In this document: in pieces, positions 1 to 40,381 of the stretch
Position numbering within the stretch: position 1 is the stretch's first letter
Layout of the letters: the number at the start of each line of letters is the position of its first letter
IMG/VR virus record: IMGVR_UViG_3300023181_000048
Location: 1-40,381 of that record
DNA from: a virus
Strand: one strand, 5' to 3'
DNA: 40,381 nt
Program-made: the position numbers and the translations under genes
Notes under the pieces: generated by a model
Told to the model about the DNA's origin: nothing
The model's input: the letters and a program-made list of their open reading frames with translations, nothing else
Databases searched by the model: none

Positions 1-628
1 CCGCGGTGGCTGCGTCATAGCGGCTGATCATGTCGGCGGCTGATTCCTCGAATGCGGTTGCGGCTTCGACGATTGCTGCGTGCCAGATCGGGTCCGGGTA
101 GATGCGTTTGACGTACAGCGGCATCCCTCCGCAGTAGCTGATGAAGTCGAGCCACTGACGGCCGCTGACAAGTAGCCCGGTTTGTACTTGGCCCATGTGT
201 TCGGGCGGCATCTGGTCGGTGAGGATCGTTTCGAGGTGCAGCTTCGGGAGGCGTTTCTTTATCTCGATCAGCCCGTCATCGCCCACGATTCCGTCCGGTG
301 AGTAGCCGATGCGGAATCCCCAGTCGTCACGGACCATGAACCCGACCTCTGTTGCCGGCGCGTAATGCTGGCTGTACAGGTCGCGGGCGATCGGTTCGAT
401 GAAGTGGCCTTCCTCCATGTCGCGTGACACGTACCGGTCTTCGCTGATCCCGTTGATGCGTTCGGCCACGAGCTCGTATGCCTTGGCGCGCGTTTTGTCG
501 TTCGCTGCGACCTTGACTGTTTTCGGAGTAATGAACTGTCCAATGACGGATGCGGTGAGGATGCCGCGTCTTGCCGCATCCCATTCGGGAGTGCCCTGCT
601 CTATTTGGGTGTGAATTGTGAGGGTCAC
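1..628 (-). CDS. YqaJ-type viral recombinase / exonuclease, 3' end cut by window edge
   Basis: The first 209 residues are visible; the C-terminus lies beyond base 1. The lambda-Exo/YqaJ nuclease core is readable: S-P-D-G at residues 110-113 gives the metal-binding Asp112, and I-E-I-K at 121-124 gives the E-x-K pair. A Gln-rich helix follows (around 139-150). Such enzymes resect dsDNA ends 5' to 3' and work with a phage annealing protein; no RecT/Erf-like partner is visible here. The GTG start at 628 overlaps the upstream stop as GTGA, which implies translational coupling and decides the start. The family call is good; in vivo role is inferred. Confidence 0.85.
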   Translation of the reverse strand, partial: MTLTIHTQIEQGTPEWDAARRGILTASVIGQFITPKTVKVAANDKTRAKAYELVAERINGISEDRYVSRDMEEGHFIEPIARDLYSQHYAPATEVGFMVRDDWGFRIGYSPDGIVGDDGLIEIKKRLPKLHLETILTDQMPPEHMGQVQTGLLVSGRQWLDFISYCGGMPLYVKRIYPDPIWHAAIVEAATAFEESAADMISRYDAATA

Positions 629-816
629 AGCACTGACCACCGGTACAGGTATGCCCCACCGAAGTTCACAACTTCGCTGTCGATGGGTTCGAGGGTGGTG
701 GGTGGTGGGTAGGCGGCGTAGATTTCGTCGCGTGCTTGCCGGTAGCAGTCAGCTTCGGTCATGTATTCGAGCAGGGGGACGGTGACTTCGACTGTGGTTC
801 TGGTCACGAGAGTCAT
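625..816 (-). CDS. Hypothetical protein, 63 aa
   Basis: Not recognised. A small, mildly acidic protein with a beta-prone N-terminus (TRTTVEVTVP) and a tyrosine-rich helical middle. No membrane segment and no Cys pairs. It sits between two genes with 4-base overlaps: ATGA with the upstream gene and GTGA with the exonuclease. It is therefore probably translated as part of the recombination operon. Real coding is supported by the overlap pattern rather than by homology. Confidence 0.65.
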   Translation of the reverse strand: MTLVTRTTVEVTVPLLEYMTEADCYRQARDEIYAAYPPPTTLEPIDSEVVNFGGAYLYRWSVL

Positions 817-1004
817 TTCGACACCTCGATTGGCGGGGCTTTCTCGATGACGGTGATGGTGAACTCGAGGCGTTCGTAGTAGGCGAGTGCTGCGGCAAAA
901 TCAATGCCAAGGTCTCCGGATGCGCGTTCTACGACGCGTCCCCTGATGGTGGTGTCGCCTTGTGTGGCTTCCACAAGGTCGCCTTCTGCATACTTTTCGG
1001 ACAT
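813..1004 (-). CDS. Hypothetical protein, 63 aa
   Basis: Not recognised. The N-terminal third (residues 8-26) reads like a small beta-barrel strand pattern (GDLVEATQGDTTIRGRVVE), resembling short SH3/KOW-like folds, but this is only an impression. The start at 1004 has a good Shine-Dalgarno (AAAGAGG, about 7 bases upstream). The stop overlaps the next start as ATGA. Function unknown. Confidence 0.65.
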   Translation of the reverse strand: MSEKYAEGDLVEATQGDTTIRGRVVERASGDLGIDFAAALAYYERLEFTITVIEKAPPIEVSK

Positions 1005-1016
1005 GTGTTGCCTCTT

Positions 1017-1115
1017 TCAATAACTAACGGTCCGTACCCAGAGGCAGCAGACCGTGATGATGGTGGGGGCGAATAGGAAGCCCAGGAGGATGAATAAGAG
1101 TTGCGGTCGGGTCAT
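1017..1115 (-). CDS. Small single-pass membrane protein, 32 aa
   Basis: A very short ORF starting MTRPQLLFILLGFLF and ending VRTVSY. Residues 6-26 form one hydrophobic helix, flanked by Arg on both sides, so a single-span membrane peptide is expected. The ATG overlaps the stop of the methyltransferase as ATGA, the same coupling seen through this operon, which is the main support that it is expressed. Function unknown. Short membrane peptides of this sort are common in actinophage early operons. Confidence 0.5.
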   Translation of the reverse strand: MTRPQLLFILLGFLFAPTIITVCCLWVRTVSY

Positions 1116-1951
1116 GCAGATTGCTCCCAGTCGCCGAAATCCAGCGCATCGGCTGGCAGAGGGGTGGGCGCAACATCAGCAACCAGATCGGTGAAGTCAG
1201 CGCATGCGATCTCCACGAGCGGCGACACGCCATGCCAGTCGTCCTGGTAGTAGCTGGTATCCACACCCACGCCCGCGTCTAGGCGGATGCCGGTTTGTTG
1301 GGAGAACTTCTGATATTTGGGCGATCTGAACGTGTCGCGTTCGTTGTCGCTGTGTTCGTAATAACGAGCGCCCGAGTATCGGAAGCCGGCCGACATCTGC
1401 GGAATGATGAACATTCCACGATCGGCAACCCTCGATGCAACCTCAATCGTTCGATACTCGAAGTCAGATCCCGTGTACTTGCCGCTCCAGTCGCCGCCCG
1501 TCTTGATGTTTCCGAACGGCGGGTTACTGATGGCGTAGTCGAAGTGGCCAAGGTCGGGCAGGTCAAAGATGCTTGCGCAGATCCATGTAGCCTCGGGCAG
1601 AATCTTCCGGCCGATCTCCACGTACGCCGGGTTCAGCTCGACGCAGACCAGATCAAGGGTCGTCCCCTGCTGCTCGCGCTCGTAGTAACCGCGCCAAAAA
1701 ACGGCAAGCGACAGGGTTCCGATCCCGGCGCACAGGTCGATTACCCGACCAGTGTCGTACACATCGAGTGCGGCATCTCGAGCCAATCCATGCGGGGTGA
1801 AGAAAGCCCCCGCGGTGGAGTTGACATGGTTCGCTGACTCTTGCCAGTTCTCCATGAAGAAGATTCGGTCATCATCCGTGAGCGAGTCTTTGTCGAGCAG
1901 CGCAACAGCTTCTGCGTGAAGCTTTGCCTCAGCCTTGGTTAGTTTGCTCAT
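1112..1951 (-). CDS. N6-adenine DNA methyltransferase
   Basis: 279 aa from the ATG at 1951, which overlaps the preceding stop (ATGA). Motif I (SAM binding) reads V-I-D-L-C-A-G-I-G at about residues 70-78. The catalytic motif N-P-P-F is at 143-146, the signature of amino-methyltransferases acting on adenine. It should transfer a methyl group from SAM to adenine in a specific DNA site and probably protects phage DNA from host restriction. No matching restriction endonuclease is visible, so it looks like an orphan enzyme. The recognition sequence cannot be read from the protein. A longer upstream start is rejected because it runs across the neighbouring small gene. Confidence 0.85.
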   Translation of the reverse strand: MSKLTKAEAKLHAEAVALLDKDSLTDDDRIFFMENWQESANHVNSTAGAFFTPHGLARDAALDVYDTGRVIDLCAGIGTLSLAVFWRGYYEREQQGTTLDLVCVELNPAYVEIGRKILPEATWICASIFDLPDLGHFDYAISNPPFGNIKTGGDWSGKYTGSDFEYRTIEVASRVADRGMFIIPQMSAGFRYSGARYYEHSDNERDTFRSPKYQKFSQQTGIRLDAGVGVDTSYYQDDWHGVSPLVEIACADFTDLVADVAPTPLPADALDFGDWEQSA

Positions 1952-2115
1952 GCGATCCACCAGGCTGCGATGACAACGAACACAACACATCCGATGATGA
2001 ATGCGCCGTCTTTGATCCACGGCCACACAGCCCGAACCCGTGCCCTGACCCTGGCTTCGTCGGCTTCATGTTGGGCGATGATCCGGGCAACACGGTCACG
2101 CGGGATCGTCGTCAT
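1948..2115 (-). CDS. Small membrane protein with C-terminal helix, 55 aa
   Basis: Residues 1-30 are charged (many Arg and Glu, likely helical); residues 38-54 (GAFIIGCVVFVVIAAWW) form one membrane helix ending almost at the C-terminus, giving a tail-anchored layout. Both ends use ATGA overlaps, with the gene above (stop at 2112) and the methyltransferase below (start 1951). Function unknown. Confidence 0.6.
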   Translation of the reverse strand: MTTIPRDRVARIIAQHEADEARVRARVRAVWPWIKDGAFIIGCVVFVVIAAWWIA

Positions 2116-2393
2116 GATGCGGTCATCCTTTCGATGCGTGCCTGTAGCTCTTCCACGAGTTCAATTAGCGCCGGGATGTCTGACCGGGCTTCGGACGCGA
2201 ACTCGGCATCGTTTGCCCCCTGGTCCGTGAAGTCGGTCATCCCTACGCACTCGTTATCCCCATTCCAGATCGAGTGATATGTGGGACCGTTGCTCGGGTT
2301 TCCGTCCGTGTCGGGCTCGTACTCCCAAGGTCCGCGAGAGGCCAACGCAACACGTTGTTTGATCGCATCGATATCTGCGTAGGTGCTCGTCAT
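2112..2393 (-). CDS. Hypothetical phage protein, 93 aa
   Basis: Acidic soluble protein. It begins with a helix (ADIDAIKQRVALAS), followed by GPWEYEPD and a C-terminal helix with an Arg-Ser-Asp-Ile-Pro-Ala-Leu-Ile pattern. That R-x-D-I/V-P-x-L motif recurs in small actinophage early proteins of unknown role; the link is recalled from the family type and not tested here. ATGA overlaps on both sides place it inside the early operon. Confidence 0.7.
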   Translation of the reverse strand: MTSTYADIDAIKQRVALASRGPWEYEPDTDGNPSNGPTYHSIWNGDNECVGMTDFTDQGANDAEFASEARSDIPALIELVEELQARIERMTAS

Positions 2394-2527
2394 AGTTCGT
2401 CTTCCGTTTCTTCAAGTCGTTGTTTTCTGCGGTCGTCGTCATCGGGTTCTTGTATCCCTGCCGCACGAATACGGGCCAGGAAATCGGTCAGAGTGCCGGG
2501 AGACGGGATTAGGCGGGTCGTGGTCAT
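2390..2527 (-). CDS. Hypothetical protein, 45 aa
   Basis: The start at 2527 (MTTTRLIPSPGTL) is chosen because it forms an ATGA overlap with the upstream stop. The C-terminal half is highly charged (DDDDRRKQRLEETEDEL). No recognisable domain. Confidence 0.6.
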   Translation of the reverse strand: MTTTRLIPSPGTLTDFLARIRAAGIQEPDDDDRRKQRLEETEDEL

Positions 2528-2898
2528 CGCAGCGACAGCCATTCCCATTCCTTCGTGTAGGGGTGCGGACCGGCACCTGCGCTGCACGCGGCCCATGCGT
2601 CGTGGTGCGCCTGCTGCGAGGCCGTCATAGGGCCGAGGGTGCGGCGGTTGTCGTCTCTGCGAGTAGATAGACGCGCCTGACTAACGGCCCAACTCTGGGC
2701 TTCATCCCATGTCGTGAACTCCGCTATCGGTGTCGAGCAGCCGGAGTTGCCGTCGAAAGGAGAATCGATGTAGAGGACTTCCCACGAAACCGTGATGTCG
2801 TCATATCGGGACAGCGTTACCTCAAGCGGCAATGGACGTTCGGCGGCGACCCACTGGGCCCGATACTCCAATAGGGTCGGGCTGAATACCTCACTCAT
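2524..2898 (-). CDS. Hypothetical protein, 124 aa
   Basis: The start at 2898 has a Shine-Dalgarno (GGAAGGA) six bases upstream. The protein has many aromatic residues and a WDEAQSWAVSQAR helix near residue 75, and it ends EWEWLSLR. No known fold recognised. It overlaps the 28-aa gene above by 8 bases and the next gene by ATGA. Confidence 0.65.
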   Translation of the reverse strand: MSEVFSPTLLEYRAQWVAAERPLPLEVTLSRYDDITVSWEVLYIDSPFDGNSGCSTPIAEFTTWDEAQSWAVSQARLSTRRDDNRRTLGPMTASQQAHHDAWAACSAGAGPHPYTKEWEWLSLR

Positions 2899-2977
2899 GG
2901 CGTTCCTTCCGGTGCAGCAACCACATGCCCGCAATAAGGGGGAGTGCGATGAGGAGAGGTAGGGGATCGATGTGCAT
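2891..2977 (-). CDS. Tiny membrane peptide, 28 aa
   Basis: One hydrophobic helix (residues 6-21, LPLLIALPLIAGMWLL) followed by a positively charged tail HRKERHE, so an N-out/C-in single span is likely. The start shares its A with the upstream stop (TGATG). Its last bases carry the ribosome-binding site and start of the next gene. This is one of several membrane micropeptides in this operon. Coding is supported only by the overlap architecture. Confidence 0.45.
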   Translation of the reverse strand: MHIDPLPLLIALPLIAGMWLLHRKERHE

Positions 2978-3288
2978 CACGGCTTGACCACCTGCCACAC
3001 CTGTGTCCGCCTGTTGCCTGCGGTCAGTCGGTAGAAGCCGGTGAACTCAACCATTCCCATCTCCACCAGTTCCGACCGCGCCGTCCTGACCCGTGATGGT
3101 GAGTAGTCCTTGATGCGTTCCACCAACTCGTGATCCGCAAGAGGACCGGACATCGACAGGGTTAGGAGGACGGACACCTGCGAACCGTGGACATCGTTCG
3201 TGTCAGCTGCTTCATGGGATGTCAGAGGGTCGGATCTCCTAGTACGAGCTCGGTCGTCGGGGAGAATCTGCGGTGCAGTCGTGGTCAT
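2977..3288 (-). CDS. Winged-helix DNA-binding protein, 103 aa
   Basis: After a basic start (residues 13-26), the stretch DPLTSHEAADT is followed by VSVLLTLSMSGPLADHELVERIK and SPSRVRTARSELVEMGMVE, then a VW-type wing strand. This is the layout of small actinophage MarR-like winged-helix proteins. It may be a transcriptional regulator of the phage, but the target is unknown. The start at 3288 forms ATGA with the previous stop; a longer start at 3333 has no such support. Confidence 0.7.
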   Translation of the reverse strand: MTTTAPQILPDDRARTRRSDPLTSHEAADTNDVHGSQVSVLLTLSMSGPLADHELVERIKDYSPSRVRTARSELVEMGMVEFTGFYRLTAGNRRTQVWQVVKP

Positions 3289-3611
3289 TTGGTGCCGCCC
3301 TCCGTAATTGGTGCCATGGCCGCCTTCGACCAAGGCCGCTTTCGTGCTTTTCTGACACGGGCACCGACAGTTACCGGCGTGCTCCCCGTCACCGAATACT
3401 CAGTGCCCATGAATGAGCCGCTGGGGGTGAAGTCGCTCATCCCCACATGAAGCTCGCCTTTGTAATGCCATTGCCGAAGCTCATCGAGGACGATCGTTTT
3501 GCGGAACGGGGCCGTCATCGCACCGGGGCCAAATAACGGCGTGTAGGAGACGGTTAGGCCGTAATGATCTGGGGTTAGGTCACCAGCCGTCATCGTGGGT
3601 TCAGTCGTCAT
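3285..3611 (-). CDS. Hypothetical protein, 108 aa
   Basis: Preceded by a strong Shine-Dalgarno (GAGGAG, seven bases before the ATG). The protein has a beta-rich first half (YGLTVSYTPLFG) and a basic patch RVRKARKRPW near residue 86. No family recognised. The gap to the upstream gene is only about 12 bases. Confidence 0.65.
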   Translation of the reverse strand: MTTEPTMTAGDLTPDHYGLTVSYTPLFGPGAMTAPFRKTIVLDELRQWHYKGELHVGMSDFTPSGSFMGTEYSVTGSTPVTVGARVRKARKRPWSKAAMAPITEGGTK

Positions 3612-3622
3612 CAGGTTCTCCT

Positions 3623-3943
3623 CTATCTGTTTCGTTTGCGGAGTCGTTGAACCTCACGCTGCTTAGCCATATGCGAGTCATCACGAGCCTGAAGTGCCGG
3701 GAGTTGCAGATCCGCAGCCATGTCTGCTGCACGCGCCCACACAATCGTTTTGACGGTCGGTGTCGGGTCGTCGGACAGCACCAACGTGATCCTGTGACGG
3801 GTCAAATACCAGGCGTTCGTCTTCCGGCTATACGACTGATTCAGGGGACGGTCGAACGCATCACGAATCTCATCCGCCGTCACACCCATATCCACCGCGC
3901 GAGTGCATGCGTGACGGGACATCAGGAACGGATTGGCGGTCAT
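3623..3943 (-). CDS. DUF4258-like small protein, 106 aa
   Basis: The start at 3943 forms ATGA with the zinc-ribbon gene. The segment SRHACTRAVDMGVTADEI, followed by a strand pair with TRHRITLVLSD and TVKTIVWA, resembles the DUF4258 type: a conserved R/H-A motif, a helix, then a beta sheet reading like an RNase-fold toxin domain. No antitoxin partner is obvious next to it, so no toxin claim is made. The C-terminus is a basic helix (KQREVQRLRKRNR). Confidence 0.6.
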   Translation of the reverse strand: MTANPFLMSRHACTRAVDMGVTADEIRDAFDRPLNQSYSRKTNAWYLTRHRITLVLSDDPTPTVKTIVWARAADMAADLQLPALQARDDSHMAKQREVQRLRKRNR

Positions 3944-4119
3944 GGCTGGGCCTCGGCAATCCGAAGAACATCGACCGAGCACCACGGACACTGGGCATCA
4001 CGCAGGAAGTCACGGTGAATCAAATAGTCGCCGGGACGATGCCACCCACACGAGCAACACACACCGGACAGCAACCGAACCGAACACATCGGACAGTTGC
4101 CCTGATTGGAGACATGCAT
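3940..4119 (-). CDS. Zinc-ribbon protein, 59 aa, first gene after the long leader
   Basis: Three Cys clusters are visible: C9-x2-C12, C21-C22-x-C24 and C44-x2-C47, fitting one or two zinc ribbons. It begins with ATG at 4119 and ends with ATGA overlap to the next gene. Being the first gene downstream of the boxB/boxA/boxC site, it could be a nucleic-acid-binding regulator or an antitermination factor. That role is inference from position only; no family was recognised. Confidence 0.65.
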   Translation of the reverse strand: MHVSNQGNCPMCSVRLLSGVCCSCGWHRPGDYLIHRDFLRDAQCPWCSVDVLRIAEAQP

Positions 4120-4400
4120 TAGCAGTCACTTCCCGAAAGGCCAGAAAGGCGATGACGTGCCGGATGCCCTGGTACGCGATACCAGTGGAGCCGGTCAGGG
4201 CTGAAACCGGCCGTTCCCGTATCCCCAACAATCCAGCGCCTGAAATAACGGGGCCTAAGCCAGTCGACGCAATAGTCACCGGCAGGGCCTCTTCGGTGTC
4301 TTGCGGTGACCGAGCGTCCTTTGAACTCCATAACAATCAGCCCCTATCTGTCGGGTTGCGGGCACACCAAACGGTGGGACCGGAGAAGTGTTGCCGGGTG

Positions 4401-4433
4401 CTGCGGTCGCCCCGTGAAAGTGAACGACCGCAG
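4401..4433. repeat. Perfect 9-bp inverted repeat
   Basis: CTGCGGTCG at 4401-4409 pairs with CGACCGCAG at 4425-4433 across a 15-base loop. It is a stable GC-rich hairpin in the leader with no U tract on either side, so it is a structural RNA element rather than a simple terminator. Confidence 0.55.
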
Positions 4434-4750
4434 CGGGTGGCGACCCGCGCCGACTCGCGTCATCAAGACGCCCTACGGCCACAGCCTCGCCACTGCCGTG
4501 ACAGGGCAGGAGAGAAAGCAAAGGCTGTGATTGCTCGAGTAGACCTGCCGCCGATGAAAGCGACAGGCCCTAGTGACTGCCTCGCGATCGTTTACCCCGA
4601 ACAAGCGGGCACCCCGGAAGGCCATCTGCAGACACAAAAGATTTGTTCGCCGGCCTCGAGCTGCTAGTCGATCCGGCACAGGGATTTCCGCCCCCAACCC
4701 CTCACACCCGCTACGGCGGAGGGCACCCCTTCTTTGTCTTCGAGGTATCG

Positions 4751-4787
4751 CTATTGAGTTCTCAAGGAGCATCCGGGCACGCCGGAT
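4751..4787 (-). promoter_or_regulatory. nut-like antitermination site (boxB-boxA-boxC)
   Basis: Read on the minus strand, a hairpin ATCCGG-CGTGC-CCGGAT (4787-4771, 6-bp stem, 5-base loop) is followed directly by TGCTCCTTGAGAA (4771-4759). This matches E. coli boxA (TGCTCTTTAACAA) at 10 of 13 positions. It runs into GAACTCAATAG (4761-4751), the 11-base boxC RNA bound by NusA KH domains in the M. tuberculosis rRNA leader (recalled from the published NusA-RNA complex). Order and spacing match actinobacterial rrn leaders. It should let NusA/NusB-type complexes modify RNA polymerase entering the early operon. Confidence 0.75.
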
Positions 4788-4790
4788 AGT

Positions 4791-4818
4791 GCCTCCGACC
4801 GGTCCGTGACTCGGAGGC
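4791..4818. repeat. 8-bp inverted repeat upstream of the nut-like site
   Basis: GCCTCCGA (4791-4798) pairs with TCGGAGGC (4811-4818) over a 12-base loop. It lies 3 bases upstream (minus sense) of the boxB-like hairpin and may stack with it. Confidence 0.5.
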
Positions 4819-4840
4819 TGAGCTTGTTAGCTCGGAAGGA

Positions 4841-4867
4841 CTCGTAGGGCTTCGGGCGAGCTACGAG
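4841..4867. repeat. 7-bp inverted repeat, possible terminator of the cro-HNH block
   Basis: CTCGTAG (4841-4847) pairs with CTACGAG (4861-4867). It follows the small ORF ending at 4887 but has no U tract, so an intrinsic terminator is doubtful. It might be a Rho-related or structural element upstream of the antitermination site. Confidence 0.4.
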
Positions 4868-4886
4868 GCCAGGAAGATGGAGGCCG

Positions 4887-4988
4887 TCAACAACGGCGGA
4901 CCAGGGCGAACACACACAACAGCGGGGTCAGGTTGCGGTAGACGCGCGAGGTAGCTGGTGCAGTGGGTGGAGGTGGGGTGGGGATCAT
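4887..4988 (-). CDS. Possible small protein, 33 aa
   Basis: Starts in an ATGA overlap with the stop of the 91-aa gene. The N-terminus is proline-rich (IPTPPPPTAPAT); a short hydrophobic stretch (LTPLLCVFALV) follows. The overlap argues for translation; composition is otherwise unconvincing. It may be chance. Confidence 0.3.
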   Translation of the reverse strand: MIPTPPPPTAPATSRVYRNLTPLLCVFALVRRC

Positions 4989-5260
4989 GCGGACACCTGC
5001 CGCAGCTTCATCTCGCCGTTGATGAAATGGGTTTCATTCCACATCGAGAACTTGGTGGTCCCGACTGCGAGATACGCACCAGGCCATTCGAAAGTGACAG
5101 TGCCGTTCTCACTCGGCGTCACGTCAGTGTCGGGACGATTCCAGATGGAAACCAACGCCCAACAGTTGGCTACGACCTCGGGCAGCGGCGCAAACGAGTC
5201 CTTGCCGTTCCATCCGTCTTCCAACTCGGTGAGCTGCTGAAGCTCGCTTGCGGCGGTCAT
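4985..5260 (-). CDS. Hypothetical protein, 91 aa
   Basis: Starts at 5260 in an ATGA overlap with the HNH stop. It reads ELQQLTELEDGWNGKDSFAP..PEVVANCWALV, then a strand-rich part ending in NGEMKLRQVSA. The L-x-x-L-x-D-G-W-N/D-G-x-x-A pattern is common in small prophage proteins of unknown function. Soluble, acidic. Confidence 0.7.
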   Translation of the reverse strand: MTAASELQQLTELEDGWNGKDSFAPLPEVVANCWALVSIWNRPDTDVTPSENGTVTFEWPGAYLAVGTTKFSMWNETHFINGEMKLRQVSA

Positions 5261-5745
5261 GCGTTTGCCTTCTTTGCTACTCGGCACGCATCACAACGGC
5301 ATGCGTAGTTGGTGTAGCCGTTTGTCGTGCCGTGCACACGATCAGGAATCGGTGAGGTACCGCGTCGGCGTCGGTTGGCGTAGGCACCTTCGCGACGGCA
5401 CGTCTTGCATACACGTGCCCCACCACTGCTGGTGTAAGGGTGGCCGTTGGGACACGCCGTCGAAGCCATATGACGGGCGGTTGGGGCAGTCCCGCGGCGG
5501 ATATTCTCACGCTGCGTGACTGGTTCTAGGTGGTCCGGGTTCACGCACGAATGGTTACGGCAGAGGTGGTCGATAACCAGACCTACGGGGATGGGCCCTA
5601 CATGCACTTCGTAGAAGTAGCGGTGCGCGTAACCGTGGCTTCCGGCACGACCATAACCTCGAGGAAGGCGGGGGCCGGTGAAGTTCCAGCATCCGGCAGC
5701 GTCGACTTCGTAGCGCGACAGGTGATCGATGGCGGCGGGGGTCAT
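5257..5745 (-). CDS. HNH endonuclease with C-terminal zinc fingers, 162 aa
   Basis: A homing-type HNH core is visible: residues 54-80 contain the segment V-I-D-H-L-C-R-N-H-S-C-V-N-P-D-H-L, the conserved D-H...N-P-x-H-L signature. Further Cys pairs follow (C-P-N-G-H, C-K-T-C, then C-R-C-D-A-C near the end), probably binding zinc. It is likely a free-standing nuclease of selfish origin inserted after xis. It is coupled by ATGA overlaps to xis and to the next gene. Confidence 0.85.
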   Translation of the reverse strand: MTPAAIDHLSRYEVDAAGCWNFTGPRLPRGYGRAGSHGYAHRYFYEVHVGPIPVGLVIDHLCRNHSCVNPDHLEPVTQRENIRRGTAPTARHMASTACPNGHPYTSSGGARVCKTCRREGAYANRRRRGTSPIPDRVHGTTNGYTNYACRCDACRVAKKANA

Positions 5746-5966
5746 GCGCTCTGCCCTCTCGTAGCATCGCGCTCTTTGATCTTCTCGATGTAGGTGTCCA
5801 GTTCGGACTTCCGGTACATCACTCTTCTGCCGTCGCCTACGGGGGTGATGTCCTTCGACTCGCGTAGGCGGTCGAGGTCACGCAGCGACCCGGAGATGTA
5901 GTAGGCGGCAAGTTCTCGTGTCATCAGCGCCGGCGGGAACTCAATCCGCAGCAGGGGGCCGGTCAC
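5742..5966 (-). CDS. xis: Excisionase-like MerR-type HTH protein, 74 aa
   Basis: Starts with GTG at 5966, overlapping the Cro-like stop as GTGA. Residues 15-56 carry the small winged-HTH pattern of Xis/helix_turn_helix_17 proteins: TRELAAYYISGSLRDLDRLRESKDITPVG then a Tyr-Arg-Lys wing. The proposed role is to bend attachment-site DNA and direct the integrase to excision. Position next to cro and near int supports this. Confidence 0.75.
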   Translation of the reverse strand: MTGPLLRIEFPPALMTRELAAYYISGSLRDLDRLRESKDITPVGDGRRVMYRKSELDTYIEKIKERDATRGQSA

Positions 5967-6202
5967 GATGCCACCTCGATGGCGACAGGTGGACGGAGGA
6001 GGTCTGTTACCTCAACTCCGAAGTGACGGGCGATCGCGTCCAGCTCGTCAATGGTGAATGCACTCAAAATCAACAGTCGGCGGTTGAGTGTAGAAATGGG
6101 GATGCCCGTTGCGTCCGCCAGATCCTTGACGGTCTGACGAGTGCGACCGAGGTGGGCTCGTACTTCCCCGGCCGCGACTTCGGTTCTTCTTTGGTAGCTC
6201 AT
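5963..6202 (-). CDS. Cro-like HTH transcription regulator, 79 aa
   Basis: The start at 6202 (MSYQRRTEV) is chosen because the promoter -10 sits just upstream; an in-frame ATG at 6223 would lie inside the operator. A helix-turn-helix is readable at about residues 22-45 (TRQTVKDLADATGIPISTLNRRL), followed by IDELDAIARHFGV, typical of XRE-type DNA-binding domains. Transcribed divergently from the repressor, it is the first gene of the leftward early operon and a Cro analogue by position. Confidence 0.8.
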   Translation of the reverse strand: MSYQRRTEVAAGEVRAHLGRTRQTVKDLADATGIPISTLNRRLLILSAFTIDELDAIARHFGVEVTDLLRPPVAIEVAS

Positions 6203-6209
6203 GTGAAAT

Positions 6210-6238
6210 ACCGTATCACACACAAGATACGTTGTCTA
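6210..6238 (-). promoter_or_regulatory. Early leftward promoter overlapped by a palindromic operator
   Basis: On the minus strand, -35 TAGACA (6238-6233) and -10 TACGGT (6215-6210, fits TANNNT) are separated by 17 bases. The inverted repeat CGTATC (6212-6217) / GATACG (6226-6231) fills the spacer and part of the -10, so a bound repressor would block polymerase. A further GATACG half-site is at 6287-6292 in the first codons of the repressor gene, which suggests autoregulation. Confidence 0.65.
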
Positions 6239-6280
6239 GCACCAGTGCAATCTAATTTCTCGTGTGCGATGATTTATCTC

Positions 6281-6637
6281 ATGTCAGATACGCTTCAGCC
6301 GAGCCCGCTCAACGAGAAGATCGCAGAGATACTTCGCGAACGCATCGCAAAGTTCCGACTCACGCAAGCATCGATCGCGCGCGTAGCGGGTCTTTCGCAG
6401 TCCTATATGTCGTCCGTGCTAGGCGGCACCAAGCCGTTGAACGTCGATCAGCTAGAAGCTGTCTGTTATTCGTTGGGGTTGGAAATCGATGACGTTTTAG
6501 AACGAGCGGTGCGTGAAGTGCGCGATGAAGGGTGGACCCCTGACGTTCCCGACTTCAGTGTCAGGGGCAACGTGGAGACTGCGAACATGGCGACGAAGAG
6601 GTCGACCAAGAAGAAGGACTCACCTTCTGCTGACTAA
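6281..6637 (+). CDS. Immunity repressor, XRE-family HTH, 118 aa
   Basis: The N-terminal helix-turn-helix spans about residues 10-65 (IAEILRERIAKFRLTQASIARVAGLSQSY, then SSVLGG, then LEAVCYSLGLEIDDVL), a standard Xre/CI-type domain. The C-terminal 45 residues are basic and low-complexity (KRSTKKKD) with no LexA-like autocleavage domain. Start ATG at 6281 is the last in-frame Met before the HTH; an upstream Met at 6269 is possible. With the adjacent ImmA-like protease it forms a repressor/anti-repressor protease pair rather than a RecA-dependent switch. Confidence 0.85.
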   Translation: MSDTLQPSPLNEKIAEILRERIAKFRLTQASIARVAGLSQSYMSSVLGGTKPLNVDQLEAVCYSLGLEIDDVLERAVREVRDEGWTPDVPDFSVRGNVETANMATKRSTKKKDSPSAD

Positions 6638-6655
6638 CCGGGGGACAACGGCGAC

Positions 6656-7093
6656 ATGCAAGAACTTATGAAGATCGCCGCAAGTATCAGGGTCCGAGTG
6701 CACATCTCACACCTTGATGACGATGAAGTCCTAGGGGCATACGACCACTCAACTCGCACAATTCACCTCAGCTTTGGCCTTACCCCCTTCGAACTTCGGT
6801 CTGTTCTGGCGCACGAGCTTGCGCACTGCCTCATGGGTGACCAGTGCAGCACCAGCGCGAACGAGAGAAGAGCCGAACGGCACGCTGCGCAGATGCTCAT
6901 TGCGCCGGAAGATTACGCGGCCGCTGAATCGATCGACCCCTCCCCCGCTGCGATAGCTGACGAGCTGCAGGTGACAGTCGACATTGTGACCGCGTACCAG
7001 GAGCAGTGTTTGCAGCGCCTCGGTGGGCGAACCTATGGCCGCTCATGGCGCACTGGTCTGTCTGGTGCGTTGGCCCGTCAGCTTTCGAGCTGA
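6656..7093 (+). CDS. ImmA/IrrE-family zinc metallopeptidase, 145 aa
   Basis: The zinc motif H-E-L-A-H is at residues 53-57, and a downstream helix NERRAERHAAQML (69-81) supplies the likely third ligand Glu74. In the ImmA family such proteases cleave the phage or ICE repressor to induce the element. It sits 18 bases behind the repressor with a GGGGGA ribosome site, so the pair is co-transcribed. The last 16 bases overlap the convergent integrase gene. Confidence 0.85.
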   Translation: MQELMKIAASIRVRVHISHLDDDEVLGAYDHSTRTIHLSFGLTPFELRSVLAHELAHCLMGDQCSTSANERRAERHAAQMLIAPEDYAAAESIDPSPAAIADELQVTVDIVTAYQEQCLQRLGGRTYGRSWRTGLSGALARQLSS

Positions 7094-8295
7094 CGTCTCT
7101 TCTCGAGCTTGTCCATTGCCTCTGATGCATCCTGTGACGAAACGTGCTGGTATCTGCCGGTCACACCCGGTGACTTGTGTCCGACCATCTCGCCAATCAC
7201 ACGGTCTGCAGTTCCACCTGCTGTCATGTCGGAGATGGCCGTGTGTCTCGCCCAGTGAGTGGTCGCCCCAGGTCTGTCGATTCCGGCCGCCCTGAGTAGC
7301 GCTCTCCACTGTTCCTGATCGGATCTGGGGAGGATGGGTGAGCCGTCTTCTGCCGGCCACAACAGTCCGTGCGGGTTCGGTTGTGAGTTGGCCCGGTCGA
7401 TCTGGTCTTGCAGGATGGATCGGAGTCCTTCGGGGATGGGGAAGGTGCGTTCTTCGCCCGACTTCGGCGGGACCAGCATGAGCCGCCCTTTGAGTACCCG
7501 GTAGTCGGTTACGTCGGGGATCACGAGTCGTTTCTGGGGACAGTGACCGGCCGCCTTTTTGCCGCAGTCGCCAGCGCACCCGTGTTCGTAGTTGCCTTCG
7601 ACCAGGTTCCAGCGGACGGTGAATGTGCCCCGCTCGAGGTCTACGGAATCGATCGTCGCGCCCAGCCGTTCCCCCTGGCGGATGCCCGCGTAGAGGGACA
7701 CCAGCCATTTGGAGCCGTCCGGTATCTGCTTAGCGACTTCCAGGACGTTGAATGTTTCCGCTGGGCTGAGGCTGTCACGGGTGGTCTTCGCCGCTTTGGG
7801 TGGGCGGATGTCGGCGGCCACATTCCGGTCGGTGATCCGCTCAAGTCGTGCCTGTTCGAACATGGCCGACATGACGTTGTGCGCTTTGAGGGCAGTAGAC
7901 GACGCGCGTCCGGCGGCTTTGATGTTGGCGTAGACCTTCGCCAGATCAGACGGGCGGATGTCTTTGACTTTCCGTCGTCCGATCTGTGGCAGAACCCATG
8001 TCTTCAAGATGGAGTTATAGGTGCGGTACGTCTGCGGCTTCTTGGCCTTCACCATCTCCAACCACAAAACGCCCCACTCGGCAACCGTCTGATTGCCGAG
8101 TGGGGCGTCGTGAGTGTTGACTTCGGTGATGAGCTTCGCGAGTTTCGCACGCGCTACAGATTGGGACTTCGAGGTGACGCGGACTTGTTTCCGCTTGCCC
8201 TCAGGGGTGAAGCCGTTGTCGTACGAACCTATCCACAGCTTGCGCGCGGCGTCGAAGTAGAGCCCACCTTGACCGGTGCTGCGCTTGCGGGGCAT
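7078..8295 (-). CDS. int: Tyrosine-type site-specific integrase, 405 aa
   Basis: Start at 8295 is set by AAGGAG six bases upstream. An N-terminal arm-binding domain (residues 1-60) is followed by a SAM-like core-binding domain (about 65-160) and the catalytic domain. Catalytic residues: Arg206 (in AGIRQGERL), His347-x-x-Arg350 (HWARH), His373 (GHKSPGV) and nucleophile Tyr382 (GRYQHV). A Cys-rich insert C-x3-C-x7-C (about 240-252) lies between the first Arg and the HxxR box, as seen in some actinophage integrases. It recombines attP, just upstream, with a host attB. Confidence 0.95.
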   Translation of the reverse strand: MPRKRSTGQGGLYFDAARKLWIGSYDNGFTPEGKRKQVRVTSKSQSVARAKLAKLITEVNTHDAPLGNQTVAEWGVLWLEMVKAKKPQTYRTYNSILKTWVLPQIGRRKVKDIRPSDLAKVYANIKAAGRASSTALKAHNVMSAMFEQARLERITDRNVAADIRPPKAAKTTRDSLSPAETFNVLEVAKQIPDGSKWLVSLYAGIRQGERLGATIDSVDLERGTFTVRWNLVEGNYEHGCAGDCGKKAAGHCPQKRLVIPDVTDYRVLKGRLMLVPPKSGEERTFPIPEGLRSILQDQIDRANSQPNPHGLLWPAEDGSPILPRSDQEQWRALLRAAGIDRPGATTHWARHTAISDMTAGGTADRVIGEMVGHKSPGVTGRYQHVSSQDASEAMDKLEKRRQLES

Positions 8296-8423
8296 CGGTG
8301 CTCCTTGGGTTGTCTGTCGTGTGCGGTCCACTGCCCGCCGATGATGCCGATATGAATTGGTCTTCTATGTACTGGCTGCTTATGATTCATGGGTCGAGCC
8401 TGCTTTCTCAGGTATTCGATCGA

Positions 8424-8457
8424 GGGTCACTGGTTCCAGCCGGTGGCCCTCTTTTTG
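8424..8457 (+). terminator. Rho-independent terminator, plus strand
   Basis: Stem GGGTCACTGG (8424-8433) / CCGGTGGCCC (8440-8449) with two wobble pairs and a 6-base loop, followed by TCTTTTTGTT. It would stop rightward transcripts, such as repressor-ImmA read-through across int, before the att region. Confidence 0.75.
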
Positions 8458-8478
8458 TTGCTTAGGTCGTCCCTAACT

Positions 8479-8500
8479 ATAGGTGGTGGCATAGGTGGTG
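8479..8500. repeat. Tandem 10-bp direct repeats, probable integrase arm-type sites
   Basis: ATAGGTGGTG occurs at 8479-8488 and again at 8491-8500, a 12-bp period (about one helical turn). They lie about 180 bp upstream of int and about 110 bp from the tRNA-like core. This is the usual arrangement of arm-type sites recognised by the N-terminal domain of lambda-class integrases. Role inferred. Confidence 0.5.
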
Positions 8501-8505
8501 ACAAC

Positions 8506-8532
8506 CACTGGCAAACCATATGTTTGCCAGTG
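8506..8532. repeat. Perfect 11-bp inverted repeat in the att region
   Basis: CACTGGCAAAC (8506-8516) and GTTTGCCAGTG (8522-8532) flank a 5-base centre. With 8578-8590 (GGCAATTATTGCC) and the imperfect 8665-8683 (TGCC..GGCA) it makes a cluster of dyads around the presumed attP. Candidate binding site for Xis, host factor or a regulator of int. Confidence 0.55.
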
Positions 8533-8610
8533 TGCGTTTCAGTTCCCACCAGAAGCCCGGAATATCAACGATCTACAGGCAATTATTGCCCACAATTGGG
8601 GACAAGAAAA

Positions 8611-8661
8611 GCCTCTGTCTTTCCTTAGGACGGAACTGCTCTTCCATTGAGCTACAGAGGC
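8611..8661 (-). other. tRNA-Arg(CCU)-like element without T arm; presumed attP core
   Basis: Minus strand, 51 nt: acceptor GCCTCTG, then TA, D arm GCTC-AATGGAA-GAGC, A, anticodon arm GTTCC-GTCCTAA-GGAAA (anticodon CCU; outer G-A pair mismatched), GA, then CAGAGGC, which closes the acceptor stem perfectly. The variable loop and T arm are absent and no CCA follows. Most phages integrating into tRNA genes carry part of the gene at attP. Here the 5' half through the anticodon is retained, so crossover in or near the anticodon arm is plausible. A functional tRNA is unlikely. Confidence 0.6.
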
Positions 8662-8979
8662 AGATGCCTGTAATTTACTGGCATCGGCGGCACCGGGACA
8701 AGGGCTGGTGTACACAGAGGTGGGCACATCCGCTCTTGCTGGTGCTATTTGCAAGCTTACGGGTCGACCACTCCCCCACCTCTGACTCAACCCCTCAAAC
8801 TTGTTCCGCCCCTGATCAACCCTCACTGGTTGTTGCAAGTTTTCTTGAACGTTGCGGGGATGTGTAAAGTCTGGGCCTGATTTATTGAACGTCGTTGCTT
8901 GGTCGTACCATCGACTTTGCAGAAGGCCGGTCTGCTCCGAGTAGTTAGGAGCCCAGCCATCGCACACAATTGGACGCCG
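8662..8979. other. Intergenic att flank, no gene seen
   Basis: About 318 bases between the tRNA-like element and the plus-strand 84-aa gene. It holds the imperfect dyad at 8665-8683 and otherwise pyrimidine-rich sequence. The transcript for the downstream gene must start here, but no convincing -35/-10 pair was found. The long minus-strand ORF crossing the region has non-coding composition. Confidence 0.4.
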
Positions 8980-9234
8980 ATGCATGCGGTTGAGCGGTCG
9001 ATTCGTCCCGGTGAGTGGTTCATGGTCGATCGTGGTCGGAAGATCGCTGTGTTGGTGACGGTGACGTTGGGTCCGAAGCATACGAGGTTGGTGCGGTCGG
9101 TGACGTATGAGATGCGGTCTGAGGATCGTGTGTTGATCGGCTATTTTCCGGACATGGAGACCGCGGCGTATGTGACTTGGGGTGTGTGGGTGCGGGCAAC
9201 AAAGCGGAAAAGTCCCGCCCAGTCCGAAGACTGA
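8980..9234 (+). CDS. Hypothetical plus-strand protein, 84 aa
   Basis: From ATG at 8980: a basic N-terminus (VERSIRPGEWFMVDRGRKIAV), strand-rich centre and a C-terminal part with ETAAYVTWGVWVRATKRK. It resembles small beta-rich proteins found in actinophage genomes near the structural/lysogeny boundary, but no function is known to me. It is isolated on the opposite strand, ends inside a bidirectional terminator and lies beside attP, so it may be expressed from the prophage. An earlier TTG at 8899 is possible but unsupported. Confidence 0.65.
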   Translation: MHAVERSIRPGEWFMVDRGRKIAVLVTVTLGPKHTRLVRSVTYEMRSEDRVLIGYFPDMETAAYVTWGVWVRATKRKSPAQSED

Positions 9235-9241
9235 GCGGGAC
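9212..9241. terminator. Bidirectional terminator hairpin
   Basis: GTCCCGCCCAGTC (9212-9224), loop CGAA, GACTGAGCGGGAC (9229-9241), one mismatch. It lies between convergent genes: the plus-strand stop is inside the stem at 9232-9234 and the minus-strand late operon ends at 9247. There is no long U run, but placement fits end-of-operon use for both strands. Confidence 0.65.
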
Positions 9242-9246
9242 AAGTT

Positions 9247-9507
9247 CTACGTGATGCGGAAGTAGCCGGCGAGGATGACGGGTACTTCTGGGTTGTCTGT
9301 GTAGCGGCACCAGACGAGGTGGTCGCCGGGTTGGTAGGTGCCGACCATGAACCCGAGTTTTCCGTCAAGGACCGTGGCGGGTACCCAGACGGTGGGTCGT
9401 TCGCTTCGTCCGGTGATTGCGATGTCTACACCGGATGTCACGGCGGCACCGTCTACGGTCACGGTGATGGGTTGGAATTCGATCGATTCGCGGGGATAGC
9501 TAGGCAA
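9247..9507 (-). CDS. Small beta-rich protein at end of tail operon, 86 aa
   Basis: A TTG start at 9507 is chosen: GGAG lies six bases upstream and it overlaps the fibre gene stop by 8 bases. The sequence is strand-rich (FQPITVTVDGAAV, RPTVWVPATVL, VPVILAGYFRIT), typical of an Ig-like or head-tail-joining type small domain. It is probably a virion accessory or tail-tip protein; function not recognised. Confidence 0.65.
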   Translation of the reverse strand: MPSYPRESIEFQPITVTVDGAAVTSGVDIAITGRSERPTVWVPATVLDGKLGFMVGTYQPGDHLVWCRYTDNPEVPVILAGYFRIT

Positions 9508-10957
9508 GGTAGGCTCCGTATCGTCGATCGGTGAGGGTTGCCGTCCTGGTGTTTTCGGGCAGGGTGGCGTGCCAGCGTTGTGGTGCGAGGGTTGCGGTGA
9601 CGGTGATGTAGTGCTGGTTGCTGGGGTTTGTTGCGGTGCTGTTGTCGGTGAGTGCGAGGAAGTCTGCGACGGTGATGATGCGGGACATGACGATGTTGAT
9701 TGCATCGGTGACGCCTGCTTGGTCACCGGCGATGACTCCACCGGCGATGGTGAGGACTGCTGTGGCAGTGTCGGTGACGTTGATGCTGTCACCGGCCGTG
9801 CGTGCCCCGCTGAGGGCTGTTGCGGTGCCGTCGGTGATGTTCACTGGGTCGTTGTAGTTGATGCTTCCTGCGGTGGTGATCAGGATGTTGGTGCTGTCGG
9901 TCAGACCGAGCGTGTCGGCGGCAGATCGTTGTGCGTCGGCCGCAGTTGTCACTGTGTCGGTGATCGCTGCGTTGTCTGCCGGGGTTGCGGTGTATCCGGA
10001 GAACAATGTCACCGCGGCACTGTCAGTAATGGCTGCCGTGTCGGTCGCGGTACGTGCTGCGAGTAGCGCTGTCGTTGCCGTGTCGGTGACTGCGGTTGGA
10101 TCTGTCGCGGCGCGTGCACCAACAAAGGCGCGCAGGGCGGTGTCTGTCAGGTCGACCGCATCGCTCGAGGTGGTGCCATAGTCGATGGTCTGATTCGCGC
10201 CGAGGTCGGTTATGCCAACCGAGTCGGTGAACGTGAGTGACCGGATGCCCGATACGGATACAGCATCAGCCACTCCAACCGCATCGGCGGGTGTCGCCGT
10301 GTATGTGGTGCCACCGGTCGACGGTTTGAATGCCAGCATCACTGATGCGCGGTTTTGTGACGAACCTGTGGTGGTGATCGTTGTTGCGCCGACTGCGCCC
10401 GCGGTTGCTTGGGTTTTCTGTCCGATCAGCAGGGCTGTCTTTGAGGTGGAGAACCCGGTGGCGGGGTTTGCGGCGACTGCTGCGGTGAATGAGTTGTTGT
10501 ATGAGACTGCGCCGGTGTAGCTGGATTCGATGCCGTGTACTGCGTGGATGACGAGCACGAGGTCGTTGGCTGCGGTGGTGGTGATCGTTGATGCGATCTG
10601 TGATGCGGCGACACCGGATGCTGCGACTACGGTGCCCGCAACATCGAATGGGGTTGCGAGTACACCGGCGAGCTCGAGCACGACAATGGCAATGTCGTCG
10701 GCGGGGCTGCTGTTGATGGTGAAAGCGGTGATGTCGGATGATACGACGGGGCGGGTCCATGCGTGGAAGTCTTGGTCGCCTAGGTAGGCGGCCCGCTGTG
10801 TCCAGCCGGTACCCGCGGATGCGTTGAGGGTGACGATGTTGTTGCTGTTGGTGATGACGACCAGCGTGTTGCCGAGAGTCGGTGTGGCCCCGAGGGTTGC
10901 GACGAGTGCGGTTGATGTTCCGGTGGCGACCGCAGATTGCATGATGGATGCCGCCAT
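9500..10957 (-). CDS. Repeat-rich tail fibre / adhesin, 485 aa
   Basis: A very strong ribosome site (TAGGAGG) precedes the ATG. Residues 1-210 form a lectin/jelly-roll-like, Ala/Thr/Val-rich domain. From about 215 to 430 come irregular repeats of roughly 20-25 residues built around D-x-V/A-x-x-T-D-T/S (AVDLTDTAL, AVTDTATTAL, AITDSAAVTL, ALSGARTAGDSINVTDTATAV and so on). A compact C-terminal domain follows (HYITVTATLAPQRWHATL). It is probably the distal fibre for host-surface binding. Confidence 0.7.
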   Translation of the reverse strand: MAASIMQSAVATGTSTALVATLGATPTLGNTLVVITNSNNIVTLNASAGTGWTQRAAYLGDQDFHAWTRPVVSSDITAFTINSSPADDIAIVVLELAGVLATPFDVAGTVVAASGVAASQIASTITTTAANDLVLVIHAVHGIESSYTGAVSYNNSFTAAVAANPATGFSTSKTALLIGQKTQATAGAVGATTITTTGSSQNRASVMLAFKPSTGGTTYTATPADAVGVADAVSVSGIRSLTFTDSVGITDLGANQTIDYGTTSSDAVDLTDTALRAFVGARAATDPTAVTDTATTALLAARTATDTAAITDSAAVTLFSGYTATPADNAAITDTVTTAADAQRSAADTLGLTDSTNILITTAGSINYNDPVNITDGTATALSGARTAGDSINVTDTATAVLTIAGGVIAGDQAGVTDAINIVMSRIITVADFLALTDNSTATNPSNQHYITVTATLAPQRWHATLPENTRTATLTDRRYGAYLA

Positions 10958-10966
10958 GGTTTCCTC

Positions 10967-11764
10967 CTAAGCCAGTTGGTAGATGTGGAGGAATTCGACC
11001 TGCATTGCCACGGGGTAGTTGCCGGCGGTGATGGTCTGCAATCCGTCGACTGCTTGGTTGAGGACGACGTACATGTTCCGTTGTGGCACTTTTGCGACGT
11101 CGGTTACGGAGCCGATCTGCACCCCGTCGATGTAGAAGGTGAGGCTGGTCGCATTCCACTTCAGGCCCCAGGTGTGCCACTGGGTGAGGTCGATCGACGA
11201 CAGCGAGTTGTTCGTCACTGTCGACTGGCCGTCTGCGTACACGGAGTAGCTGAGCCGACTTGAACCGCTGCCCTGCTGCTCCATGATGTCAACTTCGGGC
11301 GGCCACACCAGGTCGGAGGCGATCATCCAGAACGCCGGCCACGATGAAGCGACCTGCGGGGTTTTGATGCGCGCTTCCACATACCCGTATTTGAAGTTGC
11401 ATGACGGGTTGGTTTGGATCAGCCCGGACGTGTAGGGCACTCCACCTTGGGCGTTGGCGTATGCGGTGAGCGACAGGATGCCACCCGACACAGACAGGCC
11501 CGACGCGTCGTAGTATTCCTTTTCGCGGTCCGGGTTGTTGGTGTGCGAGCCGTTCGCCTGCGACGCCCACCCTCCGCCGGTCGGATACCAGGCACGGTAG
11601 GTCGGTCCGCCGAAGTTGACCATGCCTTCCGTGGCGTCGGTGACCGTCTTCGGACCCGTGAATTCGTCCATCAGGATCGGTGCCCACATCCCCGCAGGCT
11701 GTCCCACCGGCTGCACAACGGCAGCCGATGGGATGCTGCCCACCCGGATGGACAGGTTCACCAC
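10967..11764 (-). CDS. Glycoside hydrolase family 16 domain protein, 265 aa
   Basis: The GH16 active site E-x-D-x-x-E is present at residues 157-162 (E157-V-D159-I-M-E162), preceded by the family segment YGYVEARIKTP..WPAFWMIA. Retaining enzymes of this family cut beta-1,3/1,4-glucans or galactans. GTG start at 11764. Lying between tail-tip and fibre genes, it should be a virion-borne depolymerase that trims surface polysaccharide during adsorption. The substrate in a mycolata-type host is unknown. Confidence 0.85.
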   Translation of the reverse strand: MVNLSIRVGSIPSAAVVQPVGQPAGMWAPILMDEFTGPKTVTDATEGMVNFGGPTYRAWYPTGGGWASQANGSHTNNPDREKEYYDASGLSVSGGILSLTAYANAQGGVPYTSGLIQTNPSCNFKYGYVEARIKTPQVASSWPAFWMIASDLVWPPEVDIMEQQGSGSSRLSYSVYADGQSTVTNNSLSSIDLTQWHTWGLKWNATSLTFYIDGVQIGSVTDVAKVPQRNMYVVLNQAVDGLQTITAGNYPVAMQVEFLHIYQLA

Positions 11765-11767
11765 CGG

Positions 11768-12322
11768 TCAGGCACCAAGAATGGTGTGAGTCCAGGTGAT
11801 GGACAGACTGTCACCGGCGGCCTTGGAACCGACGCCGGAGATCAGAACGCGGGCGATGGTGTTCGCCGCGGTTGATGTGGCGTTGGTGCTGATCGTGTCT
11901 GTGACGATGACTGCCTCCGTGATGGGGGAAGCTGTGGTGGCGGTACCGGCCGCGTAGGTGACCTTGTACGTGACAACACCAGCGGTAGCGGACGGGAAGG
12001 TGCTGTCGAACGCCTGGTTAGAGCCCGACAGGTAGGTGACCAGTGCAGCACCAGCACCGGACTTGGCAACCGCCGTGGACCCGGCACCAAGCTTCATGCC
12101 CGTGGGAAGAGCCGACGTGGTCAGCCCGGCACCACGCGATGCGTAGAGCTGGTCACCAACCGACGTCACAAGGTTCTTCGTTTCCTTGCGGAACTTCAGC
12201 TTGCCGTCAGGTCCGAACAGTTCGATCAGAACATGCCCGCCGATGGCGACCGGTGAAACATTGCTGCGGCCCGCATCGATCGTCGCAACGACCTCATCGG
12301 ACAGGTGGGTTGAATCCAACAT
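11768..12322 (-). CDS. Minor tail / fibre-tip protein, 184 aa
   Basis: AAGGAG lies 6-7 bases before the ATG. Near the N-terminus, residues 29-46 read HVLIELFGPDGKLKFRKE (a strand pair common in actinophage tail proteins), followed by a long Ala/Thr/Ser-rich strand-forming part ending SLSITWTHTIL. Placed between the lysis cassette and the GH16 gene, it is taken as a virion adhesion component. Family not recognised. Confidence 0.6.
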   Translation of the reverse strand: MLDSTHLSDEVVATIDAGRSNVSPVAIGGHVLIELFGPDGKLKFRKETKNLVTSVGDQLYASRGAGLTTSALPTGMKLGAGSTAVAKSGAGAALVTYLSGSNQAFDSTFPSATAGVVTYKVTYAAGTATTASPITEAVIVTDTISTNATSTAANTIARVLISGVGSKAAGDSLSITWTHTILGA

Positions 12323-12326
12323 GGGG

Positions 12327-12410
12327 TTACTCCTTGTGGTCGGTGCAGTAGTCGCAGACGGGTTCGCAGCGACAGTTCGGATCAGTGCAGTGGTGACGGC
12401 AAGCGCACAT
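12327..12410 (-). CDS. Cysteine-rich microprotein, 27 aa
   Basis: Seven Cys and several His in 27 residues (C2, C4, C8, C13, C15, C19, C22), enough to bind zinc or form a knot. Its ATG is joined to the preceding stop as TAATG, and its last codons carry the ribosome site of the next gene. Coding is plausible from the coupling; function unknown. Confidence 0.45.
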   Translation of the reverse strand: MCACRHHCTDPNCRCEPVCDYCTDHKE

Positions 12411-12478
12411 TATTGACAGCTCTCACACGCGAATTCGTCTGCCGGATCGACGGGGACTTCGTATTCGGTCGGGTTCAT
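12410..12478 (-). CDS. Microprotein, 22 aa
   Basis: Starts in an ATGA overlap with the holin stop; reads MNPTEYEVPVDPADEFACESCQ, acidic with a terminal C-x-x-C. Ends TAATG into the Cys-rich microprotein. It may serve mainly to couple translation. Confidence 0.4.
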   Translation of the reverse strand: MNPTEYEVPVDPADEFACESCQ

Positions 12479-12714
12479 ACGGTGGGGGTGTTCTTGCTGG
12501 CCGTGTAGCCGATACCGGCACCGAGGATTCCGAGGCCGGCGAGGGCGGGGGTGGTGAATGCGGTGATGTCGAAGGCCGGGCTGGCGAGGTCAACACCGAC
12601 AGCAACGGCAACGGTGAGGGCTGCCCAGCCGAATGCGGAGTAGGCGATCTTCCGTACGCGGGGGGACTCGATGACAACGTTCGGGGTGTCAGTGGGGGGT
12701 GATACGTGACTCAT
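12475..12714 (-). CDS. Holin, two membrane segments, 79 aa
   Basis: After a polar N-terminus (1-22), two hydrophobic helices are visible at about 28-44 (AFGWAALTVAVAVGVDL) and 55-71 (TPALAGLGILGAGIGYT), then a short polar tail. Size, two-span topology and the lysis-cassette position fit actinophage holins that permeabilise the inner membrane and release or activate the endolysin. Confidence 0.7.
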   Translation of the reverse strand: MSHVSPPTDTPNVVIESPRVRKIAYSAFGWAALTVAVAVGVDLASPAFDITAFTTPALAGLGILGAGIGYTASKNTPTV

Positions 12715-12726
12715 TTTGTTTGCTCC

Positions 12727-13311
12727 TTAATTACATGTGTACGTGGGGGCTGCTGCGTCGAATGGGTCGGCGCGGGTGCAGGTGTGGGCGATGCCGAGCA
12801 TGTCGGTGTACGTCCATGAGAGGGGCGGTTGTCCGTCAGTGCCGTTAGCGCCGGGTGGGCCTGTGATTGATTCGCCGGGGTCACCTTTGGGGCCTTGTGG
12901 TCCGGTGATGCTGTCCCCGTTTGCGCCGGCTGGTCCGGTCACTGATGCGCCGGGTGCACCTGTTGCGCCTGGTGCTCCCGGTTCGCCTTTGCAGGGGACT
13001 TGTGGGGTGGAGCAGTAGTCGCTGACTGCGGTGAATATCTGTGCGTCGGTCGGTCCGGGGCCGCGGTCACCCTGCGGACCTGCAGCGCCAGTGGCACCGA
13101 CCGGCCCCGACTGTGCAACCGTTTCCGGTGATGGGGTTTCCGGCTCGATACCGTTCTCCCGCAGCTGGGCGTTCTGCTTCTGGTAGAGGTCAAACAGGTG
13201 GTTGTACTGGTAGCCCTGCGCCACATACCCGGCTACAGCAATCCCGACCGTGGCGGTGACGATCAAACCGATGGTGAAGTAACGACCGAAGCTTGGAAGT
13301 TTCAGTTTCAT
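12727..13311 (-). CDS. Membrane-anchored collagen-like protein, 194 aa
   Basis: One membrane helix (residues 12-32, FTIGLIVTATVGIAVAGYVA), a polar heptad-like linker, then two blocks of Gly-X-Y triplets (about 69-86 and 109-161) separated by a segment with C100/C107. The C-terminal domain has two further Cys (C178, C193). The ATGA overlap with the upstream XhlA-like gene sets the start. Collagen-like stretches in phages usually occur in fibres; one tethered to the membrane in a lysis cassette is unusual. It could be a spanin-like or peptidoglycan-spanning device. Confidence 0.7.
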   Translation of the reverse strand: MKLKLPSFGRYFTIGLIVTATVGIAVAGYVAQGYQYNHLFDLYQKQNAQLRENGIEPETPSPETVAQSGPVGATGAAGPQGDRGPGPTDAQIFTAVSDYCSTPQVPCKGEPGAPGATGAPGASVTGPAGANGDSITGPQGPKGDPGESITGPPGANGTDGQPPLSWTYTDMLGIAHTCTRADPFDAAAPTYTCN

Positions 13312-13688
13312 GGGGTCAACCCCAATGCCCTTGTGATCGGTTGGATGAAGATGCCGAGGACCAGCAGCAGACCGCCTACCGATATGGAAGTCCAAAACTG
13401 TTTCCTGTCCTTCTCCCGCTGGGCTTTCGCGTCCTCAATGGATTGCTTCAGCAGCGCGATCAAGTCAGCATTCGCCTTATCTGCGATCTGCCGTGCCGTG
13501 ATTTCATCCGCCAACGCCTTCTCAACACGTTTCAGATATTCGGCCGTGTTCGACTGGTTGATGTTGTAGATACCCAACGGCACATAGTTCCCACCGAAGT
13601 TGTCGAGTTTCTTTTCAATGTCGCTGACCGTGGATTGCACGTTCGCGATCCGCTCGACCAGAACGGCGATGCTGGGATCTTCAGCCAT
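13308..13688 (-). CDS. XhlA-like coiled-coil membrane protein, possible second holin, 126 aa
   Basis: Long amphipathic helices (residues 1-100, e.g. IANVQSTVSDIEKKLDN, ITARQIADKANADLIALLKQSIEDAKAQREKDRKQF) end in a single membrane helix (VGGLLLVLGIFIQP) near the C-terminus. This is the layout of haemolysin XhlA-type holin accessory proteins. It is located directly after the endolysin. Confidence 0.7.
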   Translation of the reverse strand: MAEDPSIAVLVERIANVQSTVSDIEKKLDNFGGNYVPLGIYNINQSNTAEYLKRVEKALADEITARQIADKANADLIALLKQSIEDAKAQREKDRKQFWTSISVGGLLLVLGIFIQPITRALGLTP

Positions 13689-13730
13689 CGGAGTCCCCTT
13701 GCTGTTTGGCCGTGGCCCTGTATGAAGTTG

Positions 13731-14492
13731 TTATTTGATGATCGCGGCGCGGACAGCGGCAGGGAGTGCATCGAATAGCGGTTTGAGTGCCGCCACAATG
13801 TCTTGTGTCGATGCGCCCGTCCCGGTGCCGCCCGAGCTCGCAGTCGTGGGCAGTTTGTTCACTGCAGTGAGGGTTGCCACGGTCTGCGATACGAGCACAT
13901 CGATCGGACGGAACTGGCCCGACGCGGGAGACGGTTTCGTCAACGCATCCGCCGCCGCCGCCGCACTGTTATTTGCTGCCTGAGCCCACGTATACGGCTG
14001 CCCGGGAACATACAAAGCTGCAGTCATCCACGCTTTCAGGTCTGCTACATCGGCTGCACTCATGCTGTCGTCTCCAATAGGTGTCGCCCCGCCACCAGCG
14101 GCTGCAGGGTTTGATGCGATGATTGGCATGGTCGGCCACTGGGGGTCGTTCCAATGCCATGCTTCGTTCGGGTCGCGCACCAAACCGACCGCACGGCATG
14201 CGGCTTGGGTTGTTGCGTCGGTGCCGATGATGTCGCCGGCCGCACCACGTAGGTGGTTGCGTTGTCCGGTGTCGGGGTTGGATGCGGGTGCGCCGCCATG
14301 GTGGAGGTATTGGTCCCACAGGTAGACAGCATCGGAGTAGCTGCGCCAGGTGGCGAGGTAGCTTCCGGTTGGGGAACGGACACTGTTGAAGATGATGTTC
14401 CGACCGAGACGTTTCCCAGCAGCCACGAACAGTGACAGTGTGTGCGGGGTTAGGTACAGCCACGGCTGCCACGGAACAGGGACAAGTGTCAT
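13731..14492 (-). CDS. Endolysin with M15-like (VanY-type) peptidase domain, 253 aa
   Basis: Residues 35-120 carry the metal-site signature of DD-/LD-carboxypeptidases: H80-x6-D87 in NHLRGAAGD, and E110-x-x-H113 in EAWHWN. The C-terminal part (about 135-253) is helical, Ala-rich and has PVASG-type linkers, perhaps a wall-binding or oligomerising domain. It probably cleaves peptidoglycan cross-links. The start at 14492 has GGGTGA upstream and follows the tail gene stop by 4 bases. No amidase or transglycosylase module is visible. Confidence 0.75.
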   Translation of the reverse strand: MTLVPVPWQPWLYLTPHTLSLFVAAGKRLGRNIIFNSVRSPTGSYLATWRSYSDAVYLWDQYLHHGGAPASNPDTGQRNHLRGAAGDIIGTDATTQAACRAVGLVRDPNEAWHWNDPQWPTMPIIASNPAAAGGGATPIGDDSMSAADVADLKAWMTAALYVPGQPYTWAQAANNSAAAAADALTKPSPASGQFRPIDVLVSQTVATLTAVNKLPTTASSGGTGTGASTQDIVAALKPLFDALPAAVRAAIIK

Positions 14493-14496
14493 TCGG

Positions 14497-15264
14497 TCAC
14501 CCGTTGTAGTAGCCGTAGATGCGCATGGTTCCGGAGACGTTTCCTGATCCGGGCTGGAATTGGATTCCGTCGAACGATGCTGCGACGTTGTGTGATGCCC
14601 ACAGGGTGCGGGCGTACAGGTCGGTGTCGAATGAGTGGGCGATGAGGCTGGTGGCGCGGGTGAGGAATGGGCCGAACACATCAGCTTCAAGGTTCGATGC
14701 GGCGGAGGCACCAACACCGATGCGGCCCATGGAGCCAACTGCTGCAGCGACCGAAGCGCCCGTGGGGGTTCCACCCGGCGGCACCTCGAGTCGGTTGGTG
14801 GTGTACGACGATGCGGTGACGTTCGGGACGCCGCCGACGCACAGGTTGAACTGTGCCTCGGCGGATGCTGATGCGGCGGTCATGTTGATGATGATTTTGT
14901 AGTTGTCGAACACGGACGAGAACACACCGTTTGCGCGCACGGATGTTGCGGACGCGAACGAGATTGCACCGTCACCGTTGATCGTCCCGCCTACCGCGGA
15001 GGTCGGTTTGACCATGTTCAGCCCTGCAAGCAGTCGCTTCCAGGTGGTGCCGTTGTACCGGTACACGAGCCCGTCGTCGTTGTTGGAGAACAGCAACCCC
15101 GCCCACACGAAGACGCCGGTCAGGGCGTTCATCTGCGTGGTCGTGCCCTTCTTCGTGTTGCCAACGAGCGCGGCGTAGTCTGCTGCGGCCTGCAAGTCGA
15201 GAACGGTTTGCGGGGTGGTGTTGTAGACCGGTTGGCCGTTCGTTCCGGTGAGTGCGAAACCCAT
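14497..15264 (-). CDS. Minor tail protein, probable receptor-binding, 255 aa
   Basis: The start at 15264 has AAAGGA six bases upstream. The N-terminus (MGFALTGTNGQPVYNTTPQTVLDL) and the GLVYRYNGTTWKRLLA segment around residue 75 are typical of actinophage tail-tip proteins. The C-terminal 150 residues are a jelly-roll-like strand pattern with SFDTDLYARTLW. It is the last tail gene before lysis. Confidence 0.65.
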   Translation of the reverse strand: MGFALTGTNGQPVYNTTPQTVLDLQAAADYAALVGNTKKGTTTQMNALTGVFVWAGLLFSNNDDGLVYRYNGTTWKRLLAGLNMVKPTSAVGGTINGDGAISFASATSVRANGVFSSVFDNYKIIINMTAASASAEAQFNLCVGGVPNVTASSYTTNRLEVPPGGTPTGASVAAAVGSMGRIGVGASAASNLEADVFGPFLTRATSLIAHSFDTDLYARTLWASHNVAASFDGIQFQPGSGNVSGTMRIYGYYNG

Positions 15265-15290
15265 TGGGTGTCCTTTCGGGTACGACAAAG

Positions 15291-15309
15291 AACCCCGACA
15301 AGCGAGGCT
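15291..15309 (-). terminator. Weak hairpin between minor tail genes
   Basis: Minus strand AGCCTCG/CGGGGTT stem (two wobbles) with loop CTTGT, then CTTTG. May give partial termination between the 323-aa and 255-aa tail genes; weak. Confidence 0.3.
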
Positions 15310-15331
15310 TTCAAGAGGGGTGGGGTTGGGC

Positions 15332-16303
15332 TTAGAACTTGGCCGTTATGCGGATGGCACCGGAGTTGTTGTCACCGGTTCCATTGCCGAGAAGATCGAG
15401 CCCTTCGATCTGCCAGATGTCTGATCCGCCGCCGGAATAGCTCGATGGTTGGACTGACATTTCAGTAGTGGTGAACTGGGTCGCGAACCCGATCGGAAGG
15501 TCAACCCACCCGGATGTGCGTGGGCTCACAGCCGTCCAGTTGGCGTCCAAATCCCAACTATTCCCCGGCGGGAAAGTGGGGATTGTCGCAACCAACTGTT
15601 CGGGCGTTGTGTCTGTCTGGGTGAAGACCCGGCTCCAATTGCCGATCAGCTTCGGCAGGTATATCTCCACCCTTGTGACGACAGCACCAACTGGAATTGA
15701 GTCAACTGCGGACCGACCGTAATACCACCGGTTGGAGACATTCACTCCGGACTGCGGCAGAACAATCGACCCCGGTGTCCAAACACCAGGGATAGTTCCT
15801 GGGTAGGGGCCATAAGCGGCACGCCCCGACATCTTCGCCTTGAATATGTAGGTGCGTGGCTTGGGCTGGTAGATCGGATCGGCCGGGACGTCGGACTGGA
15901 TCGGGTAGGAAGCGACGGGTCCCATGATGTGAGGCCCGTCGTTCCATGCCAACTTCACCGCGTTGCCCGATGAGGGTGCGGTTGAGTAGGAACAACTGAT
16001 CGTCCCGATATCCGTTACGACTGTCGCCAACCCGCCACCAACTGTCGCGACAACACCTTTTCCCGGCTTCGACTGGGCGGCACCCGCATAGAACGCAACG
16101 CCATCCACGAACATCACCCGAACGAGCTCGAGAGGTTCCGGACGGTAGTCAGACATTGGCCGGCACTTCACCGGCATCTGCCCTGGTGCGGTCGCCACAA
16201 CCACGATCGAACCCGACTGCTCCGTGCGGATGAACTGCCCCACCACCACGTTGACGACAGACTTGTCAGCAACGGCGTCGAGGATCGGTGTGAAGTTATC
16301 CAC
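15332..16303 (-). CDS. Minor tail protein, 323 aa
   Basis: GTG start at 16303 chosen over an upstream ATG: GGAGG lies about seven bases upstream and the overlap with the previous stop is 8 bases. The N-terminal domain (IRTEQSGSIVVVATAPGQMPVKCRPM..) is beta-rich, as in tail baseplate/OB-like domains. The centre has FKAKMSGRAAYGPYPG and SNRWYYGRSA, and the C-terminal part resembles carbohydrate-binding strands. Likely a tail-tip component. Confidence 0.65.
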   Translation of the reverse strand: MDNFTPILDAVADKSVVNVVVGQFIRTEQSGSIVVVATAPGQMPVKCRPMSDYRPEPLELVRVMFVDGVAFYAGAAQSKPGKGVVATVGGGLATVVTDIGTISCSYSTAPSSGNAVKLAWNDGPHIMGPVASYPIQSDVPADPIYQPKPRTYIFKAKMSGRAAYGPYPGTIPGVWTPGSIVLPQSGVNVSNRWYYGRSAVDSIPVGAVVTRVEIYLPKLIGNWSRVFTQTDTTPEQLVATIPTFPPGNSWDLDANWTAVSPRTSGWVDLPIGFATQFTTTEMSVQPSSYSGGGSDIWQIEGLDLLGNGTGDNNSGAIRITAKF

Positions 16304-17405
16304 CCTGAACCTCCACCACCAGTTGTTGAGTCGCTTTGTCGCTGCGGTCGATGGACACCACGCGCCCCGTGAGAGTCCGTGTGGGGCGTTCAATAGTGAT
16401 GACGTCACCACGTTCACGCAGAGGGTTGATCAGCTCTGTGACGGGCACACGCACCGCCTGCAACGTGGATACGTCCGGCAGTAGCGAGTTGGCGTACACC
16501 TGAGCTGCAGCCGTGTCTGTGATTGACGGGATGGCCGCAAAATACGGGACAACCCCATATGGTGACGGGGACCCATCAGGGTTCACCGTCCGCAACGGAC
16601 CAGAGGTGATCTCCGCAGTAGCCAACACCACCTGATTGGATGTGTCAGGCGACCGGACCACAACCTTGTTGTAGGTGCGTTCGGCAGTCATCGACTGACC
16701 AACCTTCACCAGCGAATCCTTCCGCGTCAAAGAATCAACAACGGTGCCCCACGCGTCAGTCCGAATCGACAACGAACCATCCGACAGCATGTGCGGTGCG
16801 CCACCCAGAATCTTCGCCAGGTCATACACCGAATCCAGCCGCGAGTCCTCATACGTCAAAGAACCAGTCACAGGTGCGTCCGAGACGTTCTTCGTCACCT
16901 GAAACCCGGTCAGCCGCTGCAACTCCAACCATGTTGAAGCCGTCTGCGACGGACCACCAGGGAGATCGAACCGCTCAATATCCGTCCGCGCCAAACGCTC
17001 CGCAAACTCAAGCTCAATCACACTCGAAGTCGTGATGAGTGTCTTGCGGAAGAACATGGTCTGATCCTGAGCAGACGGCACACCCGTAATCCGAAACACA
17101 CCCATCGGGACACGCTCAGAAAACTTCCCAGCCGTCACATTCGAATACAGATGCAACTCCGCACCAAACGGCGCAAACACATCCCCAATCACCTGCGGCG
17201 ACATCGACCGGCCGAAATCATCAACCCACGTGATCGTGCACGAACCCGACTGCTGAATCTTCGCCCCAGCATCCTCCTGAAAACGAACCCCACCCAACGG
17301 AACATCCGCCAACCGACGCTCACTGTCATAAAACAGATCAGCCGACCACCACTGCTGCACAGGCCCCAACAGCGCACTCTTCAACCGATCGCTGCCGTAC
17401 CTCAC
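16296..17405 (-). CDS. Tail-associated protein (DUF5047/gp27-like), 369 aa
   Basis: GTG start overlaps the upstream stop (GTGA). It begins with WWSADLFYDSERRLADVPL and has a baseplate-hub-like two-barrel pattern, including YNKVVVRSPDTSNQVVLATAEI and VPVTELINPLRERGDVITIERP. This pattern (an early bend, then P-L-R-x-G-D) is typical of actinophage minor tail proteins at the tip. It probably forms the hub after the distal tail protein. Confidence 0.7.
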   Translation of the reverse strand: MRYGSDRLKSALLGPVQQWWSADLFYDSERRLADVPLGGVRFQEDAGAKIQQSGSCTITWVDDFGRSMSPQVIGDVFAPFGAELHLYSNVTAGKFSERVPMGVFRITGVPSAQDQTMFFRKTLITTSSVIELEFAERLARTDIERFDLPGGPSQTASTWLELQRLTGFQVTKNVSDAPVTGSLTYEDSRLDSVYDLAKILGGAPHMLSDGSLSIRTDAWGTVVDSLTRKDSLVKVGQSMTAERTYNKVVVRSPDTSNQVVLATAEITSGPLRTVNPDGSPSPYGVVPYFAAIPSITDTAAAQVYANSLLPDVSTLQAVRVPVTELINPLRERGDVITIERPTRTLTGRVVSIDRSDKATQQLVVEVQGG

Positions 17406-18244
17406 AACCCACCCGCCGCACCAGCCAACGAGAAATCCGAATCCTGCGCCGAATACGACGCATATGCAGCATCCCTCGCCGTATAAGTCGCATACGACAC
17501 ATCCAGATCCGTGTACGTCAGCAGCGGAACAGTCAGACCAGGGTTCGGCGGGGCAACCTCATCACCAGTCATAAACCAGTTGACGCGGGTGCCGCCCCAC
17601 TGAACATTCACCGACGATTCCTGCGGACCATCCGGGGCATGGAGGAACAGCACCCGCGGTAGACGAATCCCAGGCGGGGTACGAATGCAGGCAACCGGAA
17701 GCTGCGGAGTGTCATACGTGCCGAAGATTGCTTGCAGCTCGTCAGCCTGCTCGAGAGTGTCAGTCGCAAGGTCAACCTGCACCCCACGCAAACCCTGCCG
17801 ACGACCAGCAACCACACGACCGACAGCCGCGTTCTCCGTATACACAGTGGCCGAATCGAACGGTCGCAGCAGAGACGGAATCGACGACCCCAGGAACCCA
17901 TACGGCCCGAGGTTCACAGCCAACGACGGGTCCAACGGCTGCTGCACCCACACATCAGTCACCGACAGCGTGACCGACGTCGAATCGCTGAAGCCCAAGG
18001 ACACATCGCCGGCGGTAAAGAACTCCAACTTGTACGAACTCGGACCAAACGCAGCCTGCTCATCCGGCACAACCACATTCACAACCGCACCAACACGAAC
18101 ACCACCCTGCACCTGCATCTGACGCCCATCCACCGTGCGAAACACGTTGAAATACGACGTCGACGCCGGAAACGAAGGAGCCTTCACATCCACACGAGGA
18201 ACACGCCCCGACGTCGACGCAGTAAGCACAGGAGCATTCGGCAT
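17402..18244 (-). CDS. Minor tail protein, distal-tail (Dit)-like position, 280 aa
   Basis: Directly follows the tape measure with a TGATG overlap. The beta-rich sequence includes GGVRVGAVVNVVVPDEQAA and ASYSAQDSDF at the C-terminus, with short Tyr-Ala repeats (SYATYTARDAAYASYS). By synteny it takes the Dit slot connecting tube and tip. Sequence-level recognition is weak. Confidence 0.65.
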   Translation of the reverse strand: MPNAPVLTASTSGRVPRVDVKAPSFPASTSYFNVFRTVDGRQMQVQGGVRVGAVVNVVVPDEQAAFGPSSYKLEFFTAGDVSLGFSDSTSVTLSVTDVWVQQPLDPSLAVNLGPYGFLGSSIPSLLRPFDSATVYTENAAVGRVVAGRRQGLRGVQVDLATDTLEQADELQAIFGTYDTPQLPVACIRTPPGIRLPRVLFLHAPDGPQESSVNVQWGGTRVNWFMTGDEVAPPNPGLTVPLLTYTDLDVSYATYTARDAAYASYSAQDSDFSLAGAAGGL

Positions 18245-21102
18245 CAGCGCACCCGTCTTCCATTAGTCGTCGCACGGCTGAACGCAGCATTGTTCTGCTC
18301 CACCACACCCGCAGCAACATCAGCCGTCTTCGCCAGCAAATAATCGCCAGTGAACGGGTTCTGCACATAGATCGCAGCCGGAACAGACGAACCACCACCC
18401 GACCCGCCATAAGACGGACGCGCATACTGCGGCTGCACAAACCCACCAGACGCATAACCACGAATCACACCACCCGCATGCATGTACTCCAACGCACGAC
18501 GGTTCTCCGGAATCGCAACGGTGGATGCCTTCGACACCCACTCCTTGCCGTGAACAACACCCACAGCAGCGCCAGTCGGCGCATCACCGGTATAACCACC
18601 AGATGCGAAACCGACCTTGAGCCCGCCAGTGGTCGCAAGGTTCTGCGCACCATTGATGCGCACAGCGATGTCCACCGCCCGTTGCACCGAAGCAAGCGCC
18701 GCGTTCACCCGAGCAACCTCAGCAAGCGCACTATCAGCACCCACAACCCGAAGTGCACTCGCGATATCCCGCGGAATGAGGCCCAACTTGTTCGCGTAAT
18801 CCTCCGCAGCCTGCCCAGTAATACCGAACTGACCCAGGGCGGCGATCAGCGCATCACGGCCCGACTGAACGGCAGCCGTAGCATCCTCTTGGCTCCCGGT
18901 CTGGGTGAGAATCGCACCAGCAGCAGTAAGAGCGCTCTGAGCGATCGCATCAAGTGACGCCTGGTTAGCACGGCCGGCCTCGGAGTTGATATCGAGAGTG
19001 ACACCGTTCTTCTCGAGAGAAGCAGTGGCCTCATCAATTGACGCCTGGAAGTCACGCTGCGTCGAGTTCACATCGAACTGCGCCTTACCGAACCCCTCTA
19101 TCGCCTCCGCCAGCTTGCTGACATCACCCTTAGCATCCTCCGCAGCACCACCCAGTTCAGCGATAGCCGAAGCGCTCTTGGCCGCCGCATCTCGGGACAA
19201 CTCCTGAGCCAACGCACCCTTACCGGTTGCAAGGTTCAGTAGCTCCTGCTCCGTCAGCGTCTTGCCCTGATCACCAGCGAGATCACGAAGTGCCGCACCG
19301 TAGTCGGGCATTGCCTCGAGAAGCTGCTTCGTGGCCTCCTTGCCGCCACCAGCCGCTTTCACATACTTGTTGAACTGCTCAACAGCGCTCGGGAAGTCCT
19401 CGCTGGCGGTCGACGCAAGCGTTGTGCCCATCTGCTTGAACTGAGCCTCAAACTTCTTCAGCTCCCCCGAAACATTTGCGGCACCAAACGTGATCGAGTC
19501 GAAGAACCCGCCAACGTTCTTGTTGCCCTGAAGGTTCTTCGAGAAATCACTAGAGGTCAGTGCATCAAGTGCGTCACGGAACCCAGAGACACCAGCGGAG
19601 GCGTTGATTGCACGCTCATCGGTGGACTTGAACTGCTTGTTGAGGTCCGCCAGACCGCCCGCTTTAGTCGCCGCATTCAGCTTCGCAAGTTGATCGGTGG
19701 TGAGCTCGGCAGTCGATCCGGCCCCGGCAATACCGACACTGAACAGGGTGAGCGCCGCGAGAACAGCGCCACCCTTGCCGAACCCTGCCGCGAGAGTCTT
19801 CCCCGATACGTTCAGGTCAGACAGGGCAACCTTCGCTGCAGCAACCTTCGGGACGACAGAAAGGAAGCCACCACCCATTAGTGCGGTAGCGGCAACAACC
19901 GCAGTGATGCCCAGACCTGTGGCTAGAAGAGGTGCCGGGAGTGAACCGATGCCGTTGGCAAATCCGGTAACACCCTGCACAAGACCACGCAGAACATCGT
20001 TCGCACCAGAACCGGACTGGATCAGCCCGGTGTCGATCGCACCGCCAAGCTGCTCGAGGTCGCCCTTGAGGTTGTCGAGCTTCAGGCGTGCAGTCTCCGC
20101 GGCATACCCAGAGTCGTTGACCTTCTTGTTCCACTCATCGATGCCCTTGCCACCGTTGGAGTAAAGAACAGAAGCGGACCGGACGGCATCGGTGCCGAAG
20201 ATCGTTGCGAGGGCAGAGTTGCGCTGGGCGTCAGTGAGTCCGCCAAGCTTCGACTTCAGAACCTCAGCGATCTCGGAAAACGACTTCATCTTGCCGTTGG
20301 AGTCATAGACAGAGATGCCGTACTGATCCATCGTCGCCTGAGCTTTTTGCGACGGAGCCTGCAGCGCGATAATGGCCGTCTTCAAAGACGTGCCCGCGTC
20401 AGACCCCTTCAGACCGGCAGACGCGAACGCCGCCAGAACACCAGTCGTTTCCTCAATGGAGAACCCAGCCTGGGACGCAACAAGACCGCCCTGATTGAGG
20501 GCCTGAGACAGATCCTCAACCGAACCCTGCGCCTTCCCCGCACCAGCCGCCAGAAGGTCGGCAACGTGCGGAACATCCTCACCCTTGAGCTTGAACTGCG
20601 TTAGTGCGGTGGCCGCAATAGATGCCGCGTCCGCAACATCCAGCCCACCAGCCGAAGCCAGGGATAGGGCACCGTCGAGAGCGCCACCGAGAATGTCCGC
20701 CGTCGACAGGCCAGCCTTCGCCAGCTCATCGATCGCGTTGGCAGCTTCCGTCGCGGAGAACACGGTCCGCCCACCCGCGTCCATAGCTGCATCCCGCAGG
20801 CGGTGCATGTTCGCTTCGGTTTCATGCGTAGACGCCTGGACCTCAGACATGGCCGCGTCGAATTCGCTGAACTTCGCGATCGCGATAGCCACACCAGCAG
20901 CAGCGACAGCGCCGAACGCCATAACACCGCGGCCAAGAGTTGCCGCAGCCTCGCCCTGCTTGCGTGCCGCCTCGATCGACGCGGCCTTCTGCGCCTCAAG
21001 GGTCTGCTCTACCTTTTTGGTGGACTTGGACGCCGCCTCCATGTTGGCGATGTAGTTCGATACGGTCGCCTGAAGTGAGACTTTTACAACCCGGTCAGTC
21101 AT
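18244..21102 (-). CDS. Tape measure protein, 952 aa
   Basis: Long helical protein. The N-terminus is amphipathic coiled coil (NYIANMEAASKSTKKVEQTL), followed by the TMP core (FDAAMSEVQASTHETEANMHRLRDAAMDAGGRTVFSATEA split over residues 82-121). A hydrophobic Gly/Ala region follows near 395-460 (membrane-inserting), and the C-terminal part has GGxxxGYASGGFV motifs. At about 1.5 angstrom per residue this predicts a tail near 140 nm. The frameshifted chaperone precedes it, as in lambda-like siphoviruses. Confidence 0.95.
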   Translation of the reverse strand: MTDRVVKVSLQATVSNYIANMEAASKSTKKVEQTLEAQKAASIEAARKQGEAAATLGRGVMAFGAVAAAGVAIAIAKFSEFDAAMSEVQASTHETEANMHRLRDAAMDAGGRTVFSATEAANAIDELAKAGLSTADILGGALDGALSLASAGGLDVADAASIAATALTQFKLKGEDVPHVADLLAAGAGKAQGSVEDLSQALNQGGLVASQAGFSIEETTGVLAAFASAGLKGSDAGTSLKTAIIALQAPSQKAQATMDQYGISVYDSNGKMKSFSEIAEVLKSKLGGLTDAQRNSALATIFGTDAVRSASVLYSNGGKGIDEWNKKVNDSGYAAETARLKLDNLKGDLEQLGGAIDTGLIQSGSGANDVLRGLVQGVTGFANGIGSLPAPLLATGLGITAVVAATALMGGGFLSVVPKVAAAKVALSDLNVSGKTLAAGFGKGGAVLAALTLFSVGIAGAGSTAELTTDQLAKLNAATKAGGLADLNKQFKSTDERAINASAGVSGFRDALDALTSSDFSKNLQGNKNVGGFFDSITFGAANVSGELKKFEAQFKQMGTTLASTASEDFPSAVEQFNKYVKAAGGGKEATKQLLEAMPDYGAALRDLAGDQGKTLTEQELLNLATGKGALAQELSRDAAAKSASAIAELGGAAEDAKGDVSKLAEAIEGFGKAQFDVNSTQRDFQASIDEATASLEKNGVTLDINSEAGRANQASLDAIAQSALTAAGAILTQTGSQEDATAAVQSGRDALIAALGQFGITGQAAEDYANKLGLIPRDIASALRVVGADSALAEVARVNAALASVQRAVDIAVRINGAQNLATTGGLKVGFASGGYTGDAPTGAAVGVVHGKEWVSKASTVAIPENRRALEYMHAGGVIRGYASGGFVQPQYARPSYGGSGGGSSVPAAIYVQNPFTGDYLLAKTADVAAGVVEQNNAAFSRATTNGRRVR

Positions 21103-21142
21103 GCAAAACCTCCGGGCTATTTAGTTGTGTGGTGCGCGAACG

Positions 21143-21148
21143 TAAGAT
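21143..21148 (+). promoter_or_regulatory. -10 element of a leaderless-type promoter
   Basis: TAAGAT (fits TANNNT) ends 6 bases before the ATG at 21155, the spacing expected if transcription begins at the A of the start codon. A weak -35 (TTAGTT, 21121-21126) lies 16 bases upstream. No Shine-Dalgarno is present, which also fits a leaderless mRNA. Confidence 0.45.
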
Positions 21149-21154
21149 CAGCGC

Positions 21155-21361
21155 ATGACTGTTGAGGGGAAAGCGAAGAGTTCACCGTGGGGAATGGCCG
21201 GCATACTCATCGGCAGCGCGTTCGGTGTACTCGCGCTGGTCGGACTACTCACCGCGACATCGGCGGGCACCATGCTGTTCAGCCTGATCGTTTTCGGCGG
21301 GCTGGCAGCCCTCTTCATCGTCAGCGGCATCCAGCGGCGGCGACGTGATCTCAGCCGGTAA
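21155..21361 (+). CDS. Opposite-strand two-helix membrane protein, 68 aa
   Basis: Two clear hydrophobic spans (about 14-34, GMAGILIGSAFGVLALVGLLT, and 40-58, MLFSLIVFGGLAALFIVSG) flanked by a Lys/Ser start and a strongly basic end QRRRRDLSR (both ends cytosolic). It lies antisense to the late operon, in the gap between chaperone and tape measure, and overlaps the chaperone stop by 11 bases. This is the layout of a moron: an accessory gene with its own promoter, possibly expressed in the lysogen. Function unknown; superinfection exclusion is one option. Confidence 0.6.
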   Translation: MTVEGKAKSSPWGMAGILIGSAFGVLALVGLLTATSAGTMLFSLIVFGGLAALFIVSGIQRRRRDLSR

Positions 21362-21767
21362 CGTCTCGCTTCTTGACCGGGAAGATGAGCCCGTTCATGT
21401 TCACCGGATTCGTTTCCGAATGGTGCTTCTTCCTGTAGGCGTCCTCTTTATCGAGTTGCGCCTTCTTCACCCAGTCAGTGATCGGCTCATCGCCGTAATA
21501 CGCAAACTGGTTGGCCGGGTCTGTGGCCTCAGACATGGGGACACCATGCGGCCCGCGTTCCTGCTCGAGCTCGCGGGAAGCCAGCAGCAAGTCAACCTGC
21601 TCGGTCGTCCACTCGGATTCGGTGAACGTCTCCCAGCCAATGACACGGCCATCATCGTCACGATGCACCTTCGTGATCGTCTTCGGCGTCCAACCCTGCA
21701 ACTGGGCAACACTCTTACCCAGCTCGCGAGCTAGGCCCGCGACTACTTCGAGGCGCGGGCGGAGGCT
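21351..21767 (-). CDS. Tail assembly chaperone, frameshift extension (gpT part)
   Basis: This frame has no good start of its own. It is reached by a -1 slip from the upstream chaperone at 21767-21773, giving a gpG-T type fusion of about 267 residues (129 from the first frame plus 138 here). The extension contains WTTEQVDLLLASRELEQER and ends FPVKKRDVTG. Such fusions bind the tape measure while the shorter form caps assembly. Confidence 0.8.
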   Translation of the reverse strand, partial: SLRPRLEVVAGLARELGKSVAQLQGWTPKTITKVHRDDDGRVIGWETFTESEWTTEQVDLLLASRELEQERGPHGVPMSEATDPANQFAYYGDEPITDWVKKAQLDKEDAYRKKHHSETNPVNMNGLIFPVKKRDVTG

Positions 21768-22153
21768 TTTTTTGCATCCTGCGTCCGCTGGTAGGGCTCC
21801 CACTCATTCATGCCCCACACCACATCGAACAGACGACTGCGATCCCACGAGGACAGGACCCCAAGCAGGGCAGCCCACTGTTCGGCGGACATCTTCACCC
21901 GCTCGTCACCCTCAACGCGGGTCGCGTACTCGACAAGCGATTCTTCAGAAGCGGCGTGGTAGTTGTACTGGAAGGTGCGATCAATCGGCACATCCATCCG
22001 CGGCGGATGCTTCACGGTGATTCGGGACCAAACCGAAGTCGGAACCTCAGTGAACTCGAGAGTCACAACCTCGCCGGCAACAACCACCTCAAGCTGTTCA
22101 ACCTGAGTCTCTTTCGCCTGCGCCTTCGCAAGCAACTCATCAAAGTCAGTCAT
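21743..22153 (-). CDS. Tail assembly chaperone (gpG-like), 136 aa
   Basis: Short form: starts MTDFDELLAKAQAKET, with a strand pair (EQLEVVVAGEVVTLEF), helices and SAEQWAALLGVLSSWDRSRLFDVVWGM; ends SARASK. Position between major tail protein and tape measure is diagnostic. It is preceded by GGAGGAAAC and a long hairpin (22184-22219). Produced in excess over the frameshift product. Confidence 0.85.
   Translation of the reverse strand: MTDFDELLAKAQAKETQVEQLEVVVAGEVVTLEFTEVPTSVWSRITVKHPPRMDVPIDRTFQYNYHAASEESLVEYATRVEGDERVKMSAEQWAALLGVLSSWDRSRLFDVVWGMNEWEPYQRTQDAKKASARASK
21767..21773 (-). other. Programmed -1 frameshift slippery site (A7)
   Basis: Minus strand reads GC-AAAAAAA-GCC; in zero frame the codons are GCA AAA AAA, and both Lys codons can re-pair after a -1 slip (A-AAA-AAA heptamer). 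The new frame stays open for 138 codons. The zero frame stops 21 bases further on. Confidence 0.85.
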
Positions 22154-22183
22154 GTTTCCTCCACCGTTCCACCGGAAGGATGT

Positions 22184-22219
22184 CCGTGCACGCCTGCCGG
22201 TGGAAACAGGCGTGCACGG
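22184..22219. repeat. 13-bp perfect hairpin between tail tube and chaperone genes
   Basis: CCGTGCACGCCTG (22184-22196) pairs with CAGGCGTGCACGG (22207-22219) around a 10-base loop. There is no U run afterwards, so it probably stabilises the abundant tail-tube mRNA or lowers read-through into the chaperones rather than ending transcription fully. Confidence 0.65.
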
Positions 22220-22226
22220 GGTCTGG

Positions 22227-22721
22227 TTACGCTACGAGAACCGCGTCAGTGACAGTCGGTGCGGTCACGTAGAGGGTCTGGCTGATCGTCTGCAGGCCAT
22301 TCGCGGTCGGAGCGTCACGACGCTGCTTGCCGCACACGATCGTCGCCACATCAGCCTTCTGGCCGATCGTCGGGACCACCGAGTTGTCGACGCCGTAACG
22401 CATGTTCAGCGACCAAGCAGTGCCCTCAATGAGGTTCACCTTTGCCGACTTGGTATCCACCGAATCGACGTACTGAACCTCATACACCTCAGTCGACGTA
22501 CCAGGACGCGACAGAACCTGCTTGAGCGTCAGACGCGGGTCATCAACCGAGTTCTCAGTGATGTTCCGGTTGAAACCCGAGGGCGTAAAACCGTACGTGA
22601 GCGGGACAGCAGTACCACCCGTGAGGATGGCAACCGACAGCGCATTCGCGCCAGACGGGACTGCAGTGATGCGGAAGTTTCCATCCGCGGCGATAGACGC
22701 TGGCACATTTTCAAGGGCCAA
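22227..22721 (-). CDS. Major tail protein (tail tube), 164 aa
   Basis: Beta-rich small protein: NFRITAVPSGANALSVAILTGG near the start, then LTLKQVLSRPGTSTEVYEVQYVDS. Position just upstream of the chaperones and downstream of tail-completion genes fits the tube subunit. A TTG start at 22721 has AAGGAG six bases before it; no ATG fits better. Confidence 0.8.
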   Translation of the reverse strand: MALENVPASIAADGNFRITAVPSGANALSVAILTGGTAVPLTYGFTPSGFNRNITENSVDDPRLTLKQVLSRPGTSTEVYEVQYVDSVDTKSAKVNLIEGTAWSLNMRYGVDNSVVPTIGQKADVATIVCGKQRRDAPTANGLQTISQTLYVTAPTVTDAVLVA

Positions 22722-22796
22722 GGGGTTCTCCTTCGTTTGGACCCCGATTGGCCGGGGCGATAACCGTCACAGGGAAGTGGCGGAAGACTTTCGGCA

Positions 22797-22826
22797 CTAA
22801 AAAAGGCACCCGATGTCGGATGCCTT
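22797..22826 (-). terminator. Rho-independent terminator between head and tail genes
   Basis: Minus strand stem GGCATCCG / CGGGTGCC (loop ACAT, one wobble) followed by TTTTTT. It resembles the terminator at 33851-33882. It lies between the 42-aa gene and the major tail protein, so tail genes may have their own promoter or rely on read-through. Confidence 0.8.
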
Positions 22827-22845
22827 GATCTGTGTCCTGGTGGAT

Positions 22846-22974
22846 TTACTTATCAGCCTTCTTCGGCTTCTCTTCAGGCTCTACGAGCTGCCAACCGGCT
22901 TTCTCGTACGCCTCCGCGTTCTTCGGATCGACGTCGACAGTCTCGGTGCCATATGCGCTTCTGAATGTGGGCAT
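22846..22974 (-). CDS. Small protein, 42 aa
   Basis: Start at 22974 with AAAGGTGAG six bases upstream. Reads MPTFRSAYGTETVDVDP, then NAEAYEKAGWQLVEPEE, then a Lys-rich tail KPKKADK. Similar in layout (A-G-W then acidic/Pro then basic tail) to the 50-aa gene at 24665. Probably a small capsid- or tail-linked protein; unknown. Confidence 0.6.
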   Translation of the reverse strand: MPTFRSAYGTETVDVDPKNAEAYEKAGWQLVEPEEKPKKADK

Positions 22975-22990
22975 TAGCTCACCTTTCTGT

Positions 22991-23419
22991 TCAGATTGAT
23001 AACGCTGTCTCACTGCTAAATCCACATTCCGCAACCACATCGAAGAGTGATGGTGTGGCGTCATCATCCCTGTCCACGGGGAGCGGGTTGGAATACCAGA
23101 ATCGGCCGGGGTTCTCGCCCGCGATTACCGGAACTACGCCAAAACCATTGACGATCAAAGCGCCCTTGATCTGCTCATTGACCCATTCGGCCTGATCCTC
23201 AGTAGAGCCGACGCAATGAATCGTCCAACGTGGGTTCTGCTGCAACGCTGGCCCCGTGTGCCTCGTCTGCCGATCCGTACCGTTCTGCGGGTAAAACACC
23301 GCATAGGGCCCGGTTTGTGGTTTGCCGTCTACCAGCGGGACCTTGCCCGGATAGAACTTCGCACCCAACGCAGACGCCGATACAAGGGCAACCAGCGCGG
23401 CAGTATGTTTACGACTCAC
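22991..23419 (-). CDS. Tail terminator protein, 142 aa
   Basis: GTG start overlaps the upstream stop (GTGA). The sequence has the alpha/beta layout of gpU-like terminators: PYAVFYPQNGTDRQTRHTG, WTIHCVGSTEDQAEWVNEQIKGAL, then strands. It caps the tail tube and joins it to the head-completion ring. Call rests mainly on order in the cluster. Confidence 0.7.
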   Translation of the reverse strand: MSRKHTAALVALVSASALGAKFYPGKVPLVDGKPQTGPYAVFYPQNGTDRQTRHTGPALQQNPRWTIHCVGSTEDQAEWVNEQIKGALIVNGFGVVPVIAGENPGRFWYSNPLPVDRDDDATPSLFDVVAECGFSSETALSI

Positions 23420-23814
23420 AATCCCGCCGCCCTCAACGCCTGATCGATCGCAATCTCAATACCGCGCTCGAAATCTTCCTGGTTCTCATTCAGAGACGCC
23501 AGACCGAAACCACGCGGGGCAGTCTTCGGGGTTCCGTACTCTGAGATATTGCCAAGTGCCCCCTGACGACGGCCCTTGTCGAAACCGATCTCAGCGTCAA
23601 CACCAGAGGATGACTCTGAAAGTTCATATGAGAGTGCATAAGGAAGGCCGGGCAGTGTTGCCGAGCCCTTCAATTTGTCGCGCCAGGTGTCGTTCACATT
23701 TCGGGCGTTCACTCCCACAGCCTTAGCCACATTCTTGGAAGCATCCGCAGTCGCCACATCGATGTCGACTGCCAGCTTCGAAATGTCGGAATAGTCAAAA
23801 CTGCTGTCAGCCAT
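23416..23814 (-). CDS. Tail-completion / HK97 gp10-like protein, 132 aa
   Basis: Reads VDIDVATADASKNVAKAVGVNARNVNDTWRDKLKGSA, then a strand pair with ISYEL-like and GFDKGRRQGALGNISEYGTPK, and a C-terminal amphipathic helix. This fits HK97 gp10-type completion proteins, which carry a basic G-x-x-x-Y/E-G-T motif before a helix. TGATG overlap with the upstream gene. Confidence 0.7.
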   Translation of the reverse strand: MADSSFDYSDISKLAVDIDVATADASKNVAKAVGVNARNVNDTWRDKLKGSATLPGLPYALSYELSESSSGVDAEIGFDKGRRQGALGNISEYGTPKTAPRGFGLASLNENQEDFERGIEIAIDQALRAAGL

Positions 23815-24212
23815 CAGGACACCACCTCAACGGGGAAGCGACGGGCGGTCGCATATGTCTGATCGAACAGTCCTGCAATTCGGAACGTCTTACCGATCGC
23901 GCTCACGTTCGTCTGTGATGTCGTGATCTCGGCAATGTCGTTCACGACCACGGGGGTGGACTCTTCAACCGGGAGCGACAACACAACCTGCTGCTCAACC
24001 ACCGTCTGCGACTGGTAGTCCTGCTCCGAAACAGTGCTGGTAATGAACCTCACCTTGCATGGGCCCGAATACACGTCCACAAAGGACGGCTCATACTGAC
24101 CAGTTTCTTCGTTCAACACCGGGGAACCCCCGGCGCGACGGATCACGCAAGTGTCAGTCATCGACGCTTCCGTGAAAGCGCGACCTTTTGCGAGTACCGA
24201 TGCGCGGCTCAC
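23814..24212 (-). CDS. Head-tail stopper (connector), 132 aa
   Basis: GTG start at 24212 forms GTGA with the previous stop. Residues 25-80 carry CVIRRAGGSPVLNEETGQYEPSFV split by turns and GPCKVRFI, the pattern of DUF6093-type head-closure proteins of actinophages. Longer starts at 24227/24245 lie inside the upstream gene. Confidence 0.7.
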   Translation of the reverse strand: MSRASVLAKGRAFTEASMTDTCVIRRAGGSPVLNEETGQYEPSFVDVYSGPCKVRFITSTVSEQDYQSQTVVEQQVVLSLPVEESTPVVVNDIAEITTSQTNVSAIGKTFRIAGLFDQTYATARRFPVEVVS

Positions 24213-24649
24213 GGCAGCGGCACCCATGTAGTGGTGTCCGACCAATAACCGCGGCCACGACCGGCTGCAGTCGTCTTGATGGTGAACGCACCATCCGAGG
24301 TGCTGTCGCCGGCACCGATCAGCGCCAGTTCAGCGTCCGACAAATACAACGAACCGGTGGACAGTGCCGCGTCACGTCGGAACCGATAGTCATCGCCGGC
24401 TTCCTCGAGCACCCCATCGGGGTTGTTCAGAACACGCAACACCATTGCGCATTCGATCTGCACAATCAGTGCAGAGAACACCAGGTTTGCGGGCAACGCA
24501 TCCAGCCGCGTTCCAACGGTGGCGTTACGCGAGTTGATGATGTTCCAGGCATCATCAAGAAGGACACCACCCACCTGCAGTTCCTGAGGGGTGAGGGTGC
24601 GCAATGACCGGTTAGCCAGGTCGTTTTCGGTTGCTGGGTTGGTAGCCAT
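24209..24649 (-). CDS. Head-tail connector, adaptor type (gp15/gp19-like), 146 aa
   Basis: Helical N-terminal two thirds (LTPQELQVGGVLLDDAWNII, NLVFSALIVQIECAMVLRVLNN) with the RRDAALSTGSLYLSDAELALI motif near 95-115. This matches the Gp19/Gp15/Gp42 adaptor family in order of helices. Directly after capsid and a small gene, as expected. Confidence 0.75.
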   Translation of the reverse strand: MATNPATENDLANRSLRTLTPQELQVGGVLLDDAWNIINSRNATVGTRLDALPANLVFSALIVQIECAMVLRVLNNPDGVLEEAGDDYRFRRDAALSTGSLYLSDAELALIGAGDSTSDGAFTIKTTAAGRGRGYWSDTTTWVPLP

Positions 24650-24664
24650 TGCGCACCCTCCGTT

Positions 24665-24817
24665 CTACTCTTTGGTTTTCGCCGGACGGCCCGGGCCGCG
24701 CTTCTCTTCAGCGGGCTTCTCGGTTTCCGTCCAACCTGCGGACTTGTACTGCTCAACGAGCGCGTCAGGAATCTCGACAACTCCCGGCGTGCCCTGAGCG
24801 CTCATCAGGACGCCCAT
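24665..24817 (-). CDS. Small protein after capsid gene, 50 aa
   Basis: Starts MGVLMSAQGTPGVVEIP, then ALVEQYKSAGW and a basic tail with a GPGRPAK motif resembling an AT hook. No strong ribosome site for either possible start (24817 or 24805). It may coat, pin or decorate the capsid as do small genes in this slot; unproven. Confidence 0.6.
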   Translation of the reverse strand: MGVLMSAQGTPGVVEIPDALVEQYKSAGWTETEKPAEEKRGPGRPAKTKE

Positions 24818-24822
24818 GACGG

Positions 24823-25716
24823 TTACGCCTGGACCGCGTTGGAGAGGCGCACGAAGTGGGCGATGTCGCGGATGCGGAACCCAACCTCGAACTCAGCGCG
24901 GACAGCGAACATGTTCCGCTCCCACAGGTTCAGGACCGTGCCACCATCGGTGACCGATGCCTGCTCGCTGATGGAAAGGCTGATGTTCTCAACGACACCA
25001 ACATGCGCTGACGTCCAGTCGCCGGCGAAACCGAGCTGGTTGTCGGTTCCTGCAGTCGCGCCGTTGTAGTCGGCCAGGTACACGCCCTGAGTTGCGAACA
25101 CCGGCGCACCGAGCAGCGCGGGAACGGCACCATCGGTCTGCACGTTGTTGATGAACAGCGGGCGACCGGTGGTGTCTGCGGAACCCAGAAGGATGCCGCG
25201 ACCCTGGGGGGACAGCGCCCAACCGTTCAGGTTGCCGCCGCCGACCGCGATGGCCTGGTCGGCCGCAACAAGACCGTTGTAGGTCTTGCCCGCGATGCCA
25301 ACCGTTGCCGCACCCGCGAGAGTGTCGAAGTTGCTACCGGGGACAGCATCACTGCCGAACACGGTCGCGTCGAGCTTCTTCGCCAGCGCCTGCGGAAGCT
25401 TGCGGACGATCTCGTTGTAGAGAGCCGCCTTGTCCCGCTTGAACTGGTTCGAGAACGGCACGATGACCGCCGCGGTGTACGGGGTCATCAGCTTCGAGCT
25501 GAACGTGGGGCGTGAGAGCGGCTTGATCGCCGTTTCTCCAACCCAGTTCGCGGTCGGCTCACCAGTGATGATGTCGACCGAAAGGCCGGAGCCGGGAAGG
25601 TTGACACGGTTCGCGAGCTGAAGAACTGCGGAGGCGTAGTCAGCCTTCGACCAAATCTCCTGAGACTGTTCCGGGGTCAGTGTGATCCCGGTGGTAGAGC
25701 GACTTACGTCGACCAT
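24823..25716 (-). CDS. Major capsid protein, 297 aa
   Basis: Strong ribosome site (GAAAGGGGAAC) and position between scaffold and connectors. HK97-like features: a long helix region after ITLTPEQSQEIW, an E-loop-like SSKLMTPYTAAVIVPFSNQFKRDK segment, and a C-terminal RAEFEVGFRIRDIAHFVRL strand/helix unit common in actinophage capsids. The shell is expected to mature after scaffold removal. Confidence 0.9.
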   Translation of the reverse strand: MVDVSRSTTGITLTPEQSQEIWSKADYASAVLQLANRVNLPGSGLSVDIITGEPTANWVGETAIKPLSRPTFSSKLMTPYTAAVIVPFSNQFKRDKAALYNEIVRKLPQALAKKLDATVFGSDAVPGSNFDTLAGAATVGIAGKTYNGLVAADQAIAVGGGNLNGWALSPQGRGILLGSADTTGRPLFINNVQTDGAVPALLGAPVFATQGVYLADYNGATAGTDNQLGFAGDWTSAHVGVVENISLSISEQASVTDGGTVLNLWERNMFAVRAEFEVGFRIRDIAHFVRLSNAVQA

Positions 25717-25736
25717 GATTGTTCCCCTTTCAAGGG

Positions 25737-26225
25737 CTAAAAGTCACCGAGCTGTTCAGCGAACGCTGCGGCGTTAGAGGTGATGCCCGTCTTGCCCTTC
25801 GGCCCCTGTGACGGGTCAGCCTTGGGGAACGGGGACTGCGGTGTGTCGCCCGGAATGAGTTCCTTCAGCGAGGCCGCGTCCGTCTTGAACGTGTCCTCAT
25901 CTGTTCCCTGCAGGCGGGCAATCAGATTCGCGGGAAGCCCTTCCGCAATACCGACGTTCAGTTTCGTGATCGTGAGATCCTTCGACTGCACATCGGTGCT
26001 GAGGGTGGCATTCTCGGCCTCGAGCGTCTTGATGCGCTCGTTGGCTTTGTCGAGATCCGATTTGTCTGCGTCTTCGATCGCTTTCAACTGCGCGGCGAGG
26101 TCTTTGTTGGCCTTTTCCGCTTCGTTGGCGCGCTTCCGCTCGGCAGCAAGTGCCGCTTTGCCTGCATCTCCCAGTGCGTCCGAATCGCTCGGGTTGCCGG
26201 GGGTGGGGTTGTCATTTTCGGGCAT
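25737..26225 (-). CDS. Scaffolding protein, 162 aa
   Basis: Start at 26225 has TTGGAG upstream. Acidic, Pro/Asn-rich N-terminus, then a long coiled coil (about 30-90) and a C-terminal part with Pro/Lys and NAAAFAEQLGDF. This is the classic scaffold layout (helical rod, capsid-binding C-terminus), placed immediately before the capsid gene. Confidence 0.8.
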   Translation of the reverse strand: MPENDNPTPGNPSDSDALGDAGKAALAAERKRANEAEKANKDLAAQLKAIEDADKSDLDKANERIKTLEAENATLSTDVQSKDLTITKLNVGIAEGLPANLIARLQGTDEDTFKTDAASLKELIPGDTPQSPFPKADPSQGPKGKTGITSNAAAFAEQLGDF

Positions 26226-26294
26226 TGGGTTTGTCTCCAAAATCGCTCTGGATGAAACCGCCAAACATCGCGTAGGGCGGGGGTCTGTGTCGGC

Positions 26295-27461
26295 TTAGCC
26301 GAGGTAGAAGTTGCTGAACTTCCGGGTTGCGCGGTCGACCAAGATGCGATCGGCGCGTTCCTGCGCGATCCGCTCTGTAGCGGACAGCCGCGGGGTAGTC
26401 ATGTAGCCGGCGTCTCGGAGGAACGCCTGCCGTAGCGCCAGGTCGTTTCCCGCTATTTCGTTGATGCTTTCGGGCATCAGACGCACGCGGGTGGTTGACG
26501 TGTAGCGGGAGCCAGAAAGCCTGGTGACTGCCGATTGGCGTTGGTTTCGACCGAAAGTACCGCGAACCGTGGTGCCCTCGGTGGTCGTGTAGACCTGCAC
26601 GGGGCTTCCGTCAGGGCGGCGACCAATCGTGGTCTTCACGAAATGGCCCCGCGGGTCACCGGGACGACTCTTGCCGCCGATCGCGGAAGAATACCCGACA
26701 CCCTTCGCTCCACGGCGAGCAGAAACAACCTTCTGCAACTCAGCACCGTCACGGATCGACTGCGCACCCGCCTTCGTGAACACCCGATCCTGCTCAGCAT
26801 CGCTCAACGAGTCGAAGTATTCCTCTGGGGAAGAATGGAACCCCTTCGGAGCGGCAGCCTCACCATCCATCACAGGAGCGGTCGTGCACTTGCACGCCGG
26901 GTGACGTTTGAACGCCCTCTCATAGCTGGAGATGCCCGCAAGAATCGCACACCGAGAGCACGCACCAGGCGACACAACCCGCACATAACGGGTGTAAGAA
27001 CGCCCAGTAGCTGCGGTGATGTCCGAAGCGCGGCCAAGATCAGAAATGACCGTCTTCATGATCGCGGCAAGGTACGTTGCGCCGGCCTCGAGGGATTGGG
27101 CGCGGCCCAACCCTGCACCGACGGCCTGTTTCGTGGTCGTCACAGCGCCGAAAAGGACCCCCTCCACATCACGACCTGCACCATCAACACCCGCGAACGC
27201 TTCCGGGATTATTTGCGAGCTCGTGGCGTCGAAGTCGTACGACTTGGCAAACTGTGCCGTGTACGAATCCGCACCTCGAGCCGATGCAAGCTGCGCACCA
27301 GCCGTCTGCCCGACAATCTGAGGTGCCAGAGCAGCCCATGAACCGTCCAGGTCGTCGTAGTCGACCTGCGACCACGCCCTGAGCGCCCTCGTAGTGGCAA
27401 GCGCGTTGATCTCAATGAGGCGACGTTGACGTGCGTCCGCGAGATCCGCTGGGGAAACCAT
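26295..27461 (-). CDS. MuF-like head morphogenesis protein, 388 aa
   Basis: Starts TAATG with the portal stop. The helical N-terminal region (1-190) leads to the MuF/VG15 cysteine motif: SPGACSRCAILAG with RHPACKCT at about 171-200. The C-terminal 180 residues contain basic G-R-P and Arg stretches. Such proteins sit with portal and terminase and enter the head, sometimes carrying an ejected or enzymatic domain; no such enzyme is recognised here. Confidence 0.8.
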   Translation of the reverse strand: MVSPADLADARQRRLIEINALATTRALRAWSQVDYDDLDGSWAALAPQIVGQTAGAQLASARGADSYTAQFAKSYDFDATSSQIIPEAFAGVDGAGRDVEGVLFGAVTTTKQAVGAGLGRAQSLEAGATYLAAIMKTVISDLGRASDITAATGRSYTRYVRVVSPGACSRCAILAGISSYERAFKRHPACKCTTAPVMDGEAAAPKGFHSSPEEYFDSLSDAEQDRVFTKAGAQSIRDGAELQKVVSARRGAKGVGYSSAIGGKSRPGDPRGHFVKTTIGRRPDGSPVQVYTTTEGTTVRGTFGRNQRQSAVTRLSGSRYTSTTRVRLMPESINEIAGNDLALRQAFLRDAGYMTTPRLSATERIAQERADRILVDRATRKFSNFYLG

Positions 27462-28825
27462 TAGACCGCCTCAGTTGCCGCCTGCACTCCAAAACCAACA
27501 GCAGCATCAGAATCAGCAGCACGCCGATCCTTCATCTGCTCAATAGCGGCCGGAGTCTCCCCCAACCGCTCCTGCGCCGTCTCCCAATCGATCAAACCGA
27601 CCTGGAAACGCTTCACAACCGCATCAGTCATCTGAGCCACAGTCGGAGTGCCCGCATCTCGCCAAATCGCTTCAAGCTGGCGAGCATCGGTATCCCAAAC
27701 GCCGTCACGGAACCGCATCACCAGACGCTGAACCGACTCCCACGAATGACCGAAACCGACCTGCTTGCGCTCGGCGTTTTTGATCAACCGTGTCTCACCT
27801 GCACGCTGCCCATCAGCAGACGGCGGGTTCTGAGTGTTCAAACCGAAATACTCCACCGGAAGCGCTGTGACGCCAGAAGCGAGACGGGCGTACATGTTCA
27901 CGATGTTCTCGAAGTTCGACAGATCTGCAGCGTCGAACTGGAACGTTTTAGCGTCCTTGTTCGCCATCGCCCAAACGGAACCGAAATATGCCTGCCAAGC
28001 CGACAGCGGCTGCCCGTCCGCACCGATGAAATCACCTTTGGTAGCGCCAAGAACGCCCCTCTGGGGGGCTGCCATCGTCTCCTGCGCCAACTGCGCGTTC
28101 GTGACCGCCCGAGACGCTGAATTGGCGATCGGGATAATGTCCGACATCTCCGAGACACCCTCCATGATCGACCCCTTACGGCGAGTGGCACGGTTGCGAT
28201 TCACCATCACCACAACCGGAGCAGTGCCCAGGTTGTGAACGTCAGGCTCGAACTCGTTTTCCCACTTGCCGTTATTCAGACGAAGCCACAGGGTGCGGTT
28301 CGGGAAATAGAGGGTGATGCGCTGATCCGGCGAAAGACCATCCACTCCGCCCGGATCGTACGACCGCAAAGCGGCAATGACCCGATGCGTCCGCGGGTCA
28401 CGAATCGCAACCATCTCCATAGGAGACTCGACCGTGATCAGCGGGAATCGACGATCCTGCTCATTCGTCCCGACACAGATATACGACCGCTCAAGAGCCA
28501 GAGCATCCGTGTGGGCAAACGTCTGCCGCTCATCCATGTTGTTGTACTGCCAAACCTCCCACAAGGAAGCATCAGCAGACTTACCCGGAAGCCGGAACCC
28601 CTGCACATCCAACCGTCGCTCCACAGAATCGACCGTCGTCCGCGGCCACCCGAGAATGACGGCGAAATCCTTGAGTTCGTCAGGGATCGAAAGCCCCAAC
28701 TGCTCAAGCTTCTGCTCGCCCTCGTAATAGTCATTCAAGGTCGAGGTGCGAGCCCGCGAACGATCCAGGGTCGCTTTCAAATTAGTCAGCAGCGACCGCT
28801 CGGTCACACTGAGATTGATACTCAT
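27461..28825 (-). CDS. Portal protein, 454 aa
   Basis: Start at 28825 (MSINLSVTER) chosen: GGA seven bases upstream. A TTG at 28858 overlapping the TerL stop is the alternative. SPP1-gp6-like portal features: LNDYYEGEQKLEQLG near the start, GWPRTTVDSVERRLDVQGFRLP, GVSEMSDIIPIANSASRAVTNAQLA for the stem/wing, and a long C-terminal crown region. Twelve copies form the DNA channel and dock the terminase. Confidence 0.9.
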   Translation of the reverse strand: MSINLSVTERSLLTNLKATLDRSRARTSTLNDYYEGEQKLEQLGLSIPDELKDFAVILGWPRTTVDSVERRLDVQGFRLPGKSADASLWEVWQYNNMDERQTFAHTDALALERSYICVGTNEQDRRFPLITVESPMEMVAIRDPRTHRVIAALRSYDPGGVDGLSPDQRITLYFPNRTLWLRLNNGKWENEFEPDVHNLGTAPVVVMVNRNRATRRKGSIMEGVSEMSDIIPIANSASRAVTNAQLAQETMAAPQRGVLGATKGDFIGADGQPLSAWQAYFGSVWAMANKDAKTFQFDAADLSNFENIVNMYARLASGVTALPVEYFGLNTQNPPSADGQRAGETRLIKNAERKQVGFGHSWESVQRLVMRFRDGVWDTDARQLEAIWRDAGTPTVAQMTDAVVKRFQVGLIDWETAQERLGETPAAIEQMKDRRAADSDAAVGFGVQAATEAV

Positions 28826-28854
28826 GGAGATGTCCAACGGATCTCCAATCAAGA

Positions 28855-30279
28855 TCAACGAAAAACGAGAACGGTATTGTCTTCAGGCTCAACAGGAGCC
28901 AAATTCCGGGAAAACGCATACGTAGCCAATGTGACCGCAACAAGAGGTGTGATATCCGTCGTATCGCGGCGATGCCAACCCCACAGGCCAGAATCACCAA
29001 GCGGACGCTTACGAGCCGACTCAAGAGCCGCAGTCAAACCCGACTGCTCCTTGAACCGGAGCCGGTCATCATCAACCAACGTCTTGAACTGCCCACACGC
29101 CTGCCCGTACTGAGTCATCGACACAACATCGATCTCAACGCCACGCTCAGAAAACGCCGGCAACAACGAACCAGCCGGGCCGATCGCATCCAACGTCACC
29201 GACAACGGCGACCACTTAGCAACCAACTCCTCAACACGGTCAACAACCCAGCCGGTGCCGCGCTTACGCTCAACCACCTCAGTGTGAACAAGACCATCAG
29301 CACGACGACCCGCCACCGCAATCGACGTAAACGACGAATCCGGGTTCACATCAATAGCGAAAGCAACCGGATCAAGCGGAGACGACAACGCATCAGCACG
29401 CCGCTCCCACACATCCATGTCGATGACCGTCGCGCCCTGCGACTCATCCACAATCCCGAGACGTTCACGAGCAAACGCAACCTCCGACAGCGCCGAACGT
29501 TCCTTCTCGATGAAGTCAATGTGAATACGCCCAGCCTCAGTGCCAGGGTTCGCATCACGCCACGCCTTGTGATCATCAAGATCAGCCTTCGGATCAGCGC
29601 TGTACTCGATGTAACAGAGGTTCTTGTCGCCACCCTCACGACCGCGCTTCATAACCGACTTCAACACAATCGACTTATCAAGCGCCGCCGACGACGTATA
29701 CAGAAGCTGCGGATTCGGGCGAGCAGACATCGTGGGCAATGACGCCGCGATCGTCTCCTCCGGCAGATCATACGCCTCGTCGTAAATCAGACGATCACAC
29801 GAAAACCCACGACCCGAGTTACCCGACCTTGCCAGAAACCGGAGACGCTGACCCGTCTTCAACTCGATGCCCTCATTGCCGGCACCAGTCAAAATCCCGT
29901 TCGAACGACCATCGTTCTTCAACTGGTCAAACAACTCAGGAGTGTTCTCGATCAGGCTGCGGATACGCCGAAACGCTTCCTGCGCAGTTTTGAACTCATG
30001 CGCCGTATGAATAATGAGCTGCTCGCCAAACAGGAACAAACCAGCCAACTCGATGCACTCAAGAACACTGTTCTTCCCGTTCTGGCGGGGCAAAATCAGA
30101 GCCGCCTCAAACGACGACCACTGACCACTCGGCTTCTCAGCCAAAATGTCCATCACAGCCTCACGCTGCCAACGATCCAAAATCAGACCAGCAGACGCCG
30201 CCAACTCAATCGCCTCAACACCAGACGAAAAACTGTACTTCGGAACACTACGAACTCTTGGCAGAACGAGACTCGGCAC
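28855..30279 (-). CDS. Terminase large subunit, 474 aa
   Basis: ATPase motor: Walker A-like LPRQNGKN (63-70), Walker B LIYDEA (164-169), coupling motif YTSSA (194-198). Nuclease: first catalytic Asp310 in FAIDVNPD, with a later D near residue 364. GTG start has GGGAGAA upstream and overlaps TerS by 32 bases. With HNH genes upstream it fits the HK97/lambda-style cos packaging group (established association; end type here not shown). Confidence 0.95.
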   Translation of the reverse strand: MPSLVLPRVRSVPKYSFSSGVEAIELAASAGLILDRWQREAVMDILAEKPSGQWSSFEAALILPRQNGKNSVLECIELAGLFLFGEQLIIHTAHEFKTAQEAFRRIRSLIENTPELFDQLKNDGRSNGILTGAGNEGIELKTGQRLRFLARSGNSGRGFSCDRLIYDEAYDLPEETIAASLPTMSARPNPQLLYTSSAALDKSIVLKSVMKRGREGGDKNLCYIEYSADPKADLDDHKAWRDANPGTEAGRIHIDFIEKERSALSEVAFARERLGIVDESQGATVIDMDVWERRADALSSPLDPVAFAIDVNPDSSFTSIAVAGRRADGLVHTEVVERKRGTGWVVDRVEELVAKWSPLSVTLDAIGPAGSLLPAFSERGVEIDVVSMTQYGQACGQFKTLVDDDRLRFKEQSGLTAALESARKRPLGDSGLWGWHRRDTTDITPLVAVTLATYAFSRNLAPVEPEDNTVLVFR

Positions 30280-30502
30280 GACGCTTCTCCCGCTGACTCT
30301 TCAAATCATCACTAACCACAGCAGCAGGCTTCACAACAGCCTTAGAACCAACCGAAGCCATCAACGCACGCAACTCCGAAGCCATCGACGCATTCGCCTT
30401 CTCATCAATCGCCTCCGCCAAAGCAAGAGCAACCGAGCGCTGCCAACCCTGAACCTCAAGACGGTCCAACTCGGTCGTCACATCATCAAAAACGGCCACC
30501 AT
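30248..30502 (-). CDS. Terminase small subunit-like protein, 84 aa
   Basis: Start at 30502 (MVAVFDDV). Helical, with VTTELDRLEVQGWQRSVALALAEAIDE and a strongly basic C-terminus (SQREKRRAESRSAKSS). Position before TerL and charge pattern fit a DNA-recognising small terminase; shorter than most. The alternative is an unrelated small gene. Confidence 0.6.
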   Translation of the reverse strand: MVAVFDDVTTELDRLEVQGWQRSVALALAEAIDEKANASMASELRALMASVGSKAVVKPAAVVSDDLKSQREKRRAESRSAKSS

Positions 30503-30599
30503 GCACCGCCTCAAAGCTCGAAATTCTGTCGCGAATAAAAAGGTTGCCGCCCCGGAGGTACACCGCCCTGAATTGATTTACCCCCTGCTCCCTTCCCCT
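30503..30599. other. TerS upstream gap, candidate cos region
   Basis: Short non-coding stretch between HNH and TerS with G/C-rich tracts and an A/T-rich ATTCGCGACAGAATT-like patch. In HK97-type phages cos lies at this place. No terminus evidence can be drawn from the sequence itself. Confidence 0.3.
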
Positions 30600-31322
30600 C
30601 TAGGCGGCCAGGGGTTCGAGGTAAGTGAGAGTCGATGTGAGGTGTCGATACAGAGGGTCAGCATGTGACCACGAGGTGATGACAGGGGCTAGGTGGCGGC
30701 GCTCCCTGTCTAGTGCCCAATCGGACAGGGCAAGGTCGCGCTTGTCACTGTTACAAGCCGAGCAGGAGGGGAGAAGGTTCGTCAGGTTGTTGGCACCACC
30801 ACGACTGAGTGCAACTACATGCTCGGCCTGGATCTTGTCGAGTGGTGTGGGTCTGCGACAGTATGCACAGCACTTCTCGAAGGTCTTCCATAGCTTGGCA
30901 AGCTCTGCCCATGAGTAGGTGCCGTATGCGTTGTGCTCGCGTCCGCGCCGTGCTGCTTTCTTGAACCGGTCAAGGCAACGAGGTGTGCAGAACCTCGCTC
31001 GAGTTCGTGTGGTTTGGAATGCGTTGCCGCACCATCCACACTCCACCGATCGTGCTGCCGATGGTGGCTTGGGCGTTGCAACCCTGCGCTTCGGCTTCGG
31101 GAAGGTGCAGCTCGTCGGTCCCCACGTCGCATAGTCGCGGCACAGTTCCGAGCAGTACGTACCTTTGTACCGTTGCGATCGGGCTTCCTTGCTGCACTGG
31201 GTTCCACATGCGTCGCATGCCTTCGTGACGCGAGGGTGACGGTTGGGTCGTGTCTGGTTGTAGTGAGTGCTGCATAGACCGAGGGATTTGCTGGGCTTGT
31301 CGCACTTCTGGCAGGTGGGCAT
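30600..31322 (-). CDS. HNH endonuclease with zinc fingers, 240 aa
   Basis: Start at 31322 with GGAG upstream. Two or three Cys-rich zinc modules in the first half (CQKC..C, CDACG..C, CSELC, CGWCG..C..C). The HNH core is at 151-195: C152-x2-C155, E-H168-V-V, N182 and C187-x2-C190-N. Nucleases next to terminase genes assist cos cleavage in HK97-like phages; this one may do so or be a homing enzyme. Confidence 0.85.
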   Translation of the reverse strand: MPTCQKCDKPSKSLGLCSTHYNQTRPNRHPRVTKACDACGTQCSKEARSQRYKGTYCSELCRDYATWGPTSCTFPKPKRRVATPKPPSAARSVECGWCGNAFQTTRTRARFCTPRCLDRFKKAARRGREHNAYGTYSWAELAKLWKTFEKCCAYCRRPTPLDKIQAEHVVALSRGGANNLTNLLPSCSACNSDKRDLALSDWALDRERRHLAPVITSWSHADPLYRHLTSTLTYLEPLAA

Positions 31323-31341
31323 GACATCTCCAAGGAATGCG

Positions 31342-31372
31342 AAAGGCCCAGCACCTTGGATGCTGGGCCTTT
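31342..31372. terminator. 12-bp perfect hairpin, bidirectional terminator-like
   Basis: AAAGGCCCAGCA (31342-31353), 7-base loop, TGCTGGGCCTTT (31361-31372). It lies between the two HNH genes and just before the ribosome site of the second, with short T runs on both strands. Likely partial terminator or mRNA stabiliser. Confidence 0.55.
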
Positions 31373-31423
31373 CTGTCACGGGTAATTAGTCCGTGGTTCT
31401 TTTGTGTTCAGTTGTTATAGCGC

Positions 31424-31717
31424 TCACCAGGCTCGGGACGTGGGGAATTGTCCGCGTGTGGTGTTGCCGCGGCTACTGTTACAGCGCGCGTGCGAGGGGG
31501 CCCAGTTGGACCGTGCGAGTGGGTCGCCGCCGAGTGAGGTTGGGGTCTTGTGGTCGACGGTGAAGCGGCGTGGGTTGTAGTTCTGTGCGTCGTATGGGCT
31601 GTCGTAGTCGATGGGTTCGTTGCCCATGACGCAGTTCCAGCAGGCTGCGTTGACCTTCTTGCATTCAGCTTTGAAGGCTGCTGTCTCTCGATTCCATACT
31701 CTGCCTCGTGCTGGCAT
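31424..31717 (-). CDS. HNH endonuclease, 97 aa
   Basis: Compact HNH protein. A C-W-N-C zinc knuckle lies at residues 26-29. The catalytic V-D-H-K-T-P-T-S-L-G-G segment is at about 54-64, with N71 (R-S-N-W) and the H/R-C-N-S-S-R-G end. This is the size and form of terminase-associated HNH proteins. Confidence 0.85.
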   Translation of the reverse strand: MPARGRVWNRETAAFKAECKKVNAACWNCVMGNEPIDYDSPYDAQNYNPRRFTVDHKTPTSLGGDPLARSNWAPSHARCNSSRGNTTRGQFPTSRAW

Positions 31718-31770
31718 CGTCTACCTGCCATTCGTAGATCGGGGCTGCGAACCCGTCATATGCGATCGGC

Positions 31771-31881
31771 TCACACGTCATGCGTATCGAGCCAGTCCCG
31801 TAACTCCGCGAGCACTCGGGGTTCGAGTCGTGTTGCGATGTTGACGCCGGCTGCTTCGGCTGGGGTGAGGTTGTCGGTCAT
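31771..31881 (-). CDS. Small protein, 36 aa
   Basis: Starts ATGA with the Cys-rich gene above. Reads MTDNLTPAEAAGVNIATR, then a helix LEPRVLAELRDWLDTHDV. Soluble amphipathic helix; function unknown. A much longer reading upstream in the same frame is non-coding in composition. Confidence 0.5.
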   Translation of the reverse strand: MTDNLTPAEAAGVNIATRLEPRVLAELRDWLDTHDV

Positions 31882-32039
31882 TTGAGGTTGAGTCGTCGTG
31901 AGATTGCGGTGACGTACATTCGGCAGAGTCCACAGTTTTTGATGTTGCAGGGTGTGTCGCAGTGGTCGCAGATCATGTAGTTGTGTTCGTTGGTTTTGGT
32001 TGTGCCGCAGTCGCAGGTGGTGCGGATGATGTTGGTCAT
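31878..32039 (-). CDS. Cys-rich zinc-binding small protein, 53 aa
   Basis: Cys at positions C9-x-C11, C24-x2-C27-x3-C31 and C36-x2-C39 (CDC, CDHCDTPC, CGLCR), consistent with zinc ribbons. Starts ATGA with the previous gene and ends ATGA with the next. Similar in style to the leader-proximal zinc ribbon at 3940. Function unknown. Confidence 0.6.
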   Translation of the reverse strand: MTNIIRTTCDCGTTKTNEHNYMICDHCDTPCNIKNCGLCRMYVTAISRRLNLK

Positions 32040-32212
32040 GGCGCATTCCTTTTCGCGGCTTCGAGGACGTCGGCCAGGTTGAAGCCACTCAACTCGCAGT
32101 CCCTAGCCGTGATGAGTGGTTCGAGGTACCGCGTTGGCAGTAGTTTGTTGATGTGGTCGGCAGCTTCAGCGATGGCCGGGTCGAGTTCGTGTGGTTCGGT
32201 TTGCCAGTCCAT
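32036..32212 (-). CDS. Hypothetical protein, 58 aa
   Basis: Start at 32212 (MDWQTEPHEL) chosen by AAGGA eight bases upstream; an ATG at 32239 is the alternative. Acidic N-terminus, amphipathic helices, ends LEAAKRNAP. No family recognised. Confidence 0.6.
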   Translation of the reverse strand: MDWQTEPHELDPAIAEAADHINKLLPTRYLEPLITARDCELSGFNLADVLEAAKRNAP

Positions 32213-32248
32213 GGTGTTGGTCCTTGGTCGCGTCTCCATCGGCGCGGG

Positions 32249-33367
32249 TTAGAGAACGGTGAGTGACTGTAGGTCGAAGCCGTCGTCGGTGATGTCGAAG
32301 ACGAGCAGGCCAGGGTCGCTGTCGTCACCTGCACGGTTGCGGAACCAGTCGGACGAGTTGTCGAGGGTTGGTGCTTGTAGCCACCATTTCGACTTCCCGG
32401 TGTAGGGGTTGCGTCCGGTTGGTTGGACGGACAGGTGATGGTAGTGACCTGAGATTAGGACGTCGGATGCGCCGATCGGTTGTCCGCCGTGCTGCTGCTT
32501 GGACCACCACAGTGGCGCACCACCGGGACCGTACTGGTTACCGTGGACGAGCCCAACGGTTGTGCCGCGAACGTCGATGGTGACGGCTTCGTCGTACATG
32601 GGCGGGTAGTGCCATGTTGCGTCGAGGCCGGCAGCTTCTGCGACTTTCTGCACCTGTCGGTGGCATAGCAGTCCGAGGTCGTCTCCGGGGCGTCCGAGCT
32701 GTTGTTTGCCGTTTCGCCAAGCAGTGTGGTTCGACGGGACTGCGATGATGTCGACGTGTCCGTATCGTGCTTGAAGTTTCACGAACTCGTAAACCTCAGT
32801 GGATGCGAGATCCATTTGTTCGGCCAGCGAGAGGTCGTTGGTGAACATGGGGTTGCCACCGGATTCGAACCCTTCGAACAGGTCACCGGCTTCGGCTAGG
32901 ACTGTTGCTTCGGGTCGGTGGGTGCGGAGGTGCTGGTCGAGTTTTTCGCGGGTGGCTTGGAGCCGATCAATGAGTTCTGGTGTGCCCCCGCGTGAGCCGA
33001 CCTTGCCAGCCTGAACGTCCGCGAGTACCGGGATGGTTGTGCGGCCCGTCGGGACGGGGCTGAGGGGCTTAGCGGGCCGTTTCTTGGCTGCTGCGTACAG
33101 TGCGGGGAGGTTGAGGTTCGCGGTTTTGGCGCGGTGGCTGAACCGGTAGGAGACACGCCAAGAACCATCGGCCATTTGTTTGCGCCATTGGCCGATGTTG
33201 CCGACGATTTCGATTTCGGCGGGGTCGTATCCGAACTGGCGGATGAGGTCTTCGTCGTTCTTGACGGGGGCGATCGGGCCGGTGACGGTTTCGAAGTCGG
33301 GGCCGTCTTTCAGTTCGCGGGCCTGCCATTCGACAGGGACGGCGAACAGGCGGTCAGCTAGCGACAT
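32249..33367 (-). CDS. Calcineurin-like metallophosphoesterase, 372 aa
   Basis: Dimetal phosphoesterase motifs in order: D117 (LADVQAGK), G-D162-L-F-E-G, S-N213-H214, H275 (LVHGNQ) and G-H308-x-H310-H. The N-terminal 100 residues hold a helix/wing domain with an R-Q-F-G-Y-D-P region, as in actinophage versions. Probably acts on nucleic acid or a nucleotide; substrate unknown. Overlaps the HTH gene upstream by 14 bases; the pair is a recurring actinophage unit. Confidence 0.85.
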   Translation of the reverse strand: MSLADRLFAVPVEWQARELKDGPDFETVTGPIAPVKNDEDLIRQFGYDPAEIEIVGNIGQWRKQMADGSWRVSYRFSHRAKTANLNLPALYAAAKKRPAKPLSPVPTGRTTIPVLADVQAGKVGSRGGTPELIDRLQATREKLDQHLRTHRPEATVLAEAGDLFEGFESGGNPMFTNDLSLAEQMDLASTEVYEFVKLQARYGHVDIIAVPSNHTAWRNGKQQLGRPGDDLGLLCHRQVQKVAEAAGLDATWHYPPMYDEAVTIDVRGTTVGLVHGNQYGPGGAPLWWSKQQHGGQPIGASDVLISGHYHHLSVQPTGRNPYTGKSKWWLQAPTLDNSSDWFRNRAGDDSDPGLLVFDITDDGFDLQSLTVL

Positions 33368-33572
33368 TGTTGCGCCACTTGGCGAATAGCTCTTTGCTCA
33401 CGGGTGCGCCTTCGTCTTTGAGGACAGCCAGAAGTGCGACGTTTCGCCATGCCGGGTCTTTCGCGGCGGCGATGAGTGATTCGCGTTCTATGGCGGGAAG
33501 GTTCTCAACCCAGAGCTCGAACTTCGGCTTAGGGTTCGGCTTGGCAGCTTCGAGACGTGCGACTAACGACAT
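33354..33572 (-). CDS. Small HTH-like protein, 72 aa
   Basis: Helical with AAKPNPKPKFELWVENL, then AIERESLIAAAKDPAWRNVALLAVL and EGAPVSKELFAKWRNNV, the last being the likely recognition helix. This type pairs with metallophosphoesterases in actinophages and could be a DNA-binding or packaging factor. First gene after the nested stem-loop at 33603-33670. Confidence 0.7.
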   Translation of the reverse strand: MSLVARLEAAKPNPKPKFELWVENLPAIERESLIAAAKDPAWRNVALLAVLKDEGAPVSKELFAKWRNNVAS

Positions 33573-33602
33573 TGCGGCTCACTTCCGACAAGGGGTGGGA
33601 AT

Positions 33603-33670
33603 GCGAAGAGCGGGCAGAGCCTAGGGCTAGACGGAAAACGTCAGGCTCACCTCGGATGCCCGCTCTTCGC
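33603..33670 (-). ncRNA. 68-nt nested stem-loop RNA element
   Basis: Outer perfect 14-bp stem: GCGAAGAGCGGGCA (33603-33616) with TGCCCGCTCTTCGC (33657-33670). Inside, GAGCCT (33617-33622) pairs AGGCTC (33643-33648) and GACG (33630-33633) pairs CGTC (33639-33642) around a 5-base loop, leaving bulges of 7 and 8 bases. No U tract follows. It lies 30 bases upstream of the HTH gene in the 5' leader, so it may be a regulatory RNA structure or a protected 5' end. Function inferred only. Confidence 0.6.
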
Positions 33671-33850
33671 GGTGTCGCACTTCTGGCAGCGACGGCGCTA
33701 TGACCAGCCGCCCTAGTGGGTATGTGGCTGGTTTTTGTTTGCCCTTGTCGGACAGGTGTTCCGATTCATCGGCTGGCGTTGACGCTCGAGGCTGTCTGAT
33801 GTGTCCCAGGTGATCGGAAGTGTGAGGTGGGTGCGTCCGTTTTCGGGCAC

Positions 33851-33882
33851 AAAAAAAGGCACCGACCGAAGCCGATGCCTTT
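33851..33882 (-). terminator. Strong Rho-independent terminator
   Basis: Minus strand GGCATCGGC-TTCG-GTCGGTGCC followed by seven T. Nine pairs (two wobbles) with a UUCG tetraloop. It ends the operon running from the right edge down to 33948. Confidence 0.9.
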
Positions 33883-33947
33883 CCTCGTAGTGGGCTTTTT
33901 GAGAGCGCACGTGTAGTGGTTTTGATTATTGCACATCTGTTGCGGTT

Positions 33948-34826
33948 TTACATGGCGATTTGGGAATTTTTTTCTGCGTTGGCGAGTCGCACCATTTCGG
34001 CCGTTCGTTCGTCTTCCTGTTCGGCGCGTTCCACCTCGTACAAGTTCGATTCGTAGCGCAGGTCAGCGATCCATGTGCGGCTGTTCCACACCTTCCCGCA
34101 GACGCAGCAGTTTGCTGCGCCGTGGGTGATGTCCATGCTGATTGCGAACCGTTCGCTGCCGTTGACGGTGACACGTCGTGCGCCGCAGCGGGTGTGCGAT
34201 TCGTTTCCGCTCTCATCGACCAGCAGTCGCCATTCGGGGCATGGTCCGGTCCATTCGCGGATCTCTGGTGGGTCGAACTTCGCTTCGATCATCCGCACCC
34301 AGCCCTGAACCATCCGGGTCACGTCATGGTCAACCACTTCAGACACTCGACCAGACCTGACCGCGTTGGCGTGGGCCCGATACCACTGCACCGTCGACGA
34401 GAGCAGGTCGTCATCGAATGGCACATGGAGTTTCTTGCACCACAACCGGATGAGGTCGCGTACTTGCCCCCACAGTTCGAGGGCATCGGCGTCGATCGGT
34501 ATTCCGGGGTCGGATGATTTGCCGCCTGAGCTGGACCCGTTGCCTTCGATGAGCATGGTGAGCAGTGGTGGGTGCAGTTCCGTGACCATGTTGTCGTAGG
34601 TGCTGGCTGCCTCGTCCTCAGTGCCGATAACTCGCAGCGACCCACAATCGGTGCAGATTTCGAGGTCACATTCGAGCAGCGTGCATCGGACTTGTTTACG
34701 TTCGTCGTGATATCCGGTGCATGGTTTCCAGTCGTGTTCGTGGCTGGGTTGCCATGTGGTTACTCGCCGCGGTTTGGTGAGTGCTTCGACGGCTTCCAGC
34801 AGCAGGTCGTGTCTGTCATCGCTCAT
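33948..34826 (-). CDS. Hypothetical Cys-containing protein, 292 aa
   Basis: Start at 34826 in ATGA overlap. Zinc-like Cys sets: CTLLECDLEICTDCG near residue 50-62, CPEWRLL...RCGARR, and CCVCGKVWNSRTW near the end, suggesting two ribbons around a helical middle. This is a type seen in actinophage early regions without assigned function; it may bind DNA. Last gene before the terminator. Confidence 0.7.
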   Translation of the reverse strand: MSDDRHDLLLEAVEALTKPRRVTTWQPSHEHDWKPCTGYHDERKQVRCTLLECDLEICTDCGSLRVIGTEDEAASTYDNMVTELHPPLLTMLIEGNGSSSGGKSSDPGIPIDADALELWGQVRDLIRLWCKKLHVPFDDDLLSSTVQWYRAHANAVRSGRVSEVVDHDVTRMVQGWVRMIEAKFDPPEIREWTGPCPEWRLLVDESGNESHTRCGARRVTVNGSERFAISMDITHGAANCCVCGKVWNSRTWIADLRYESNLYEVERAEQEDERTAEMVRLANAEKNSQIAM

Positions 34827-35032
34827 CTGGTTCTCCGTTCGCAAGGGGTCACAAGGTTGGCGGCTATGAGTGCGTCTGCGAGTATCGCGGCGGCACCAGT
34901 GTCGGTGAGGTCGGGGATGCTCCATGGGTCTTTGTCGATGGTCTCGGTCGTCCGCAGCAAGCCTTCGTCGTCGTACATTTCGGTGCGATCGAGGACTGCA
35001 TAGATGAAGCGCACCAGTTGCTCTCGGCTCAT
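34823..35032 (-). CDS. Hypothetical protein, 69 aa
   Basis: Starts ATGA with the upstream stop. Helical: MSREQLVRFIYAVLDRTEMYDDEG and TDTGAAAILADALIAANLV with a basic end. No family recognised. Confidence 0.65.
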   Translation of the reverse strand: MSREQLVRFIYAVLDRTEMYDDEGLLRTTETIDKDPWSIPDLTDTGAAAILADALIAANLVTPCERRTR

Positions 35033-35325
35033 CGTGTGTTCTCCTGTTCCGTCTCGGGTGAAGGGGTGGCGAACTGGGCGCGGATGAGCGTGGCTGTACG
35101 CCAGCGCGGGGCTACCTCGTCGTCACGGATGCTCTCCGCTATACCCGCGTCTTTCTCGGCTTGGTCGCGGCGTGTCTCGGCATCATGAGCAGCCAACCAC
35201 CGGTCGAATGCGGCGGCGCGTGCAGCGTCCTTGGTGGGTTCAGGTGGCATCCATGGTCGCGGTTCTCCACCGACCTCCACGTAATCGCGGATTTCTTCGG
35301 TTGTTGGTACGTATTCGTCAGCCAT
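35029..35325 (-). CDS. Hypothetical protein, 98 aa, paralogue-like of the 92-aa gene
   Basis: Start at 35325 (MADEYVPTTEEIRDYV). The D-E-Y-x-P-T-T-E-x-hydrophobic opening and a later F-D-R-W-L-A helix recur in the gene at 37406-37684 (DEYTPTTEQVKRIYV; FTRWLAG). This suggests duplication or a common phage family of unknown function. Overlaps the gene above by 8 bases. Confidence 0.65.
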   Translation of the reverse strand: MADEYVPTTEEIRDYVEVGGEPRPWMPPEPTKDAARAAAFDRWLAAHDAETRRDQAEKDAGIAESIRDDEVAPRWRTATLIRAQFATPSPETEQENTR

Positions 35326-35524
35326 TGCGCGTCTCCTTGAAGGGCGAGGGGGGAGAGTAAGGGTGCATCGTCCACTGGTCCATGTCTTCATATTGGGGTG
35401 GCTCTTTTCGCCATAGGGCGGTGCAGAACGGGCACTGCCAGACCGCCCATTTGCGAACGAACCAGTAAGGCGGATTGCATAAGTGCCTGCCCGTGTTCGG
35501 GTTGTCCGTACCAACGATGGGCAT
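35318..35524 (-). CDS. Hypothetical protein with one C-x-x-C, 68 aa
   Basis: Aromatic-rich with RHLCNPPYWFVRKWAVWQCPFCTALW: C16 with the C32-x2-C35 pair may form a zinc site. TGATG overlap with the gene above. Function unknown. Confidence 0.6.
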   Translation of the reverse strand: MPIVGTDNPNTGRHLCNPPYWFVRKWAVWQCPFCTALWRKEPPQYEDMDQWTMHPYSPPSPFKETRNG

Positions 35525-36018
35525 CAGCTCTCCTCCCGGCGCATCTCGGACTCGGACAGGCCAACTCTTAACTCTGAGTTAAGAGTTGCCGCGTGCAGGG
35601 CGGCGTCGTGTTCCTCTAGCCATTCGTCAAAGTCGGTCATGAGCAGCCGTCGGGCTTCCTCGGTGGGGCCGTCAAGGAAGTAGTTCAGGCGTATGCGCTG
35701 GCGTCGCTGATCGTTGGTTTCCGGCTTGTCCTTGAGTGATTCAAACGCCCACACAACAGCAGTCTCAGCGTCATATTCGTCTGCCACTTGGGTTTCCTCC
35801 GAAACCGCCATGCGCTTTAGGGCAACGCGGGCTTGGTCGACTTGCTCGGGGGTTGCGGCAACAAAATCGTTCCAGTCGACCTCGATATGCCCGGGCATGG
35901 GCTGCTTGTCGTCGATACAGCGCAATAGTCGGGCGGCATGAACGGGTGAGGTCCATCCTCGTTCCTGCGCTCGGGCGATTATCGGGTTCGCCCGTTCGGT
36001 TTCTTCGGGGTCAGGCAT
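35524..36018 (-). CDS. Hypothetical protein, 164 aa
   Basis: Start at 36018 (MPDPEETERANPII) overlaps the previous stop by 8 bases. Helical, with GHIEVDWNDFVAATPEQVDQARVALKRM-like stretches, and a C-terminal acidic helix MTDFDEWLEEHDAALHAATLNSEL. A perfect 27-base palindrome lies in its last codons (35562-35588). Longer upstream start is rejected because it crosses the neighbour. Confidence 0.65.
   Translation of the reverse strand: MPDPEETERANPIIARAQERGWTSPVHAARLLRCIDDKQPMPGHIEVDWNDFVAATPEQVDQARVALKRMAVSEETQVADEYDAETAVVWAFESLKDKPETNDQRRQRIRLNYFLDGPTEEARRLLMTDFDEWLEEHDAALHAATLNSELRVGLSESEMRREES
35562..35588. repeat. Perfect 27-nt palindrome within a coding gene
   Basis: CAACTCTTAACTC (35562-35574), one central T, GAGTTAAGAGTTG (35576-35588): 13-base arms, no mismatch. 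It encodes T-L-N-S-E-L-R-V of the 164-aa protein. Much more AT-rich than its surroundings, so selection beyond protein coding is likely, for example a regulator-binding site. Confidence 0.7.
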
Positions 36019-36307
36019 TCGGGTAGTCCTTCCGGTTGAGATGGGCAGTTGGCTGCGAGGGCTTCCAATGGCCGATGACAAGGCGGCAATGGCCACAGAT
36101 GATGGCCCCGCCAAACTTCTTCTCCGTCGGGCCGCTGTGCGGGCACTCAATCGGTGCTTCGGGGTCAGGGGCCCGTTCGCCGTCAAGAATGCCGAGCACC
36201 GCCATGAGGTCTGCGTAAGCCTTGTGCGGCTTCGCCTCGTAGTACTCGCGACTCTCGAGCGCGGCGCGGACCGCGGCCTGTGTGGCTTCGGGGTCAGGGG
36301 TAGACAT
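36011..36307 (-). CDS. Hypothetical protein with zinc-like site, 98 aa
   Basis: Start at 36307 (TGATG with the previous stop). The N-terminal helix PEATQAAVRAALESREYYEAKPHKAYADLMAVLG leads to ECPHSGP and IICGHCRLVIGHW, a probable zinc ribbon (C/H...C-x2-C). Function unknown. Confidence 0.6.
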   Translation of the reverse strand: MSTPDPEATQAAVRAALESREYYEAKPHKAYADLMAVLGILDGERAPDPEAPIECPHSGPTEKKFGGAIICGHCRLVIGHWKPSQPTAHLNRKDYPNA

Positions 36308-36528
36308 CAGGACTCCTTTGATTCGGTGATAAGCGAGTACCCTGAGCGGCCGTGAAAATCGGCTATGTCGGGGGTTCCGTGTTGGCTGTCGTCTTCTGCT
36401 CTCAGCCATACGTTGTCAGCGATTTTCTGCATCACATCGTGTCCGGCAATCAGAAGAGTTCCGATTGATGCAGCTGTTAGTTCAATCTCTGCTTGTGCGC
36501 TTGGCGTGATCGCTTCGTGTGCGCGCAT
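36307..36528 (-). CDS. Hypothetical protein, 73 aa
   Basis: Helical N-terminal half (AQAEIELTAASIGTLLIAGHDVMQKIADN), then DFHGRSGYSLI. Coupled by TGATG on both sides. No family recognised. Confidence 0.6.
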   Translation of the reverse strand: MRAHEAITPSAQAEIELTAASIGTLLIAGHDVMQKIADNVWLRAEDDSQHGTPDIADFHGRSGYSLITESKES

Positions 36529-36818
36529 CAGTCATCCTCATTCCCGAACGCAATCCCACCGTTTTCGATCAGGTAGCGGCCCTCGTCCTCGACCATCTGT
36601 TCTTCCGCGGTGAGGTCGGACCAGTCGGGGATGTTGTCCGCCCGGTCATGGGTGGCCCAATATTCGGACTGATCAGCGAGGTGTTGGCGCATGATCTCGG
36701 CATCCGCGAGAGCATGCGCGGTCACCTGCTGGGTGGCGAGGTCGGCGGGGCAAGGGATTTCGCTGACACCGTACGGGGTGCGGCAACGAGCACAGGTATG
36801 AGTGCTGGTGTCGGTCAT
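36528..36818 (-). CDS. Small zinc-finger-containing protein, 96 aa
   Basis: Begins THTCARCRTPYGVSEIPCPADL (C-x2-C plus a third Cys), then a helical acidic remainder ending IENGGIAFGNEDD. Starts TAATG after the microORF, in the SSB operon. Confidence 0.65.
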   Translation of the reverse strand: MTDTSTHTCARCRTPYGVSEIPCPADLATQQVTAHALADAEIMRQHLADQSEYWATHDRADNIPDWSDLTAEEQMVEDEGRYLIENGGIAFGNEDD

Positions 36819-36889
36819 TAGAAGTCCTCACCGAAATCGCGCGGGTCGTGCAGAACTGCCACCGGAAGCCAAATCGGAACGTCGCTCAA
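36818..36889 (-). CDS. Possible microprotein after SSB, 23 aa
   Basis: TTG start overlaps the SSB stop (TTGA); ends TAATG into the next gene. Reads SDVPIWLPVAVLHDPRDFGEDF. Coupling on both sides supports translation but it may simply carry ribosomes across. Confidence 0.35.
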   Translation of the reverse strand: MSDVPIWLPVAVLHDPRDFGEDF

Positions 36890-37278
36890 AACGGCAGCCC
36901 CTCGTCACTCGTCGGCGCATTCCACACGTCGGCTGCGGGTGGTGTTGCAGACCACGGCTCCTGTGCAGGTGCAGCAGTGGCAGCGTTCGGTTCGTGTGCA
37001 GCGAGTTCGGCAGAGTTCACGCTGCGACGGATCGCGGTCTTCTGCTCGCCATCCTTCGTGTAGTTCTCCTTCGAGATCCCCAGCCACCCCTTCACGGACA
37101 CACGGTCACCTTCAGCCACAGGAAGGTCAGCCCAGATCGTCCATTTGTCGCCGTACTGCTGCTTCGGGTCTTTCACCTCGAGCTCGAACGCGCGCCCGTT
37201 CTTGTGCTGGAAACTGCGGCCCACGGTGCCGGATACGTACCCGTACACTCCGTCTCTGATCGCTTTGTTGTCGGCCAT
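36886..37278 (-). CDS. ssb: Single-stranded DNA-binding protein (SSB-like), 130 aa
   Basis: OB-fold-like strand order (YVSGTVGRSF, FELEVKD, WTIWADLP, GDRVSVKGWLGI) through residue 85, then a Gly/Ala/Pro-poor linker and an acidic end DEGLPF close to the conserved SSB tip D-D-x-L-P-F that binds partner proteins. It would coat ssDNA during replication/recombination. TAATG overlap with upstream gene. Confidence 0.75.
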   Translation of the reverse strand: MADNKAIRDGVYGYVSGTVGRSFQHKNGRAFELEVKDPKQQYGDKWTIWADLPVAEGDRVSVKGWLGISKENYTKDGEQKTAIRRSVNSAELAAHEPNAATAAPAQEPWSATPPAADVWNAPTSDEGLPF

Positions 37279-37409
37279 TAGTTGTTCTCCTGCTCGTTCG
37301 TGTTCTGCTGTCGGATGATTGGTTCCGCGTACGGGAATGTCGGATGGTTGGTGACATCAATACCGATGCCCACCAACCTTGCGATCTCTTTCTCAAGCTG
37401 CGTGGTCAC
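37278..37409 (-). CDS. Small protein, 43 aa
   Basis: GTG start at 37409 overlaps the upstream stop (GTGA). Reads TTQLEKEIARLVGIGIDVTN, then HPTFPYAEPIIR and a Gln/Asn/Glu-rich tail. Function unknown. Confidence 0.55.
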   Translation of the reverse strand: MTTQLEKEIARLVGIGIDVTNHPTFPYAEPIIRQQNTNEQENN

Positions 37410-37684
37410 TTGGAATCCTCGATGTAGGGGTTCGTCGGGAGCGGGTCGGGAATCCAAGTGCGGATGCCTTTGCGGGCCCCGTCTTCCCAATGCCCCTTGC
37501 GACTGGTCGGGCGACTGATGTCTGCCGCGGCGAATCCCTCGTCCCACGCTGCTCGCTGGATGCCAGCTAGCCACCGGGTGAACTCGGCTTCGTGTTCACC
37601 GGTTGATGCGATGAATGCTTGACGTGCGGTGCGTACGTATATCCGTTTCACCTGTTCCGTCGTCGGTGTGTATTCGTCGGTCAC
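37406..37684 (-). CDS. Hypothetical protein, 92 aa
   Basis: GTG start overlaps the upstream stop. Opens TDEYTPTTEQVKRIYVR, then an amphipathic ALIAST..EHEAEFTRWLAGIQRAAWDEGF helix. Same opening as the gene at 35029. The middle R-W-L-x-x-x-x-R-x-A-W-D-E-G-F pattern is common in small actinophage proteins. Function unknown. Confidence 0.65.
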   Translation of the reverse strand: MTDEYTPTTEQVKRIYVRTARQAFIASTGEHEAEFTRWLAGIQRAAWDEGFAAADISRPTSRKGHWEDGARKGIRTWIPDPLPTNPYIEDSK

Positions 37685-37794
37685 TTGGTTCTCCTGAGTT
37701 GGTATTGCTGGAAGATGCGGTATTCGTAGTCGTTGAATAGCGCTGGGGTGAATGAGGCGAAGAACAGATCCGCCGCGTAATCGGCTTGGGTCAT
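37681..37794 (-). CDS. Small protein, 37 aa
   Basis: ATGA overlap with the upstream gene and GTGA with the downstream one. Reads MTQADYAADLFFASFTPALF, then NDYEYRIFQQYQLRRTK with a basic end. Aromatic-rich; no family recognised. Confidence 0.5.
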   Translation of the reverse strand: MTQADYAADLFFASFTPALFNDYEYRIFQQYQLRRTK

Positions 37795-38090
37795 CGGTTG
37801 TCCTTAGCTGCCCAACCGACCAACGTGATCGGCTTCGGTTCCGGTCGCGGGAGAGCCAACCGCGCGTCCCTTTCCCGGCGTGCCCGGATCGTCTTCACGT
37901 TCGCCCTGATGTGTGCCGGGAGTAGGTATGCGGTCGACTCACGGCGGTGCATCACCACGGCTGCGATCGAGTCCGCGAAATCGAGGTCACCGATCGTGTC
38001 AATCCAGTCCAGGAGAGTCGCCCGATCCACTTGCCGGTTGTCGCCCAGCTGGATGCGGGCCAACACTTTCGCTACTTCGTCATTCGTCAC
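37791..38090 (-). CDS. Replication accessory protein, helicase-loader-like, 99 aa
   Basis: GTG start at 38090 overlaps the replication gene stop (GTGA). All-helical: TNDEVAKVLARIQLGDNRQVDRATLLDWIDTIGDL, DFADSIAAVVMHRRESTAYLLPAHI, then a basic helix RARRERD. This helical pattern after an actinophage replication initiator is typical of small helicase-loader-type proteins; assignment is inference. Confidence 0.5.
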   Translation of the reverse strand: MTNDEVAKVLARIQLGDNRQVDRATLLDWIDTIGDLDFADSIAAVVMHRRESTAYLLPAHIRANVKTIRARRERDARLALPRPEPKPITLVGWAAKDNR

Positions 38091-38893
38091 TGTTCGATTC
38101 CTCTCAAGTCGATATCGGTGGCGAGCTGAATCGTCTGTCTCGCTCGCTGCTCCGGGGTCGGTTTCTGCTCGTAGCCCCTGCTTGATGCGGTCGGCAGTTC
38201 GTCGGTCCACCGTTCGTGACCCAGCCACACGCCAAGAGCGGGGACGTACCTCTTCTCGGTTGTTGCGAGGTAGGCATCACCGAATCGCCTAACGTCTGCT
38301 GCTAGTTGTTCGGGGTGTCGTTTCTTGGCTGCTGCCGTGAACCGCTCGAGGGCCAATTTCCGGTCGACCTTCTTGGGCCAGTGCTCGTATGCCTGATCGA
38401 AGAGTTCGGTCACTCGACCGCCGTTTGTTCTTTCAGCTACTTCAGTAGCTGTCGGGTTCGGGTCGGGTCGGGTCGGGGGCATCGGTTTGCCATCACCATC
38501 CGATGGCAACTTGGCATCGTCTTGCTTGGCCTCGGCCTTGTCCCATCTGGCTGCCGCTCCGCGCTTTCCTGCCTCTGACCGGGCATTTCTCACTTCGTTG
38601 GCCGTTGTCGGCTTCTCGGACGCGGGAAGATAATCGGCGTAGTCGTGGATGACCCAGCCTCCGTCCACTGAATCCCAGAGGCGGTGCGTTATCAGCTCGT
38701 TACCAAGTTTTCGCCCACGCGAACCCGCGAATGTTTCTGGCAACCCATTCGGCAGGAAGCCCACGATGGCGCTCGTGCCGTGATGCCGGTGAGCCCAGGT
38801 GAAGCATTTGACCCAAAGGCCCAACGCTTCGAGGGAAAGCCCGATGAGCTTCGGATGGTCATGGAAGCTGTCATCCAATCTCGCCCAACCCAT
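38087..38893 (-). CDS. Replication initiation protein, 268 aa
   Basis: Start at 38893 (TGATG). The N-terminal domain begins MGWARLDDSFHDHPKLIGLSLEALGLWVKC, the well-known start of actinophage DnaD/replication-initiator-like winged-helix proteins. A linker with PSDGDGKPMPPTRPDPNP follows, then a C-terminal helical part FDQAYEHWPKKVDRKLALERF. Likely binds the phage origin or loads helicase; no origin repeats were seen near the gene. Confidence 0.75.
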   Translation of the reverse strand: MGWARLDDSFHDHPKLIGLSLEALGLWVKCFTWAHRHHGTSAIVGFLPNGLPETFAGSRGRKLGNELITHRLWDSVDGGWVIHDYADYLPASEKPTTANEVRNARSEAGKRGAAARWDKAEAKQDDAKLPSDGDGKPMPPTRPDPNPTATEVAERTNGGRVTELFDQAYEHWPKKVDRKLALERFTAAAKKRHPEQLAADVRRFGDAYLATTEKRYVPALGVWLGHERWTDELPTASSRGYEQKPTPEQRARQTIQLATDIDLRGIEQ

Positions 38894-39234
38894 CAGGCCG
38901 CCCACTCTTCATCTGATAGTCCGATGGGATACTCGGCGTAGCCAGCGAACTCGTGCCACTCAACGTCAGCGACGTTCGCGTGTCGCGCACGCCAAGATCC
39001 CGGATGGATGTTGAACCACGGGGATTCCGTCGCTATTGCGTGCGCTTCGACAGCCTCGGCTCCGTCTCGAGTGGCATAGGTGGTGACCGTCGCGTAGGTA
39101 ACGAACTCCCAGAACCCACGTTTGCGATGCTGACGGAAACGGCCGCGAGCATCGGAGCTGATGCCGACGTAAACCAGATCGAGTCCGTCTTCGAGATCGC
39201 CCGCGTAGAGGCGATATACATCAGTTGTTGTCAT
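38893..39234 (-). CDS. GIY-YIG-like nuclease domain protein, 113 aa
   Basis: Start at 39234 in ATGA overlap. YRLYAGD...LVYVGISSDARGRFRQHRKRGFW split by turns matches the GIY-YIG order: V-Y-V-G-I-S, R26-like Arg and a H-x-x-R/W helix, then a Glu in EAVEAHAIATESPWFN. This is the pattern of small single-domain endonucleases. Function (repair, homing or restriction) unknown. Confidence 0.7.
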   Translation of the reverse strand: MTTTDVYRLYAGDLEDGLDLVYVGISSDARGRFRQHRKRGFWEFVTYATVTTYATRDGAEAVEAHAIATESPWFNIHPGSWRARHANVADVEWHEFAGYAEYPIGLSDEEWAA

Positions 39235-39458
39235 GCGGCTCCGTCCTTTCTGATTCGTCGTCGTTCTTTGGGTGTCAAGCCGCCGTACAAACCCCACTCG
39301 GGTTCGTTCTCGATCCCGTAGGTCCGGCACTGTTCCATCACGGGGCATGCGTGGCAGATCATGCGGGTACGGATAGTCGTCTCGGAGCCGCTGAAAAACT
39401 GGTCTGGGTCGGTGGTGGCGCAGTTCGCATCAGCGCGCCAATCGAGAGAATCGGTCAT
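39231..39458 (-). CDS. WhiB-family iron-sulfur regulator, 75 aa
   Basis: Four Cys in the WhiB pattern: C13, C35-x2-C38-x5-C44, binding a [4Fe-4S] cluster, and W-G-L-Y-G-G (55-60) before a basic tail (KERRRIRKDG) for DNA contact. Members alter host sigma-factor use. Actinophage copies such as TM4 WhiB are known to affect host division or superinfection. Coupled by ATGA to the methyltransferase. Confidence 0.9.
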   Translation of the reverse strand: MTDSLDWRADANCATTDPDQFFSGSETTIRTRMICHACPVMEQCRTYGIENEPEWGLYGGLTPKERRRIRKDGAA

Positions 39459-40180
39459 GCTGCGGCCTCCTTGCTGATGTGCTCGAGCAGTTGAATCCCG
39501 ATGTGTTCGGTGAAGGCTGGCGGGATGGCTTCGGTGAGTTCGTGCCATTCCATCCACCCGATGCCCATTGCCAGGCGACCTTCCGCCAACGTTCGTGCGG
39601 CGCGCAGTTCGGTGCCGTCAGCGCGGGTCCATAGCCGACGACCGTCATGTGAGCGGCCGTATACACCGACCACCGGATCTGCGCGGCGGAAAGGGAGCGA
39701 CTGCAGCGGGATATTGCTTTCGAATAGCCGCGGCCGCTCCACACCCAGACCGAACATCCCACCGGAGAGCTTCATCGGAGAGCGCATGTGCTTCCGTGCA
39801 CCGGCAACGTTCTCGATCACGTACGGCTTGCCCGTGGCTTCGAGCAGTTTCCTGGTGGGGGTGATGAGCTGAGGCCAGAGCGCTTGTGCTACCGGGTATT
39901 TGGCGGACATGGTTGTGTATCCCTGGCATGGTGGGCTCGCATGGATGGCGTCGAACTCATCCAGTGACAGCGATTCGACTCGGCCGTCCTTGTGTGTGAA
40001 CTCGATTCGTCTGCTAGCGATGACCGTGCGGAGGGCTTCGAGTGCATCACCTTGGTGGAACGGGTGCGGGTTGTTCGGTTGCGGGTCCAGGTCGATCGCG
40101 TACACATCGAAGCCGGCACGTTCGTAACCTGTGCCAGCACCACCGGCGCAGCAGAACAGGTCAAGGATTCTTCTGGTCAT
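39455..40180 (-). CDS. C5-cytosine DNA methyltransferase, 241 aa
   Basis: Motif I D-L-F-C-C-A-G-G-A-G (7-16), catalytic P-P-C-Q at 83-86 with nucleophile Cys85, and E-N-V at 123-125. Start at 40180 with GGGGA upstream; the preceding coding frame overlaps by 20 bases. Short target-recognition part, as in compact phage enzymes. Likely masks restriction sites; target sequence unreadable. Confidence 0.9.
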   Translation of the reverse strand: MTRRILDLFCCAGGAGTGYERAGFDVYAIDLDPQPNNPHPFHQGDALEALRTVIASRRIEFTHKDGRVESLSLDEFDAIHASPPCQGYTTMSAKYPVAQALWPQLITPTRKLLEATGKPYVIENVAGARKHMRSPMKLSGGMFGLGVERPRLFESNIPLQSLPFRRADPVVGVYGRSHDGRRLWTRADGTELRAARTLAEGRLAMGIGWMEWHELTEAIPPAFTEHIGIQLLEHISKEAAA

Positions 40181-40381
40181 GGTTCCCCAATCTGCGCACC
40201 AGTTCGGCGTTCGATGCGGCCACTCGTTCGGTCGCGTCGGCGGTGGTCTGTGCTGGGATTGTGTACGGTTCGGGTTCGTCGTTGGGAGCGAACTGGCCTT
40301 TGATGTTCCGCTCACGGTTCTTTCCGGCGTCATCGAAGATTCGGTGGCATCGGATGCATCTGGGCTCGTAGTTGCTGATGT
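40161..40381 (-). CDS. C-terminal part of an HNH-type protein, 5' end beyond window
   Basis: The open frame at the right edge reads ISNYEPRCIRCHRIFDDAGK, then KGQFAPNDEPEP and a helical end ERVAASNAELVRRLG. The N-Y-x-x-x-C-x-x-C-H-x-x-F-D is the closing half of an HNH nuclease. The stop is at 40161-40163, inside the methyltransferase start. If the window is a circular map, it joins in frame to the exonuclease at base 1. Confidence 0.55.
   Translation of the reverse strand, partial: ISNYEPRCIRCHRIFDDAGKNRERNIKGQFAPNDEPEPYTIPAQTTADATERVAASNAELVRRLGNHDQKNP

Follow-up and report, generated by a model that had tools for sequence, protein, structure and literature searches.

The closest described counterparts of the site analysed here are the antitermination (nut) sites of actinobacterial rRNA (rrn) operons and of phage lambda. 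Work attributed to Arnvig in 2004 and Beuth in 2005 is said to have placed a nut site, in the order boxB-boxA-boxC, in the rrn leader of Mycobacterium tuberculosis. The 11-mer GAACTCAATAG, which we take to be the RNA bound by mycobacterial NusA, is presumably also the boxC RNA contained in structures 2asb and 2atw. In lambda, nutR lies downstream of cro, and nutL and nutR work with N. For the mycobacterial rrn nut site, a passage of PMC12781872 states that NusA enhances read-through. Nus sites are also found outside rRNA: excerpts of PMC7862264 on boxA before CRISPR arrays report, citing Stringer et al., that an added boxA raised precursor-crRNA approximately 10-fold in Legionella, and that boxA placed before a synthetic CRISPR array raises array transcription. 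Nus complexes can act oppositely as well, since an excerpt of PMC5725501 describes repressed translation, leading to Rho termination, at the boxA of Escherichia coli suhB.

The phage site described here shares features with each of these systems. Its boxC is that of Leucobacter leaders, its boxA is the same as in host leaders at all but one variable position, and the elements stand in the same order; however, it lies in an early operon and not before rRNA, and is an rrn-type site, not an rrn site. As in lambda, a cro-like gene precedes boxA and a hairpin in the early operon of a phage, but the order is hairpin-boxA-boxC (boxA precedes boxB in lambda), an rrn-type boxC is present and no N gene was recognised. 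Going by the excerpts cited above, it would resemble the CRISPR-array boxA as a host Nus site outside rRNA for long untranslated RNAs, whereas those are boxA elements of bacterial arrays and here phages carry boxA with an actinobacterial boxC. The boxA of suhB and other genes, as far as the same excerpts describe it, likewise lies outside rRNA, but acts there through translation repression and then Rho termination.

The initial annotation had remarked that it knew of no description of such a site for this phage type, and our searches agree: among the papers listed from the openly licensed literature, no title or abstract opening described an rrn-type signal in actinophages, and we found no account in that literature of polymerase passage through long actinophage early operons in high-GC hosts. 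A paper on cluster M phages, which reportedly deals with repeats present in several of the phages considered here, may mention the signal. PMC7953290 speaks of repeats CR1-CR4, and its text contains no match for "leader" or "promoter".

Results

The window, meaning the whole stretch of DNA analysed, comprises 40,381 nt (IMG/VR record IMGVR_UViG_3300023181_000048, positions 1 to 40,381). The hairpin, boxA-like block and exact 11-mer that had been annotated at 4751-4787 were all present as described and at the right coordinates; the strand, left unstated in that annotation, is the minus strand. Read 5' to 3' from 4787 to 4751, the sequence consists of the hairpin, boxA, boxC and then CG. The hairpin (ATCCGG-CGTGC-CCGGAT, 4771..4787), which the initial annotation called boxB, has a 6-bp stem and a 5-nt loop and reaches -8.7 kcal/mol when folded alone. 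The 13-nt block read as boxA (TGCTCCTTGAGAA, 4759..4771) shares GAA with boxC (GAACTCAATAG, 4751..4761), an exact 11-mer that is present once in the window and is identical in Leucobacter rrn leaders. The window's boxA has the form G-N-T-C-[CT]-T-T-G-A-G-A-A, and the boxC form GAACTCAA[CT]AG follows exactly, right behind it. Allowing up to one mismatch, the 11-mer matched once in the window, compared with a mean of 0.25 in shuffled windows; because 25 out of 100 shuffled windows also gave at least one match, the 11-mer alone is weak evidence, and what sets the site above chance comes from sequences beyond the window. Rfam families gave no match at the site (E up to 5) or in the leader, and tRNA and Rfam scans of the window found no tRNA or rRNA.

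The family-recognised genes all lie on the minus strand, with the exception of the repressor pair. Upstream of the site and in the same operon is a Cro-like HTH gene (5963..6223, minus strand; phrog_4583 transcriptional repressor, 1e-14; Pfam HTH_26 above cut-off), followed on the minus strand by an HTH_17-type gene that may be excisionase-like (5742..5966; Pfam HTH_17, 1.8e-5, below cut-off), an HNH endonuclease gene (5257..5745; phrog_826, 4.9e-41) and a gene without a family match (4985..5287; GC3 0.72). The last of these ends just before a non-coding stretch of 653 nt (4332..4984, minus strand) that holds the site and contains no coding-like minus-strand ORF. Divergent from this operon is a C1-type repressor ORF (5918..6637, plus strand; HTH_26 at residues 139-195), whose true start is probably later, and an ImmA-like metalloprotease gene of the Peptidase_M78 family (6656..7093, plus strand; Pfam 8.3e-8; phrog_87, 1e-17). 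Family matches on the minus strand further identified an integrase (7078-8331), a methyltransferase (1112-2026), the terminase, portal, protease, capsid and tape measure genes (from 30 kb down to 18 kb) and a replication initiator with a second methyltransferase (38-40 kb); the latter two would be next in order if the record is circularly permuted. With the Cro-like, HTH_17, HNH and unknown genes ahead of it on the minus strand, the site belongs to the early operon and follows cro, a position like that of nutR in lambda. The description of the locus as a phage early leader thus holds for its place in the early operon but not for a transcript start, as the Cro-like, HTH and HNH genes come before it.

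Small minus-strand ORFs run from 4331 downward after the non-coding stretch, the first of them lying 434 nt from the site. This first ORF past the leader (4119..4331, minus strand; 70 aa, 18% Arg+Lys) is a doubtful gene, with a flat codon composition (0.62/0.61/0.56) and no family. Another ORF (4473-4772, minus strand) begins inside boxA; its codon composition is also flat, and in its first 211 nt, six out of eight differences from the related contig L044 fall at codon positions 1 or 2. We rejected the leader as a protein gene on the basis of codon composition and substitutions. A protein search found no relatives of the neighbouring 100-aa protein. Scanning 3300-5800, we found no sigma-70-type promoter and four terminator-like sites, where shuffles averaged 1.7, which is near chance. 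One of the four, at about chance level, lies on the minus strand at 4445-4426, after the site and ahead of the first ORF.

Genomes of Leifsonia, Leucobacter and Rathayibacter yielded three portal homologues with 64-65% identity; the phage host therefore probably belongs to the Microbacteriaceae. The core pattern TTGAGAACTCAANAG was present in 175 out of 199 Microbacteriaceae genomes, and its reversed pattern in 0 out of 199. Among 42 copies in fetched host loci, some of which overlap, 33 had a 16S-start string 138-316 nt downstream and nine ran off the contig within 190 nt. At class level, 115 out of 148 genomes matched and none matched the control, as counted without an rrn check (hits L306-L333). 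The rrn leader reads GGTCCTTGAGAACTCAATAGTG in Leucobacter and GATCCTTGAGAACTCAACAGCG in Leifsonia, and the fetched host leaders carry TTGAGAACTCAA[CT]AG. Their boxA, G[AGT]T[CT][CT]TTGAG, is the same in the window except at one variable position, and the window block has 18 nt in common with the Leucobacter leader. The likeness to an rRNA leader proposed in the initial annotation was therefore borne out for the core of the site. Leucobacter NusA is also close to M. tuberculosis NusA (1k0r, E 3e-96; 2asb, E 1e-76).

Unlike the host leaders, the phage block does not continue with TGCAC after boxC. An exact search found the window 21-mer TGCTCCTTGAGAACTCAATAG in no genome_contigs record; the phage block is therefore not a plain copy of a leader in genome_contigs, and recent copying from a host leader is not supported.

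A first scan of viral contigs with a 15-mer gave matches mixed with many AT-rich ones that probably arose by chance, and for this reason we chose a longer pattern, YTTGAGAACTCAAYAGYG, together with a reversed control. This extended motif was present in 94 IMG/VR contigs, not all independent, versus three for the reversed pattern. We examined 91 of the 94 contigs (by motif, the remaining three should be L109, L111 and L115) and obtained 92 sites with 82 distinct flanks, 88 out of 92 being in loci with a GC content of 0.45 or more; the four sites in AT-rich loci are probably chance matches. In the AT-rich contig L228, a 16S-start-like string lies no more than 700 nt from the site, which may be of another nature. 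At 77 distinct sites from loci with a GC content of at least 0.45, the bases left unfixed by the pattern were G at -4 in 67 sites, T at -2 in 46 and C at -1 in 48; the corresponding binomial tails were 2e-17, 6e-8 and 6e-5, under assumed backgrounds and for sites that are not fully independent. These conserved bases are boxA bases, all three are present in the window, and the consensus of the 77 sites is GNTC[CT]TTGAG. Seven out of the 92 sites are followed by a same-strand tRNA gene no more than 3 kb away. One contig, L033, matched the DNA of Streptomyces phage Ibantik with 84% identity over 23%.

Host leaders also retrieved sequenced phages. In INPHARED searches at E up to 10, for which counts include duplicate records and close relatives, a 40-mer from a Leucobacter leader (L187) matched 108 records, 106 of them actinobacterial phages, and its exact reversal matched one. 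The L187 contig ends 99 nt past the 40-mer, and its twin L189 has a 16S string 198 nt downstream. A Leifsonia leader 40-mer matched 107 records, 103 of them actinophages, in a search with the forward pattern only. Among the matches listed, 56 out of 60 for the Leucobacter 40-mer and 50 out of 60 for the Leifsonia 40-mer fell in DNA without an annotated feature. A query made from a phage site (L081), again with the forward pattern only, matched 54 records, 53 from actinobacteria, with 51 out of 54 in feature-free DNA; this query favours its own group because its flanks were included. The motif was absent from the last 6.5 kb of Arthrobacter phage Seahorse.

We selected 13 isolates from the INPHARED matches to span genera. 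The site was oriented toward the next gene in all 13. In eight out of 13 (MrMagoo, Refuge, Gilson, Manuel, P3.1, Bantam, Ejemplo and Saftant), it lay 137-500 nt ahead of the first gene of a block, behind unannotated DNA. Six of these eight blocks begin near the end of the record, and those of Gilson and P3.1 are internal; we take the end-of-genome blocks in these isolates to be early operons. In Bongo (L294, 2507), the site lies between tRNA-Trp and tmRNA, just ahead of tmRNA, and in Myrna (L295, 2503), with one base changed, it lies within a tRNA array. Three out of 13 fit a free leader more poorly: the site is within an annotated CDS in Coruscant, at a CDS start in GuyFagieri and 13 nt before a CDS in Keanu. 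One-base variants of boxC were seen in Saftant and Myrna. Taken with the 94 versus three contigs, these placements support recurrence of the site in many actinophages, often ahead of the first gene of a gene block. Tandem boxA-boxC sites were observed in Streptomyces phage Manuel (L298; 782 and 1188, approximately 400 nt apart, the first reading TTGAGAACTCAAAAG) and in contig L060 (5814 and 6580, approximately 770 nt apart).

Conservation was limited in the phage's own lineage. We searched 31 portal relatives together with the window and L044, a record that the motif had served to retrieve, making 33 virus records in all. Among these records, TTGAGAACTCAANAG was exact in the window and L044 only, and thus in none of the 31 portal relatives, 13 of which are at least 35 kb long. 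At up to two mismatches, it matched three out of 33 records (the window, L044 and G018) and the reversed pattern four out of 33; G018 has one place with one mismatch and a second with two. Within the portal relatives, this amounts to one out of 31 (G018) versus four out of 31 for the reversed pattern, so inexact matches in relatives are no better than the control. The L044 leader is 94.6% identical to that of the window over 429 nt. The closest relative, G002, whose portal is 99% identical to the window's, retains the hairpins upstream and, ahead of the first ORF, a 50-nt block, and the site itself is replaced by another sequence, by eye another hairpin. The initial annotation had proposed searching related phages for this block at the corresponding place, and it was found in two of the three phages with the leader (the window and L044), but not in G002 and not, as an exact match, in the portal relatives.

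In IMG/VR, exact patterns built on the leader's two conserved parts matched only L044 and G002. The stretch GGATGCTCCTTGAGAACTC is common to the window, L044 and a 61-kb contig (L152). A blast search of the leader against phages gave nine records, with E of 0.1 or worse and none at the motif, and the nearest phage by integrase, Microbacterium phage vB_MoxS-R1, is without the motif.

The leader contains other conserved elements, compared here in three sequences only (the window, L044 and G002). Between the window and G002, hairpin 1 (CTCGTAG...CTACGAG, 4841..4867, minus strand) differs by two pairs in which both bases have changed, by one wobble and by one pair that is broken; hairpin 2 shows no change among the three phages; and hairpin 3 (CTCCGA...TCGGAG, 4793..4816, minus strand) keeps six out of six pairs in all three, one as a wobble. 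The 50-nt block (4341..4390, minus strand) is nearly identical in the three phages and stands just before the first downstream ORF, which is a different one in each. A further hairpin, CCTGTCGCTTTCATCGGCGGCAGG (4544-4567, minus strand), is also present in G002 and may be a structured leader element; in the L044 counterpart, loop and stem both differ but a stem is retained, by eye. At L158:16258-16317, a tRNA-like 3' half ending in CCA, recognised by eye, lies just before the conserved block and the first early gene of G002.

Discussion

We consider it likely, from the sequence comparisons above, that the block is an rrn-type nut site that recruits the host Nus complex for read-through into the early genes. 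Transcription of the early operon would pass the Cro-like, HTH and HNH genes, and the nascent RNA would expose boxA, as a target for host NusB-NusE, and boxC, which host NusA would bind through its KH domains. The complex used at the host's rRNA genes would then load on RNA polymerase and carry it through the long untranslated leader, and the termination-resistant polymerase would proceed into the following early genes with rrn-like processivity. The observations in support are the sequence itself, its identity with the host rrn leader, its over-representation in viral contigs and actinophages, its orientation in all 13 isolates and its frequent placement in untranslated DNA ahead of a gene block or beside tRNA and tmRNA genes. 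From these we infer factor binding, antitermination and, perhaps, the dispensability of a phage N-like protein. Counted against the reading are the absence of the exact motif from the 31 portal relatives, its replacement in G002, its absence from vB_MoxS-R1, the lack of a conserved boxB, the three out of 13 isolates that depart from the pattern, the boxC variants in Saftant and Myrna, the lack of a promoter match near the site and the opposite action reported for the Nus complex at suhB.

An unlikely alternative is a lambda-type arrangement in which host factors are insufficient and boxA and boxC need a phage N-like protein that binds the hairpin as boxB. The hairpin adjoins boxA, its stem is unchanged in L044 with one loop change, and short Arg-rich ORFs overlap (4473-4772) or follow (4119-4331) the site. 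However, both ORFs are flat in codon composition, the stem is broken in G002, and the 50 nt upstream of the site in the window have no more structure than shuffled sequences (z -0.24). Over 78 phage sites, the mean z of the upstream 50 nt was -0.42, with 20 below -1; the downstream 50 nt gave a mean of -0.73, with 31 below -1. The upstream 50 nt of 52 host-genome copies, including class-level copies counted without an rrn check, gave a mean of -1.37, with 34 below -1. The weak upstream values across phage sites and in the window give no support to boxB as an element common among phages, and with its stem broken in G002 the hairpin does not appear to be a conserved part of the site. PHROGs named no antiterminator in the 29 distinct window ORFs scanned, a subset of the ORFs, although N proteins are hard to detect.

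Recruitment of Nus factors could instead serve regulation, such as repression or timing, or titrate NusA and NusB away from host rRNA synthesis. The events reported for suhB in the excerpt of PMC5725501 give such regulation a precedent; processive transcription of untranslated RNA instead agrees with the sites at tmRNA and tRNA genes and with those placed 137-500 nt ahead of a first gene, and a single copy in the window is poorly suited to titration. We regard this explanation as quite improbable.

It is very unlikely that TTGAGAACTCAA acts as a DNA operator for a phage or host regulator. The core is a near palindrome, with the inverted repeat TTGAG-AA-CTCAA, but its conserved flanks are asymmetric (G-N-T-C before it and, in host leaders, [CT]AG after it), the site follows the direction of the next gene in every isolate examined, and all 33 testable copies fetched from the host family are rrn leaders. 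A functionless chance or coding match is barely credible: the exact 11-mer is not rare by itself, the site is traversed by an ORF and the portal relatives lack an exact copy, but the excess over the reversed pattern in viral contigs, the conservation of boxA beyond the search pattern and the codon positions of the differences from L044 all speak against it.

The rrn-type boxA-boxC is known in the hosts; what appears to be new is its form in phages, ahead of early genes or among tRNA genes. Beyond the single locus, we propose, with the balance about even, that actinophages widely use N-independent early antitermination, in which the host boxA-boxC alone, in a long leader or a tRNA/tmRNA array, would give rRNA-like processivity, as a module that can be exchanged with other leader modules, as in G002. 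A short, recognisable host signal before early genes and at tRNA arrays would offer a general and testable explanation of early-operon transcription, and the boxA-boxC signal would serve as an annotation handle. The phage sites would also be natural places to study the separate roles of boxA and boxC away from rRNA.

Follow-up and report, generated by a model that had tools for sequence, protein, structure and literature searches.

Elements that carry the 5′ half of a tRNA gene at their attachment site, instead of the usual 3′ half, have reversed polarity, and Zhao and Williams (2002) are reportedly named alongside them. In the sections of the Islander work used here, a 5′ tDNA fragment is given for 159 of 3,919 islands (PMC4383910). 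Archaeal pTN3-like integrases are described, in the passages cited, as using the 5′ half and leaving transcription of the tRNA to the integrase promoter, a situation said to be seldom encountered in bacteria (PMC8371274; see PMC6563490). For actinophages, a survey of tRNA-dependent lysogeny reports two outcomes, restoration of the tRNA or its substitution by a distinct phage-encoded tRNA; the portion of that survey available to us makes no mention of the 5′-half case (PMC10865867).

We analyzed the window, which is the whole 40,381-base stretch of DNA of one IMG/VR virus record. We propose, with a probability of about 0.85, that its minus-strand segment 8661-8611 is the attP core of a temperate phage of the Microbacteriaceae, that the phage integrase acts on the host tRNA-Arg(CCU) gene by recombination in its anticodon loop, and that the polarity of the attP is reversed. 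In this reading, the T-armless fold would most likely stop transcription. The sequences, the conserved geometry, the lysogen junctions of a relative, and the single integrase clade on which this reading draws were observed directly. The segment reads GCCTCTGTAGCTCAATGGAAGAGCAGTTCCGTCCTAAGGAAAGACAGAGGC and divides into GCCTCTG TA GCTC-AATGGAA-GAGC A GTTCC-GTCCTAA-GGAAA GA CAGAGGC. The features of the window are listed by coordinate, with the evidence in parentheses.

1112-2026, minus: phage DNA methyltransferase (phrog_3820, E 2e-97)
5257-5745, minus: HNH endonuclease (PHROGs)
5918-6637, plus: repressor-like HTH protein (annotation)
6656-7093, plus: metallo-protease-like protein (annotation)
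7078-8331, minus: tyrosine integrase, 417 aa (PF00589, phrog_1)
8422-8451, plus: 13-bp terminator-like hairpin with T-run, between attP and int (terminator scan)
8476-8504, minus: candidate int promoter TTGTCA-17-TATAGT, overlapping the P′ repeats (sequence)
8482-8504, minus: P′ arm-type direct repeats TTGTCACCACC / TATGCCACCACC (repeat comparison)
8511-8527, minus: P′ dyad GCAAACATATGGTTTGC, 104 bp from the anticodon loop (spacing comparison with relatives)
8556-8563, minus: ATTCCGGG at +68, remnant of the 3′ arm of a terminator found at the same position in phages R1 and L134; the 5′ arm is absent in the window (comparison)
8604-8610, minus: T-run TTTTCTT directly after the closing strand, the two together forming a candidate terminator (sequence; TTTTTT in relative L010)
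8611-8617, minus: phage-specific closing strand CAGAGGC, pairing with the 5′ acceptor strand (folding, shuffles, L010 homologue CAGGGGC)
8611-8661, minus: attP core, 51-nt T-armless tRNA-Arg(CCU)-like fold (sequence, folding, Rfam tRNA model)
8619-8661, minus: 43 bp matching nt 1-43, the 5′ half, of Microbacteriaceae tRNA-Arg(CCU) without mismatch (comparison with host genes)
8625-8631, minus: anticodon loop GTCCTAA with inverted TTCC/GGAA flanks, predicted 7-bp crossover (overlap) region (constant P′-arm spacing in relatives; common core of attL and attR in lysogen G092)
8663-8685, minus: inverted repeat GATGCC-N11-GGCATC, separated from the tRNA 5′ end by 1 nt (conserved across three lineages, paired changes in L010)
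8672-8677, minus: -10-like TAAATT, occupying -16 to -11 relative to the tRNA 5′ end, where the host gene has TARACT (host-promoter comparison)
8696-8701, minus: weak -35-like TTGTCC, 18 nt before the -10-like box, not conserved (sequence)
8707-8723, minus: P-arm repeat CCACCTCTGTGTACACC (compare GCACCTCTGTGTGCAC in phage R1; repeat comparison)
30600-31379, minus: HNH endonuclease (PHROGs)

The divergent plus-strand block next to int (5918-7093) is likely an immunity region. A plasmid-control-RNA-like Rfam match at 8402-8463 was rejected; it scores below the cutoff and overlaps an ordinary plus-strand terminator.

We found that the 51-nt element folds into a 7- to 8-bp acceptor stem, a D arm, and an anticodon arm (CCU), with no T arm (minimum free energy, -19.7 kcal/mol; equally low in 1 of 200 shuffles). 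The Rfam tRNA model spans the whole element at 30.0 bits against a cutoff of 29, with the T arm and variable loop deleted. Folding and the Rfam match together confirm the T-armless tRNA-Arg(CCU)-like fold with a closed acceptor stem given in the preliminary description. ARAGORN called no tRNA anywhere in the window, and the element lacks the complete cloverleaf, T arm included, of a functional tRNA. In animal mitochondria, T-armless tRNAs become aminoacylated and serve in translation. They share with the window element a secondary structure without a T arm, but nothing about the element suggests aminoacylation or translational use.

Among the matches listed, the host tRNA-Arg(CCU) gene has the form GCCTCTGTAGCTCAATGGAAGAGCAGTTCCGTCCTAAGGAAAGGGTTGGGGGTTCGAGTCCCTCCAGGGGCAC in more than 100 genome contigs, mostly from Microbacteriaceae. 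We found that the phage element equals this gene over nt 1-43, anticodon stem-loop included, and that identity stops there, the phage having no T arm. This bears out the earlier claim that the 5′ half is retained and not the usual 3′ half. It also answers the proposed check against host tRNAs, in which the lack of a match would mean chance similarity: the host tRNA-Arg(CCU) does match. A chance resemblance would agree with the missing ARAGORN call, but it is refuted by the 43-nt host identity, the Rfam match, the attP context, and the conservation in relatives, and we regard its probability as negligible. We place the host of the window phage only to the family level, as a probable member of the Microbacteriaceae, because the search used this tRNA sequence alone and covers the matches listed.

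The integrase gene adjoins the element on the same strand, and arm-type repeats flank both sides of the element at conserved spacing. These features uphold the earlier assignment of the element as attP. Counting from the first base of the anticodon loop, the P′ dyad has the same position, exactly +104, in the window, L002, L003, L010, R1, L134, L135, and L138, as well as in lysogen G092. The relatives have arm repeats at +126 to +128 and at +138 to +139 and a P-arm repeat near -90. Because the spacing of the P′ dyad and arm repeats is constant in 5′-half and 3′-half attPs, the crossover region appears to be shared, with only the carried half differing, and it is most likely the anticodon loop in the window phage and its relatives alike. 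The preliminary description had suggested a different crossover site. This did not hold: the dyad and repeats stand at +104, +127, and +138 from the anticodon loop, as in ordinary 3′-half relatives. From this spacing and the 40-bp common core in G092 we infer that strand exchange in the window phage would take place at the anticodon loop. When the attP region was compared with the phage collection at the DNA level, no match was obtained.

The closest named integrase relative is Microbacterium phage vB_MoxS-R1 (R1), at 43% identity. Its record (MW073100.1) is the prophage form, with a 50-bp att direct repeat at both ends. Each repeat includes a tRNA-Thr(CGU) 3′ half, which runs from the anticodon stem through the 3′ end. 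The end pseudogene annotated there as "tRNA-OTHER" is the attR copy. The integrases of the actinophages with ordinary 3′-half attPs (R1, L135, and L138) are about 43 to 45% identical to that of the window, and L138 carries the 3′ half of the same tRNA-Arg(CCU). These phages share with the window a homologous integrase, the same P/P′ layout, and the same +104 spacing. They place the 3′ half beside int, usually followed by a hairpin, whereas the window phage has the 5′ half on the side away from int and a T-armless stub in place of the 3′ half and hairpin. A third layout in the integrase family is found in L139 and L141 (G152), in which a tRNA 3′ half (Pro-GGG, Arg-CCU) is oriented oppositely relative to int.

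On the 5′-half side, L002, L003, and L004 have integrases 97 to 100% identical to the window's and an identical element, and L010, on the same contig as L005, has an integrase 57% identical in an alignment and 56% identical by tblastn. In the integrase tree, the 5′-half group (window, L003, L004, L005, and L140) is separated from seven 3′-half relatives by one branch with support of 100/100. Because the 5′-half integrases make one clade, a single polarity change suffices. The ordinary layout was probably ancestral. Two further records carry complete tRNA genes: the L010 phage has a tRNA-Asn(GTT) unrelated to its attachment site (L144, G401:C1:25827-25898), and the viral contig L011 (IMGVR_UViG_3300007516_002427) has a six-tRNA-gene cluster at 7962-8557 that includes a complete tRNA-Arg(CCU) near the host form.

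A six-frame integrase search of 400 Microbacteriaceae genomes identified one, G092, with an integrase 65% identical to the window's; an integrase-only protein-pattern scan of genome contigs gave no match. G092 is a draft genome, and its prophage is spread over two contigs. At attL, we found a host-type TAAACT box at its normal distance from the tRNA 5′ half; phage sequence comes next, with the dyad at +104 and the integrase. Beyond attL lie genes common to many host tRNA-Arg(CCU) neighborhoods (synteny). The genome has one further 5′-half copy, on another contig, and this is a complete tRNA-Arg(CCU) at attR. It is the only complete copy found in that genome, and a search allowing up to 3 mismatches found no second 3′ half. 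At attR, phage tail genes are followed by the dyad and the complete tRNA. To the left are phage genes (tape-measure, tail, lysin-like, and superinfection-exclusion); to the right are a Fic protein and a cyclase, and this far side matches none of the host loci compared. attL and attR have a common core of 40 bp that starts exactly at tRNA nt 1. A rebuilt tRNA with element DNA upstream, and a displaced 5′ fragment at the other end, are therefore seen in G092. This junction structure indicates that the G092 prophage provides the 5′ half and everything upstream of the rebuilt tRNA-Arg(CCU). The T-armless form was present in 0 of the 400 genomes, so no lysogen of the window lineage was found among them. 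When we joined window sequence to three host genes in this arrangement, ARAGORN called tRNA-Arg(CCU) in the predicted attR; it called none in the predicted attL.

Taken by itself, the closing strand is less improbable than the 43-nt identity. A 7-nt strand able to close GCCTCTG within the same reach is offered by 0.9% of window positions, and when the last 9 nt were shuffled, 8 of 1,000 sequences folded as well. L010, an independent lineage, reads ...GGAATGACAGGGGC followed by TTTTTT; its CAGGGGC closes the same stem via a U·G pair, and an A-T pair lies at the base of its anticodon stem. The closing strand occurs only in the window lineage and in L010 (57%-identical integrase), with pairing kept despite substitutions. 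Identity between the window and L010 is 41/43 in the 5′ half, 11/15 in the stub and T-run, and 14/39 in the next 39 bases. R1 and L134 have, in the same interval, the 3′ half of the tRNA followed by a strong hairpin of the terminator type. The pairing in G092 (GCCTC/GAGGC) is longer, includes an additional hairpin, lacks a T-run, and is not clearly beyond chance. In the window, the candidate terminator consists of the 7- to 8-bp acceptor stem followed by TTTTCTT; the stem closes a two-arm multiloop, and a simple terminator scan gives no call. A terminator with a multibranched stem is unusual. We give roughly even odds to the idea that the closing strand and T-run are a replacement terminator that shields int from the tRNA promoter.

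The DNA upstream of the tRNA 5′ end is phage sequence with possible control signals. Each 5′-half lineage has a dyad there: GATGCC-N11-GGCATC in the window, CATCCC-N11-GGGATG in L010, and GATGCCC-N8-GGGCATC in G092. The paired changes suggest a working dyad, either an operator or a leader hairpin. As a repeated operator, GATGCC-N11-GGCATC was rejected, as the window holds a single exact copy and near-matches at chance level. The -10-like box sits inside the inverted repeat at 8663-8685. In host genes, TARACT occupies -16 to -11 relative to the tRNA, and 67 of 116 have a TANNNT-type box there; L010 has TAGATA at this position. The window box scores moderately on the host promoter matrix, because host boxes vary in register, and 0.6% of window positions score as high. 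In L010 and G092 the box is weak. These sequences are consistent with a phage-side promoter that would serve the rebuilt tRNA in the window phage.

According to our model, the tyrosine integrase would recombine the phage attP core within the anticodon loop of the host tRNA-Arg(CCU). At attR, integration would join phage upstream sequence and the phage 5′ half to the host 3′ half, and the tRNA would be rebuilt. Because the DNA upstream of attR is phage DNA, the rebuilt tRNA would have to be transcribed from phage-side sequence. At attL, a short 3′ strand from the phage would follow the host promoter and host 5′ half. This strand would, in the window lineage, close the acceptor stem ahead of the T-run, and transcription from the tRNA promoter would most likely end before int, which may be read from its own promoter-like site at 8504-8476. 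The T-armless stub would have replaced the ancestral tRNA 3′ half and terminator hairpin of the same interval. In an ancestor with the ordinary layout, the 3′ half and terminator may have decayed once the 5′ half was carried, and acceptor closure with the T-run would have taken over the role of stopping the tRNA promoter before int.

Two other readings of the stub itself have to be weighed against this model. The element may be the decayed remnant of a phage tRNA gene whose T arm has disappeared, and it would now have no function beyond recombination. The L010 closing strand CAGGGGC is the same as the host 3′ acceptor strand, as expected from T-arm loss. However, the closing strand and T-run persist while the neighboring sequence has diverged, and the +104 spacing is unchanged, which a plain deletion would reach only with compensation. 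We consider simple decay unlikely. Less probable still is the tRNA mimic raised in the preliminary description, in which the 51-nt RNA would be transcribed and act, for example, as a decoy for anticodon nuclease, ArgRS, or tRNA-modifying enzymes. Such a role would fit a fold kept in two lineages with pair-preserving changes, the complete D and anticodon arms, and the promoter-like box upstream. But nt 1-43 would be kept anyway as the future part of the host tRNA, and termination explains the closing strand equally well in both closed lineages. The third lineage, represented by the lysogenic relative G092, closes its 5′ half differently and has no T-armless form. We found no positive evidence for a mimic.

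Another possibility is tRNA-dependent lysogeny, in which the host tRNA is destroyed and a separate phage tRNA gene substitutes for it. Such systems are known in actinophages, according to the part of the survey cited here (PMC10865867), and the int-side junction rebuilds no tRNA. However, the window holds no complete tRNA, and in the relative's record the one additional tRNA is tRNA-Asn(GTT); a separate complete cognate phage tRNA-Arg was found in neither record, and virus records may be incomplete. Moreover, the other junction rebuilds the tRNA, and the G092 attR sequence contradicts such a substitution, which makes it highly improbable here. We also considered a combination in which the host's only tRNA-Arg(CCU) is put under a phage-controlled promoter and a T-armless tRNA transcribed from the former host promoter has a function of its own. 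This is a long shot; if true, lysogeny would rewire the supply of one tRNA and add a tRNA mimic.

Our preferred reading, a reversed-polarity attP whose T-armless fold would act in termination, can be set beside the known systems as they are described in the parts of the sources cited. In pTN3-like and Islander 5′-half elements, as would be the case in the window phage, the rebuilt tRNA takes its 5′ half and its upstream sequence from the element (PMC8371274, PMC4383910, PMC6563490). When pTN3 integrates, its int gene is split and the int promoter drives the tRNA, whereas int of the window phage would stay intact at the other junction. Fionnbharth and Gaia (PMC10865867) likewise use an actinophage tyrosine integrase at a tRNA gene, and the lysogen relies on phage sequence for one tRNA. 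Those phages have a core of 8 to 17 bp, and loss of the host tRNA is made good by a separate tRNA of the phage; in contrast, the window phage would supply half a gene from which the tRNA is rebuilt. Reversed polarity itself is thus rare but already known. The variant with a stub that closes the acceptor stem appears to be new, as a limited search of partly available literature found no description of a half-tRNA attP of this kind.

Such sites are likely to be misread by att-core finders that expect 3′ halves and by tRNA finders. Within one integrase family, and on the same tRNA, three attP layouts are found: the 3′ half beside int, the 3′ half in the opposite orientation, and, on the side away from int, the 5′ half. 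How attP polarity evolved can therefore be tested directly in this family. The lysogen provides a clear actinophage case in which the only tRNA-Arg(CCU) found in that genome owes its 5′ half and upstream control region to the prophage and not to the host.
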